45,821 bases of DNA, taken from positions 1 through 45,821 of IMG/VR virus record IMGVR_UViG_3300020215_000071; one strand, written 5' to 3'. This document shows, one piece after another, positions 1-45,821 of the stretch; the stretch's first letter is position 1; every line of letters begins with the position of its first letter. Source of the stretch: a virus. The position numbers were made by a program, and so were the translations under genes. The notes beneath the pieces were generated by a model. It saw only the letters and a program-made list of their open reading frames with translations. It did not search any database and was not told where the DNA came from.

Positions 1-6
1 ATTGGC

Positions 7-321
7 TCAGCTTTGTTCGTTAGACGCCGCGACCAAGTGCACATACTGGTCGTTCTCGTCCTTGAGGGGATGGAGCGTCATGTCGCTCACGCGCAGCAGC
101 CAGTTCCGCATTTCGGGTCGAGGGCTTTCGACCATAACCACTTCGTCGCCCGTCTTGAGAGTCGGGTGATCGTGCGGCCACGTCACGTTATACCTTCTCG
201 GGGAAGCGGGAGCCGAGCCGGCGTCTAACCAGGGCGCTGGAGCAGCCTGCGAGTGCCGCGGCTGACAGGCGGTGCCGTGCGTCTTGTAGCTTTCGCCGCA
301 GGTTGGACAGACTATGTTCAT
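7..321 (-). CDS. Small hypothetical protein with N-terminal Cys cluster (tail branch)
   Basis: A 104-residue protein of unknown function. The N terminus has CPTC at residues 5-8 and a further Cys at about 19, which suggests half of a zinc ribbon. The rest is a small mixed domain without a motif I recognise. Its ATG overlaps the stop of the upstream gene by 4 bp, so the two are probably translated together. It lies in the 771-bp left tail, which is not part of the 44.9-kb circle, so it may belong to a variant of this phage. Coding is supported by the coupling and the Cys pattern only. Confidence 0.55.
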   Translation of the reverse strand: MNIVCPTCGESYKTHGTACQPRHSQAAPAPWLDAGSAPASPRRYNVTWPHDHPTLKTGDEVVMVESPRPEMRNWLLRVSDMTLHPLKDENDQYVHLVAASNEQS

Positions 322-716
322 TGCTGCTCAGCTTCTGCGTTAGCCGCCTTTGCCGCCTCAAACTCTTGTCTGGCTCGCGTGTGCCTCGGCCACGTTGCCC
401 CTTTGCATGTGCCGCAAGCGCCCCATGGCCCCATGCCGTTGCCGGCGATACTCCCGCATTCAGTGCAAGCGGCTCTGGCGGTTCCGCTCCATTCGACAAG
501 GAACCGCCCGAGCGCCCGCGCACGGTTGACTACTGCATCGAGCAATTCGGATCGGTTCGGATGTTCGTCTGGAACGCAACCGTAGTCCTCATAGAACACG
601 GTTTCTCCAGTCGAGTCTTTAACGCAAATGCCTTCGTTGTTGTCTTGGTCGAGATACCATGGCATCGGCGCGGCAGTGCGCAGGATTTCGAGCTTTGTGA
701 GTAATGATTGGTCCAT
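318..716 (-). CDS. Small zinc-ribbon protein (tail branch)
   Basis: A 132-residue protein of unknown function. CTEC at residues 84-87 and CGTC at 101-104 form a two-knuckle C4 zinc ribbon; two further Cys lie at 31 and 47. The C terminus is an Ala/Glu-rich helix. It is followed by the 7-321 gene with a 4-bp overlap and lies just downstream of the 737-1075 gene on the same strand, so the three look like one operon. Small zinc-ribbon proteins are common in phage early regions, but I cannot assign a role. It lies wholly in the 771-bp tail. Confidence 0.6.
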   Translation of the reverse strand: MDQSLLTKLEILRTAAPMPWYLDQDNNEGICVKDSTGETVFYEDYGCVPDEHPNRSELLDAVVNRARALGRFLVEWSGTARAACTECGSIAGNGMGPWGACGTCKGATWPRHTRARQEFEAAKAANAEAEQQ

Positions 717-736
717 AAAATTCAGCGGCTAACCCG

Positions 737-1075
737 TCACTGCGCCGAACGCTTCGCGTCGGTGACCTCTGCGTTGCGCGGCGTGACAAAAGGCCACGCT
801 TCTCCGTCGTTCGGGAACCTGCGTTCGAAATCGCGAGCACAGATTTCGCAGGGTATTTCCCAGTAGCCGGACATAGACAGTTTTCCGCGCCCGAAAGTTG
901 GCCCCTCGTGGATTCCGGTGCTCACCTTGCAATCATCGTTCCCGCACGCGGCGTAGTGCCAGCTATCCCCCCACGGATATTTGTGGTGGAAAACGCGAGC
1001 CGTTGGCGGCGCGCCGCGCAACCAGTCATCCCAGCGAACAGCCGACGCTGGCTCAGTGTGAATCGGGGTGCTCAT
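737..1075 (-). CDS. Zinc-ribbon-like hypothetical protein crossing the assembly junction
   Basis: A 112-residue protein with Cys at 44 and 49 and CEIC at 76-79, the pattern of a C4 zinc ribbon. No family recognised. Its last residues are encoded left of position 772, where the sequence splits between the 771-bp tail and the end of the window. With the tail the protein ends in about eleven extra residues after TPRN; if the circle is closed through 45694 it ends in TPRNE followed by TGA. The main domain is the same in both versions. It starts with ATG 25 bp downstream of the integrase gene end. Confidence 0.6.
   Translation of the reverse strand: MSTPIHTEPASAVRWDDWLRGAPPTARVFHHKYPWGDSWHYAACGNDDCKVSTGIHEGPTFGRGKLSMSGYWEIPCEICARDFERRFPNDGEAWPFVTPRNAEVTDAKRSAQ
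772..898. repeat. 127-bp exact repeat, copy 1 (circle junction)
   Basis: This 127-bp segment is identical to the last 127 bp of the window. The base before it differs (G at 771, T at 45694), so the identity begins exactly here. The exact length matches a common assembler k-mer. It most likely marks the place where a circular molecule of 44,923 bp closes on itself and where a second sequence (1-771) joins. Confidence 0.85.
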
Positions 1076-1099
1076 GGTCGGCTGTCGCTGGATTCTGCG

Positions 1100-2068
1100 T
1101 TAAACCTTGATTCCAAGTGCATCGTAGGGGCTGGCGATGGGTGTGGGGTCGGGGGTGAGGTAAACCATGGTGGTGTTGATGTGGGAGTGGCCGAGGTGTT
1201 CCTGGATATCGCGCAGCGGGGTGCCGCGGCGGTAGGTGTGGGTTGCCCAGGCGTGGCGGAGGTGATGAGGGGTGATGGGCTCGGGGAGTTTGAGGCGGCG
1301 GCAGGCATCGCTCATGGCACGCTGGACGTTTGCCTCGTGGAGGTGGAAGCGGACTTTGCGCGCGCGGTTGGCTGGGTCTTCGCAGGGTTCGCGCTGGGGG
1401 AAGAGCCATGCCCAGCCTTTGGACCTTTCGAGGGCGGGGAACTTGCTGGCGAGGCGGCTGGGGAGCTGGATGGGGATGCCTGCGGTAACATCGTGCTGCC
1501 AGACGGCGACGGCATGGCGGGCCTGCGCGGTGAGTGCGGGGAGGAGTGCGCAGGGGAGGGTAACGATGCGGTCTTTATCGCCTTTGCCGCCGTGAACGAC
1601 GATGGCGGAGTCTTTGAGTTTGATATCTCGGAGGCGTAGCTGGAGGCACTCGTGGAGGCGGAGGCCGGCGGCGTAAAGTAGATGGCAGATGAGGCGGGTG
1701 GGGTAGCCGGCGCGGTTTTGAACGTGATGGAGTAGATTGCGGATAACTTGGGGGTCTGGCGCGCGGCGGATGCGGCGGCGGACGTGGGCGCGGAGTGAAT
1801 TGATGCCTTCTGGCAATGGCTGGCGGAGGCCGTGTTTGTAGAAATAGATGAGTGCGTTGAAGCACTGGTTCTGTGTGGTCTGGCTGACGCGGCGCTGCGC
1901 GAGGTGGGTCAGGTAGGCGGTGGCGCGGGCGGCGCTGTCTGGATAGTTGCTGCCGTGCTGGATAAGCCAGCGGGCATAGCGGCGAACCCACTGGCTGTAG
2001 CACTGGATGGTGCGCTCGCCTTTGTGCTGGAGGCGCATGGTGGCTATCATGCGATCGAGGGATTGCAT
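1100..2068 (-). CDS. Tyrosine recombinase of the integron-integrase (IntI) type
   Basis: A 322-residue site-specific recombinase, presumably the phage integrase. Residues 1-100 form the core-binding (SAM-like) domain and about 105-310 the catalytic domain. Catalytic residues are visible: R137 in GLRLHE, K162 in GGKGDKDR, H268 and R271 in TPHHLRH, H294 in LGHSH and Y303 in TTMVYLT. Between boxes I and II, residues about 205-250 carry an extra segment with the layout of the IntI additional domain (LASKFPALER, then WAWLFPQ, DPANR, FHLHEANVQRA). The end, SPYDALGIKV, also resembles the IntI tail. Ordinary phage integrases lack this segment. No attI or attC site was recognised nearby. Its start lies 6 bp after the stop of the 2074-2337 gene, so it is probably the last gene but one of a minus-strand operon. 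Confidence 0.9.
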   Translation of the reverse strand: MQSLDRMIATMRLQHKGERTIQCYSQWVRRYARWLIQHGSNYPDSAARATAYLTHLAQRRVSQTTQNQCFNALIYFYKHGLRQPLPEGINSLRAHVRRRIRRAPDPQVIRNLLHHVQNRAGYPTRLICHLLYAAGLRLHECLQLRLRDIKLKDSAIVVHGGKGDKDRIVTLPCALLPALTAQARHAVAVWQHDVTAGIPIQLPSRLASKFPALERSKGWAWLFPQREPCEDPANRARKVRFHLHEANVQRAMSDACRRLKLPEPITPHHLRHAWATHTYRRGTPLRDIQEHLGHSHINTTMVYLTPDPTPIASPYDALGIKV

Positions 2069-2073
2069 GGCGG

Positions 2074-2337
2074 TTAGGCTGGAAAGGCGGCGGTCGTGGG
2101 AGGAGGTATCTTCGCCTCTATGGCCATCTCGATCTCAATAGCGAGGGCAACGGATGACTCGGCGATCGACTGGATGGATTCCTTGCTGCTGCGGATGCCG
2201 AGGGGGCCGTTGAGTGTGCCGGCGGCAATGATGCAGGCGTTGCGAGCGATGCGCTTGCGGGTTTCAATGGCTCCCCGGCGTCGAGCATCGGCGATAATGT
2301 CGGCAGCGCAGGGTCCGGTGATGAGTGGTTGCGTCAT
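2074..2337 (-). CDS. Small hypothetical protein
   Basis: An 87-residue protein of unknown function, largely helical (residues 11-40 and 50-76) with a Pro/Thr/Ala tail. I chose the ATG at 2337 because the frame upstream (to 2406) overlaps another plausible gene ending at 2345. That leaves a gap of 7 bp. No Shine-Dalgarno sequence is visible. It lies between two tiny genes and the integrase, with 5 bp to the integrase start, which suggests cotranscription with the recombinase. Confidence 0.55.
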   Translation of the reverse strand: MTQPLITGPCAADIIADARRRGAIETRKRIARNACIIAAGTLNGPLGIRSSKESIQSIAESSVALAIEIEMAIEAKIPPPTTAAFPA

Positions 2338-2344
2338 TTTGGGT

Positions 2345-2503
2345 TCAGTCGTGTTTGCGCTGGGGCCAGTAGCAGTGCCAGTCGGTAACGACCGCTCGTT
2401 TGTCATTCCATGGCCAGATGATGATGAGGGGCTTGAGGCCGTGGATGATGACGTTGAGGCGATCGCGGTCGGCGCGGTGTGCGAGGCGGCGCCAGTAGAT
2501 CAT
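2345..2503 (-). CDS. Tiny basic hypothetical protein
   Basis: A 52-residue protein rich in Trp, Arg and His. Its start overlaps the stop of the upstream gene by 4 bp (ATGA at 2500-2503), and the next gene starts 7 bp after its stop. No motif recognised; the central stretch LKPLIIIWPW is hydrophobic but too short for a sure membrane segment. Tight packing on both sides is the main evidence for coding. Confidence 0.5.
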   Translation of the reverse strand: MIYWRRLAHRADRDRLNVIIHGLKPLIIIWPWNDKRAVVTDWHCYWPQRKHD

Positions 2504-2622
2504 TTCGGTGTGTCGGCGTGGTCGCGCTCCAGGCGGGCGGTGTGGCGGGCGTATGCGAGGGCACGGCGGAGGTCATCGATCTCGGCAATGAGCTGGCGGA
2601 TGGCGGTGGGCGGGCTGATCAT
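2500..2622 (-). CDS. Tiny helical hypothetical protein
   Basis: A 40-residue protein, mostly one amphipathic helix with alternating acidic and basic residues (about residues 8-35). It starts with ATG at 2622, just after an AAGGGAC repeat block on the other side, and overlaps the next gene by 4 bp. No function can be given. The overlap and the helix-like composition support translation. Confidence 0.5.
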   Translation of the reverse strand: MISPPTAIRQLIAEIDDLRRALAYARHTARLERDHADTPK

Positions 2623-2628
2623 TCGGAG

Positions 2629-2661
2629 AAGGGACGGAAGGGACGTGAGGGACTAAAGGGG
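2629..2661 (+). repeat. AAGGGAC mini-repeat, locus 1
   Basis: Four imperfect units of (A)AGGGAC spaced by two or three bases, lying between two minus-strand genes. It belongs to a family found at about ten places in this window, always in this orientation. Confidence 0.75.
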
Positions 2662-2719
2662 TGGCGGTGGACTAGTGAGGAGGCGGCGGAGGGCTTCGAT
2701 GGCGTGGCGGATGCCGTGC

Positions 2720-2932
2720 TCAAATGCAGCGGTCGCAGAGGTGGTCGCTGGTGGCGGCGGCGCGCGGATGATGGGGTGCGACGCTGATCTGGACCTTGAG
2801 GGCGGGCGCGAGCTGCGGCTCGTGGTGGCGGCGGCGGAGATACTCGGTGATGCTGAAGCCGCCGCGCTCGGGCTCGTAGTCTGGCCGCGGGGTGCCGCAG
2901 TGGGCGCAGTGGCTGGTGTGGTCGTCGGCCAT
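2720..2932 (-). CDS. Small zinc-ribbon protein
   Basis: A 70-residue protein with CAHC at residues 9-12 and CDRC at 66-69. Together these could bind one zinc, with a long insert (Arg/His-rich helix, residues 30-45) between the knuckles. Function unknown. Its start lies directly after the stop of the 2934-3164 gene. It is one of several small Cys-knuckle proteins in this region. Confidence 0.6.
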   Translation of the reverse strand: MADDHTSHCAHCGTPRPDYEPERGGFSITEYLRRRHHEPQLAPALKVQISVAPHHPRAAATSDHLCDRCI

Positions 2933-2933
2933 T

Positions 2934-3164
2934 TCAGGCGGAGCGTGGGATCTCGATGGCGAGGGGGCTGGCGCCGTGGTGTTTGACGAGGCTCTTTTCC
3001 GCGCCGCAGCTGGGGCACCAGCGGGTCCAGCCGCCCTGGCGCAGCTCGCCGCACGCGGTGCATTGCATGACGAGGGCGCTGCCGCTCTCCTGGTGAACGT
3101 AGAGATCGAGCTGCTCGTTGAGTTCGAGGGGCTGGCCGCAGTGGCGGCAGACGATGGTGCTCAT
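2934..3164 (-). CDS. Small multi-knuckle zinc-ribbon protein
   Basis: A 76-residue protein with three CxxC pairs: CRHC (6-9), CTAC (35-38) and CPSC (50-53). The last two pairs fit a zinc ribbon; the first may be a half site. Such proteins in phages may bind nucleic acid or host polymerase, but no role can be assigned here. Its ATG overlaps the stop of the 3161-3403 gene by 4 bp, and the next zinc-ribbon gene starts within 2 bp of its stop, so the three form one operon. Confidence 0.65.
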   Translation of the reverse strand: MSTIVCRHCGQPLELNEQLDLYVHQESGSALVMQCTACGELRQGGWTRWCPSCGAEKSLVKHHGASPLAIEIPRSA

Positions 3165-3403
3165 CGGGCGGAGGGGAAGGAGACGGAGAGGTTTTCTGCG
3201 TCGTGGAGCCAGCTGATCCCTTCCTCCAGTTCGTCGATGGCGGTTTGCAGCTCTTCAGCTTTGCTGCTGGCTTGCAGGTTTTCTGGCATGTTATCGAGCC
3301 AGCTCTGCAGTTCGTCTCGCAGCTCTTCGAAATCTGCGCGGGCGGATCCGATGTCTGCCTGTGCGGCGGCGAGGCGATCCGCGCGGGTGAGTCTCTTGGG
3401 CAT
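3161..3403 (-). CDS. Small coiled-coil protein
   Basis: An 80-residue acidic protein predicted almost wholly helical. Heptad-like patterns in residues 8-37 and 43-65 suggest a helical hairpin or coiled coil. No enzymatic motif. It is the first gene of a minus-strand operon with two zinc-ribbon genes (4-bp overlap) and faces away from the plus-strand gene at 3437. The 33-bp gap between them must hold the promoters, though no clear -10/-35 pair was found. Confidence 0.6.
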   Translation of the reverse strand: MPKRLTRADRLAAAQADIGSARADFEELRDELQSWLDNMPENLQASSKAEELQTAIDELEEGISWLHDAENLSVSFPSAR

Positions 3404-3436
3404 CTGGCTTGACTTTGGTTAGCGTTTTGTGGTGGG

Positions 3437-3979
3437 ATGGGAGGGATGAAAGGAGCAGGGAGCACGGAGCAGAGAGCGCGGAGATGGCTGCTGGTTGCCG
3501 TGGGCGCAGTGGTGCTGCTGGCCGGTGGCGCGCTGGGGCAGGAGGGTGGTGACTCTCCAGGAGCGGGCGCCTCGGCGCCGGCGCGCTTTCAGATCGTGGC
3601 GGCGCAGATGATCAACCGGAACGGCCAAGCGGTTCCCGTGATCATCCGAATAGACACGGCGACGGGGAAGGCTTGGCAGCTGGTGGAGTATGGGTTGGCG
3701 CGCAACGAGAAGCAGATCGCGCGGCAAGGGGAGACGGGTTGGAAGGTGCTGCCTGAACCGGAGGTGCTGCGGAACAATATTCAGCTGCGGATGGAGGAGC
3801 GTGCGCGCCAGCTTGAGAATGCGCGTAACATCAAAATTTGGTGCCAGCACAACCGCAACGGCGGCACGCTGCAAATCAATGGGGAGAAGGTGACCTTCAC
3901 CAAAGAGGAGGTGGCAGCGAAGCTGCGAGATGCGGAGGCGCGAATCGCCGCGCTGCTGGAGGAGTTGGGCGGGAGCTGA
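3437..3979 (+). CDS. Exported or membrane-anchored protein with a scaffold-like motif
   Basis: A 180-residue protein. Residues 16-36 are a hydrophobic segment after a basic N terminus (signal peptide or anchor, ending near ALGQ). The mature part is a small beta domain followed by a long charged helix. Residues about 128-172 (NIKIWCQHNRNGG, then TLQING, then EEVAAKLRDAEARI) closely match residues about 191-235 of the scaffold-like protein at 18817. The start is unsure: ATG 3437 and ATG 3446 are both possible and neither has a well-placed ribosome-binding site. It is an isolated plus-strand gene among minus-strand genes. Function unknown. Confidence 0.65.
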   Translation: MGGMKGAGSTEQRARRWLLVAVGAVVLLAGGALGQEGGDSPGAGASAPARFQIVAAQMINRNGQAVPVIIRIDTATGKAWQLVEYGLARNEKQIARQGETGWKVLPEPEVLRNNIQLRMEERARQLENARNIKIWCQHNRNGGTLQINGEKVTFTKEEVAAKLRDAEARIAALLEELGGS

Positions 3980-3980
3980 A

Positions 3981-4187
3981 TCAGCGCGGCTTGCTGTCGT
4001 GCTCGAAGGGGAGCACGAGGCGGTTGCCGCACCGGGCGATGTGTTCGCGCAGGCTGGCGATGGACCAGCGGATGACTTGCGAAGCATCGACGCCGGCACG
4101 GCGTGCTTGTTCGAGGACCCAAGCCCGATCGTCGCCGCTGAGGCGGCAGCTGAATGGCGCGGCGGTGGGACCGGCTGCTTTGGGCAT
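3981..4187 (-). CDS. Ribbon-helix-helix-like DNA-binding protein (paralogue 1)
   Basis: A 68-residue protein in the style of CopG/Arc-like regulators: a short strand (PFSCRLSGDD), a helix (RAWVLEQARRAG) and a second helix (DASQVIRWSIASLREHI). It aligns along its length with the next gene upstream (4242-4511), so the pair arose by duplication. I chose ATG 4187 over a TTG three codons upstream because it matches the paralogue's start. It ends 2 bp from the convergent gene at 3437-3979. It probably binds DNA as a dimer or acts as an antitoxin-like repressor; no toxin partner is evident. Confidence 0.6.
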   Translation of the reverse strand: MPKAAGPTAAPFSCRLSGDDRAWVLEQARRAGVDASQVIRWSIASLREHIARCGNRLVLPFEHDSKPR

Positions 4188-4241
4188 GGCGTGCAAGCGG
4201 CGCTCAACCGCTCCCTGGCCAAGGGCCGGGAATGATTGGCG

Positions 4242-4511
4242 CTAGCGTTCTGTCGGTGGCGGTTCGGCCACCCGTAACGCTGGGAAAGGTCTAACGGATT
4301 CCGCACGCTCCCAAAAGTCTTTGATATCGATGGGGAGGTGCAGGCGACCGTCGTGGGCGTCCACGTATTGGCGTAAGGCTTCGAGCGCCCAGCGCACGAT
4401 CTGAGCGACATCAACCCCGTTCTTGGCAGCAATTTCCTCGAGCCAAACGCGATCGGTCGCAGACAGGCGGAAGCTGAAGGGGGCCGTCTCGATCGTGGTT
4501 TTCTTTGGCAC
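4242..4511 (-). CDS. Ribbon-helix-helix-like DNA-binding protein (paralogue 2)
   Basis: An 89-residue protein paralogous to the 3981-4187 product. The strand PFSFRLSATD is followed by helix RVWLEEIAAKNG and helix DVAQIVRWALEALRQYV, the beta-alpha-alpha order of ribbon-helix-helix proteins. The GTG at 4511 aligns with the ATG of the paralogue; a TTG at 4538 would add nine residues and touch the operator. It diverges from the plus-strand gene at 4593 across two palindromes, so autoregulation is likely. The C-terminal 20 residues are Pro/Arg-rich and not shared. Confidence 0.6.
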   Translation of the reverse strand: MPKKTTIETAPFSFRLSATDRVWLEEIAAKNGVDVAQIVRWALEALRQYVDAHDGRLHLPIDIKDFWERAESVRPFPALRVAEPPPTER

Positions 4512-4540
4512 GGGGTAAACATCTACAGCGTCACACAAAA

Positions 4541-4591
4541 TATTTCAATGAAATCGTTGACGCAAGAGGTTTTTGTATTTCAGTGAAATAC
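4541..4591. promoter_or_regulatory. Two palindromic operators between divergent RHH genes
   Basis: Two copies of ATTTCA-N-TGAAAT: one at 4542-4554, the other inside a perfect 17-bp palindrome (GTATTTCAGTGAAATAC) at 4575-4591. The centres are 35 bp apart. The segment is far more AT-rich than its surroundings. The right copy ends two bases before the ATG of the 4593 gene, so binding there would block its transcription or initiation. The natural candidates to bind are the ribbon-helix-helix proteins on either side. A TTGACG hexamer sits between the copies (4557-4562), but no matching -10 box was found. Confidence 0.75.
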
Positions 4592-4592
4592 T

Positions 4593-4781
4593 ATGGATGA
4601 CACGGAAGCACGTATCATGACGGTGCGCATCCCCGTCGATCTGATCAGCTTCGCGAAGAGCTACGCGGCAGAGACTTACAACACGCCATCGGGCATTGTG
4701 CGTCTGGCGCTCGCGAAGCTGCGGGAATCGCAATCACAGGAGAAGCAGGAGACGGAGCAGCCGGCACTGTCGTCGCGCTAA
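4593..4781 (+). CDS. Ribbon-helix-helix-like regulator
   Basis: A 62-residue protein with the pattern of a short RHH repressor: strand MTVRIPVDL, helix ISFAKSYAAETYN and helix PSGIVRLALAKLRE, then a polar tail. It is read away from the two RHH paralogues and its start directly follows a 17-bp palindrome. ATG 4593 would give an almost leaderless start; ATG 4617 has GGAAG at a better distance and would give 54 residues. It is probably an autoregulated repressor at the head of the 4593-5919 transcript. Confidence 0.65.
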   Translation: MDDTEARIMTVRIPVDLISFAKSYAAETYNTPSGIVRLALAKLRESQSQEKQETEQPALSSR

Positions 4782-4795
4782 ATGGGTCGCACGCA

Positions 4796-5176
4796 ATGGG
4801 TGCTGGTCTTTTGCGTTGTGGTGCCGCGGTGCTGGCGCTCGCGTGTGGTGGTCTATGCGCGTGGGCGGCAGTTGCGACGGGTGATAGCGCGGGCGGCGTT
4901 CTTTCTCTCGGTGAGCCGGCCGGGCGCACTGATCTCGCTGGAATCTTGGCAGAGGGTGCCTTGCGGTTCTGGCGCTTTGCGTGTGTGCATCCTGGGGCGG
5001 CTGTCCTGGCTTGCGGGGTGGCTTGCTGCGTGGTGCCTGCGGTGCTGGTGGGTGGTGGCTGGCAGCTTTGCACCTGGTGGGAGCGGCGGCGGCGGCGAAT
5101 CCAAAGCCGCAGTTGGAAGCGAGGGCAGCTGGCCGGCGCGATTGGTAGCGCTCAACGCTGGGAGGTTGGGCGATGA
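4796..5176 (+). CDS. Small two-helix membrane protein
   Basis: A 126-residue protein with two hydrophobic segments, residues about 5-27 and 66-90, the second followed by a strongly basic stretch (WWERRRRR) that should face the cytoplasm. Unusually rich in Cys, Gly and Ala. Another frame starting at ATG 4782 is also open over this region, but its composition (many Arg and Trp) is less protein-like. No clear Shine-Dalgarno sequence. The stop overlaps the start of the next gene by 4 bp. Function unknown; a holin or superinfection-exclusion role is possible but unsupported. Confidence 0.5.
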   Translation: MGAGLLRCGAAVLALACGGLCAWAAVATGDSAGGVLSLGEPAGRTDLAGILAEGALRFWRFACVHPGAAVLACGVACCVVPAVLVGGGWQLCTWWERRRRRIQSRSWKRGQLAGAIGSAQRWEVGR

Positions 5177-5655
5177 GTGAAGCGCTGGGTGCGAAGCCGC
5201 TGGTTGGTAAGACGGCGTTCACCGCAGAGGAGGAGGCGGCGGCACCAGCTGAAGCGCAGCACTTGGGCGGTTTTCGGCTTTTCCGCGGCCGGATGAAGGA
5301 GGGGCAATGTCCGGAATGCGCTGTCGTCCACGATGCGGAGCAGCCGCACAACCAGCAGAGTCTTTTCTACCAATATAGCTTCCGCGAGAAGCATGGTCGC
5401 TGGCCCACGTGGGCGGATGCGATGGCGCATTGCTCGCCGGAAGTGAAAGCTTTTTGGGTCAAGGAGCTGGCCACGTTCGGCGTGGTGGTGGGTGGACCAG
5501 GCAAGCCAGTGGAGGAGTGCGTGGAGGCGGGCGCGGAAGCTTTTCGCGAAGGGAAGCGGCTGCAGGATGTGCCGGCGGAGTGGTCGGAGCTGGAGCGCGC
5601 GGCATGGCGGCGCGGGTGGCTGCAAACGAGGCGGGAGGAACAGAAAGGGGAATGA
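5173..5655 (+). CDS. Conserved phage protein with CxxC and Rmf-like C terminus
   Basis: A 160-residue protein. The middle (about 45-105) has CPEC, then HNQQSLFYQY and HGRWPTWADAMAHC, a block I have seen in small phage proteins of unknown function. The end (about 122-155), AFREGKRL...WSELERAAWRRGW, resembles the ribosome modulation factor family, so ribosome binding is conceivable. The start is well supported: GGAGG at 5161-5165 lies 7 bp before the ATG, which also overlaps the upstream stop by 4 bp. Its own stop overlaps the next possible gene by 4 bp. Confidence 0.75.
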   Translation: MSEALGAKPLVGKTAFTAEEEAAAPAEAQHLGGFRLFRGRMKEGQCPECAVVHDAEQPHNQQSLFYQYSFREKHGRWPTWADAMAHCSPEVKAFWVKELATFGVVVGGPGKPVEECVEAGAEAFREGKRLQDVPAEWSELERAAWRRGWLQTRREEQKGE

Positions 5656-5906
5656 TCGCAATGGGCGCCGCGCGAACAGAGGCTCTGCTGCTCTCCCGAG
5701 TGCGGCCGCGGCTCTGTGTGCGTGGGCGCTGGAATCTTTTTCCACCCAGTAAACAGCGGCGCGGAATGGCTGTTGGGGGTGCTCCTGGTCTGGTGGCTGA
5801 TGTTGGGGGTTTCACGAGCCGGCAGGAGCACTCCCACTCTCCGCAAGCTGCTGCAGCAGCACGGCCGGAGCGTGTGCCGTGGTGGCAGCAGGAGCCCTTT
5901 TTTTAG
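5652..5906 (+). CDS. Uncertain small ORF coupled to the Rmf-like gene
   Basis: An 84-residue reading frame whose ATG overlaps the upstream stop (ATGA at 5652-5655). The product is Arg/Pro-rich without a motif. A second frame, from GTG 5716 to 5919, overlaps it and encodes a 67-residue peptide with a hydrophobic segment (WLLGVLLVWWLMLG), which looks at least as plausible. One of the two is probably real, perhaps both; the sequence alone does not decide. Confidence 0.35.
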   Translation: MIAMGAARTEALLLSRVRPRLCVRGRWNLFPPSKQRRGMAVGGAPGLVADVGGFTSRQEHSHSPQAAAAARPERVPWWQQEPFF

Positions 5907-5932
5907 CCGCGAATGTTAACCTTTTCTGAAAG

Positions 5933-6148
5933 TCAGGAGACTCGAGTCGCCGGGAGGTCTGGCGGGAGATCGGCGTCTGCCTGGCGATCGAGCGCGGCGG
6001 TGGCCCAGTCTGTGAGGGGGAGGCCGCGCGCATCGGCCGCAGCTTGCCAGCGTGCCTTGCGCGCGGCGGTGGAGCGGATGTGTAAACGATCGGCCGCCAA
6101 TGCCTCGGGTGGCTTGGCGGCGAATTTGTTGCCTTTGGGGGCGGGCAT
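5933..6148 (-). CDS. Small basic RHH-like protein
   Basis: A 71-residue protein starting MPAPKGNKF. Residues 20-57 (RLHIRSTAARKARWQAAAD, then LPLTDWATAALDRQA) have the strand-helix-helix look of CopG-type ribbon-helix-helix proteins. It starts 4 bp after the stop of the 6153-6518 gene on the same strand, so it is the last gene of a three-gene minus-strand operon with the DUF932 gene. DNA binding is inferred from the pattern only. Confidence 0.6.
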   Translation of the reverse strand: MPAPKGNKFAAKPPEALAADRLHIRSTAARKARWQAAADARGLPLTDWATAALDRQADADLPPDLPATRVS

Positions 6149-6152
6149 GGGG

Positions 6153-6518
6153 TCAGTCGCAGAAGGGAACCCACTGGGAGTGGGGCTCTTGGTAAAAGGC
6201 GGAGCAGATGGCGTCAAGCTGCTCTTCGGTGGGCGACTCGTCGCCTCCGTTTTGGGCTTCGTCGTAATCGACCAGGACGGTTTCCGCCTCGCAGTCGATG
6301 CCGGAGCAGTGGACGTCGGTGACGACGCCGCCGGATGTCTCAACGAGGATGCGGAGCTTGGGCTTTTCGGCGCTCTCGCCGGCGGCGATGGCTTCGCGCA
6401 CGGTGCGAATGGTGTCGTCGATCTCGCTTTCTCCGGTGTCTTCAAAGCCGACAAGGAAACGATCGGCGATCTTGAGGGCTGCAAGGAGCTGCTGGGTGAT
6501 GTTTTGCTGTGCGGTCAT
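6153..6518 (-). CDS. Conserved hypothetical acidic protein
   Basis: A 121-residue acidic protein. The first half is helical (a repeated Ala/Glu pattern to about residue 50). The second half contains a beta-rich block (LRILVETSGGVVTDVHCSG, then ETVLVDYDE) that I recognise as common in small phage and plasmid proteins of unknown function, often found with DUF932 genes. It lies 54 bp downstream of the DUF932 gene and 4 bp upstream of the next small gene. Confidence 0.65.
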   Translation of the reverse strand: MTAQQNITQQLLAALKIADRFLVGFEDTGESEIDDTIRTVREAIAAGESAEKPKLRILVETSGGVVTDVHCSGIDCEAETVLVDYDEAQNGGDESPTEEQLDAICSAFYQEPHSQWVPFCD

Positions 6519-6572
6519 GGCGTCGGGTGCGGTTGCGGCTGGGGATCGGACCCAGCCGCGGTTGTTGTTTTG

Positions 6573-7445
6573 TTAGGCGGCGCCTTTGAGTTTGCGCATT
6601 TCCTCGGCCAGTGCCCACAGGGCGCGGTTGACGTGGGTGTTCTGATCGATGCCGCGAATCTCGCGGGTGCGGCGGAATGCGGCGCGGCGGCCGTTGGCGT
6701 CGTGCTGCACGTAGCCGAGCCCGCCGCGGATGGTGTTTTCCTGGACGGTGTTCAGCGTGTTCCAGAGGGTGGGCGCGGCATCGGCGGCGCGGCGGGTGGT
6801 AAGCAGGCGATCGGCCTTGATCGGCGGTTCGTCGTCGCCGTAGCGCGCGACAAGCGCGGCGTTGGCGAATGCGAGTTGCTCGCCGCTGGTGAGGGTGAGG
6901 CGCTCCATCGCGGAAACGCTGGCCGTGACGGTGGGCAGGCGGTCCATGATCTCAATGCAGCCATCGAGCACGGCGCCGGCCACGTCGCCCTTGTGCGGAA
7001 TGCGCACGTCTTCAATCAGGGACTGCGCGACGACCATGCCGTTGCCGCAAACCAGCCGGAAGAGCCCGGCCATGAGGCGATAGGCGCTGGTGCCATCGTG
7101 GCTGTTGATGAGCACGATCTCCGGATGGGACTGGCCGACTGTGAGCGGCGCGGCGATGTGGCGGAGGCGGAGCAGGTGCTTGGTGAAGCCGCGCTTTTCT
7201 TCATCGCGGCTCCCGCCTTGCATGACGGAGAACGGCTTGAAGCCGGCGCGGTCAAGGCGCTCCAAAACGGCGCTGGTGGGAATGTAAGCGTAACGCTCGG
7301 AGCGGCTGCTGTGGCGGCTCTCTGCGAAGACGCTGGGTGCCAGGCGGCGCAGCTGCTCGGGCGAAATGGGCTCGCGGCTGCTGATGGAGGTGGCGCCGTT
7401 CGTCGAAGAGGCGAAGCGGCGGAAGGATGCGGTGTATGTGTTCAC
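6573..7445 (-). CDS. DUF932 (phage/plasmid-like) protein
   Basis: A 290-residue member of the DUF932 family, found in phages and plasmids and often near recombination or anti-restriction genes; its biochemical role is unsettled. Typical features are the RYAYIPTSAVLERL segment near residue 52, the GFKPFSVMQGGSR block near residue 68, and the central HPEIVLINSHDGTSAYRLMAG block near residue 107. Length is normal for the family. The start is GTG 7445, without a Shine-Dalgarno sequence. It is the first gene of a minus-strand operon running to 5933 and diverges from the replication module. Confidence 0.85.
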   Translation of the reverse strand: MNTYTASFRRFASSTNGATSISSREPISPEQLRRLAPSVFAESRHSSRSERYAYIPTSAVLERLDRAGFKPFSVMQGGSRDEEKRGFTKHLLRLRHIAAPLTVGQSHPEIVLINSHDGTSAYRLMAGLFRLVCGNGMVVAQSLIEDVRIPHKGDVAGAVLDGCIEIMDRLPTVTASVSAMERLTLTSGEQLAFANAALVARYGDDEPPIKADRLLTTRRAADAAPTLWNTLNTVQENTIRGGLGYVQHDANGRRAAFRRTREIRGIDQNTHVNRALWALAEEMRKLKGAA

Positions 7446-7660
7446 GGTTTGATTCGGTTTTGCTGTTGTGGCACGCTTCCCTCGTCAGGCGGTGCGGCCA
7501 CTCGGCCGCGGCTTGATTCGGGGCGCGTCGTCGGGTGCAACCGGCGGCGCGCTTTTTCGTGTCGCGATAGGATTACGCTGACTGCGAAGATTTGGCAACA
7601 CAAATCTTGCAGGCGAACGCGGCGAACGGCGCAATGCGTTGGAAAGGAGGGGCTTGCGGC
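7446..7660. promoter_or_regulatory. Divergent intergenic region with inverted repeat
   Basis: A 215-bp non-coding stretch between the minus-strand DUF932 operon and the plus-strand replication module; it should hold both promoters. An inverted repeat with 8-bp perfect arms (AAGATTTG at 7587-7594, CAAATCTT at 7601-7608) stands out against the GC-rich background and may be an operator. No confident -10/-35 pair was seen. Confidence 0.5.
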
Positions 7661-8107
7661 GTGAAGATTTTTTCTCCCGAGCGTCCGAAATCGCGCCGCG
7701 GTCGGCCCCGCGCCCTCTCTTTTTCGCCGGAGGAAATCGCGGATCGGTTGAGCATGCCGGCGGCTGCGGTGGTGCGCGTCCTGGAGCGCGGCCCCTCTCC
7801 TTTTTTTCCTGGAGCGCGCAAGGTCGATGGCGCCTGGAGGGTGCCGGAATGCGACGTGCGCCGGCTCTTCGGCGAGGAACCGCGGCTTTATTCGGTGGCG
7901 GACTTTGCCGAGCTGGTGGGGCTGTCTGTCCCCTGGGTTTACCAGCTGATGCAGACGCCGCGCGATGACGATCCCTCGCGCATGGTGATCCCTCACCGGC
8001 GCGTGCTGGGTCAGAAGCGGATTCCCGCAACGGCTTACTGGGAGCTGCCGGCTGATCGTCCCGCGAGCCTGGCTCCCCGCCCCTCTTCTTTTTCGCGCAA
8101 TGGGTGA
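7661..8107 (+). CDS. Helix-turn-helix DNA-binding protein
   Basis: A 148-residue protein with two helix-turn-helix-like parts: residues about 18-50 (LSFSPEEIADRLSMPAAAVV) and 70-125 (LYSVADFAELVGLSVPWVYQL). The second is excisionase/MerR-like. The start is GTG 7661, preceded by AAAGGAGG at 7643-7650, a good ribosome-binding site. First gene of the replication module, so an early regulator or initiator accessory is likely. Three places in the gene carry a pyrimidine-rich repeat (CCCCTCTCTTTTT type), giving odd peptides such as GPSPFFPGA. It overlaps the next gene by 8 bp. Confidence 0.7.
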   Translation: MKIFSPERPKSRRGRPRALSFSPEEIADRLSMPAAAVVRVLERGPSPFFPGARKVDGAWRVPECDVRRLFGEEPRLYSVADFAELVGLSVPWVYQLMQTPRDDDPSRMVIPHRRVLGQKRIPATAYWELPADRPASLAPRPSSFSRNG

Positions 8108-8783
8108 TCTGATCGAGATGAAGACAGGGAAGCCGGCGAAGCGCGAGCGGCCGGCATCGGCTCTGCCTCCTCTGCCGCCACCAGCACCGAAAGCGACGAC
8201 TGAACTGGGACTGGAGATCGAGATCGCGGAGAGGCTCGAGGAGCGCGGCGTTTACGACGCCAGCCGGCTGAAGGCCACCCGCCCCCATCTTTTTCGCGCA
8301 GCGGTCAAAATGCTGGGTCGCGGGATAAGCACGGAGATAACCGCAGAGTTGCTGGGGCTCGATTATCGAACCGTCGTCGCGGTGCGCGAGGATGCGGAAG
8401 CTGCCGGCGCTATCACAGGGTATAAAGAAAGAACGCTGCGTCAGCTGCGCTCGGTGATCACGCTTTCCCTGGAATCGCTGGTTGATCGCGCTCGGGCTGG
8501 GCTGATCTCGCCAATCGAGGTTTGCGCGCTGATCGATAAAGCGGAGCTGCTGAGCGGTGGCGTCACGGCTCGGATCGAGCACACCGAATCCGAAGAGCTG
8601 GCAGAGATGCGGCGATTCCTGGCCGCAAATAAAGCGCAGCCAATGGTTTTGGAGGCGGAGGAAATGCCGCAAAGGGACGCTTTGCCGGCGCTTCCGGCTC
8701 CTGGGCTCGATCTGGCTGTTTTGCCGCTGACAGAGGATAAAGGATCACCCGTTGCTGTGTCACAAACCACTGATAATCAATGA
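8100..8783 (+). CDS. Predicted DNA-binding protein with central HTH
   Basis: A 227-residue protein. After a Pro/Ala-rich linker (residues 10-35), residues about 65-105 form a helix-turn-helix: AVKMLGRGISTEITAELLG, then DYRTVVAVREDAE. The rest is a long helix and an acidic tail. ATG 8100 overlaps the previous stop by 8 bp; ATG 8118 is another possible start. Its place before the initiator and helicase suggests replication control. A small-terminase role is an alternative, but the gene lies far from the large terminase. Confidence 0.6.
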   Translation: MGDLIEMKTGKPAKRERPASALPPLPPPAPKATTELGLEIEIAERLEERGVYDASRLKATRPHLFRAAVKMLGRGISTEITAELLGLDYRTVVAVREDAEAAGAITGYKERTLRQLRSVITLSLESLVDRARAGLISPIEVCALIDKAELLSGGVTARIEHTESEELAEMRRFLAANKAQPMVLEAEEMPQRDALPALPAPGLDLAVLPLTEDKGSPVAVSQTTDNQ

Positions 8784-8986
8784 TGTGTCCGCTTGTCTCG
8801 CCGGATGTTTTACCAGATCGAGCCGCTGAACTGGTGGCTGGCTGGGTGTCGGAATGGTGGCGCGATCGACGTGATGGGGGGGGAGGGGGGGTGCGGGCGC
8901 GGGCGCGAGCGGGCTGCCCGATGCATTCCGCGACGCAGAAAATTTTGCAAAAGGAAGGAGGGGGGAGCGATGGCTGCCGCTGCTGA
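8780..8986 (+). CDS. Possible small protein with G-tract
   Basis: A 68-residue reading frame whose ATG overlaps the upstream stop by 4 bp. Residues 12-31 are an amphipathic helix rich in Trp and Arg. The second half is encoded by a guanine-rich stretch (8877-8890) and is a low-complexity Gly/Arg/Ala run. It overlaps the next gene start by 17 bp. The coupling supports translation; composition argues for caution. Confidence 0.4.
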   Translation: MMCPLVSPDVLPDRAAELVAGWVSEWWRDRRDGGGGGVRARARAGCPMHSATQKILQKEGGGSDGCRC

Positions 8987-9485
8987 TTCGGAACTCGGGC
9001 AGCTCTTCGGCGTTTCTCCGGTGGTGGTGCTGAAGCTGCGGGAGGAGCATCTGACTGAGGGGACGCACTTTGGATTTGATACGACTGGCGGGCGCAGGAG
9101 GCTCTGCTACACGCCGGCGGGGATCGAGAAGTTGGCGGGGCTCATCGTGCCGGCGGATGGCGCTGCGGCTGCTGCAGAGCGAAAAGAAGAGGGTGGCGGG
9201 GCGTTGTCGCTGCCGGGGCGCGGGTTCACGCTGTGGCTGCCTGTGGCGACGCCGGCGCGGGCGATGCGGCGGCTGATGCTGCCGGTGATGCGGCTCTATC
9301 CGAACTCGATCTGGATCGATGTGCGGGATCCTGACGGCGGCAAGCTGAAGGCGGTGCGGGTGCGTGATAATCGGCAGCTGCGGCAGGGGCAGCTGCTTCT
9401 CTGCGAGGAAAACGAGGATGGCAGCTGGGAGTGCGTGCAGCCGCGCCAGGCGCCGCCACCGCAAAAAAGGAGGGCGGGGGTTTGA
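8970..9485 (+). CDS. Hypothetical protein with N-terminal HTH-like domain
   Basis: A 171-residue protein. Residues 6-57 (ELGQLFGVSPVVVLKLREEH, then TPAGIEKLAGL) look like a winged or MerR-like helix-turn-helix. Residues 75-88 are a low-complexity insert (AERKEEGGGALSLPG) encoded by the purine-rich repeat seen elsewhere in this block. The rest is a beta-rich domain of unknown role. I chose ATG 8970 because GGAAGGAGG lies just upstream at normal spacing; the frame is open further up but reads through low-complexity DNA. Its stop overlaps the next start (TTGA). Confidence 0.6.
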   Translation: MAAAADSELGQLFGVSPVVVLKLREEHLTEGTHFGFDTTGGRRRLCYTPAGIEKLAGLIVPADGAAAAAERKEEGGGALSLPGRGFTLWLPVATPARAMRRLMLPVMRLYPNSIWIDVRDPDGGKLKAVRVRDNRQLRQGQLLLCEENEDGSWECVQPRQAPPPQKRRAGV

Positions 9486-10435
9486 GCGCTGCCGCCGGCA
9501 CAGAGCCGCAATTCAAGGGCGTTTGGATCGACGCTGCAATCTGGCTGTCTCCGCTCACCTGGCAGGAGAAGTGCCTGCTCGCGCAGATCAACGTGATGGA
9601 CAAAGGCCAGGGTTGTTGGGCCGCTGACGGCTGGCTGGGGGAGCGATTTGGCGTCTGCGAGCTGCGGATGCGAAACATGATTTCCGGGCTGCGAAAAAAG
9701 GGGTGGCTGGTGGATCGCGGGCGCGACGGCCGCAATCGCTGGATCAGCGTCAACCCTGATCGGCTGTGCACTGCGATCACGAAATCCGTGACATCAGACA
9801 TCACTCAGGGAGTGACATCAGACATCACGGATTCCGTGATGATCACGGATCGAGTGACATCAGACATCACGGAATCCGTGATCGCGGTACATAAGGGAAA
9901 GAACAAGAGAGAGAATACAGTTATTGATCAGCCGTCGCTGATCGAGATCGCTGAAACTCTCGGTAAGGTGAAAGGTGATGCGGCGTTGGCCTTTGACCGA
10001 TTTTGGGCTGAGTATCCGCGGCGGGAGGGGCGCAAGAAGGCGCTGGAAGTTTTCCGCCGAAACAAGCTGCATGAGCGGCTGGAAGAGGTGCTGCAGGGGC
10101 TGCAGCGCGCCAAAGCATCCGAGCAGTGGCAGAATCCGCGCTTCATCCCGCATGCGACGACCTGGCTGAATGGCGAGCGTTGGCTGGATGACGCGCCGAC
10201 GAGCCTCGCCCTTCCACGCCCGCAGGGCGCACACGTTGGGTTTGAAAAAAAGGAAAGGGGGGGCGCGCTGCCGCCGCCGCCGATTCCTGGGCCGGGAGCG
10301 CCGGAGCCGGAGTGGGACTGGCGCGGGGTGTTTCGCGAGCGATTCAAGTGCGAGCCGGCGGAGTGGCACGAGCTGCACGTGACGCAGCAGCGTGAGGTGA
10401 TGCGCAGAGCGCCGAGGGAGGCGGCGACGGCATGA
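9482..10435 (+). CDS. Replication initiator / helicase loader (phage O or DnaT-like)
   Basis: A 317-residue protein with TTG start at 9482, preceded by AAGGAGGG at 9467-9474 (7-bp spacing) and overlapping the previous stop by 4 bp. Residues about 12-70 form a winged helix of the replisome-organiser type (VWIDAAIWLSPLTWQEKCLL through ISGLRKKGWLV). Residues about 163-225 (FDRFWAEYPRREGRKKAL through FIPHATTWLNGERW) are the helicase-interaction domain seen at the end of many phage initiators and DnaT-like proteins. Between them the gene holds iterons and palindromes read as repeated VTSDIT. It overlaps the DnaB gene by 4 bp, which fits a loader. Confidence 0.85.
   Translation: MSAAAGTEPQFKGVWIDAAIWLSPLTWQEKCLLAQINVMDKGQGCWAADGWLGERFGVCELRMRNMISGLRKKGWLVDRGRDGRNRWISVNPDRLCTAITKSVTSDITQGVTSDITDSVMITDRVTSDITESVIAVHKGKNKRENTVIDQPSLIEIAETLGKVKGDAALAFDRFWAEYPRREGRKKALEVFRRNKLHERLEEVLQGLQRAKASEQWQNPRFIPHATTWLNGERWLDDAPTSLALPRPQGAHVGFEKKERGGALPPPPIPGPGAPEPEWDWRGVFRERFKCEPAEWHELHVTQQREVMRRAPREAATA
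9776..9882. other. Predicted replication origin (iterons and palindromes inside the initiator gene)
   Basis: Three exact copies of the 17-bp GTGACATCAGACATCAC start at 9788, 9812 and 9854. Two perfect 17-bp palindromes, ATCACGGATTCCGTGAT (9824-9840) and ATCACGGAATCCGTGAT (9866-9882), partly overlap them, and a half site lies at 9842-9849. An imperfect copy begins at 9776. An AG/AT-richer stretch follows (9890-9930). All spacings are multiples of three, so the frame stays open. Lambda-type phages keep their origin inside the initiator gene in the same way. Confidence 0.75.
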
Positions 10436-11982
10436 GCGAGGAGGTGGGACTCGGGGACTGGTGCCATTCGCTCGAAGCGGAGCGGGGGCTGCTGGCGAGT
10501 GCCTTGCGCGCGAGCGCTGACGTGCTGCCGGAGATCACGGCGGTGGTGAAGCCGGACTGGTTTCACTTCCCCGGCACGCGATTGATTTGGGACGCGATCC
10601 TGGAATTCCAGGCGGCAAGCAAGCCGCTGGACGTGCTGCTGCTGCAGGAGCATTTCATCAGGGGCGGCACGCTCGAAAAGATCGGGGGCCCGGCGACGAT
10701 CCTGGAGCTGCTGGACCTGGTGCCGACTGGCAACCACTGGTTTTTCTACGCGGAGACGCTGCAGGACCGTTGGGGGCGGCGGCGGATGGGTGATGCGTCG
10801 GCGACGCTGCAGGACGGCGCGAAGGATCTCGGGACGCCGTGGAAGGAGTCGATCGAAAAAGCGGAGGGGCTGCTGTTCGATCTGCGGACTGGGGACGGTG
10901 GCGCCGGCGCGCAGCCGATGTCAGACGCGGTGAATGAAGTGCTGGAGCACCTGCAGACGGTGTGGGAGAACCGTGGCAAGCCGGTGTTCGGGGTGCCGTG
11001 CGGGTTTCCGGACATCGACCGCTGCATTCTTGGCTTTGAGGACGGTGAGATGCTGATCATCGGCTCGCGGCCGTCGATGGGGAAAACCTCGATGATGGGG
11101 AGCATCATCGAGCGAATGGCGGTGGATCCGCCGCGGGAGAGCTTTTACTGCGGGACTGGCGAGCACCGCGGCGAGCCGAAGATCACGCCGCTGCAGGTGT
11201 TCAGCCTGGAGATGCCGGTGAGGCAGATACTCACGCGCTGCGTGGTCGGCTACGCGGGCGCGCTGCAGCGAGCGGAGCAGGGTGACTCGGCGGAGCTGGA
11301 CTTATCGAAGTCGCGAACGGGGATGTTCAGCGAGGAGGATTGGACTTATCTGCATCGCGCGGCGGCGAAGTATCATGCGGCGCCGGTGTATTGGGAAGAG
11401 CCGGCGGACCATTCGATTTCCGAGATCAAGGCGCGGATCCGGCTGGCGCATCGCAAGTATGGGGTGAAGGCGGTGCTGATCGACTATCTGCAGTTGATCA
11501 AGCCGGTGACGAAGCTGGGCCAAAGTGAAGAGCGGCTGGGGATCTCTGAGGTTTGTTACGGGCTGAAGGCGGTGGCGAAGCAGCTGGGGATCGTGATCAT
11601 CCTGCTGGCGCAGACGAACCGCGGAAGCGAGGAGAACCCAGGGAAGATCCCGACGCTGCGGGATTTCGACGGCGGGAGCGGGATCGAGAAAGCCGCTGAC
11701 TACGCGGGCTTCATTCATCGGCCGGAAAAATACAAGCCGTGGAGCCGGCTCAACGATAACGAAAAAGAGGAGTGGCTGCCAACGCCCACTTCCGAGCCCA
11801 ACGCCTACGAGCGGGAGCGGATCGGCGAAGAACGTTACAAGCAGCATGCGCTGTTTGTGCTGCAAAAAAATCGTCACGGGGGAGAAGCGACATTGCCGCT
11901 GCGCTTCATCGGCCCGCTGGCGCGGTTCGAGCCTGTGACGCTGCGAGCCTATTCCAACAACCAAACCCAGCGGCAGCACTAA
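10432..11982 (+). CDS. dnaB: Replicative DNA helicase, DnaB family
   Basis: A 516-residue hexameric helicase that would unwind the fork. The N-terminal DnaB domain is residues about 12-110. The RecA-like ATPase domain starts near 180, with Walker A GSRPSMGKTS near residue 210, the FSLEMP motif near 259, Walker B VLIDYLQL near 348 and the LLAQTNR motif near 385. Length is a little above the usual 450-470 because of inserts around 235-260 and 430-465. ATG overlaps the stop of the initiator gene by 4 bp, matching a loader-helicase pair. Confidence 0.95.
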   Translation: MSEEVGLGDWCHSLEAERGLLASALRASADVLPEITAVVKPDWFHFPGTRLIWDAILEFQAASKPLDVLLLQEHFIRGGTLEKIGGPATILELLDLVPTGNHWFFYAETLQDRWGRRRMGDASATLQDGAKDLGTPWKESIEKAEGLLFDLRTGDGGAGAQPMSDAVNEVLEHLQTVWENRGKPVFGVPCGFPDIDRCILGFEDGEMLIIGSRPSMGKTSMMGSIIERMAVDPPRESFYCGTGEHRGEPKITPLQVFSLEMPVRQILTRCVVGYAGALQRAEQGDSAELDLSKSRTGMFSEEDWTYLHRAAAKYHAAPVYWEEPADHSISEIKARIRLAHRKYGVKAVLIDYLQLIKPVTKLGQSEERLGISEVCYGLKAVAKQLGIVIILLAQTNRGSEENPGKIPTLRDFDGGSGIEKAADYAGFIHRPEKYKPWSRLNDNEKEEWLPTPTSEPNAYERERIGEERYKQHALFVLQKNRHGGEATLPLRFIGPLARFEPVTLRAYSNNQTQRQH

Positions 11983-11984
11983 CC

Positions 11985-12302
11985 ATGACTCACGTAAAGG
12001 TCGGAGACATCGCGCTGCCGGTGGGCAGCTACGAGAAGCAGGGGCAGAAAAGGAACCGGAACCGGACGATCGGGACGCTGATGCGGACTGATTACCATGA
12101 TGGCTCGCGGCTGTGGATAAAGCTCAACGGTGACGCGCTGAGCCCGTCTCTGCTGATGTTGGCGATGAAGAGCGGTGCGCTGGAGGCGGGGGATGACGGG
12201 GTGATTGCGAATGTGTTCGAGCCGCGGGAGCAGCAGCAACAGGGCAAGCCGGCGGCGGCGCCGGCTGCGGCGGAGATGGACGACGATCGGATTCCTTTCT
12301 GA
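11985..12302 (+). CDS. Small protein with SSB-like acidic C-terminal tip
   Basis: A 105-residue protein. Residues 1-75 are a compact beta-rich domain not obviously an OB fold. Then follows a Gln/Ala/Pro linker (80-95) and the tail MDDDRIPF, close to the DDDIPF tip by which bacterial SSB recruits replication and repair proteins. The gene directly follows DnaB. It may be a divergent single-stranded DNA-binding protein or another protein that uses the same docking tail. A CCAA-rich leader precedes the ATG, without a Shine-Dalgarno sequence. Confidence 0.65.
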   Translation: MTHVKVGDIALPVGSYEKQGQKRNRNRTIGTLMRTDYHDGSRLWIKLNGDALSPSLLMLAMKSGALEAGDDGVIANVFEPREQQQQGKPAAAPAAAEMDDDRIPF

Positions 12303-12496
12303 TGAAAAAGCGTCCGATACGTGATGAGTTCCGCGGCGATGATGCTCACCTGTGCGACTGCATCAAGTCTCTGATCGAGTTGAACGATCAGGGCGCGCTG
12401 ATCCCGCATGGAATTGGAGGGCTCGCGAGAAGCATGCTCGCGGCGTGTTATCACCGACTGAAGAAGCGGACGCAAAACGGGCGTGTGAAACGATGA
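12302..12496 (+). CDS. Small conserved phage protein
   Basis: A 64-residue basic protein. The core (LCDCIKSLIELNDQGALIPH, then GIGGLARSMLAACYHRL) resembles a short family seen in phages near replication genes; role unknown. Its ATG shares one base with the upstream stop, and its own stop overlaps the terminase start by 4 bp, so all three genes are coupled. Confidence 0.65.
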   Translation: MKKRPIRDEFRGDDAHLCDCIKSLIELNDQGALIPHGIGGLARSMLAACYHRLKKRTQNGRVKR

Positions 12497-14565
12497 GCGA
12501 GCGGCCTTCATCTGAGACAGCGATCGCGTCGGCGGTGCCGGCGGTGGATGCGTTTCGTGCTCGGATGGAGGCGGTGTTGGAGCGGCAGGCGGAGCATGCG
12601 GTTTATTTGCCGATCGGGATTGATTGGGGTGAGCCGTATGACATCACGGAGGTGACGGCGGTGGTTGGGGCGCAGCGGCAGCGGCGCTCGGCGGAGTGGG
12701 TGGTGGAGGCGGTGGCGCGGCGGGAGGAGATTATTCGCAAGGAGCGGCTGGATCCTTACCGCTTTGGGTTCGAGCCGGAGATCTGGCATGAGACGGATTG
12801 GCGGATTGCGGAGCTGCGGTGCGCGAAGCCTGGGGAGCCGATCGCTTGCTGTGTGCTGGGGGGCAATGGCAGCTCGAAGACTTGGTATGCGGCGAAGCGG
12901 TTCGCGATCTGCATGGTGGAAAATGAGGACTGGCTCTGCTGGCAGTTTGCGGAGGAGGAGAAGACATCGCGGGAGGTGCCGCAGCAGTTCACGCAAAAGA
13001 TGCTGCCGCTCGAGTTTCGCCCGGAGAGCGGGAAGCTGAAAAAGGGGGCGGCGGTGAAGCTGAATTACAACGCGATCAATGGCTTCACAGATAACACTTT
13101 CGCGCTGCCGAACCGCTGCCGGGCGAACTTCATGTTTTACAAGAGCGACATCAAGGCGCTGGAAGGTCCGCGGCCTGACTTTGTGTGGGCGGATGAGTTG
13201 ATTCCGGTGCAGTGGGTGGAGGCGGCGAAGCGGCGGTTGATCACAAAAGCGGGCGAGACGCGCAAGCTGGTGCCGGCGCTGCGTGAGGCGCTGAAGCATC
13301 GGCATGAACCGGGAGCGTGGGAGAAGTGGCTGAAGCCGCTTTTGCCGAGGCTGTTCCAGGGGGTGCTGCTGATGACGTTCACGCCGAAGGAGGGTTACAC
13401 GCCGACTGTGGCGCTGATGACGGAGTATGCGACGACGCTGGTGGAGGTGCCGGCGGAGATATTGCCGATCGAGAAGAACGGGGAGCGGCTGGGTTATGAG
13501 AAGGTGCCGCGGGTGAGGCTGAACTTACCGGAGTCGGCGGTGATCATTTACTTTCACGTTTATGACAACCCGTTCGGGGGGAACTGGGAGGCGATGAAGG
13601 CGACGCTGGCGCGCAAGGGGCGGGATGACAAGCTGTGGATGGCCTACGGGGTGGCGACGAAGCAGCGCGGGGTGCAGTTTCCGCTGTTCTGTCGCGAGGC
13701 GCACGTGCGGCCGCTGGAGCTGCTGCCGGCTGAGGGGACGTGGTATCACATCGTGGATCCGTGCACGGACGGCAGGAACTGGTTCATGCTCTGGGCGAAG
13801 GTTTGCCCGAACCCGGTTGGAAAGCCGCTGATCTTTGTGGCGCGGGAGTGGCCGCAGCCTGGTGACTGGATCGAGGCGAATGACGTCGGGGATCCCGGCG
13901 AGTGGGCGGTGATGGGGAGCGGGAAAAAGCTGGATGGGGAGCGCGGGCCGGCGCAGCGGAATTGGGGGCTCGGGTTTCAGCAGTATGCGCAGGAGATCGA
14001 GCGGGTGGAGAAGGAGCTTTGGCGGTTGGAGCAGCGGCTGGCGGGGAAAGGGACGGAAGGGGCAGCGGCGGGGGCGCCGCTGTCAGCACGCGAGGGCGCG
14101 TGCGCTCCCCAAGCCGAAGGGCGAATACAGATTTTCGATGGGTGCCGGATCATGGACTCGCGGAGCGCGAACACTGAGACGCAGCTGCACGGGGAGAGTC
14201 TGACGCTGATCCAGGTGATGCAGGAGTATGGGCTCTACTTCTGCAGCGCGGGGCGCGATAGCGGGGCGGAGCAGGGCTCGACGACGGTGCGTGAAGGGGC
14301 GGCGATGATCACGGACCGGATCAACTTCGAGCGGGACAAGACGGAGCTGGTGAATGGGATCTACAAGTTTCACGGGCGGGCGCCGAGCATCCTGATCGCG
14401 GAGAGCTGCGCGAATCTGATCTTTTGTCTCGGGAACTGGACCGGCGCGGATGGGCGGCAGGGGGCGATGAAGGATCCGGTGGACGTGCTGAGGTATCTGG
14501 TGATTGCGAACCCGCAGCACTTCACGGCGGAGATGCTGCAGTGCGTGGGAGGAGGGTGTTACTGA
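12493..14565 (+). CDS. terL: Terminase large subunit
   Basis: A 690-residue packaging motor that would pump DNA into the prohead and cut it. The ATPase domain has Walker A GGNGSSKT near residue 122 and Walker B DFVWADE near 227, followed by a coupling segment (LLMTFTPKEG) near 295. The nuclease domain starts around 415 with HIVDPCTDGRNW. Residues about 495-540 contain an Ala/Gly-rich, low-complexity stretch in place of a conserved part, perhaps an insertion. Longer than typical (450-600). ATG 12493 overlaps the preceding gene by 4 bp. No small terminase subunit was recognised. Confidence 0.9.
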   Translation: MSERPSSETAIASAVPAVDAFRARMEAVLERQAEHAVYLPIGIDWGEPYDITEVTAVVGAQRQRRSAEWVVEAVARREEIIRKERLDPYRFGFEPEIWHETDWRIAELRCAKPGEPIACCVLGGNGSSKTWYAAKRFAICMVENEDWLCWQFAEEEKTSREVPQQFTQKMLPLEFRPESGKLKKGAAVKLNYNAINGFTDNTFALPNRCRANFMFYKSDIKALEGPRPDFVWADELIPVQWVEAAKRRLITKAGETRKLVPALREALKHRHEPGAWEKWLKPLLPRLFQGVLLMTFTPKEGYTPTVALMTEYATTLVEVPAEILPIEKNGERLGYEKVPRVRLNLPESAVIIYFHVYDNPFGGNWEAMKATLARKGRDDKLWMAYGVATKQRGVQFPLFCREAHVRPLELLPAEGTWYHIVDPCTDGRNWFMLWAKVCPNPVGKPLIFVAREWPQPGDWIEANDVGDPGEWAVMGSGKKLDGERGPAQRNWGLGFQQYAQEIERVEKELWRLEQRLAGKGTEGAAAGAPLSAREGACAPQAEGRIQIFDGCRIMDSRSANTETQLHGESLTLIQVMQEYGLYFCSAGRDSGAEQGSTTVREGAAMITDRINFERDKTELVNGIYKFHGRAPSILIAESCANLIFCLGNWTGADGRQGAMKDPVDVLRYLVIANPQHFTAEMLQCVGGGCY

Positions 14566-14780
14566 TGGGGAAGGGACTTAAGGGACTAAAGGGACGCAAG
14601 AGGGCGGCGTTCAACGCTGTGGAGGCGCGGGCTTGCTGTGAGTGCCGGCACTGGCGGCGGGTGAGTTTTGTGCAGGGGAAATGTCGGCGGAATCAACCGG
14701 CGGACGAGAACGCTACACGCTTTCCGCAGGTTATAACTGGGATGTATGCAACGTGCCCGAAGTGGGAAAGACGCCAATGA
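14565..14780 (+). CDS. Small zinc-binding phage protein
   Basis: A 71-residue protein. CxxC at 24-27 followed by W, then GKCRRNQP near 40 and TCPKW near 64, matches a small phage zinc-finger family of unknown function. The N terminus (MGKGLKGLKGRK) is encoded by an AAGGGAC repeat block, so the real start may be later in the frame. Its ATG shares a base with the terminase stop and its stop overlaps the next start by 4 bp. Confidence 0.6.
   Translation: MGKGLKGLKGRKRAAFNAVEARACCECRHWRRVSFVQGKCRRNQPADENATRFPQVITGMYATCPKWERRQ
14570..14597 (+). repeat. AAGGGAC mini-repeat, locus 2
   Basis: Three units of AAGGGAC spaced by two bases, located in the first codons of the small zinc-binding gene. Read in frame it gives alternating Lys-Gly. 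Confidence 0.75.
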
Positions 14781-14986
14781 AAGCATTGTTGAAGAAATTT
14801 TTCCGACGCAAACCGAAGCTGCAGACGGTTTGGATCGGCTGGGGACATATCATCGAGAACGCAACCGGGTGGGTGGGGAGTGGTGGCTTCACTCCGATTG
14901 AGGCGGGTAGCAGAGAGGAAGCAATCAAGGTTTTTAAGGAGCGTTATCCGCTCCGCAGAGTCAACGGAACCCTGACAATCGAATGA
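14777..14986 (+). CDS. Small hypothetical protein
   Basis: A 69-residue protein with a very basic N terminus (LLKKFFRRKPKL) and a small mixed domain (TVWIGWGHII, EEAIKVFKERYP). No family recognised. It overlaps both neighbours by 4 bp (ATGA at 14777 and at 14983). Confidence 0.6.
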   Translation: MKALLKKFFRRKPKLQTVWIGWGHIIENATGWVGSGGFTPIEAGSREEAIKVFKERYPLRRVNGTLTIE

Positions 14987-15234
14987 CGACGACGTACAAC
15001 TACACAGCCGAGGAGGCTCGGCGCGACTTTGCTCCTCGGGTGAGGTATGGGGACTTGCTGCTGATGGGGCAGCGGTTTGGGCTGTCTGAGAAGACGGTGC
15101 GGAAGCTGTGCGAGGGGCAAGGGGCGCCGGTGAGGAAGGTTATCTATCCGGGCTCGGTGAGGGCTTACTATGACCGCGATGAAGCGGTGAGGGTGTTTTT
15201 GCAATCGAACCAACCACAACCAATCAATGCATAA
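14983..15234 (+). CDS. Small helix-turn-helix protein
   Basis: An 83-residue protein with an HTH at residues about 24-48 (DLLLMGQRFGLSEKTVRKLC) and a winged-like end (AYYDRDEAVRVFL). It could be a small regulator or a small terminase subunit, as it lies between terminase and portal genes; size alone makes the latter weak. It overlaps the previous gene by 4 bp and the portal gene by 8 bp. Confidence 0.55.
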   Translation: MTTTYNYTAEEARRDFAPRVRYGDLLLMGQRFGLSEKTVRKLCEGQGAPVRKVIYPGSVRAYYDRDEAVRVFLQSNQPQPINA

Positions 15235-17530
15235 AGAGAACGACGTTACTATTTTGAACCCGCGCAAGAAGCCGGATGTGAAGTGCATCCTGAAGGAGAT
15301 TCGCAGTGCGCTGGATGACGGGCAGGCGAGTGAATTCTTTACCCGGATGGAGCACAACCACGACACGCGGCATTGCTGGTGGCCGGGGCAGACGAATGAC
15401 GGGCGGAAGTGGCCGGCGGGGCGGAAGCTGATGCCTGGGCAGCGAAAGGATGATGTTTTCCCTTGGCAGGGGGCGAGTGATTGCCGGGTGCCAGTGGTGG
15501 AGGAGATCATTGCGGAGCGGGTGATTTTCAAGGCGACGGCGCTGGACCGGGGACAGCAGCGGGTGGCGCCGCGGAACCTGGCGACGGAGGATGATCCGAC
15601 GAACAAGGCGATTCTGTGGGGGCAAACTGCGGACTACTTTCTGGATGAATTTGCCTATGTGATCCGGACGGCGGCGAAGCAGTGGGCGGACATCGCTGAG
15701 GAGTATGGGCACGCGGTGCTCTATGTGGGGTGGAAGACTGAGAAGCAGGTGAGCCAGCGGACGATCACGGCGGAGCAGGTGCTGGCGGTGGCGACGGATG
15801 CGGCGCTGCAGCTGGCGCAGATGGCGCTGGCTGAGGCGGCACAGCTGGCGGGCCAGGAGCCGGAGGAGCTGACGCCGGAGGAGAAGCAAGCGGTGATCGC
15901 CGACGCGGCTGCGCGGTTTGAAATGATGGTGGCCGATGAGTCGCAGCGGGAGAAGCTGATCGCGGGGCTGATGGCGTTCGACGATGAGATGCCGAGGGCG
16001 GAGGCGGTGCGCGTGGCGAAGGGGCTGAAGCTGGGCGGGCCGGTGACTTACTACGCGGTGGAGGAGGTGAACCAGGGACCGGACTGGCGGGCGCTGACGC
16101 CGTATCTGGATGTGCTTTACCCGCCGACGACGACGCGGATCCAGAATGCGCGGTGGGTGGCGATGCCGGAGTGGGTGAGTGATGTGGAGCTGCGCGCGCG
16201 GGAGGAGACAGAGGGCTATGACAAGGCGTGGGTGGACCAGGTGCTGGAGCACGCGGGGATGAGCTTTGAGCTGAGTGAAGCGCGGGCGGGCCGCAATGTG
16301 CCGAGCTGGATAACGACTGGCGGGCGGATCCGTTCAGGCGTGAGCGACGACGACGCGAAAAACAATGAGCAGCGGCTGTTTCAGATCATTCACTTCTACC
16401 AGCGGGCGACGGCGTTGGGTGGAGTGCCGGCGCTTTATCATACGGTGGTGCATGGAAAGGTGGAGGATAGCTTCGGAAAGCATGAGTGCTGCGAGCACAC
16501 GCACGGGCGGTATCCGTTCCTTGATCATGTGCGGGAAGTTACCGCGCTGATGCTGCTGGAGAGCCGCGGGGTGGGAGAGATCTCGTTCACGCACCAGTCG
16601 GAGGTGAAGGTGCAGCGGGATATGCGGAGCGATTTCGCGAGCCTGACGATCAAGCCGCCGTTGAAGGTGCCGGTGTTGAATGGGCAGAGCGGCGGGAGCA
16701 TGGACATCCGGCCAGGTGTGCAGATACCTTTCGCGACGAGCGCGGGGATGCAGGCGGACTTCATGCGGCTGCCGGGTGATGCGAAGACATCGCTGGAGAT
16801 CGAGGAGACGACGATCCGCGGAATCAATGGCTACTGGGGCCGCGGGGAGCACGTGGATCCGGAGGTGAAGCTGGCGACGCGGCAGCAGCTGGTGAATGAC
16901 TTTCTGATGGATCTGCGCGAGGCGCGGAAGATGACGTTTCAGCTGATCCAGCAATTTGCGCCGGATGAGATCAAGGCGAGCGCGATCGGCGGGCTGCCGG
17001 TAAGTTTGAACGCGACGCGGGATGAGATCCAGGGGCAGGTGAGCATCAACGTGGAGTTCGACGCGGCGGACCTGGACCTGGAGCTGGTAGGGAAGAAAAT
17101 GGAGTTTCTCACGCAGCTGCGGCAGTTCGACACGGAAGGATTGATTCCGGTGGCGCAGATTCTGAAGGCTGGGATGTCAATGGCGATGCCGGCGTGGGCG
17201 CGGCTGCTGGTGGCGGATCCGCAAAAGCACGCGCGGGAGGAGATGCAGGAGGAGATGGACGTGCTGAACAGTCTGTTGAACGGGATCGAGCGGGACTATG
17301 TGCCGGGGAAGAATCATGCGCTGCGGAGACAGGTGCTGCTGAATGCGATCGGCCGGCCGGGTGAGGATGGGCAGCCGACGCGGATTCAGAAGCTGATGAT
17401 GGAAAACCCGGACGTGAAGGCGCTGGTGGAGAACCGGATAAAGTTTCACACGTTCCAGGTGCAGCAGATGACGGTGAATCCGGCGGTGGGGCGGCTGGGG
17501 GTGGAGGCGGTGCAGGGAGGTGCTGTGTAA
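15227..17530 (+). CDS. Portal protein (large, podovirus-like)
   Basis: A 767-residue protein that should form the dodecameric portal at the head vertex through which DNA enters and leaves. Evidence is its size, its position right after terminase and before scaffold and capsid genes, and sequence character: an early MEHNHDTRHCWWPGQ block, helical core, and a C-terminal helical region (LATRQQLVNDFLMDLREARK). P22-like portals are similarly long. The start follows a CCAA-rich leader without a Shine-Dalgarno sequence. An AAGGGAC repeat block directly follows its stop. Confidence 0.8.
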   Translation: MHKENDVTILNPRKKPDVKCILKEIRSALDDGQASEFFTRMEHNHDTRHCWWPGQTNDGRKWPAGRKLMPGQRKDDVFPWQGASDCRVPVVEEIIAERVIFKATALDRGQQRVAPRNLATEDDPTNKAILWGQTADYFLDEFAYVIRTAAKQWADIAEEYGHAVLYVGWKTEKQVSQRTITAEQVLAVATDAALQLAQMALAEAAQLAGQEPEELTPEEKQAVIADAAARFEMMVADESQREKLIAGLMAFDDEMPRAEAVRVAKGLKLGGPVTYYAVEEVNQGPDWRALTPYLDVLYPPTTTRIQNARWVAMPEWVSDVELRAREETEGYDKAWVDQVLEHAGMSFELSEARAGRNVPSWITTGGRIRSGVSDDDAKNNEQRLFQIIHFYQRATALGGVPALYHTVVHGKVEDSFGKHECCEHTHGRYPFLDHVREVTALMLLESRGVGEISFTHQSEVKVQRDMRSDFASLTIKPPLKVPVLNGQSGGSMDIRPGVQIPFATSAGMQADFMRLPGDAKTSLEIEETTIRGINGYWGRGEHVDPEVKLATRQQLVNDFLMDLREARKMTFQLIQQFAPDEIKASAIGGLPVSLNATRDEIQGQVSINVEFDAADLDLELVGKKMEFLTQLRQFDTEGLIPVAQILKAGMSMAMPAWARLLVADPQKHAREEMQEEMDVLNSLLNGIERDYVPGKNHALRRQVLLNAIGRPGEDGQPTRIQKLMMENPDVKALVENRIKFHTFQVQQMTVNPAVGRLGVEAVQGGAV

Positions 17531-17557
17531 GGGACTGAAGGGACGAAAGGGACCAAA
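17529..17557 (+). repeat. AAGGGAC mini-repeat, locus 3
   Basis: Three AAGGGAC units with two-base spacers starting in the portal stop codon and ending six bases before the next ATG. It occupies the whole intergenic gap. Confidence 0.8.
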
Positions 17558-17562
17558 GAGCT

Positions 17563-17853
17563 ATGACACGAGACGCTTACTTGCATGAGATTGACCTGGG
17601 GCGGCCGCTGAGTGATGAGGAGATGACGGCGGTGCTGCAGGGGAGCATGGGGACGGAGGCGGTGCGGGCGGTGCTGCAGCTGCTGCGGAACATGAGCGCG
17701 GATATGGATCGCGAGGGGCGGCAGCCGCTGATGGCGGCGGCCGCTGACGCGGGCGACTGGCGTGCGCACCACGACGGCGCGGCGGCGGCGCACGAGGCGG
17801 CGTTTTGGAATGTTTACCGGCGGGTGCATGCGCCGGCGGCGGGGGATACTTAA
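17563..17853 (+). CDS. Small hypothetical head-region protein
   Basis: A 96-residue, largely helical acidic protein. The first half (LGRPLSDEEMTAVLQG through AVLQLLRNM) and the second (AHHDGAAAAHEAAFWNVYRR) look like a helical pair. A similar layout is common for small proteins after portal genes in podoviruses, role unknown. It converges with the minus-strand protease gene and overlaps its stop by 4 bp. Confidence 0.6.
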   Translation: MTRDAYLHEIDLGRPLSDEEMTAVLQGSMGTEAVRAVLQLLRNMSADMDREGRQPLMAAAADAGDWRAHHDGAAAAHEAAFWNVYRRVHAPAAGDT

Positions 17854-18581
17854 TTCCTGATGATTTCGGATATATCAGCCGGGGAGATCGGAGCCGCGAC
17901 GGCAAAGTTGCTGCCTTGATTACGCTTTGGATGACCGACCAGCACTGCGACTACTTCATTGTGTGCATTGATGACGGGAGAGCCGCTGAAGCCGCTTACT
18001 GCTGTAAGATCCAAAACTATCTTATCGCGGTAGCGGACTGATGCGACGGTCCCCTTTCGAATGAAAGGGAAGGTGAGTACGCGGTCAAAAACCAATGGGA
18101 ACCCTGCCATCATCACGGAATCTCCGGCGACTGACGGGCTGGAGCTAATGCGTAAGAACGGAACGTCCTGGTCGGGGTCCAATGGTTGCAAGACAGCAAT
18201 ATCCCGCCCTCCCTTCTCACCCGCTGCTCCCCTGAACCGTTTAACCAATCTCATTTTCATATAGCGATGCTTTTGGCCGGTGAACCGAGTGGCAAAGATC
18301 GGATCCATTGGAGTACCTGTATCTTCGTCAATCACAACATGGTCTGCGGTCACGACGTGTCCGATGGGTGAAACGAGGAAGCCTGAACCGATGGTGACGC
18401 TACTAAACTGCGATCCTTCGGGTTTTTGTTTACTTACCATTACGACCGTTCTTTCGAGCATCTCCGCGAGGAGTTCAGGCGGCAACGGCGGAGCCGCGGC
18501 TTGCGGCACTGACGCAGCATCAGGCGGCTGCCTGCAGCCAGGCAGGAGAACGAGGGCGACGGCGACAGATAAGAGGCGCAC
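17850..18581 (-). CDS. Trypsin-like serine protease, predicted lipoprotein (moron)
   Basis: A 243-residue serine endopeptidase of the trypsin fold (S1-like). The N terminus is a lipoprotein signal with lipobox LLPGC (Cys16), so the mature protein should be lipid-anchored outside the cytoplasmic membrane. The catalytic triad is visible: H81 in TADHV, D127 in GRDIAVL and S199 in SGFSGSPV. The start is GTG 18581. It is the only long minus-strand gene in the structural module, sits directly downstream of a minus-strand tRNA, and its base composition (near half GC) is well below its neighbours. This fits a lysogenic-conversion gene expressed from the prophage. Its substrate is unknown. Confidence 0.85.
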   Translation of the reverse strand: MRLLSVAVALVLLPGCRQPPDAASVPQAAAPPLPPELLAEMLERTVVMVSKQKPEGSQFSSVTIGSGFLVSPIGHVVTADHVVIDEDTGTPMDPIFATRFTGQKHRYMKMRLVKRFRGAAGEKGGRDIAVLQPLDPDQDVPFLRISSSPSVAGDSVMMAGFPLVFDRVLTFPFIRKGTVASVRYRDKIVLDLTAVSGFSGSPVINAHNEVVAVLVGHPKRNQGSNFAVAAPISPADISEIIRN

Positions 18582-18603
18582 GGTTTTGTCTCTCCGGAAA
18601 AAG

Positions 18604-18676
18604 TGCGCCCGGTGGGAGTTGAACCCACGACCCGCGGATTATGAGTCCGACGCTCTAACCGTTGAGCTACAGGCGC
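18604..18676 (-). tRNA. tRNA with CAU anticodon (Met or Ile2)
   Basis: A 73-nt cloverleaf on the minus strand: acceptor GCGCCTG pairs with CGGGCGC (one G-U), D stem GCTC/GAGC, anticodon stem CGGA/TCCG around CTCATAA, T arm GTGGG-TTCAACT-CCCAC, discriminator A. The 3' CCA is not encoded. A CAU anticodon serves elongator Met or, if modified to lysidine, Ile(AUA). It lies just upstream of the protease gene on the same strand. Confidence 0.9.
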
Positions 18677-18816
18677 GTTGCGGGAGAAATGATAGGGCGA
18701 GCCGGAAGAATGTCACGGCGGTTTGCGCCAAGTCGCGCCCGTTGGCGGCGGGTTGCGCCCGCTGATTCGTGACAGTTGATAGTTAAGACAGCCAAAATGC
18801 GCGGCACTGAGCCTGA

Positions 18817-20055
18817 ATGGCTCTGCTGAACATTATGGCTGATAAGACGCAGGAGACTGCCACTGCAACGGGAACGACGGGGACGACTGCACCTGCCCCT
18901 GTCGTTGGAGCCGCGGGGAGCGCCGCTGTGATTGGACTGGATCCCACGGAGCCGAGCCTTGAGGAAGCGCTCGCGGCCGATTTGGGGCTGGACCAGGCGG
19001 AGGGAGCCGGAAGCGAGGAAGGTGCAAGCAGCGGTGCCGAAGGCGAGGAGCCGGCGGCAACTGAGGAAGCGGGGACTGAGGCTGCCGAAGAGGAAGGGAC
19101 CGAAGGGACGGAAGGGACTGAAGGCGGGGTGCCGGAGGGAACGGAGGAAACTGAGGAAACGGAGACGGAGGAGGCCGAGGAAACTGAGGAAGAGGGCGAC
19201 GAGGCTGCGCCACCGAAGGGGCTGGAGAAGGCTCCGAAGTGGGCGCAAAAGCGCATCCAGAAGCAGAGCGAGACGATACGCGGTTTAAGGGCGCAACTGG
19301 CGGAGGGGGCGATCACGGTCGCGCCGACGCCGGCGAGTCCGCTGGCTGACATCGACTCGCTCGAGAAGCTGGAGAGCGCTGTCCAGACGCAGAAGAACAT
19401 CCGCGAATGGTGCCGGAAGCATTCGCAAGGCGGAACTGTCACGGTGGACGGCAAGGAGATCGAGATCTCGGCCGAACAGGTGGCGGAGAAGTTGGAGCGG
19501 GCTGAGGCGATCATTGAGGCGGCTCCCGATTGGAAGCAGCGGCTGGCGTTTCGCCAGCAGCAGAAGCCGTGGGAGACCGGTGAGAGGGTCGCGCCGGGAC
19601 TGCTTACCAAAGGCACGCCGGAGAATGCGTTCATGACCGCGATCCTGAAGGCTTGTCCTGAGATCAAGGTCAAGATACCGGACTTCGAGGGACTGCTGGG
19701 CCATGCCGCGCGGAGCTACCGTATGGAGATGGAACAGACGCCGACCAAGGAGTTCCCGCACGGGCGGGCGAAGTGGGTTCGGATGGAGCTGGACAAGAAC
19801 GGCAACGTCGTCACGCCGAAGAAAGCCGCTGTGAAAGGCAAGGCCGGAGCGCCAGCACCGAAAGCGGGTGCGGCGGCGCCGGCGAAACCGAAACCGCCAA
19901 CGACGCCGGGAGCAGCAAAGCCGGCGCTCAAGCCGAGCGGAGCCCAGCCGAAACCGAACTTCGAGGATCTCGAAGCGCGGGCGGCGGCGGGGGATCTGGC
20001 CGCGAGGCGAGAGCTGCTGAAGCACGAGATGAGCCAGGGCGAAGAGGCGGCCTAA
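18817..20055 (+). CDS. Capsid scaffold-like protein
   Basis: A 412-residue protein just before the major capsid gene, the usual place for scaffold. It is strongly acidic and disordered to about residue 125 (Glu/Thr/Ala repeats, including TEGTEGTEG encoded by an AAGGGAC block), then helical (KAPKWAQKRIQKQSETIRGL), then a conserved block near 191-235 (NIREWCRKHSQGG, DGKEIEISAEQVAEKL) shared with the 3437 product. The C-terminal part is basic and Ala/Pro/Lys-rich. ATG 18835 (MADKTQ) is an equally good start. Such proteins guide capsid assembly and are lost from the finished head. Confidence 0.8.
   Translation: MALLNIMADKTQETATATGTTGTTAPAPVVGAAGSAAVIGLDPTEPSLEEALAADLGLDQAEGAGSEEGASSGAEGEEPAATEEAGTEAAEEEGTEGTEGTEGGVPEGTEETEETETEEAEETEEEGDEAAPPKGLEKAPKWAQKRIQKQSETIRGLRAQLAEGAITVAPTPASPLADIDSLEKLESAVQTQKNIREWCRKHSQGGTVTVDGKEIEISAEQVAEKLERAEAIIEAAPDWKQRLAFRQQQKPWETGERVAPGLLTKGTPENAFMTAILKACPEIKVKIPDFEGLLGHAARSYRMEMEQTPTKEFPHGRAKWVRMELDKNGNVVTPKKAAVKGKAGAPAPKAGAAAPAKPKPPTTPGAAKPALKPSGAQPKPNFEDLEARAAAGDLAARRELLKHEMSQGEEAA
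19093..19120 (+). repeat. AAGGGAC mini-repeat, locus 4 (in CDS)
   Basis: Three AAGGGAC units spaced by two bases inside the scaffold gene, read in frame as Glu-Gly-Thr repeats. This shows that the element can insert or expand inside coding DNA. Confidence 0.75.
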
Positions 20056-20084
20056 CAAACCAACAGAACCAAACTTACACAGCC

Positions 20085-21095
20085 ATGGCAGCAGTATTTG
20101 ACAGGGACATTTCAACCCTGCTTCGTGTCCGCGACGTTTCGCGGAGTTTCACGGTGTCTCGGGCGATCGAGACGCCATTTTCCACGATGGCCCGCAAGGG
20201 GCCGAAGCCGAAGAGCACGCTCTATGAGTGGCCTTTCAAGCAGCGGCACTCGGTGTCGGACGTGGGAATCGCCGATGGTCAGGATGTCGCCGCGGGTGAC
20301 CTGATCAACAACGAGGCGAACAAGACGATGCTACAAGGCCGGGTCCAAAAGGGCTGGGTGCCTTACGGCGTGGGCGACATCGCGCAGGAGTTCGTGAACG
20401 AGTATGGGGTCACGGACCTGCTGGCGGACAACGCGGCGGACGCGATGGACCTGGCGAAGGAGAAGCTGGAAGTGATGTGCCTGAAGGACGGCGACAGCCG
20501 GCCTGAAACCGGCAACAACTCCAGCACTTCGGCGCTGTGCCGCGGACTGACGAACTGGATCCGTTCGGCGAACCCCGGCGGCTCGCCGGATTTGCCAGTG
20601 CCGAACATGGCGCTGGTGCCGGCGGGTAACATCGTCTCTGGCAAGGCGAACGCGACGGACATCGTGGAAGATGATTTCCGCGGGGTGATGAAGAGCGTGG
20701 CGACGGCGAGCCGGAAAACAAACCATTCGTGGGATGTCTTCCTGACGCCGGACGCAAAAGCGCAGTTCTCGAACTTCACGCGCACGCAGCAGGTGGCTGC
20801 GGCGACGACGGTGCCGCTGCGCCGGTTCAATGCGGACCAGGCGGACGGCAAGATGACGCTCAATGTGCTCTTCTACGAGAGCGACTTTGGCAAGCTGCGG
20901 CTGCACACGCATTTCAGTCTGCCGACCGGCGTTCACGCGCTGATCGTGGACATGGATGCGGTGGCGCTGCGGCCGGGCCGGCGTCCTCGGACTGGCGATC
21001 TGCCGTTCAACGGCGGGACGATCCAGAAGCTGATCGACTTCATTTACGGGCTGGAGGTCAACAACCCGCGGAGTCACGGGAAGATCACAACCTGA
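20085..21095 (+). CDS. Major capsid protein (DUF5309/SU10-like)
   Basis: A 336-residue protein in the capsid position after scaffold. It shows the pattern of the DUF5309/SU10 capsid family (HK97 fold): an early TPFSTMARKGPKPKS-like block, YEWPFKQRH, then GDIAQEFVN, and a C-terminal beta block. Length fits. ATG 20085 is preceded by a CCAA-rich leader and no Shine-Dalgarno sequence. A strong hairpin follows the stop, so this gene may be made in excess over those downstream. Confidence 0.85.
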   Translation: MAAVFDRDISTLLRVRDVSRSFTVSRAIETPFSTMARKGPKPKSTLYEWPFKQRHSVSDVGIADGQDVAAGDLINNEANKTMLQGRVQKGWVPYGVGDIAQEFVNEYGVTDLLADNAADAMDLAKEKLEVMCLKDGDSRPETGNNSSTSALCRGLTNWIRSANPGGSPDLPVPNMALVPAGNIVSGKANATDIVEDDFRGVMKSVATASRKTNHSWDVFLTPDAKAQFSNFTRTQQVAAATTVPLRRFNADQADGKMTLNVLFYESDFGKLRLHTHFSLPTGVHALIVDMDAVALRPGRRPRTGDLPFNGGTIQKLIDFIYGLEVNNPRSHGKITT

Positions 21096-21115
21096 TTTTT
21101 GGGTGAGTGAAGGAG

Positions 21116-21149
21116 GGGCCGCCGCGCTCCGGTTGAGGTGCGGCGGCCC
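21116..21149 (+). terminator. Strong hairpin after the capsid gene
   Basis: A perfect 10-bp stem, GGGCCGCCGC with GCGGCGGCCC, and a 14-nt loop, 20 bp after the capsid stop. There is no T run, so it is not a classical intrinsic terminator; it may stabilise capsid mRNA or act as a partial terminator. Confidence 0.6.
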
Positions 21150-21156
21150 TGCAAAC

Positions 21157-21190
21157 CAAAGGGACCAAAGGGACGAAAAGGGACACAAGG
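21157..21190 (+). repeat. AAGGGAC mini-repeat, locus 5
   Basis: Three AAAGGGAC-like units ending at the base before the ATG of the 21191 gene, so the repeat forms its leader. Confidence 0.8.
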
Positions 21191-21352
21191 ATGAATGAGA
21201 CGATCGACAGAGTTTTGACGGAGTTCAGCGCGAAGCGCGGGCACGTGGTGGCGCTGAATGATGGGGAGCAGCGTGCTGCTTTGGTGGCGGAGCTGGTGAC
21301 TGCGCTGACGCCGGCGGAGGAGAAGAAAGAGGAGCAACCGCCGGCGGAGTAA
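21191..21352 (+). CDS. Small head-region protein
   Basis: A 53-residue protein: one or two helices (TIDRVLTEFSAKRG, EQRAALVAELVTAL) and a Lys/Glu/Pro tail. Function unknown. The ATG directly follows an AAGGGAC block. Its stop is two bases before the GTG of the next gene, which supports translation. Confidence 0.6.
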   Translation: MNETIDRVLTEFSAKRGHVVALNDGEQRAALVAELVTALTPAEEKKEEQPPAE

Positions 21353-21354
21353 CT

Positions 21355-21852
21355 GTGACGCGGGAACACGTCATCGAGCTGGATGAGGAATCGCTTCGAG
21401 AGATCGAGGGGCGGCAATCCTTTGAGCGGCTGCTGGCGGACCTGAACACGGGATTCTACGCGCGCGCAACGCTGGCTGAGGCGGCGATGCGCGAGGAGAA
21501 GGAGCAGATCGAGAGCGCGCCGGTGCTGCCGGATAATGTGCTGGGCAAGCCGCGGATGGTGGTGAATGAGGCGACGTTTCACTACTGGGGGCAGCGGCTG
21601 GGTTATGAGTGCTGGGATGATGAGCAGTTTTTGCGGGAGTTCGAGCGGGATAACCCGGACTGCCGGATCAACGCGAAGAGCGCGCGGACGACAATTTTGA
21701 ACCCGTTTGGCCAGGCGGCGCGGGAGGGACTGAAGGGACCGCAGGGACAGAAGGTTTCGACGCAGGATAGCTCAGGGGCAGAGCGCCGGACTCATAATCC
21801 GGAGGCCGGGGGTTCGAATCCCTCTCCTGCAACCATAATCGCAGCGGCATGA
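21355..21852 (+). CDS. Hypothetical head protein whose frame runs through a tRNA
   Basis: A 165-residue frame starting with GTG 21355. Residues 1-118 look like a normal protein: a helical start (VIELDEESLREIEGR), then MVVNEATFHYWGQRLGYECW and an acidic helix. After residue about 122 the frame passes through an AAGGGAC block and then through the whole tRNA at 21761-21835, giving an odd end (SGAERRTHNPEAGGSNPSP). It stops at 21852, overlapping the next ATG by 4 bp. Processing of the tRNA would cut this message. The original end was probably near 21720. Confidence 0.7.
   Translation: MTREHVIELDEESLREIEGRQSFERLLADLNTGFYARATLAEAAMREEKEQIESAPVLPDNVLGKPRMVVNEATFHYWGQRLGYECWDDEQFLREFERDNPDCRINAKSARTTILNPFGQAAREGLKGPQGQKVSTQDSSGAERRTHNPEAGGSNPSPATIIAAA
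21724..21753 (+). repeat. AAGGGAC mini-repeat, locus 6
   Basis: Three (A)(A)GGGAC units spaced by two or three bases just upstream of the tRNA; elsewhere this element marks gene boundaries. Confidence 0.7.
21761..21835 (+). tRNA. tRNA with CAU anticodon, C1-A72 mismatch, encoded CCA
   Basis: A 75-nt cloverleaf: acceptor CGCAGGA against TCCTGCA with a C1-A72 mismatch, D stem GCTC/GAGC, anticodon stem CCGGA/TCCGG around CTCATAA, five-base variable loop, T stem GGGGG/CCCTC with TTCGAAT loop, A73 and CCA. The C1-A72 mismatch is a hallmark of bacterial initiator tRNA, but the three GC pairs next to the initiator anticodon loop are not present (last pair is A-T, as in tRNA-Ile2). It overlaps a coding frame on the same strand. 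Confidence 0.9.
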
Positions 21853-21929
21853 TCGTTCGAGTGCGCCAGCTGACTTATAACGGCGTCACAATCTATCAGA
21901 TTGTGGGCACACCCTGGCCGGTGAAATGA
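21849..21929 (+). CDS. Tiny coupled ORF
   Basis: A 26-residue frame (starts MIVRVRQLTYNG). Its ATG overlaps the upstream stop by 4 bp and its stop overlaps the next ATG by 4 bp. Coupling on both sides is the only evidence. Short beta-hairpin-like peptide of unknown role, or a device to hand ribosomes to the next gene. Confidence 0.45.
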   Translation: MIVRVRQLTYNGVTIYQIVGTPWPVK

Positions 21930-22642
21930 GGGAAGTTACCTTCAAGAGCGTGCTGCATGGGGTGGCGCTGCGGCTGGGGCTGGATCCGGGAGTGAATCTG
22001 CAGCCGAACAAGGCGACGGCGCTGGCGGAGTATATCAGTTCGGACTACCGCGAGGCATACGAGCTTTTTGACTGGCCGGAGGCTTACCGGAGTGAAGAGC
22101 GGACGGCGACGGGCGGAGTGATCCCGTGGACGGCGACGGAGCGGGAAGCGCTGGGGATAGTGCATAGTGTCTGGAAGGGTGATCCGCTGGCGGTGGATGG
22201 GACGCCGCCGGAGGAGGTGGCCCACATCCTGGCTGGCGGCGGGATCCAGCTGCTGGGCGACGATGCGGCGCTGACAAGTGCGTGGGTGGTTTACCGGCCG
22301 CAGGCGCCGGCGTTCTCGGCGACGGAATGGGATGATGAGGGGAGTTACGCGGTGGGGGATGTGGTGCTTTACTCCGATGGCTATTGCTACCGGAAGAAAG
22401 CTGCCGGTGAAGTGGGTGTAGCTCCCACAGTGACGAGTGTGTGGGAGCGGGTGCCGTTCCTGTATGTGCTGGCGGAGGCGGTGAAGCTGGGAGCGCGAGC
22501 GGCGGCGCTGGATGAGGAGGAGCAATTTTCGAGCGCAGAGAAGCTGCGGAAGCGGCGGAACGAGCTGCTGGAGCAGCAGGCGATGATCGTGATGAACCAA
22601 AGCGGCCGGAGTCGGCTCTACCGGAGCACGGCGGCTGTGTAA
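21926..22642 (+). CDS. Head-tail connector protein with CBM5/12-like insert
   Basis: A 238-residue protein after the capsid genes, with the helical character of a connector or adaptor (TFKSVLHGVALRLGL, YISSDYREAYELFDWPE; C-terminal helices AEAVKLGARAAALDEEEQF and KRRNELLEQQ). Between them, residues about 133-176 (WDDEGSYAVGDVVLYSDG, YCYRKK, APTVTSVWERV) have the Trp/Tyr pattern of a chitin-binding CBM5/12-type module. That insert could face the outside of the neck and bind a glycan. ATG overlaps the tiny upstream frame by 4 bp. Confidence 0.65.
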   Translation: MREVTFKSVLHGVALRLGLDPGVNLQPNKATALAEYISSDYREAYELFDWPEAYRSEERTATGGVIPWTATEREALGIVHSVWKGDPLAVDGTPPEEVAHILAGGGIQLLGDDAALTSAWVVYRPQAPAFSATEWDDEGSYAVGDVVLYSDGYCYRKKAAGEVGVAPTVTSVWERVPFLYVLAEAVKLGARAAALDEEEQFSSAEKLRKRRNELLEQQAMIVMNQSGRSRLYRSTAAV

Positions 22643-22649
22643 CAACAAC

Positions 22650-22680
22650 CAAACGACCAAAAGGACGAAAGGGACACAAG
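22650..22680 (+). repeat. AAGGGAC mini-repeat, locus 7
   Basis: An imperfect block (AACGACC, AAAAGGAC, AAAGGGAC) mixed with CCAA-rich sequence, forming the leader of the 22682 gene. Confidence 0.6.
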
Positions 22681-22681
22681 A

Positions 22682-22948
22682 ATGGCGAGGATCTCGGTAG
22701 CAACTGACGGAACCAGCTTCATTCCGGGGAGGGCTGGGAGAAAGGCGCTGGAGATTTGGAATACTGATGCGGCGAACCCGATCTTCTACAACTACGGCGA
22801 AGCGGTCAGTGAGACTGGCGCGGGTGACGCGGGGATAGAGCTGAAGGCCGGGGAGCGGCGGCTCCTGGTGGATCCGGTGGCTGGGCAGCGGCTGCAGCTG
22901 AGAGCGAAGACGGCGCCGGTGAACCTGAACTGGATCGAGGCGAAGTAA
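22682..22948 (+). CDS. Small beta-rich structural protein (paralogue A)
   Basis: An 88-residue protein without helix-forming stretches; predicted beta sandwich. It aligns with the next gene product: ISVATDGTSFIPGRAG, EIWNTDAAN, YGEAVSETG here, against similar positions there. Probably a decoration or fibre-base protein of the virion. An AAGGGAC-like leader precedes it and the next gene starts 3 bp after its stop. Confidence 0.6.
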   Translation: MARISVATDGTSFIPGRAGRKALEIWNTDAANPIFYNYGEAVSETGAGDAGIELKAGERRLLVDPVAGQRLQLRAKTAPVNLNWIEAK

Positions 22949-22950
22949 CG

Positions 22951-23241
22951 ATGCCTCGCGCGACTGTTCCAACGGACGGAAACACGCCGGCGATCGTGGC
23001 GCAGGCTGGTGCAACTTATCTGCGGATCCAGAACAACGGGACGAAGACGCTGCGCTATCGCGTCGGCAATCCTGTTTCGCTGACGGATCCGGACAAGGAG
23101 GGGTTTCGGCTGCTGCCGGGCGGCAGTGAGATCATTTACCGCGGCGGCGGGACTGGGACGCTGCCGAACCAAGCGATCTATGCGGTGGCTGAGGATGGGA
23201 GTTCGGGAAACACGCTGACCTGGGACAAGCACAACGGATGA
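22951..23241 (+). CDS. Small beta-rich structural protein (paralogue B)
   Basis: A 96-residue protein paralogous to the preceding one (ATVPTDGNTPAIVAQAG, RIQNNGTKT, YRVGNPVSLTD, LLPGGSEIIY). Function unknown; the pair probably arose by tandem duplication. Overlaps the next gene by 4 bp. Confidence 0.6.
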   Translation: MPRATVPTDGNTPAIVAQAGATYLRIQNNGTKTLRYRVGNPVSLTDPDKEGFRLLPGGSEIIYRGGGTGTLPNQAIYAVAEDGSSGNTLTWDKHNG

Positions 23242-24500
23242 GCGCTTCGCAAACTGTCCAGACTCCGCCGGACCTGAACGTTATCGCCAGTGCGGCGAGC
23301 GATCGGGTGGGGAAGGAGCCGGATTATGAGGTGTGGAGCTTCACGGAAACGCTGTTGGCGGGAGTGACGCGGTATGTGACGCACGTTCCTCGAGACTTCC
23401 AGATTGTGGATGGGATCCGGTTTTCGACGCCGGTGCGCGGGACTGGGACGGTCTACGTGATGGCGAAGATCAACGGCGCGAATCTGTTCATTGCGAACCA
23501 GGCGCTGGCGGCGGACACGCAGGTTATCCCGCTGAATCAGGTGGTGGCGGCTTACCAGAACGCGGTGATGCCGGCGGGCGCGAAGATCGAGCTTTCGATC
23601 ATCTCTGCACCGACTGACGGGAGCGGGAACATCGCCTGGAAGGGGCTGCGGATGGCGTGGCTGGGCAAGACGCCAGGTGTGAGCGCGACGAACGCGGGGC
23701 TTTGTCTGCCGCCGCTGGCGCTGTGGACGCCGGTTTTGACGGTGGATCCGGTGCTGGGGTCGGGCGGGGCGCCGCTGGCGGCGAGCTATGGGAGCGGGAT
23801 CGCTTACTGGCCGCTGAATGACACGCTGCTGGTGGTGGACAATGACAGCAACTCGATCGTCGAGATGACGACGGCGGGTGTGTATGTGCGGACGATCGCG
23901 CTGAGTGGGTTCGCGGACGTGGAAAGCGTCCACTACATCGACGGGATCACGTTCGCGATCGTGGAGGAGGATCTGCGGACGATCTGCGTGATCAACATCC
24001 CTGCGACGGGCGCGGTGACGGTGGTGAAGGGTGGGGCGAATTGGGTAAGGACGATCGCGACGGCGATAGCGGCGGGCTCGAATCTTGGGCTGGAGTGCGT
24101 GATCTATGACCTGGCGACGGATAGCTTCATCACGACGACGGAGAAGGCGGAGGCCGGGGTTTGGAACTTTTGGCGGGTGACGAATCAGACGAGCCCGACA
24201 GTAACGGCGCTGTTCAGTGTGTTCTCCGGGGTCTCGGGGATCGCGACTGACATCAGCGATCTGGCGGTGACGGCGGCGGGGACGCTGCTGGTGATCTCCG
24301 ATGAGGGAGCGACAGCGAGCGACACGCAAGGCCGGCTGGCGGAGTTCAAGCTGGATGGGCGGCTGATCCAGCAAACGAACCTGCCTGGCTTGAAGCAAGC
24401 GGAGGGCGTGGCGCTGGATCCGAGCAATCAGCGAATCTTTCTCTGCGGCGAGCGCGCCGGCGGAACGGGAATGCAACTGCAGGTGTGGCAACGACCATGA
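23238..24500 (+). CDS. Virion protein with C-terminal YjiK/SdiA-regulated-like beta-propeller
   Basis: A 420-residue protein. Residues 1-155 are a beta-rich phage-type domain (YVTHVPRDFQIVDGIRFSTP, AWKGLRMAWLGK). From about 190 to the end the sequence has the repeated pattern of the YjiK-like (SdiA-regulated) beta-propeller: LNDTLLVVDNDSNSIVEM, TIALSGFADVESVHYIDG, TFAIVEEDLRTICVINI, TLLVISDEG, AEGVALDPSNQRIFLCGE. In bacteria such propellers are exported proteins. Here it is joined to a structural domain and sits among head-neck genes, so a surface-exposed binding role is likely. Overlaps neighbours by 4 bp on both sides. Confidence 0.7.
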   Translation: MSASQTVQTPPDLNVIASAASDRVGKEPDYEVWSFTETLLAGVTRYVTHVPRDFQIVDGIRFSTPVRGTGTVYVMAKINGANLFIANQALAADTQVIPLNQVVAAYQNAVMPAGAKIELSIISAPTDGSGNIAWKGLRMAWLGKTPGVSATNAGLCLPPLALWTPVLTVDPVLGSGGAPLAASYGSGIAYWPLNDTLLVVDNDSNSIVEMTTAGVYVRTIALSGFADVESVHYIDGITFAIVEEDLRTICVINIPATGAVTVVKGGANWVRTIATAIAAGSNLGLECVIYDLATDSFITTTEKAEAGVWNFWRVTNQTSPTVTALFSVFSGVSGIATDISDLAVTAAGTLLVISDEGATASDTQGRLAEFKLDGRLIQQTNLPGLKQAEGVALDPSNQRIFLCGERAGGTGMQLQVWQRP

Positions 24501-24913
24501 TGCTGAAGTTACTGGGGTTCGGACTGATTTTTGGCGCCGCGGCGAGCATAACCGCGGACGAAGCTGGGCTGCTCAAGATGGGGAAGCCGGAGGAGTGGAC
24601 AGTGCGCGGGATCTTGAGTCTCGGCTGCTTCATACTCTACCGGGACTTGAGGCGTGAGCGGGTGGCTCGGCAGCGGGACCGGGAGAAGATGGAGGAGAAG
24701 TGGGAGCGGGCGCGGGAAGTGGAGCGCGCGCACACAGCGGAATTATCCCGCAAGCACACCGAGGCACTGAACAATCTGGCGAGTGCGATCCGGCCGTTCC
24801 AGGTGCCGGACTGGAGCCATCGGCCGATCGGGCTGCCGGACTATCCGGCGGCGCAGCCACCCCCGCCAACGAATCGAACCAACCACGACAACCACGACAA
24901 CGACCAATCATGA
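24497..24913 (+). CDS. Small membrane protein with long helix (possible holin)
   Basis: A 138-residue protein. Two hydrophobic parts, residues about 3-20 (LKLLGFGLIFGAAASI) and 38-52 (VRGILSLGCFILY), then a charged helix (residues 55-105) and a Pro/Asn/His tail. The shape fits a holin or other lysis protein, but no family was recognised. ATG overlaps the previous stop by 4 bp and the stop overlaps the next start by 4 bp. The C/A-rich tail codons double as the leader of the next gene. Confidence 0.5.
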   Translation: MMLKLLGFGLIFGAAASITADEAGLLKMGKPEEWTVRGILSLGCFILYRDLRRERVARQRDREKMEEKWERAREVERAHTAELSRKHTEALNNLASAIRPFQVPDWSHRPIGLPDYPAAQPPPPTNRTNHDNHDNDQS

Positions 24914-25260
24914 GCGAACCACTGAAGGAAACAAAGGAGCTGGTAACATTCGGCGCGAAGCTGGCGGAGGGGCTGGTGAAGGCCGGCGAGGATGGGCACA
25001 TCACGGTGGCTGACGCCGGGAAGTTTCTCACGCTGATCGACGATGCGGCGCGGGCGGTGCAGGGAATCGAGAAAGTGGGGGGCGAGCTGGCGAGCGTGGA
25101 TGAAACGTCGATGACTGAGCTGGAGCTGCTGCTGCGAGCGGAGCTGGACGACGAGATTCCGGACGGGATCTCGCGGGACATCGCGGAGGGCGGGCTGCAA
25201 ATCGCGCATGGGATCGTGCGGATCCTGGCGGGGCTGCGGCGGGCGCGGGCAACTCAGTAA
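24910..25260 (+). CDS. Conserved phage helical protein
   Basis: A 116-residue acidic protein with the start MSEPLKETKELVTFGAKLAE and helices through GHITVADAGKFLTLIDDA. I have seen this layout in phage proteins of unknown function near lysis or tail genes. CCAA/CGAC-rich leader without Shine-Dalgarno sequence. A 60-bp C/A-rich gap follows. Confidence 0.65.
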   Translation: MSEPLKETKELVTFGAKLAEGLVKAGEDGHITVADAGKFLTLIDDAARAVQGIEKVGGELASVDETSMTELELLLRAELDDEIPDGISRDIAEGGLQIAHGIVRILAGLRRARATQ

Positions 25261-25320
25261 CTCTCTCCCTGTTCGCCCCCAAAAGCGAAAGCAACCAAAC
25301 CAAACAACCAAACCAAACCA

Positions 25321-25791
25321 ATGATAGGACGAATGCGACTGACGGGATTGATGGGACTGATAGCGCTGGCGGCGACTTGTTTGCCGAGCTGCGCGACAAC
25401 GCCGGATGGCAAGAGGCGATACGCGGGGCCGCCGCTCAAGTTCACGGTGAACGTGATGGGGATCGAGGCGGGGATCACCGTCTATGAGCGAGACAGCGAC
25501 AAGGAGATTCTGCGAAAGGCGGCGGAGCAGTTCGAAAAGCTGACTTTCCGGGCGCCGAGCAAGAACCCGGTGTCGTTCGAGCTGCCGCCGATGGAGGAGC
25601 CGGCTGCGCCGTCGCCGATCAATCTGGATCCTGATGCGATCTACGTGACGGAGCGCCAGGAGTATGAATGCGGGCGTGAGCGGAGTTACACGGCCGCCGC
25701 CCGAGAGAAATTTCCGCGGCACCAGCTGTGCTCGGTGAGGCTGAATCAAGTGCCCCCCAAGCCGCCGCGGCAAACACAACACAGAGGGTAA
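25321..25791 (+). CDS. Predicted lipoprotein
   Basis: A 156-residue protein with a basic start, hydrophobic core and lipobox LPSC (Cys24), so it should be exported and lipidated. The rest is a small mixed domain and a Pro-rich, polar C terminus. In the lysis neighbourhood it could be an outer-membrane spanin partner for one of the small membrane proteins downstream, but no spanin signature confirms this. The leader is a run of CCAAA repeats (25288-25320) without a Shine-Dalgarno sequence. Confidence 0.6.
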   Translation: MIGRMRLTGLMGLIALAATCLPSCATTPDGKRRYAGPPLKFTVNVMGIEAGITVYERDSDKEILRKAAEQFEKLTFRAPSKNPVSFELPPMEEPAAPSPINLDPDAIYVTERQEYECGRERSYTAAAREKFPRHQLCSVRLNQVPPKPPRQTQHRG

Positions 25792-25797
25792 CTCCCG

Positions 25798-25890
25798 ATG
25801 CGTCTGGCCCTCACCCTGGTTTGCGGTGCGATTTTCGCGGTGATTCTCGTCGCGATTTGCTGCTCGGGGTGGGGGCTGGTCGGTCACTGA
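25798..25890 (+). CDS. Tiny membrane peptide
   Basis: A 30-residue peptide made almost wholly of one hydrophobic segment (residues 3-24, LALTLVCGAIFAVILVAI). It starts 6 bp after the lipoprotein stop and ends exactly where the next gene begins. Too short for automatic gene callers, but placement and composition support it. Possible lysis or antiholin role. Confidence 0.5.
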   Translation: MRLALTLVCGAIFAVILVAICCSGWGLVGH

Positions 25891-26031
25891 ATGATGTTTG
25901 GGCCGATAGAGACGGAAGCATGGGCGCGGCGGCGTGAGGAACGCCGGCGGCAGCGGTGGGGCTGCGTGGGCGCGCTGGTGTTTCTGATCTTTGCGGCGGT
26001 GGCGGTGGTGAGCGCGCTGTTGAAAGCATGA
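25891..26031 (+). CDS. Small membrane protein
   Basis: A 46-residue peptide: a basic amphipathic start (EAWARRREERRRQRW) then one transmembrane segment (residues 25-44, CVGALVFLIFAAVAVVSALL). It begins directly after the previous stop and overlaps the glycosyltransferase start by 4 bp. Orientation should be N-in. Could belong to a lysis cassette with the two preceding genes. Confidence 0.55.
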   Translation: MMFGPIETEAWARRREERRRQRWGCVGALVFLIFAAVAVVSALLKA

Positions 26032-27098
26032 GGCGCGGAGCGGAACCAGAGAGCAAAGGCCAGACGGTGGCGCCGGTGCGGCGGCTGCGTGTGGCGTTTG
26101 TGGCGCCGGGGATGGGAATCGGTGGAGCGGAGCGATGGGTGCTGGCGTTGTGCCGGCATTTCTCGGCCGCGATCGAGGTGGTGGCGATCTTCACGGAGGA
26201 TCGCGATGGGCCACTGGCGGGCGAAGCGAAGCGCTTTGCTCCACTGCTGCCTTACTCGGCGGTGAGGCACACGGCGTTCGATGTGCTGCTGGCGTGGGGC
26301 TGCCCGCAGCTGGCGGAGGTGGTGCCGATGCCGCTGCGCGAGCGGACGGTGGCGGTGAGTCACGGCTCGCCGGAACTGAAGTGGAGCCAGGAGACTTGCG
26401 CGGGAATGGCGAAGGCTGCGGCGCACCTGACGGCGGTGAGCAGACAGGCGGTGGGATCGTGGCCGCGGAAGCGGCAAAAGCAGGTGACGGTGCTGCCGAA
26501 CGGCGCGGAGATCGAGCGGTGTGTGCCGCGCCGCGGCCGTGAGGAGATGCGGCGGGCGTTGGGGATCGGCACCAATGAGAAGGTGGCGCTGTATCTCGGG
26601 CGGCTGGCTCCGGAGAAGCGGCCCTGGATCATGGGACGGATGGCTGATTATCTGCCGGATGACTGGCGGGTGATCGTCTGTGGACCGATAACAACGCAAT
26701 GGTGGGGTGAGTGGGATCACAACCCGCAAGTGTGGGGACCAAAGGTGACATTGCTGCCGCCGGTGGATCATCCCGGCGACTTACTGGCTGCGGCTGATGT
26801 GTTTGTTTTGCCGAGCGAGACGGAAGGATTTCCGCTGGCGCTGACTGAGGCGTGGCTGGCCGGGATCCCGGTGGTGTGCGCGGATTGGCCGACGATGAAG
26901 GATCTGACGGCGCAGCACGGGCACCTGGCGCAGGTGCTGCCGGTGAATGCGCCGGCGTGTGACTATGCGGTGGCGGTGGAGCGTGCAGTGGAGCTGACGG
27001 AAACGGCGGCGCACGCGCGGCGAGTGGCGTGGGAGCACTACACAGCCGGCGCGATGGCGCAGCGGTGGGAAAGCTATCTCGGGAGGATCGCGGCATGA
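26028..27098 (+). CDS. Glycosyltransferase, GT4 family (GT-B fold)
   Basis: A 356-residue enzyme that would transfer a sugar from a nucleotide donor. Typical GT4 blocks: VAPGMGIGGAERWVLAL near residue 25 (glycine loop), TAVSRQ near 142, VLPNGAEIER near 157, ALYLGRLAPEKRP near 186 and the donor site VLPSETEGFPLALTEAWLAG near 260-280 with the E-x7-E motif. Acceptor unknown. It is in a row of 4-bp overlaps with a small membrane gene upstream and the amidase downstream, so it is expressed late. It may modify a host surface glycan, a virion protein, or block superinfection. Confidence 0.9.
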   Translation: MRRGAEPESKGQTVAPVRRLRVAFVAPGMGIGGAERWVLALCRHFSAAIEVVAIFTEDRDGPLAGEAKRFAPLLPYSAVRHTAFDVLLAWGCPQLAEVVPMPLRERTVAVSHGSPELKWSQETCAGMAKAAAHLTAVSRQAVGSWPRKRQKQVTVLPNGAEIERCVPRRGREEMRRALGIGTNEKVALYLGRLAPEKRPWIMGRMADYLPDDWRVIVCGPITTQWWGEWDHNPQVWGPKVTLLPPVDHPGDLLAAADVFVLPSETEGFPLALTEAWLAGIPVVCADWPTMKDLTAQHGHLAQVLPVNAPACDYAVAVERAVELTETAAHARRVAWEHYTAGAMAQRWESYLGRIAA

Positions 27099-27736
27099 AT
27101 TTCACGATCGATGAGAACCATCGGCTCTTGTTGGACGGCAAGCCGGTGGCATTCCGGCAGACGCCGAATGTGGGCGGGGAGATGCCGGTGCGGCGGTTCC
27201 TGGTGCAACATTTCACCGCTGGGGCGAGCGCGAGTTCAGCGATCGACTGGCTGTGTGATCCTGAGAGCAAAGCCTCGGCGCACCTCGTGATCGCGCGAGA
27301 TGGGACGGTGACTCAGCTGGCGCCCTTCAACCGGGTGACGTGGCACGCGGGGCGGAGTGAGTGGACGCACTTCGGGCGGAAGTTTGTCGGGCTCAATGCG
27401 TGCTCGATCGGGATCGAGTTTGACAATGCGGGCCGGCTGCATGCGAACCCTGGCGGCGGATGGAAGACGAGCTGGGGGAAACTGGTGCCGAGCCATGAAG
27501 TGCACCTGGCACGGCACAAGCACGGCGGGCCGGCGTGTGGGTGGCACCGCTACACTGACGGGCAACTTACTGTCGGGCTGCTGGTGTCTCGGGCACTGGT
27601 GGAGCGCTACAACCTCGATGCGGTGCTGGGACACGAAGACATCGCGCCGCGGCGGAAGGACGATCCAGGACCGGCCTTTCCGATGGAACGATTTCAGCGG
27701 CTCATCCTGGAGGCGCGCAACGCGGCAACACGCTAA
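27095..27736 (+). CDS. Endolysin: N-acetylmuramoyl-L-alanine amidase (AmpD-like, Amidase_2)
   Basis: A 213-residue zinc amidase that cuts the bond between N-acetylmuramic acid and the stem peptide in peptidoglycan. AmpD-like active site: H39 in QHFTAG, E108 in SIGIEFDN, H180 in GHEDIAP, with K188 and D190 in RRKDDPGP; spacing matches AmpD. WHAGRSEW near 83 is also typical. No signal peptide, so a holin is needed for release; candidates lie at 24497-26031. Overlaps the glycosyltransferase by 4 bp. Confidence 0.92.
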   Translation: MNFTIDENHRLLLDGKPVAFRQTPNVGGEMPVRRFLVQHFTAGASASSAIDWLCDPESKASAHLVIARDGTVTQLAPFNRVTWHAGRSEWTHFGRKFVGLNACSIGIEFDNAGRLHANPGGGWKTSWGKLVPSHEVHLARHKHGGPACGWHRYTDGQLTVGLLVSRALVERYNLDAVLGHEDIAPRRKDDPGPAFPMERFQRLILEARNAATR

Positions 27737-27898
27737 ATGGGACACGCCTACATACTGCCGCCGACCGATCCGCCGGTGCTGATCAAGAACGTGATCACGC
27801 CGCCGGCCGGGTGGAGTGGGGGGTCGCCGAGTGAGGATCTGACGGATTTCGACTCTGAGGCGCTGACTGATTTCGACACCCAAACCCTACAAGCATAA
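27737..27898 (+). CDS. Small hypothetical protein before tail adhesin
   Basis: A 53-residue Pro- and Asp-rich protein (starts MGHAYILPPTDPP; ends with a duplicated LTDFDSEA/LTDFDTQT). Its start touches the amidase stop. The duplicated acidic tail and location before a tail adhesin hint at a small structural adaptor. Function unknown. Confidence 0.55.
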   Translation: MGHAYILPPTDPPVLIKNVITPPAGWSGGSPSEDLTDFDSEALTDFDTQTLQA

Positions 27899-27902
27899 CC
27901 AC

Positions 27903-29762
27903 ATGGCCAGAGAACTTTGCGACGGCGCAGCCGCGACACAATCAGGGACACCAGCAGATACCGATCAACTGCCGCTGAAGCCGGTGGGGGCGGTGCATAA
28001 GAAGTGGCCGATCAGCAACTTCCGGAGCTGGCTGGCTGGCATCTTCCTGCGATTTGACGCAGCGCAGACACTGACGGCCGGGCAGAAGACGCAGGCGCGG
28101 CAGAATCTCGGAATGGGAACGGCCGCGCTGGCGGACACGGGATCGGCCGGCGGGCAGGTGCCGGTGTGGGCTGAAGGGGCCGAAAATGGTTATCTCGTGG
28201 GCGACGGCACGGGAGTTGTCGGTGCTGTGACAGGGATTCCGGGGCAGCAGATCCTGGGGACGTTCATTGCCCAAGAGGATTTTCGGCTGGCAGCCGATCT
28301 CTCACCGGCTCAGCTCACGGCTGACCAGAATGACTACAACCCGACCGGGCTGGCATCGGCGAGCACGGTGCGGCTATCGAGTGACGCCAGCCGGCAAATT
28401 ACAGGGATCGCGGGCGGCCAGGATGGGCGGCTGCTCATCATCCATAACATCGGGAGCAACCCGATAGTGCTGGTGGATGAGTCGGCTAGTTCGGCAGCAG
28501 CAAACCGACTGGCACTCGCTGCCAATGTGACGCTCAACGCCGATCAGTCGGCGGTGCTGCAATATGACAGCACAAGCAGCAGGTGGCGGCTGGCGGCCGG
28601 GCCGAGTGCGGCGGGGGCTACAGCAGATGGTTACGCGGTCAAGACCGGCAACTACACCGCTGTTGCGGGGGATAGAATTTCAGCCGACACAAACGGCGGC
28701 GCCTTCACAGTCACTCTCCCAGCGAGCCCCAGCAATGGGGACAGTGTGTGGGTCAAGGATGCTAGAGATACGTGGGGGGAAACCGCTTCGGATAAGTCAA
28801 TCACCATTGGCCGCAACGGCAATAACATCGACGGCGCTGCCAGCGATCTAAACCTCCGAGTTAGTGGAGGCTCGATTCAGTTGGTTTACAATTCGACTGG
28901 CGGATGGAGGAGCTTTATATCAACCGGGCGGGTAAATGTTCAGGCGTTTGCTATTAACGGGACGTGGGTTAAACCGCCAAACGCCCAAGCCTGTGACATT
29001 CTGTTGATCGGCGGCGGCGGTGGCGGGGCTTCCGGTAGACGCGGAGCACCGGGCACTGACCGTTATGGCGGCGGTGGTGGCGGCGGAGGCGCAACGCTGC
29101 GAATTCGCGTGCCGGCTTCAGCCCTCGGGGCCACAGAGTCAATTACTATTGGTAGTGGTGGCACAGGTGGCGCGGCGATCACCACAGACGACACTAATGG
29201 CGCTACCGGCGTGGCGGGAACCGCAACATCCATTGGCACTAAATATATTGCGCCCGGTGGGATAGCTGGAATAGGCGGAACAAATGCAAGCGGCACAGCG
29301 GGAGGAGCGAGAACCCACATAGTCGATTTTGGATCGGTCTCTACTGGCGGCGGTGGGGCTGGAACTGTTACGACTGGCACCGGGGCCACTTCACCGGGGG
29401 TGATCGTGCCAACCGGAGGCGCGGGCGGCGCTGGTAGGCCAACAAGCGACGGCACGTTTAACGGCGGGAATGGGGGCGGATACACGTCAAGCGGCACTAG
29501 TGTAATCCACACTTCCATTACTGGTGCCGCCGCGGGCACTGGTGGTTCGGTGAATGGAGCGAACGGCTCAACTCACCATGGTCTTTTCGGCGGCGGTGGT
29601 GGAAGCGGCGCCGCGCAGGCAACGCCCGGCAATGGAGGAAATGCGGGGAATTACGGAGGCGGCGGCGGTGGCGGGGCTGGGGGGCCAAACGGCGTAAATT
29701 CCGGCGCAGGCGGCAATGGCGCACCGGGATTCGCTGTCATCATCACTTACTGCGCAAAGTAA
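27903..29762 (+). CDS. Tail fibre / adhesin with glycine-rich C-terminal domain
   Basis: A 619-residue protein. Residues 20-70 hold a tail-fibre-type helical block (LTAGQKTQARQNLGMGTAAL). Residues about 120-340 are beta-rich repeats, and residues about 360-610 are very rich in glycine (runs such as GGGGGG and GGAGGAG), the layout of phage adhesins whose tips form polyglycine-helix sandwiches to bind receptors. The end, GAPGFAVIITY, is shared in form with the adhesin at 34352. The 3' two thirds have lower GC than the rest, a sign of exchange. The following small gene overlaps its stop by one base. Confidence 0.85.
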   Translation: MARELCDGAAATQSGTPADTDQLPLKPVGAVHKKWPISNFRSWLAGIFLRFDAAQTLTAGQKTQARQNLGMGTAALADTGSAGGQVPVWAEGAENGYLVGDGTGVVGAVTGIPGQQILGTFIAQEDFRLAADLSPAQLTADQNDYNPTGLASASTVRLSSDASRQITGIAGGQDGRLLIIHNIGSNPIVLVDESASSAAANRLALAANVTLNADQSAVLQYDSTSSRWRLAAGPSAAGATADGYAVKTGNYTAVAGDRISADTNGGAFTVTLPASPSNGDSVWVKDARDTWGETASDKSITIGRNGNNIDGAASDLNLRVSGGSIQLVYNSTGGWRSFISTGRVNVQAFAINGTWVKPPNAQACDILLIGGGGGGASGRRGAPGTDRYGGGGGGGGATLRIRVPASALGATESITIGSGGTGGAAITTDDTNGATGVAGTATSIGTKYIAPGGIAGIGGTNASGTAGGARTHIVDFGSVSTGGGGAGTVTTGTGATSPGVIVPTGGAGGAGRPTSDGTFNGGNGGGYTSSGTSVIHTSITGAAAGTGGSVNGANGSTHHGLFGGGGGSGAAQATPGNGGNAGNYGGGGGGGAGGPNGVNSGAGGNGAPGFAVIITYCAK

Positions 29763-30052
29763 TGAGCAAACGATACGCACTTGTAAAAGAGGGGCAGATT
29801 GAGGGGTTCTGCCTGTGGGACGGTCAAAGCCACTGGACGCCGCCTAACGGATTCACGGCGGTGCTCGCGGAGGATGCTGCGGGGCTGCCAGTGAAGGCGG
29901 AAGTGGAATCGCCAGAGGCGGCGAAGGAGCGGCAGGACCGGACATTTGCCGAGACGATCCGTGCGAAGCTGGAGCCGGGGGGCGATGCGCTGACGGCTGC
30001 CGAATTGCAACGGTGTGTGAAGTGGCTGGTGCGGCGGGCGCTGAATCAGTAA
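29762..30052 (+). CDS. Small tail-associated protein (possible fibre chaperone)
   Basis: A 96-residue protein starting MSKRYALVKEGQIEGFCLWD, then a helical, charged half. Its start shares a base with the adhesin stop. Small genes directly after fibre genes often encode assembly proteins, and the first 40 residues resemble that style. Assignment is by position. Confidence 0.5.
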   Translation: MSKRYALVKEGQIEGFCLWDGQSHWTPPNGFTAVLAEDAAGLPVKAEVESPEAAKERQDRTFAETIRAKLEPGGDALTAAELQRCVKWLVRRALNQ

Positions 30053-30343
30053 ATGGCGGCGCTGCAGACAAATCCCGAGTTTGCCGATGCGCTGAAGCGC
30101 ATTCGCGCTCTGGAGCAGCAGCTCGGGATCGGCCAAGCGCCAGCAGAGGAGCAGGAGGAGGGGGACGAGGATCTGGCGGCGTTGGTCGGCCGGATCGTGA
30201 CGCTGGAGACGACGCTGGCGGCGCTGGCTGGGTCTGAGGTGGAAACGATCGTCGATGGCGCAGGGGATGTGCGGACGGTGCTGCGAGTGGGACCGAAGGA
30301 GAATCCGTTGCTGTGGGTGACGGGCTACAAGGAGAAGCCATGA
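30053..30343 (+). CDS. Small coiled-coil structural protein
   Basis: A 96-residue protein with a heptad-rich helix (residues 8-26), an acidic linker, a second helix (LAALVGRIVTLETTLAAL) and a beta-hairpin end. Possibly a trimeric fibre component. Begins directly after the previous stop and overlaps the next start by 4 bp. Confidence 0.55.
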   Translation: MAALQTNPEFADALKRIRALEQQLGIGQAPAEEQEEGDEDLAALVGRIVTLETTLAALAGSEVETIVDGAGDVRTVLRVGPKENPLLWVTGYKEKP

Positions 30344-32571
30344 GGAAGGGACGGAAGGGGCAACAGGGACTAAAGGGGTTGGCGGTGGTGCTGCTCTCCG
30401 TGGTGCTGTGTGCGGTGGCTGGGGGGCAGGTGGCGCCGAGTTATCTGTTTGATCGCGGGGGGCAGAAGCGGTTTTTAAAGCCGGTGCCGCTGGAGCTGCT
30501 CGGGTGGGATAGCCAGGGGAATCCGCGGAATGTGACGGCGGGTGCGCCGGTGGTGGACACTGAGGCGGAGCTGCGGGCGGCGGTGACGGCGGCGAATGGT
30601 GGCGTGGGCGGGCCGATCTATCTGCGCGGGCAAGTGACGCTGGGCGAATACCTGGATGTGAACCGGCCGGGGACTGAGGTGATCGGGCTGAGCTACAACG
30701 GGATAGTGCCGCGGTTGTCTGTGAGCCGGACTTCGAGCCCGTCTTACGTGGTTCTGATCAACGCGGAGAACTGCCGGATCAGAGGGATAGAGATCACGTC
30801 GGCGCAGCCGTGCGGCACTTCGCAGAATGGGACGCGGACAAGTGGCTCGCCGGTGATTACCGCACTGGGGAGCACGGCCGGGATGGTGGTCGGCGGTTAT
30901 GTGACGGGGGACGGGATTCCGGCGGGCGCGACGATCGCGGCGATCAACTCGGCGACGCAAATAACGATGAGCGCGAATGCCAGCAGCTCGGGGACCAGCA
31001 CGGTGAACACGTTCTCGGGGCACAATGGCATTGCGTTCTCGCGCGCGGCGACGGGGTTTCGCGTGGAGGACTGCCGGATTTTTAATCTTTTCCACGGGCT
31101 CTATCTGCCGGGCGGTCCTGGCGCGGCGTGGGTGGAACGGGGCGTTGCGAGGGGGAATCGGATGCACACGCTCTCGGGTTGGGGGGTGACGTGTCAGTGG
31201 AAATTGCGCAATCTGCTGATCGAGGGGAACTGGATCGCGCAGCGGAGTGGGACGGAGGCGCATCCGGTGTGGGCCGACAGTGAGGGGATCGAGGTCGCGA
31301 GCCAGGCATACGCGAACCACGTGCTGGATAACTGGGTGCAGGACTTCTCGGCTTACTTCGCGATAGAGCTGTTCGGGTGCACGAATTCATTTCTGCGGGG
31401 CAATGGGTGCTTCAACTCGCGCTTTGGGATCTCGGTCGGCGCCGGGCGGCAGAATGTGGCGACGGAGAACTGGGTGGGGCTCTGCGGGCGCAGCAGCAAC
31501 CCCGGTGCGTTCGAGGTGGTGGGTTATGAGCACCTGATTGAAAACAACGAGCTGACGGCGGAGCCGAGCGTGGTGATCGATGTAACGGCGATCACCGACG
31601 AGGGGAGCGGGAACCTTGGGTTCGCGATCGATCCGCAGCTTCTCTACATCTTTCAGGTGGGCGACACCTTCACCCTGGAGTCTTCGGCGGTGGCTGGCTA
31701 CAACGGGAGTTATGTGCTGGGCTCGAAGACGGCGACGAAGCTGATCGCGCCGGGGACTTACACGAGCGGATCAACCTCGACGCTGACACGGATCTACGCG
31801 CCGAGCGCCTGCGGCTTCGCGGTCAATGCGGACAATGGGCCGCCGGGCACGCCGGACACTTCGGTGACGCTGCGGGGGAACTGGGTCCATCGCTTCGTTC
31901 AGGGTGCGATGCTTTACACGCACGACATCAAGCCGTGCGGAGTAACTGACTGCCTGATCGATGGGAACACCTTTGTCTCGCCGAGCGGCCGCTACAGCGC
32001 CGGCGCGTTCGCGATCGGCTCGGCGGGAATCCGGCTGCAAAACGACGGGGTGACGAGCGACACGCGGATTTCTAGGAACCTGATCATCAACAACCAGTTT
32101 CTCGGGATGTTCGAGGGGTGCGTGAATCACTACAACGGCGGGGTGAACCGTGTGAAGCACAACTATCACTACACGCCATCACTCCTGGCGCCGGAGACGG
32201 CGACGCTGAACGCGATCGCCTACATGCACCCGAACACGGGCGGCAAGGTGTGGACGGATGACACGACGTTGCAAACGCGGATGGTGCCGTTCGTTCGCAA
32301 TGGGACGACGACGAGCGGTTCGCCGGTAATCACGGGGTTGAGTTCGACGACGGAGATCGCAGCGGCGCTGGCGCAAACCGGAGCGGTGGCGATCGGAACG
32401 GGGATTCCTGGCGGTGGGCTGGGCACTTCGATTTTGAGTGTCGATTCCAGCAGTCAGATCACGCTGAGCGCGAATGCGACGGCGAGCGGGACGGTGCCGC
32501 TGACGTTTGCGATTCCCTACTGGGGCGGCGGGCACACGAACAGCAACACGAACCTGCGCTACACGAACTGA
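30340..32571 (+). CDS. Secreted-type right-handed beta-helix protein (putative tailspike or glycan-active protein)
   Basis: A 743-residue protein. Residues 1-29 resemble a signal peptide (basic start then LAVVLLSVVLCAVAGG), unusual for a virion protein. Residues about 60-640 have parallel beta-helix (pectin-lyase-like) character with repeated N-x-I/V patterns (AENCRIRGIEI, NHVLDNWVQDF, RISRNLIINNQF). Two copies of an inserted domain (NGTRTSGSPVITAL... and NGTTTSGSPVITGL..., each ending in SANA) lie near 163-227 and 654-724. It may bind or cleave host polysaccharide; no catalytic residues can be named. The start codons include an AAGGGAC block, so the true start may be later. Confidence 0.75.
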   Translation: MRKGRKGQQGLKGLAVVLLSVVLCAVAGGQVAPSYLFDRGGQKRFLKPVPLELLGWDSQGNPRNVTAGAPVVDTEAELRAAVTAANGGVGGPIYLRGQVTLGEYLDVNRPGTEVIGLSYNGIVPRLSVSRTSSPSYVVLINAENCRIRGIEITSAQPCGTSQNGTRTSGSPVITALGSTAGMVVGGYVTGDGIPAGATIAAINSATQITMSANASSSGTSTVNTFSGHNGIAFSRAATGFRVEDCRIFNLFHGLYLPGGPGAAWVERGVARGNRMHTLSGWGVTCQWKLRNLLIEGNWIAQRSGTEAHPVWADSEGIEVASQAYANHVLDNWVQDFSAYFAIELFGCTNSFLRGNGCFNSRFGISVGAGRQNVATENWVGLCGRSSNPGAFEVVGYEHLIENNELTAEPSVVIDVTAITDEGSGNLGFAIDPQLLYIFQVGDTFTLESSAVAGYNGSYVLGSKTATKLIAPGTYTSGSTSTLTRIYAPSACGFAVNADNGPPGTPDTSVTLRGNWVHRFVQGAMLYTHDIKPCGVTDCLIDGNTFVSPSGRYSAGAFAIGSAGIRLQNDGVTSDTRISRNLIINNQFLGMFEGCVNHYNGGVNRVKHNYHYTPSLLAPETATLNAIAYMHPNTGGKVWTDDTTLQTRMVPFVRNGTTTSGSPVITGLSSTTEIAAALAQTGAVAIGTGIPGGGLGTSILSVDSSSQITLSANATASGTVPLTFAIPYWGGGHTNSNTNLRYTN
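30345..30379 (+). repeat. AAGGGAC mini-repeat, locus 8
   Basis: Four imperfect AAGGGAC/AAGGGG units in the first codons of the beta-helix gene, giving the basic MRKGRKGQQG start that serves as the n-region of its signal peptide. Confidence 0.7.
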
Positions 32572-34352
32572 TGCGCTACCGGCAACAGAGCCTGGGGGAT
32601 GTGGCTGGCAGCATGGAGCTGGACGGCGCCTTTGTGGGCGTGGATAACCGGCGGGAGCCGGGGCTGCTGGCGATCGGGACGCCGGGGATGCTGGCGGACT
32701 CGCTGAATGTGCGGATCCGCGATGGGCAGCCGCGGACGCGGCCGGGGAGCTTTCCGCCGGTGCACTTCAACCCGACGTTCACGGCATTGCGCGGGAGCGG
32801 GATTTTCTCCGATCCGCAAAGCAAGGAATGGTTGCTGGCGGCGGACTATGACAAGGTGTGGATGCTGGCGGATGGGCAGACGCCAATGACGATCGCACTG
32901 CCGGCGGGCGTGACGCTGCAGAGCGCGGTGGAGCTGGTGCAGTGCTTTGATCGGGTGGTGATGTTTCGCGGGAAGGATCTGGATCCGCTGGAATGGAATG
33001 GCGATCGCTTTCAGGCGTTCACTTCGGTGGTGCCGAATGCTCCGGATCCGGAACGGCCGGGATTTATTTCGCCGACGCCGCGGGCTGATTTTGGAGTGGT
33101 GATGGCTGACCGGCTGTGGGTGCCGATCAGCCGCGATGAGGTGGCGTGGAGCGATGTGCTCGATTACACGAAGTTTGATCTTTCGCTGGCGACGCTGCGT
33201 TGCAACCGCGGGGAGGATGACTCGATTGTGGCGCTGGCACCTTACCAGGGGCGGCGGCTGGTGGTGTTCAAGGATCAGTCGATTTACATCGTGGAAGGTG
33301 TCTTCGGCGAGCTGGCGGCGCTGACGGTGGATCGGCTGGCGGTGCGCTTCGGCTGCAAGGCGCGCAAGAGCGTGGCCGACGTGAATGGCGACCTTTACTT
33401 TCTGAGCGAGGGCGGAGTTTACTCGCTGACGCAAACCGAGCAGTCGGAAGTGCGGGCGGTGCCGGTGCCGATCTCGTGGCCGATCCAGGGCTGGATCGAT
33501 CGGATCAACTGGACGTATGCGCACCTGGCGGCGGCGGTGGTGGATACGGCGAATCATCTCTACATGCTGAGCGTGCCGATCGACGGGAGCACGGTGAACA
33601 ACGCGATCCTGGTCTATGACACGGTGACGCGGAACTGGCACGGGATGGATACTTTTGGGACGCTGCCGCGGGAGGTGGTGCCGGAGCTGCCGACTGCAGG
33701 CGCGTGGAGCTATGATCCGATCATGGGGCCGGCCGGGCTGTGGCCCGACTATGGGACGCCAGTGGCCGCGGTGGACGTGGGGAACATGGTGACAACGGAT
33801 CTCTTCGGCCGGCGCACGGTGTTTCTGGTGGAGCCGCAGCGGATCACGGCGCTGGGGCATGGGACGCGCGACGAGCTGGGGGGCTTTCGTTACCCGCTGC
33901 AGACGCGGGTGCAAACGCGCGGCTACATCCTTGGAGAACTGGGGATAAAGCAGCTGCGGAGCGTGATGGTGGCGCTGGCGACGCTGGATGCGGAAATAAC
34001 GATCGAGCTGCTGACGGATGGCCCTGGCGAAGTGGTGACGCTGCTGCACAAGCGCCGGCGGGACCGGCTGCGCTATACGGTGCACGGCAAGGGGCGCTGG
34101 GACGCGAGCAACCGGAACGACGATTTCAGCGCGCCGCGGCGCGAGGATTACATCTGGAGGGCGGAGGATGGCTGCGAGCTGCGAAGCGGCATACCGCTTT
34201 CGAGGTTCCAGGAGTGGATCGAGGCGCATGCGGCGCGAGCCGAGGGGCGCTGGTTCGCGCTGCGGATCACGTGCACGCACGGAGAGATGATTCTGCGCAA
34301 CGTGCAGGCTGAGGGAACGATGGCAAAACCAACAATGAGGAGTCAGACATAA
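32571..34352 (+). CDS. Tail hub / stabilisation-type protein
   Basis: A 593-residue beta-rich protein. The segment MLADSLNVRIRDGQPRTRPG near residue 40, FKDQSIYIVEG near 235 and SVADVNGDLYFLSEGGVYSL near 270 resemble tail hub or stabilisation proteins of podoviruses (P22 gp10 or tubular protein B in style), which join the portal ring to the tail tip. Its position between two adhesins fits. Single-base overlaps with both neighbours. Confidence 0.65.
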   Translation: MRYRQQSLGDVAGSMELDGAFVGVDNRREPGLLAIGTPGMLADSLNVRIRDGQPRTRPGSFPPVHFNPTFTALRGSGIFSDPQSKEWLLAADYDKVWMLADGQTPMTIALPAGVTLQSAVELVQCFDRVVMFRGKDLDPLEWNGDRFQAFTSVVPNAPDPERPGFISPTPRADFGVVMADRLWVPISRDEVAWSDVLDYTKFDLSLATLRCNRGEDDSIVALAPYQGRRLVVFKDQSIYIVEGVFGELAALTVDRLAVRFGCKARKSVADVNGDLYFLSEGGVYSLTQTEQSEVRAVPVPISWPIQGWIDRINWTYAHLAAAVVDTANHLYMLSVPIDGSTVNNAILVYDTVTRNWHGMDTFGTLPREVVPELPTAGAWSYDPIMGPAGLWPDYGTPVAAVDVGNMVTTDLFGRRTVFLVEPQRITALGHGTRDELGGFRYPLQTRVQTRGYILGELGIKQLRSVMVALATLDAEITIELLTDGPGEVVTLLHKRRRDRLRYTVHGKGRWDASNRNDDFSAPRREDYIWRAEDGCELRSGIPLSRFQEWIEAHAARAEGRWFALRITCTHGEMILRNVQAEGTMAKPTMRSQT

Positions 34353-36034
34353 TGGCGACCGTAAGACTCAAAACGACACCGCAAATCACCTTCAGTGACA
34401 CTGATCAACCGATTGGGGCCGCGGAGCTGAACCGGGCGGCGGCGCCGCTGGTGGAGATCGAGGAAAATGGCGGGATCAAGGCGGTGCACCTCGACATCGC
34501 GGACCTGGTGACGGCACTGGGTGATCAGCTGCGTGGTCAAAGCTATCTGCGGCGGCGTGCTTTCTGGCGGACGGACTGGATCAACGCGACGGCGGATGGG
34601 ATCAGCTGCGCGGCGGGAGTGGCGACGGAGAACGCGCTGGACTGGTGGGCGAAATTTACCGGGGCGGCGGGCAAATATGCGATGATCCAGGACGCGCCGG
34701 ACACGAAGAGTGATTACGCGGCGCAGCTGGTGGGAGCGGCGAGCATCACGAGCACGGACTTCATGGTGTGGGTGCCGGGGGACATTTGCGCGCAGCTGCG
34801 CGGGGAGAATCTGGTCTTTTCGATCTACGTGAAGAACCTGACGGCGGCGACGGCGGGAGTGATCCCGTTCGTGCTGGCGAGCGATAGCTTCGACAACCAG
34901 ACAACGGTGGTGGAGGTCTTCACCGGGGCGAGTCAGAACATACTGGCGAATGTGTGGACGCGGGTGCAGTTCACGATCAATGCTGCGAGCTACTCGACCT
35001 TCAAGCTGGGGGCTTTCTTTGGACTGCGGACGACTGCGCTGAATAGCAACGTGAAGTCGATGCACTTCGCGCAGGCGCAGCTGGAGGTCGGGACGACTGC
35101 GACGCCGTTTGTGAGGCAGCTGTTGCCAGCGATCCCGAAGGAGGATGACTCGCTGATCAAGGACTTCGGCGCGGAGGAAACGGATCGGCAGGCGGTGTGG
35201 GAAATGATGCTGGTGCGAAAAGGGAGCAACGAGATGCGGCGGCTGCTGAATCCGCAGACGTTCATCAAGCCGCGGCTGGGGAACACGAAGAGTTACCCGG
35301 AGTGGAAGGAGGACGGGAGCAACAAGCTGGTGTTCCACTACACGGGGGCGGATCAGCTGCTGACGGTGCCGGCGAATGTGACGTCAATGACGGTGAAGTG
35401 CTGGGGTGCCGGCGGTGCGGACGATCTGCCGGGGCATCCGGTGGTGCTGAAAGGCGGCGTGGGCGCATACGCAAAGGCGACGTTTACGGTGACGCCGGGC
35501 GATCAATTCATGGTGGTGGTGGGCCAGGGTGTGCACGGCAAATATGGAGTGCGGCCGTATGGTTTCGCGGGCGCGGGATCGACGGACTTCCACCAGCTGA
35601 ACGGCGGCGGGCTGAGCGGAATTTTCACCGGGAATACGCCGGTGCTGGCGACGGATGCGAGCCGGGCGCGGCTGATCGCGGGCGGTGGCGGCGCGGCTGG
35701 TCAGAGCGGCAACGGGAGCAACGGGGTGCAGGGCGGCAACGGGAACGACACGGCGAGCGGCCGCGCTGGCGGCGGCGCTGACTTCAACGGCTCGAACGGG
35801 ACGCCAGGGCAATTCGCCGGGCAGGGTGGCGGTGGCGGTGGCTACAACGGCGGGATTGCGCTGGGGCTGGGTGGCAAGGGGGGAACGAATTTCAACCACG
35901 CTTCAGCGAGCAGCGTGGTGCATGACCAGGCGGCGCATCCGTCAACGACGGTGCCGCAGAACACAGATCCCGATTACCAGAACGAGGCGGGGCAGCCTGG
36001 GAAGCCTGGGCTGGTGGTGGTGACCTTTGCGTGA
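34352..36034 (+). CDS. Second tail adhesin: beta-sandwich plus glycine-rich domain
   Basis: A 560-residue protein. The N terminus is helical (attachment part). Residues about 65-255 look like a carbohydrate-binding-type beta sandwich (ENLVFSIYVKNL, WTRVQFTINAASYSTFKLG, FAQAQLEVG). Residues about 335-555 form a glycine-rich domain with polyglycine-helix runs (GGGGAAGQSGNG) and the end GQPGKPGLVVVTF, similar in form to the adhesin at 27903. Likely receptor-binding. It starts at the stop of the hub gene (TAATG). Confidence 0.8.
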   Translation: MATVRLKTTPQITFSDTDQPIGAAELNRAAAPLVEIEENGGIKAVHLDIADLVTALGDQLRGQSYLRRRAFWRTDWINATADGISCAAGVATENALDWWAKFTGAAGKYAMIQDAPDTKSDYAAQLVGAASITSTDFMVWVPGDICAQLRGENLVFSIYVKNLTAATAGVIPFVLASDSFDNQTTVVEVFTGASQNILANVWTRVQFTINAASYSTFKLGAFFGLRTTALNSNVKSMHFAQAQLEVGTTATPFVRQLLPAIPKEDDSLIKDFGAEETDRQAVWEMMLVRKGSNEMRRLLNPQTFIKPRLGNTKSYPEWKEDGSNKLVFHYTGADQLLTVPANVTSMTVKCWGAGGADDLPGHPVVLKGGVGAYAKATFTVTPGDQFMVVVGQGVHGKYGVRPYGFAGAGSTDFHQLNGGGLSGIFTGNTPVLATDASRARLIAGGGGAAGQSGNGSNGVQGGNGNDTASGRAGGGADFNGSNGTPGQFAGQGGGGGGYNGGIALGLGGKGGTNFNHASASSVVHDQAAHPSTTVPQNTDPDYQNEAGQPGKPGLVVVTFA

Positions 36035-36064
36035 TGAAGGGACGGAAGGGACGGACAGGGACTC
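36035..36064 (+). repeat. AAGGGAC mini-repeat, locus 9
   Basis: Three units (AAGGGAC, AAGGGAC, CAGGGAC) directly after the adhesin stop, filling most of the 45-bp gap before the next gene. Confidence 0.8.
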
Positions 36065-36079
36065 AAACACTGACACACG

Positions 36080-36997
36080 ATGGCCAAGAAACGAAAGGTT
36101 GATCACAGTCTGGATCGGAACCTGATCCATGAGGGGCGGCAGGGGCTGCAGCTCATGGAGGAGGCGGCGCCGCGGATCGTCTCGCTGCAGGAGCAATTCG
36201 GCGGGCGGTATGCGGAGGGTGAGGTCAAAGCAGCGGAGGCGAGGAGCGCAGCGGAGACGGCGGCGATCGGGCGGCAGGCGCCGGCGTTTCGGGAAACGGT
36301 GCTCAAAGCGAGCCCGGAGATCTCGGCGGCGAATGCGGCGCTGATGGCGCGGCTGGGCGAGCTGGGGCCGGGAGAGATCGAGAAGGAGCAGGAGCGGCAG
36401 GCGCTCGAAGAGCTGAAGCTGGGCGGTGCACTGACGGCTGAGGAGCAGCGCGAGGCGAGCCAGGCGGCGCGGGCGGCATGGAGTGCGCGCGGGCTGGCAA
36501 CGAGCACGCCGGCAGCGGTGGGTGAAGTGCTGAACCGGGTGGGAGCGACGGAAGCGCGCAAGGCCGGCCGGCGCGCGTATGCGAGCGGTGTGGCGGCGCA
36601 GGGGATGGCACGCAAGGCGAGCGATGCGGCGACGGCCAACAACTCGCTGAACACGCTGGGGAGCTTTTGGGATCCGCACAATCGGATCTTCGGCAAGGCG
36701 GGGAGCCAGGTGAGCGGGCAGGTTTACGGACCTTCGAGCTTCGGGCCTTACCTGCAGGCGGCGAATGACGTTGGCTCTGGCAATCAGCGCGCGCAGCTGG
36801 GGCTGCTGCAGCTGGATGAAGAGGCGCGGCAATTCGACCTGGGGCTGGCGTGGGACCAGGAGGCGTTCGGGATGAACCGGGAAGACTCACTGGCGGCGCA
36901 GTCGGCCAACAATAAGGCGGCGAAGCGGGCGGGCACGATGCAGGCGGTTTCGACCGGGCTGGGAATCGCGGCGATGGCCGCGCTGGCGTTCATGTAA
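36080..36997 (+). CDS. Probable ejection (internal virion) protein 1
   Basis: A 305-residue helical protein rich in Ala, Glu and Gln, with a hydrophobic end (residues 290-305, LGIAAMAALAFM). This style and its place before two more helical proteins resemble the sets of internal proteins that podoviruses inject ahead of DNA (T7 gp14-16, P22 gp7/16/20). The terminal segment could insert in the membrane. Confidence 0.6.
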   Translation: MAKKRKVDHSLDRNLIHEGRQGLQLMEEAAPRIVSLQEQFGGRYAEGEVKAAEARSAAETAAIGRQAPAFRETVLKASPEISAANAALMARLGELGPGEIEKEQERQALEELKLGGALTAEEQREASQAARAAWSARGLATSTPAAVGEVLNRVGATEARKAGRRAYASGVAAQGMARKASDAATANNSLNTLGSFWDPHNRIFGKAGSQVSGQVYGPSSFGPYLQAANDVGSGNQRAQLGLLQLDEEARQFDLGLAWDQEAFGMNREDSLAAQSANNKAAKRAGTMQAVSTGLGIAAMAALAFM

Positions 36998-37015
36998 AAA
37001 CCAACACTCTCGACA

Positions 37016-37930
37016 ATGGCAACCTACAATCCGGCAGTAACGAACCGCTCTGGCGAGATCTGGGCGCGAGGGCTCACCGAGGGCGTGAACAGCTTTGGCC
37101 AATTCTTTCAGGCGGGGCTCGGGATGTATACGCGCAAGAAGGAGCGTAAGGAAGACCGCGCGAATGAGGTGGAGGATCGGGATTTCCGCGCCGAGCGGGA
37201 AGATGAGCGGTGGAAGCATGAGATCGCGCGCGATGACAAGCGGTTCGAGCGGCAGGAGGAACTGCTGGATCAGCGGTTTGAAAAGGGGCTCGAAGTGGAC
37301 AAGGAGATGAAGGAGCACGAGCGCAAACTGCAGGAGCAGGCGCTGCAGGATGAGGTGTTCGGCAAGGCGATTTTCCTCGAGCAGCAGGGGATGCTGGATC
37401 AGCAGACGGCCGCGGTGGTGAAGGGGATGAAGCCGCGCGAGCAGAAGTCTTACATGGACTCGGCGATTGCGGTGGCTGGACAGAAGCTGCGGCAGCAGAT
37501 CCAGGCGGAGGCCGCGAAGCAGGCAGGCGGACCAGTCGAAGTAACGCCGCCGGATGCGACGATGACGTTTTACCGGGATCCGGTGAAGGGCTCGCTTTTC
37601 ACGGGGCCGCCGCGGCAAAAGGATCCGAGTGATACGATCGAGCAGGCGGCGAAGCTGGGGCTGCAGCCGCGGACGATGACGGTGCAGCCGGGTGGCGGAA
37701 CGAGTGTCAGCTTTGGGCCGGCGGGAGCGGGGCGGCCGCGGATCGTGAATCTGCGGCGGGAGGATGAGAATGGAAATGTGGTGGAGGTGCCGCACCAGCA
37801 GATCGAAGGCGAGAATGGCGAGGTGATTCTGAAGCCGGTGAAGATCGACAACGGGCGGCCGGCGGCGGGACCTGGGCTGCAGGGGCTCGACGTGTTCATG
37901 CAGCAACTGCAGACGCCCGCCCGCCGATAG
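37016..37930 (+). CDS. Probable ejection (internal virion) protein 2
   Basis: A 304-residue protein. Residues about 35-115 are a very charged coiled coil (KKERKEDRANEVEDRDFRAE). After that follow a helical part, a Pro/Gly-rich linker and a beta-rich end. A virion-internal role is inferred from neighbours and composition. A CCAAC-containing leader precedes ATG; its stop is followed at once by the next start. Confidence 0.55.
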   Translation: MATYNPAVTNRSGEIWARGLTEGVNSFGQFFQAGLGMYTRKKERKEDRANEVEDRDFRAEREDERWKHEIARDDKRFERQEELLDQRFEKGLEVDKEMKEHERKLQEQALQDEVFGKAIFLEQQGMLDQQTAAVVKGMKPREQKSYMDSAIAVAGQKLRQQIQAEAAKQAGGPVEVTPPDATMTFYRDPVKGSLFTGPPRQKDPSDTIEQAAKLGLQPRTMTVQPGGGTSVSFGPAGAGRPRIVNLRREDENGNVVEVPHQQIEGENGEVILKPVKIDNGRPAAGPGLQGLDVFMQQLQTPARR

Positions 37931-40900
37931 ATGCCGACGCCGCTCGAAGATCTGGCGCTGGCGCTGCAGGATCCGCGGTTTGCTGATCTGGACCGCGACA
38001 CGCGCAAGCAGGTGGTGGACCTGGCGCTGGATCAATCGGCGAGCTGGCTGCAGCAGCAGGAGGATTGGGGGCCGGAGGCGCATCGGCGCTTTGGTGAAGT
38101 GGCGGCTGCGGTGCGCGAGCGGGCGGGCGAGGAGAGTGCGTGGGAGACGACGAAGCGCTACGGCGGAGTGGCGCTGAAGGCGCTGGGCGACACGGCTGCG
38201 GCCGCTGGCTCGATGGCGCTCGATGTGTCGCCGGTGAAGATGGACGCCGGCGGCGAGCTGGGGCTGAAGCTGCCGGGCGAGGGTGTGGGGACGGCGCTGG
38301 GGACGAACCTGGCGCGGCTCGATGCCTCAATGGAGACTTTCACGCGCTCGGCACTCAGCAAGACTGACGCGCAGCTGGAGGAGGAGCTGGAAAAGCTGCG
38401 GCAGGATCTCGACCAGGGAAATTTTCCGTTCGGCGATCGCACGAAATTTGAGGCGTGGCTGGGTGATCGGAGCAAGGCGATCGGCAAACGGCAGGAGGCA
38501 TACTGGCGCACGATCGAGGATAAGGACGCGCCGATCACGGTGACGGAGGAGGCGACGCTCGCGGGCAATCCGGATCACCTGGCGCTGCTCGGGCGCTACA
38601 CGCGGACGCGGGATCCGGAAGCGTGGGACGCGCTACGCTCTTCGCTGCTGGGCTCGCCGCTGCGCAAGGCGCTGGATGAGAGCGCGCGTGAGCAGGTGCG
38701 GCAGACGGGAACGGGGAAGCTGTTGGAGGAGTCTTTTGGTGAGGGCGGAGTGCAATCGCTGACTGAGGCGGGCGATCCGTTCGAGGTGGCGGGTGCGGCG
38801 ATCCCACTGGTGAAAGGCGCAAAGGTCGTCGCGAAGGGGCGCAAGCTGATGCAGCGCGGCCGGGACATCGGGGCCGGTGCCGGCGGCGAGGTGCTGAGCG
38901 AGCAGGGGAGTCTGTTCGTTGACGATCCGAACGCGACATGGGGCCAACGGCTCCAGACGGCCAAGGATTCACTGGCTGCCGCGCTGGGGCTGATGGGTGC
39001 CGGTGCGGCTGCGGGCGGCTCTGCACGAATCCTGACGCAAAAGCGTGGCAAATCTGAGGCGCTGCCGCGGGGTGGCGAGCCGGAGCCGGTGCGGGCGCGC
39101 GGCGAAGCGGCGCCGGCGGCTGATGTGGCGGCGGAGCTGCCGGCGGCGGGCGTGAGCGAGGTGAGCGAGCTGACGCTGCCGGTGATGGCAGAGGAGGAGG
39201 CGGCGGAAGCGGATGGGCTGCCGACTGGAGCCGGCGAGATCGATGACAGTCTTTTGACGCGCTCGACGTTTGTGGATCCCGCGGGAACGGTGCCGGAGCT
39301 GCCGGCGACGATCCAGGAGCAGGCGGCGCGAGTGGATGAGGGGCTGAAGCCGGCGGCGCTGATACCTGGAGCGACGGTGGAAGAGGCTGCCGAGATCATT
39401 CCGCCGGCGGCCGATGAGACTTTGACGCAGACGGAGGCGGGCGCGGTGCTGCACAAACCGGAGATCATTTCGCCCGAGCTGGCGGCGGCTCTGGTGGCGG
39501 AGGATCGCACTGGCGAGCTGCTGGGCTTCGGCACGCCGCGGAAGCCGGAGGGTGCAACGCATGCCATCGTGCACCGCGCGGAGGATGGGACGCCGGTTTC
39601 TGACCAGGCGGTGACGGGCGACACGATCGAGGTGGCGATCGCGGCCGCGGCGCGGCAATCGAAGCCGGGTGACACGATCGAGCTGACGACGCCGCGGGCG
39701 GTGATCGAGGAGCGGCTGGCGGCGTTGGATCCGGAAGCGCCGAGCGAAACGGCCGTGGCCGGTGCGCCGGTGGTGGAGATCCCGATCGCGGATCTGCAGC
39801 TGTCTGAGGAGGTGCCGCAGTTCAAGAAGGACGCGGACGCCGCGGGAGTGGTGGAGCCGCTGGGCGGGAAGTTTGACCGGCGCGGAGTGGGGCCGATTCA
39901 GATCTGGCAACGGCTGGACGGACGGCGGGAAATCATCTCAGGGCGCCACCGTTACGACCTGGCAAAACGGAGTGGCGAAAAAACGATTCCAGCGCAAATA
40001 TACAATGAAGCCGATGGATTTACCGCGCGAGACGCCGCAACGCTCGACGCCGAACTCAACATCAGAGACGGCCAGGGGAGCGTCGCGGACTTCGCCAACT
40101 ACTTCCGCAGCTCGCCAGTCACAGAGCAGCAGGCCGACACAAGAGGACTTCTGGCGCGAGCAAAGGGCAAGGCTGGGTTCCGGATTGGACGACTGGGCAG
40201 CGAAGATACCTTTTCGCTACATCAGTCGGGCAAAATCAACGACGCCCAAGCCGAAGCCATAGCGGCCGCGGCGCCCGGTGACGCCGGCGCGCAGGCAGTG
40301 GGGATTCGGGCCGCGCTCGCGGGACAGAGCGCAGCGGTGGTGCAGAACCTGATCAAGGCCGCGCGGCTGGCTGCTACTGAGCGCGCGGCCGCCGGCGAGC
40401 AGGGCGACTTGTTTGGCTTCGACGACTCGGCGATGCGCCAGATGGAGCAGCAGGCAAAAGCTGCTGCAGCGGAGCAAAAGGCGATCCGCGATCAGATCGG
40501 CGCGGTGCGTGGTGCGGCAAAGCGGCCGGATGTGGCGCGCAAGCTGGGCGTGAACGTCGCGGATCCGGAAGGTGTGCTGAAGCGGATCGAGGAGCTGAGC
40601 GCCGAGCTGCAGCGGTGGGAGAACTGGCCGATGCATCCGGACTTGGTGGCTAAGACCAGGGGCGAGACGCTGGCGGCAGCGAAAGCGCGCGAGGATCTCA
40701 AGCTGGTTCAGCAAAGTGACGCCGATGTGAAAGCGGAGCGCGCGGCCGCGGCTGCAGCTGCTCAGCGAGCAGCGCAGCAAACGGCGATCGCCGATCGCGC
40801 GGCGGCGCCACTGCAGGGCGACAGTTCGGACGTGGGGCAAGGCCGGCTCTTCGAGGAGGATAGCGATCTTTTCAGCGGCCCAAGTGCGCAGCAGCAACTC

Positions 40901-43486
40901 GGCGGACCTGGCGGCTCTGACGTGGCGGAGTGGGGCGAGTCTCAGTTTGCGCGCCGCGTGCAGGAGCTGGGCGGCACTGGCACGCCCGAGGCGGAGACGC
41001 CGCAGCCGGCGCCGTCGTATGTGATCCGCAAGAATGCCGACACGGCGCGGATGGCTGATGACTTCATTCGAGACAACGGGCTCGAGAATTCGGTGCAAGC
41101 CGTGATGGATCAAAGCAGCGAGCTGGAACCGCTGGAGCGCACGGCGATCGGGATCCTGCTGCTGAAGCGGCTGGACGCGGCTGCAGTGGCGGCGCGGCGC
41201 GCGAATGATCAGGCGACATTCCAGAAGTGGGATCGCGCTTATGGTGATCTGCGCGAGCATGTATCTTTGTTAGGCACTGAGGCGGGTCAGGTGGTGCAGG
41301 CGTATGGCGGGCTGTGGGGCAGTCTCTCGCCGGAGCGGACGCTGCGCGAGGGTGAGCGCGTGATCGCGGAGCGCGGGCGCAAGCTGACACCGGAGAAGCA
41401 GCAGGAATTTCGCGAGCTGGTGAGGGAGGCGAACGCGGCGCCGGAAGGCAGCTTCATTCAGCAGCAGCTCAATCAGCGGCTGGCTGAAGCACTCGCGCGC
41501 GAGGCGGGGATCAGTCCGCTCGATATCCTGATTGCGCTTTGGTATGCAAACATCCTTTCGGGGATCAACACGCAGGCGGTGAATGCCTTTGGATCCGGAG
41601 CGCAGCTGCTGATGCGTGGCGTGGCGCGGGCGCTGGTGAGCAACCGGCGCGACACGGCCGCTTTCGTGCGCGGGATGATCGAGGGCGCGAAGGTCGGGGC
41701 GCTCGATTTCAAGGCTGCCTGGAAAGGCGAGCAGCGTGTGCGGTTTGACTCGAAGGGGCAGCCGCAGCTGCTGGGCAAGTTCGAGCACGTGGACGCGCTG
41801 GAAGCGTGGCATCGGATGGCGCCGGCGGAATTGGTGCGGCGGATCCGCGAGCGCAATATCAGCGGCAAGGATCTCGGTCGGGAGCTGGCGGCGCTGGGGC
41901 GGTTCGTGTTTCGGCTGATGCGCGGCGTTGACTGTTTCTTTTATCGGTCGGCCTACGAGGCGAACGCTTACTCGCAGGCGAGTGAAGCGGCGCGCGCGGC
42001 GGCGAAGGATGGCGGCGATTATCGCGTGGAGCTGGCGCGGCGACTGGGGAACACGGTGGAGCTGGCGACGCAGGCGCGGGACCAGGCGTTGCGGGAGCTG
42101 GAGGCCGCGGGGATGGAAACGAGCGTTGGCAACATCACGCGGCGCACGCTGGAGATCATGGACGCGCAGCGGCCGGCGGAGATCCGCACGGAGAGTCAGC
42201 GGTTCGGGCTGCGCATGACTTTCAACCAGGATCCGGAGGGCTCTATGGGTGTGGTCGCCGGCGCTTTCAACTGGCTGGTGCGTGAGCTGGTGATCCCGAC
42301 GAAATGGGGTGATGTGCCGGTGGCAAAGCCGTTCGTGCCGTTCGTGAGGATCGTCGCCAATGTGGCGAGCGAGGGAATGGACTTCATCCCGCCGATCGGG
42401 TTCGCGCGTGCGATCAAGGGCTCGCACTTGCTGGGCAAGGATGAGGTGAGATTTTCGCCGGCGGAGCGACGGGAGCGCGCGGCAGCTGCGGCGATCGGCG
42501 GGCTGGCAATGGCAGTAATCGGCTCAGCGGTGGCTGCGCATTTGGATGAGGAGGATCCCGCCATTTCGCTGACGGCACTGGGGCCGGAAGATGCGAACAA
42601 GCGGCACCAGCTGCGGCAACGCGGATGGCAGCCGTTCACGCTGAAGGTGGGTGACGTCTATGTTAAATACAATGAGACGCCGCTGGCGGCGCCGCTCGCA
42701 ATCCTGGGCGGGTTCTTTGATCGGCTCCGATACAAGAAGGACTTCCGCAATGAGGGGTTCTTCGGAAAGGTCGGTTACGCGCTGGCGCTGCTGCCAAAGA
42801 GCTATCTCGACAGCGGCTTTCTCAGCTCAGCGGCGAACCTGCTGGACCTGGTGGAAGGGCGCCGCAGCGCCGCCCAGGAATTCGGTCGCATGGCTCAAGG
42901 CGTGTATGTTCCCGCCCAGGGGCTGTTGCGAGATCTCGCGCGGATCACGGATCCGGAGATTCCTGATCGCACGGTGGCCGCGGCTTTCTTCAAGGACGTG
43001 CCTTTCATCGAGGGGCTGACGACGCGGCCGGCGCTGAACGTGTTCGGCGAGCCGGTGAAGATCGACCAGCTGCAGCGGGTGCCGGCCGTGAGTCGATTCG
43101 CCAGCAGGCAGACTGAGGATCCCGATGCGGCTTTCCTGGCGCAGCATGGCTTGTGGGTGCCGGGGCTTGAGAAGACGATCGCGCTCGGCGGCTACATCCC
43201 GAAGGAGCAGAAAGGCCGCACCTTCCGCGAGCTGCAGCGCCGGCGGGCGGAGACGCTCGGCGCCCAATACGGCGAAGTTCTGACGGCCGATGAGGCTTAT
43301 CGGTTCGTGCAGATCGCCGGGCCACGCACACGCCAGGCAGTGCAGCAGCTGCGCCGCGACGTGGCGGCAAACCCGAAGCTGGCCGCGGGTCCAAAGCAGC
43401 TGGAGCGGCTGCAGGAGCGGCTGCAGACGAAAGTGCAGGCGCAGCGCAAGGTGGCGATGAAGGAGCTGATCCGCGAGCTGCGGTAA
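37931..43486 (+). CDS. Giant polyvalent / ejection protein with ParB-like domain
   Basis: A 1,851-residue protein. The first 350 residues are helical with an amphipathic segment. Residues about 360-600 are low-complexity Ala/Glu/Pro. Residues about 615-777 contain a ParB/Srx-type domain (VVEIPIADLQL, then IISGRHRYDLAKRSGEKTIP, then AELNIRDGQGSVADFANYF). Coiled-coil stretches run from 810 to 960. The C-terminal third includes VAKPFVPFVRIVANVASEG near 1468 and hydrophobic helices, similar to a domain found at the end of large polyvalent phage proteins (LPD38-like). Such proteins are packed in the head and injected with DNA. Codon use changes sharply in residues about 667-777. Confidence 0.75.
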   Translation: MPTPLEDLALALQDPRFADLDRDTRKQVVDLALDQSASWLQQQEDWGPEAHRRFGEVAAAVRERAGEESAWETTKRYGGVALKALGDTAAAAGSMALDVSPVKMDAGGELGLKLPGEGVGTALGTNLARLDASMETFTRSALSKTDAQLEEELEKLRQDLDQGNFPFGDRTKFEAWLGDRSKAIGKRQEAYWRTIEDKDAPITVTEEATLAGNPDHLALLGRYTRTRDPEAWDALRSSLLGSPLRKALDESAREQVRQTGTGKLLEESFGEGGVQSLTEAGDPFEVAGAAIPLVKGAKVVAKGRKLMQRGRDIGAGAGGEVLSEQGSLFVDDPNATWGQRLQTAKDSLAAALGLMGAGAAAGGSARILTQKRGKSEALPRGGEPEPVRARGEAAPAADVAAELPAAGVSEVSELTLPVMAEEEAAEADGLPTGAGEIDDSLLTRSTFVDPAGTVPELPATIQEQAARVDEGLKPAALIPGATVEEAAEIIPPAADETLTQTEAGAVLHKPEIISPELAAALVAEDRTGELLGFGTPRKPEGATHAIVHRAEDGTPVSDQAVTGDTIEVAIAAAARQSKPGDTIELTTPRAVIEERLAALDPEAPSETAVAGAPVVEIPIADLQLSEEVPQFKKDADAAGVVEPLGGKFDRRGVGPIQIWQRLDGRREIISGRHRYDLAKRSGEKTIPAQIYNEADGFTARDAATLDAELNIRDGQGSVADFANYFRSSPVTEQQADTRGLLARAKGKAGFRIGRLGSEDTFSLHQSGKINDAQAEAIAAAAPGDAGAQAVGIRAALAGQSAAVVQNLIKAARLAATERAAAGEQGDLFGFDDSAMRQMEQQAKAAAAEQKAIRDQIGAVRGAAKRPDVARKLGVNVADPEGVLKRIEELSAELQRWENWPMHPDLVAKTRGETLAAAKAREDLKLVQQSDADVKAERAAAAAAAQRAAQQTAIADRAAAPLQGDSSDVGQGRLFEEDSDLFSGPSAQQQLGGPGGSDVAEWGESQFARRVQELGGTGTPEAETPQPAPSYVIRKNADTARMADDFIRDNGLENSVQAVMDQSSELEPLERTAIGILLLKRLDAAAVAARRANDQATFQKWDRAYGDLREHVSLLGTEAGQVVQAYGGLWGSLSPERTLREGERVIAERGRKLTPEKQQEFRELVREANAAPEGSFIQQQLNQRLAEALAREAGISPLDILIALWYANILSGINTQAVNAFGSGAQLLMRGVARALVSNRRDTAAFVRGMIEGAKVGALDFKAAWKGEQRVRFDSKGQPQLLGKFEHVDALEAWHRMAPAELVRRIRERNISGKDLGRELAALGRFVFRLMRGVDCFFYRSAYEANAYSQASEAARAAAKDGGDYRVELARRLGNTVELATQARDQALRELEAAGMETSVGNITRRTLEIMDAQRPAEIRTESQRFGLRMTFNQDPEGSMGVVAGAFNWLVRELVIPTKWGDVPVAKPFVPFVRIVANVASEGMDFIPPIGFARAIKGSHLLGKDEVRFSPAERRERAAAAAIGGLAMAVIGSAVAAHLDEEDPAISLTALGPEDANKRHQLRQRGWQPFTLKVGDVYVKYNETPLAAPLAILGGFFDRLRYKKDFRNEGFFGKVGYALALLPKSYLDSGFLSSAANLLDLVEGRRSAAQEFGRMAQGVYVPAQGLLRDLARITDPEIPDRTVAAAFFKDVPFIEGLTTRPALNVFGEPVKIDQLQRVPAVSRFASRQTEDPDAAFLAQHGLWVPGLEKTIALGGYIPKEQKGRTFRELQRRRAETLGAQYGEVLTADEAYRFVQIAGPRTRQAVQQLRRDVAANPKLAAGPKQLERLQERLQTKVQAQRKVAMKELIRELR

Positions 43487-43728
43487 GGCAGCCGGCAAAG
43501 CTGGGCGCTTTTCGGCGTAAGTGGCTGGAGATCAGCGGGCGTTTTCGGCGGGCCAGTGCTCTCATAATCCACCGAGGCGGGAGGTTTGCGGGTGTTCAGG
43601 ATCAAGGGGTTTTGTGCGTAAGTGGCTGAGGGTGCGTTGTGAGGGGGCGATTTTGCTGGATTTGTGGTTCTGCGGTTTTCTGTTGTGTTCTGCCGGCGGA
43701 GCGGTAAAACATCCGGCAAAACAAGCTC
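43487..43728. other. Non-coding region, candidate attP site
   Basis: A 242-bp stretch without a convincing gene, upstream of the second recombinase. It has two 19-bp direct repeats with two differences (43509-43527 and 43610-43628, sharing GCGTAAGTGGCTG). Midway between them lies CTCATAATCC (43561-43570), the anticodon-loop sequence of both tRNAs in this window, followed by a tRNA-like GAGGCGGGAGGTT. Arm repeats flanking a tRNA-like core is the expected layout of an attachment site. No full tRNA can be folded. Confidence 0.45.
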
Positions 43729-45099
43729 TTGATGGCGCTGGGGTCTTTTTGTTTGGTGCGGCAGCGGAAGCCGGTGAATCGCTGGGCTCGGGCGGGCGTG
43801 CCGGAGTTCTTTCCGAATTGGATTGTGATGCTGCGGCTGCCGGGGCTGCCGCGGCGAGGGGAATCGGCGCGGGCTCCGATCTGTGATCTTTGTCTGGCGG
43901 TGGAGGGGTCGCCGACTGTGGCGCGGCCGGACTGTCGGTGTCAGCGGCCGGCTCGGGAGTTTGCCACGGAACTGCTGAAGACTTCGCAGCATCTGTGGCG
44001 GCAGAATCGGTTGCAGGCTTTGCGGGAGTTGCGGGGTGGGCGGCGGGCGGCGCCGGCGCTGCGGCGGGTGCAGGAGGTCTATATGGCGAACCTGCCGGAG
44101 CGGATGAAGCAGAGCGGGCGGGAGAATTGGAATGCGCTGCTCTCGATCGTGGAGCAGGTGACGGGGCTTTCGCCTGAAGCGGTGCTGGAGTTGCCGATCA
44201 GCTGCCTATCAAAGCAACTGGCGCTGGATTGGATGCGGCTGCGGCAGGCTTACAATGCGGATCTGTCGAAGCCGGAGGGTGAGCGGCGATCGTGGGGGCA
44301 GTTGCGGGCGGCGCTGAAAGCGGGGGAATTGCCGGGGTTGGTGATCGATGTGCCTTTGCCGGGGAACTACACGATCAACACGATGCTGGGGAAGGCGAAG
44401 AGCATCGCGGGCAAGAAGTCGCGCAGTTTTTACCTGAACGCGCTGGAGTTGCCGGATCTGAGTGGGTTCTGCAGTGTGAGTCGGCTGATCGCGCGGCATG
44501 GGCATGAGGCGCTGGAGCGGGGGGTGATCGCGAAGATCGAGGAGCAGGCTGCAGGGTGGCGCAAAACGAACGTGGACTTGTGGATTGCGCACCAGCTGAT
44601 GAGTCGGATGGGGCTGCGTCCGCGGGAGGTGTTGGCGGCGCGGCGATCGTGGCTTGAGTATGAGAAGGAGCCGCGGTTTCGGCCGGCGGAGGCGGGCGCG
44701 GGGTGGATCCTGGTGGTGCGGAACCGGCCGGAGGAGAATTTCTGGCAGAAGGCGCGGGGCAAAGCGATAACGCGGCGCTATGTGGTGGATCGGGACTTGG
44801 CGGCGGTGCTGCTGCGGCGGCGTCGGAAGCCGTGGCTCTTCGCTCCGGACCTGGCGCCGACTGGCCGGCGCAACTTGATAGAGCGCACGCTCTCGAAGGA
44901 GCTGCGGCGGTTTCTGGCGAGTCGCAAGGGGACGAACTACGAGCTGCGGAAGCACTACATTTCGACGATCTACAGTAAGCACGGGCGCGAGGCCGCAGCG
45001 GCGCAGGGCGGGCATGCAACGTCTGAGACGACGGAGGGCTATTACGCGACGCGGCTGGGGGTGTTGCCGACTGTGACGGGCGCGGAGTTGGCAGGGTAG
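43729..45099 (+). CDS. Divergent tyrosine recombinase with N-terminal Cys cluster
   Basis: A 456-residue protein. The C-terminal part has tyrosine-recombinase boxes: R297 in MGLRPREVL, R407 in YELRKHY, H429 in GGHATSETT and Y438 or Y439 in GYYATRL. The usual His three residues before the second Arg is Tyr404, so one catalytic residue is replaced. Residues 52-71 carry CDLC and CRC, a possible zinc knuckle. The region 120-290 is the likely core-binding domain. TTG 43729 or ATG 43732 starts; no Shine-Dalgarno sequence. It is the second recombinase of this phage and faces the zinc-ribbon gene at 45170. Confidence 0.75.
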   Translation: MMALGSFCLVRQRKPVNRWARAGVPEFFPNWIVMLRLPGLPRRGESARAPICDLCLAVEGSPTVARPDCRCQRPAREFATELLKTSQHLWRQNRLQALRELRGGRRAAPALRRVQEVYMANLPERMKQSGRENWNALLSIVEQVTGLSPEAVLELPISCLSKQLALDWMRLRQAYNADLSKPEGERRSWGQLRAALKAGELPGLVIDVPLPGNYTINTMLGKAKSIAGKKSRSFYLNALELPDLSGFCSVSRLIARHGHEALERGVIAKIEEQAAGWRKTNVDLWIAHQLMSRMGLRPREVLAARRSWLEYEKEPRFRPAEAGAGWILVVRNRPEENFWQKARGKAITRRYVVDRDLAAVLLRRRRKPWLFAPDLAPTGRRNLIERTLSKELRRFLASRKGTNYELRKHYISTIYSKHGREAAAAQGGHATSETTEGYYATRLGVLPTVTGAELAG

Positions 45100-45105
45100 C
45101 AGCGA

Positions 45106-45143
45106 CTAAAGGGACGGAAGGGACGGAAGGGACGGAAGGGACT
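45106..45143 (+). repeat. AAGGGAC mini-repeat, locus 10 (tandem GAAGGGACG)
   Basis: Four near-perfect 9-bp units (GAAGGGACG type) in the 70-bp gap between two converging genes. This is the most regular copy of the family. Confidence 0.85.
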
Positions 45144-45169
45144 TATCGGCGGAAGGCTGCTGCCAGTGC

Positions 45170-45652
45170 TCACTCCGGGTGAGAGTTGGTCTGGCACTGG
45201 TCGCAGAACCAGCAGTGGTCTTCGGTGCTCCAGCGCATGGGTTGGCTGCAGGAGCAGCGGGGCGAGGCATCTACTGGTGCGAGGATGACGGCGGCGCCGG
45301 GGATGAGCTGGCGCTCTGCCGGGGTGCAGGGGCGGTGAAAGGTGAGGGAGATGCGCGCGGGCTCGATGCTGGTGGCGGGTTCGTCGCCGACGCCTTTGAG
45401 GAGATAGAGCGCGGCTTGTGCAGCGAGTTCGCGCTGGCTGCGGTTCCAAGCGTAAACGGGCAGCGGTCTGTCTTCGACAAGGATCGCGGCGCTGGACATC
45501 CACACGGCGCTGTCGTCTGGCGCGACGTTGACGGTGAGCATGACGCGGATCAGATGGCCGTCTGCCTGAATGAAGGAGAGAAAGCGCCAGTCCACGCACT
45601 CGATGGGTGCTCGGCAGGGATTGCGGAGCGCGGTGGTTTGCTGCTCGGTCAT
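45170..45652 (-). CDS. Zinc-ribbon-ended hypothetical protein
   Basis: A 160-residue protein. The first 120 residues are a mixed domain (VDWRFLSFIQADGHLIRVML, VYAWNRSQRELAAQAALYLL). The end has CSCSQP, then HCWFCDQC, a zinc ribbon. ATG 45652 was chosen; the frame stays open into the terminal repeat, but those codons belong to another gene's DNA read in a different frame. In the closed circle the next minus-strand gene upstream is the zinc-ribbon gene whose main part is 772-1075. Function unknown. Confidence 0.65.
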   Translation of the reverse strand: MTEQQTTALRNPCRAPIECVDWRFLSFIQADGHLIRVMLTVNVAPDDSAVWMSSAAILVEDRPLPVYAWNRSQRELAAQAALYLLKGVGDEPATSIEPARISLTFHRPCTPAERQLIPGAAVILAPVDASPRCSCSQPMRWSTEDHCWFCDQCQTNSHPE

Positions 45653-45694
45653 GCTGTCGATAGAGGTAATATGCTGCTGGCGTCGGATATCATT

Positions 45695-45821
45695 CGTTGC
45701 GCGGCGTGACAAAAGGCCACGCTTCTCCGTCGTTCGGGAACCTGCGTTCGAAATCGCGAGCACAGATTTCGCAGGGTATTTCCCAGTAGCCGGACATAGA
45801 CAGTTTTCCGCGCCCGAAAGT
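45695..45821. repeat. 127-bp exact repeat, copy 2 (window end)
   Basis: The last 127 bases repeat 772-898 without a difference. Together with the divergence just before each copy this is what an assembler leaves when a circular edge re-enters its own start. Confidence 0.85.

Follow-up and report, generated by a model that had tools for sequence, protein, structure and literature searches.

Phage-borne integrons are already known: integrons and CALINs have been described in phages, and IntI1 recombined five of the six phage attC sites tested (Qi et al. 2023, PMC9892861). The complete integrons among them look like host or class 1 integrons. Integrons have also been speculated to have a viral origin, in which a Xer-like enzyme would have acquired the additional domain in the course of phage integration (Escudero et al. 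2016, PMC4792948), and CTXphi is known to integrate a folded single strand (PMC4792948). Xer recombinases, which serve Xer-dependent phages such as CTXphi, share the tyrosine recombinase fold of IntI but lack its additional domain. Virus Rctr41k (KX853513, 41 kb) carries capsid and terminase genes, a XerC-like integrase, an IntI and six attC-like sites, which are the only matches of our attC scan in its genome.

The locus described here lies in an entire IMG/VR virus record of 45,821 bases, referred to as the window, and, like the phage integrons and CALINs of PMC9892861 with their IntI and/or attC sites, it places IntI and attC-like sites in a phage genome. As in Rctr41k, a phage IntI is followed downstream by an attC-like array and accompanied by a further, separate tyrosine recombinase, whereas in Rctr41k the cassette genes run along the attC orientation, the attC family is different and the IntI is only about 35% identical. 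Unlike the complete integrons of PMC9892861, this one has its array downstream of intI and its genes antisense to attC. What is new is the divergent IntI, the antisense placement of cassette genes relative to attC and the conservation of the locus in a phage lineage, including a sister phage.

An integron integrase in a tailed phage

The carrier contig is a real tailed phage, encoding on the same molecule a replication initiation protein, a DnaB-like helicase, a large terminase, an SU10-type major capsid protein and virion/tail proteins. A 127-bp exact overlap, the length of a common assembler word, closes a circle of 44,923 bp (772-45694), and a 771-bp tail (1-771) enters this circle at 772 as an alternative left branch (Table 1). 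Elsewhere, the genome encodes a DUF932 protein (6573-7445, minus strand, E 1e-43), a glycosyltransferase (25956-27098, plus strand) and two tRNAs with anticodon CAT, inverted to each other around the capsid region (18603-18676, minus; 21761-21835, plus). Palindrome-rich, origin-iteron-like repeats (ATCACGGAATCCGTGAT and similar) occupy 9776-9882 within the replication initiation gene. A 9-base unit (GAAGGGACG-like) forms short tandem arrays at 2628, 14570, 17528, 19093, 21723, 30345, 36036, 45099 and other positions; several directly follow stop codons and may be regulatory or terminator-type repeats.

Table 1. Features of the phage locus, in window coordinates.
Feature	Position	Strand	Evidence or content
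intI, integron integrase, 322 aa	1100..2068	(-)	TIGR02249; 2a3v by sequence and fold; tree
IntI additional domain (aa ~199-251), inside intI	1316..1474	(-)	41.4 bits, E 3.9e-13, known-IntI profile
attC-like site 1 (strong)	1016..1105	(+)	R'' GCGCAAC, L'' CCAGCGAACAGCCGAC, L' GTCGGCTGTCGCTGG, R' GTTAAAC; scan score 15
attC-like site 2 (weak stem)	727..779	(+)	R'' GGCTAAC, R' GTTGCGC at 773-779; TCTGCGTT at 768
attC-like site 3 (moderate)	223..345	(+)	R'' GTCTAAC, L GCTGGAGCAGC/GCTGCTCAGC, R' GTTAGCC; scan score 11.3
R'-like box GTTAGAC, possible fourth attC cut by contig end	19..25	(+)	sequence
Putative attI-like site GGATATCATT, left half	45685..45694	(+)	joined in circle to CGTTGCGC at 772
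Cassette gene A, 112 aa	737..1075	(-)	ORF; 56% identity over 53 aa to an uncultured 485-kb phage
Cassette gene B, 132 aa	318..716	(-)	ORF
Cassette gene C, 104 aa	7..321	(-)	ORF; weak DUF6093 match below cut-off
127-bp exact repeat, first copy, closes circle	772..898		identical to 45695-45821
127-bp closing overlap, second copy	45695..45821		identical to 772-898
Second, divergent tyrosine recombinase, 456 aa	43729..45099	(+)	phrog_1 E 1.1e-5, phrog_216 E 8.7e-5

The product of intI is a genuine but divergent integron integrase, in agreement with the preliminary description, which had named an integron-integrase-type recombinase on a phage and had suggested an additional-domain profile search, a tree with IntI, XerC/D and phage integrases and a search for attC-like folded sites. 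All catalytic residues are present (R137, K162, H268, R271, H294 and Y303), and intI is the sole PF00589 match within the window. The best NCBIfam family, TIGR02249, covers residues 4-316 (E 1.2e-71), but despite this full-length match the score of 241.7 bits does not reach the curated cut-off of 265 bits; we therefore make no claim to the NCBI-defined subfamily, and membership of the IntI clade is based on the tree, the additional domain and the fold. VchIntI (2a3v) is the nearest solved relative by sequence (E 7.8e-41) and has the closest fold to an AlphaFold model (pLDDT 92.5; TM 0.82, E 3e-21), with XerA as the next structural match (E 9e-12). The enzyme is like VchIntI and IntI1 in full-length homology, additional domain, box spacing, predicted fold and clade, and unlike known IntIs in its sub-cut-off TIGR02249 score, its 31-37% identity to the named IntIs compared, its YLT in place of the usual YTH after the nucleophile, and its long branch. 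Its C terminus, SPYDAL, is in keeping with the SPLDAL style of IntI, as had been proposed. No close relative of P0001 was found in IMG/VR.

The segment between catalytic boxes I and II, which the preliminary description had likened to the IntI additional domain, is indeed matched by a profile of that domain (Table 1). This profile was built from 28 known IntIs, namely IntI1, the V. anguillarum and Shewanella IntIs and 25 Nitrospirota chromosomal IntIs, with the window and IMG/VR sequences left out. XerC, XerD, the Rctr41k XerC-like protein and the second recombinase of the window all score below 0 bits against it. The box I Arg and the box II His are 131 residues apart here, as in IntI1, and 132 apart in V. 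anguillarum IntIA, compared with 92 in XerC and 96 in XerD.

In a careful tree, IntI and XerC/D are split with support of 100/99 and the window protein falls inside the IntI clade. There it forms a long branch that is sister to the Rctr41k IntI (94/85), its exact place being unsure. In a quick tree it falls outside lambda Int. A pairing with L011 in a 113-row tree may reflect long-branch attraction. About a fifth of the Nitrospirota genomes searched (L002, L111-L135) have IntI-like genes above the cut-off; several of these genes carry a long N-terminal extension, which in L002 resembles a second SAM-like domain.

attC-like sites and cassette genes

Three attC-like sites, one strong, one moderate and one weak, lie beside intI, and more occur in the sister phage; they are candidates for the folded sites that the preliminary description proposed to look for. 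A scan for attC anatomy, in which AAC and GTT, each set off by a spacer, enclose a stem with one bulge, gives three matches scoring at least 11 in the 45.8-kb window, two of them beside intI (sites 1 and 3) and one comparable hairpin away from it, at 29407-29551. Simulated sequence of the same dinucleotide make-up contains a mean of 1.25 matches of at least 11 and 0.017 of at least 14. Other phage DNA (183 kb) yields five matches of at least 11, which corresponds to about 0.03 expected in the 1.1-kb array. The R''/L''/L'/R' anatomy with an extrahelical base is seen in the window sites, strongly in site 1, moderately in site 3 and weakly in site 2. Site 1, which overlaps the stop codon of intI, folds better than shuffled sequence as minus-strand DNA (z -3.2), while sites 2 and 3 fold no better than shuffles. 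A covariance model of attC was set aside, since the 36 control attC sites aligned without any consensus base pair and the model was sequence-only. The octamer TCTGCGTT has three copies in the window when both strands are searched (334, 768 and 1094), each directly 5' of the GTT of an attC-like site, and none elsewhere. An R'-like GTTAGGC at 2073, considered as an attC at the 5' end of intI, has no stem.

Orientation was read from the bulge. In control arrays located upstream of IntI on IMG/VR contigs, the extra base of a one-arm bulge lies in the 5' arm in 60 of 61 hairpins (a further nine hairpins have a mismatch and four have no bulge). Sites 1 and 3 have this base in the 5' arm on the plus strand, so the attC top strand of the window is the plus strand, and genes A, B and C and intI, all on the minus strand, are antisense to attC. 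The integron layout of cassette genes along attC with intI divergent from the array is therefore not seen here; intI lies at the far end of the array. The starts of gene A (1075) and gene C (321) fall inside attC-like sites. In the circular form, gene A stops two codons past the G^TT region and not at 737. No relatives of genes B and C were found when looked for.

The branch point of the contig

The two branches of the contig come together at the G^TT in site 2: the tail reads ...CTCTG and the circle ...ATCATT, each followed by CGTTGCGC. IntI cleaves at 5'-G^TTRRRY-3' (PMC9892861), and the GTTGCGC box of site 2 is one position off this consensus. On the left side of the branch the circle has GGATATCATTCG, and the combined GGATATCATTCG^TT may represent an attI-like site, judged from sequence features of a class of site too poorly conserved for proof. 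GGATATCA is unique in the window and has two copies at the start of the array in the sister phage. Neither the junction nor the attI-like site has an exact DNA match in IMG/VR.

The branch is shaped like an attL/attP pair, and insertion of the phage into an attC of the host would explain it nearly as well as cassette exchange. The circle would then be the free phage and 1-771 host integron DNA at the left end of the integrated form, with IntI or the second recombinase inserting the whole phage like a giant cassette. In keeping with this, 1-771 departs more from the phage in trinucleotide composition than do 96% of stretches of phage DNA, excision at attC sites is known for Vibrio phage p16 (PMC9892861), and both Rctr41k and the window phage keep a second recombinase. 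We nevertheless regard it as unlikely, though a serious contender: genes A, B and C are alike in size and layout and extend the leftward gene run of the phage, site 1 lies inside the circle, and the corresponding locus of the sister phage has attC-like sites within the phage itself.

A second tyrosine recombinase

The second recombinase ends 0.6 kb from the branch and adjoins the array. Its PHROGs integrase matches are over the C-terminal half; a Pfam search gave no match, and an hhalign comparison with IntI was not significant (probability 1%). A single-sequence fold (pLDDT 37) was not used, and TAL-effector matches of this protein look like repeat artefacts. It is 46% identical to its partner in the sister phage and is probably the phage's own integrase. 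A role of IntI as the attachment enzyme is doubtful, because this second recombinase adjoins the array and is kept in the sister phage without IntI. A 24-nt inverted repeat, 92% complementary (8791-8814 and 43703-43726), has one arm immediately before the second recombinase gene.

Another explanation would be that intI encodes a relative of IntI that now works as an ordinary phage integrase on double-strand attP/attB, with the hairpins being unrelated. Its standing as the only PF00589 match would fit such a role, as would the usual position of int genes near attP; but the additional domain is kept, attC-like sites adjoin intI, and the 43729-45099 recombinase is better placed for the job, which makes this explanation very improbable.

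Related loci

The sister phage (IMGVR_UViG_3300011115_000937, hereafter G002; 40,099 bp) is syntenic with most of the window, and its terminase is 60% identical. Its genome has no PF00589 match and no intI. Its only three attC-like matches, at 7539-8199, are at the corresponding locus, next to the same second recombinase. Two of the three follow the orientation rule of the window; the third (8058-8199) is opposite and may be due to chance. The best site (GCACAAC GCAGAATT CAGCGA...) has AACGCAGAATyCAGCGA in common with site 1 of the window. By eye, about 8420-8600 (minus strand) of L103, in the G002 gap between recombinase and array, resembles a C-terminal remnant of another tyrosine recombinase (ALGHSSVDTTAKHYA...).

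The conservation of the locus in G002 weighs on a further explanation, that it is a captured piece of a host integron, consisting of intI and a few cassettes, passive and functionless for the phage. Four named phage records with IntI have been described as pieces of host integrons or as integrons of class 1 (PMC9892861), which lends such capture some plausibility. Here, however, the enzyme is intact and lacks none of the catalytic residues, is divergent from the named IntIs, sits amid phage genes and occupies a locus common to G002, and we consider capture improbable.

Among 80 IMG/VR loci with IntI-like genes, the 6 kb or less upstream contains at least one attC-like match in 34 and at least two in 21, and at least two matches lie downstream in three. 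The terminase family searched for was matched in 12 of 50 records of these loci, and some IMG/VR records with IntI-like genes are probably bacterial DNA. In L033, L037 and L047 the integrase is class 1 IntI1 or nearly so and a viral origin is doubtful; these records are probably integrons of plasmids or chromosomes that were classed as viral. A native phage IntI was rejected for Vibrio phages p16 and p42, whose gene adjoins rplT in a host integron. L024 (IMGVR_UViG_3300027811_000005, 53 kb) matches terminase and has three attC-like sites downstream of its IntI in the same direction; it is possibly another phage integron.

Discussion

With moderate confidence, we favor the view that intI is part of a small phage-resident integron with a varying set of cassettes. 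This view draws on the identity of the IntI, the rare hairpins beside intI, the octamer before the GTT of each site, the 5'-arm position of the extra base, the branching at G^TT, the G002 sites at the same locus and the parallel with Rctr41k. Against it stand the TIGR02249 score, the shuffle-like folds of sites 2 and 3, the hairpin at 29407-29551 and the antisense genes.

We infer that the IntI is active, that GGATATCATTCG^TT acts as attI, that cassettes are exchanged and that they are expressed by read-through. In such a phage-resident integron, IntI would recombine the folded attC-like hairpins with the attI-like site (GGATATCATTCG^TT, 45685 onward), cutting at G^TT, and small cassette genes would thereby be gained and lost. 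These genes end the leftward small-gene run of the phage, and their transcription would come from read-through on that side. The circle, with attI and the gene-A cassette, and the 771-bp tail, in which this same G^TT is joined to more cassettes, would represent two cassette states in one phage population, while integration of the phage itself would probably fall to the second recombinase.

A bolder proposal, to which we give somewhat less than an even chance, is that integrons are native to phage lineages, with their own divergent IntI and attC family and with cassettes placed for read-through from a phage operon, and that the branch records turnover in the population. The locus bears on the suggested viral origin of integrons (PMC4792948), although the position of the protein as a long branch within IntI does not prove it. 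With a divergent IntI and an attC family of its own, at a place in the genome common to related phages, it provides a testable object for that question. It also points to a way in which phages could rearrange the small accessory genes they carry. If native phage integrons are real, integrons would have independent homes in phages, which might also be an old source of them.
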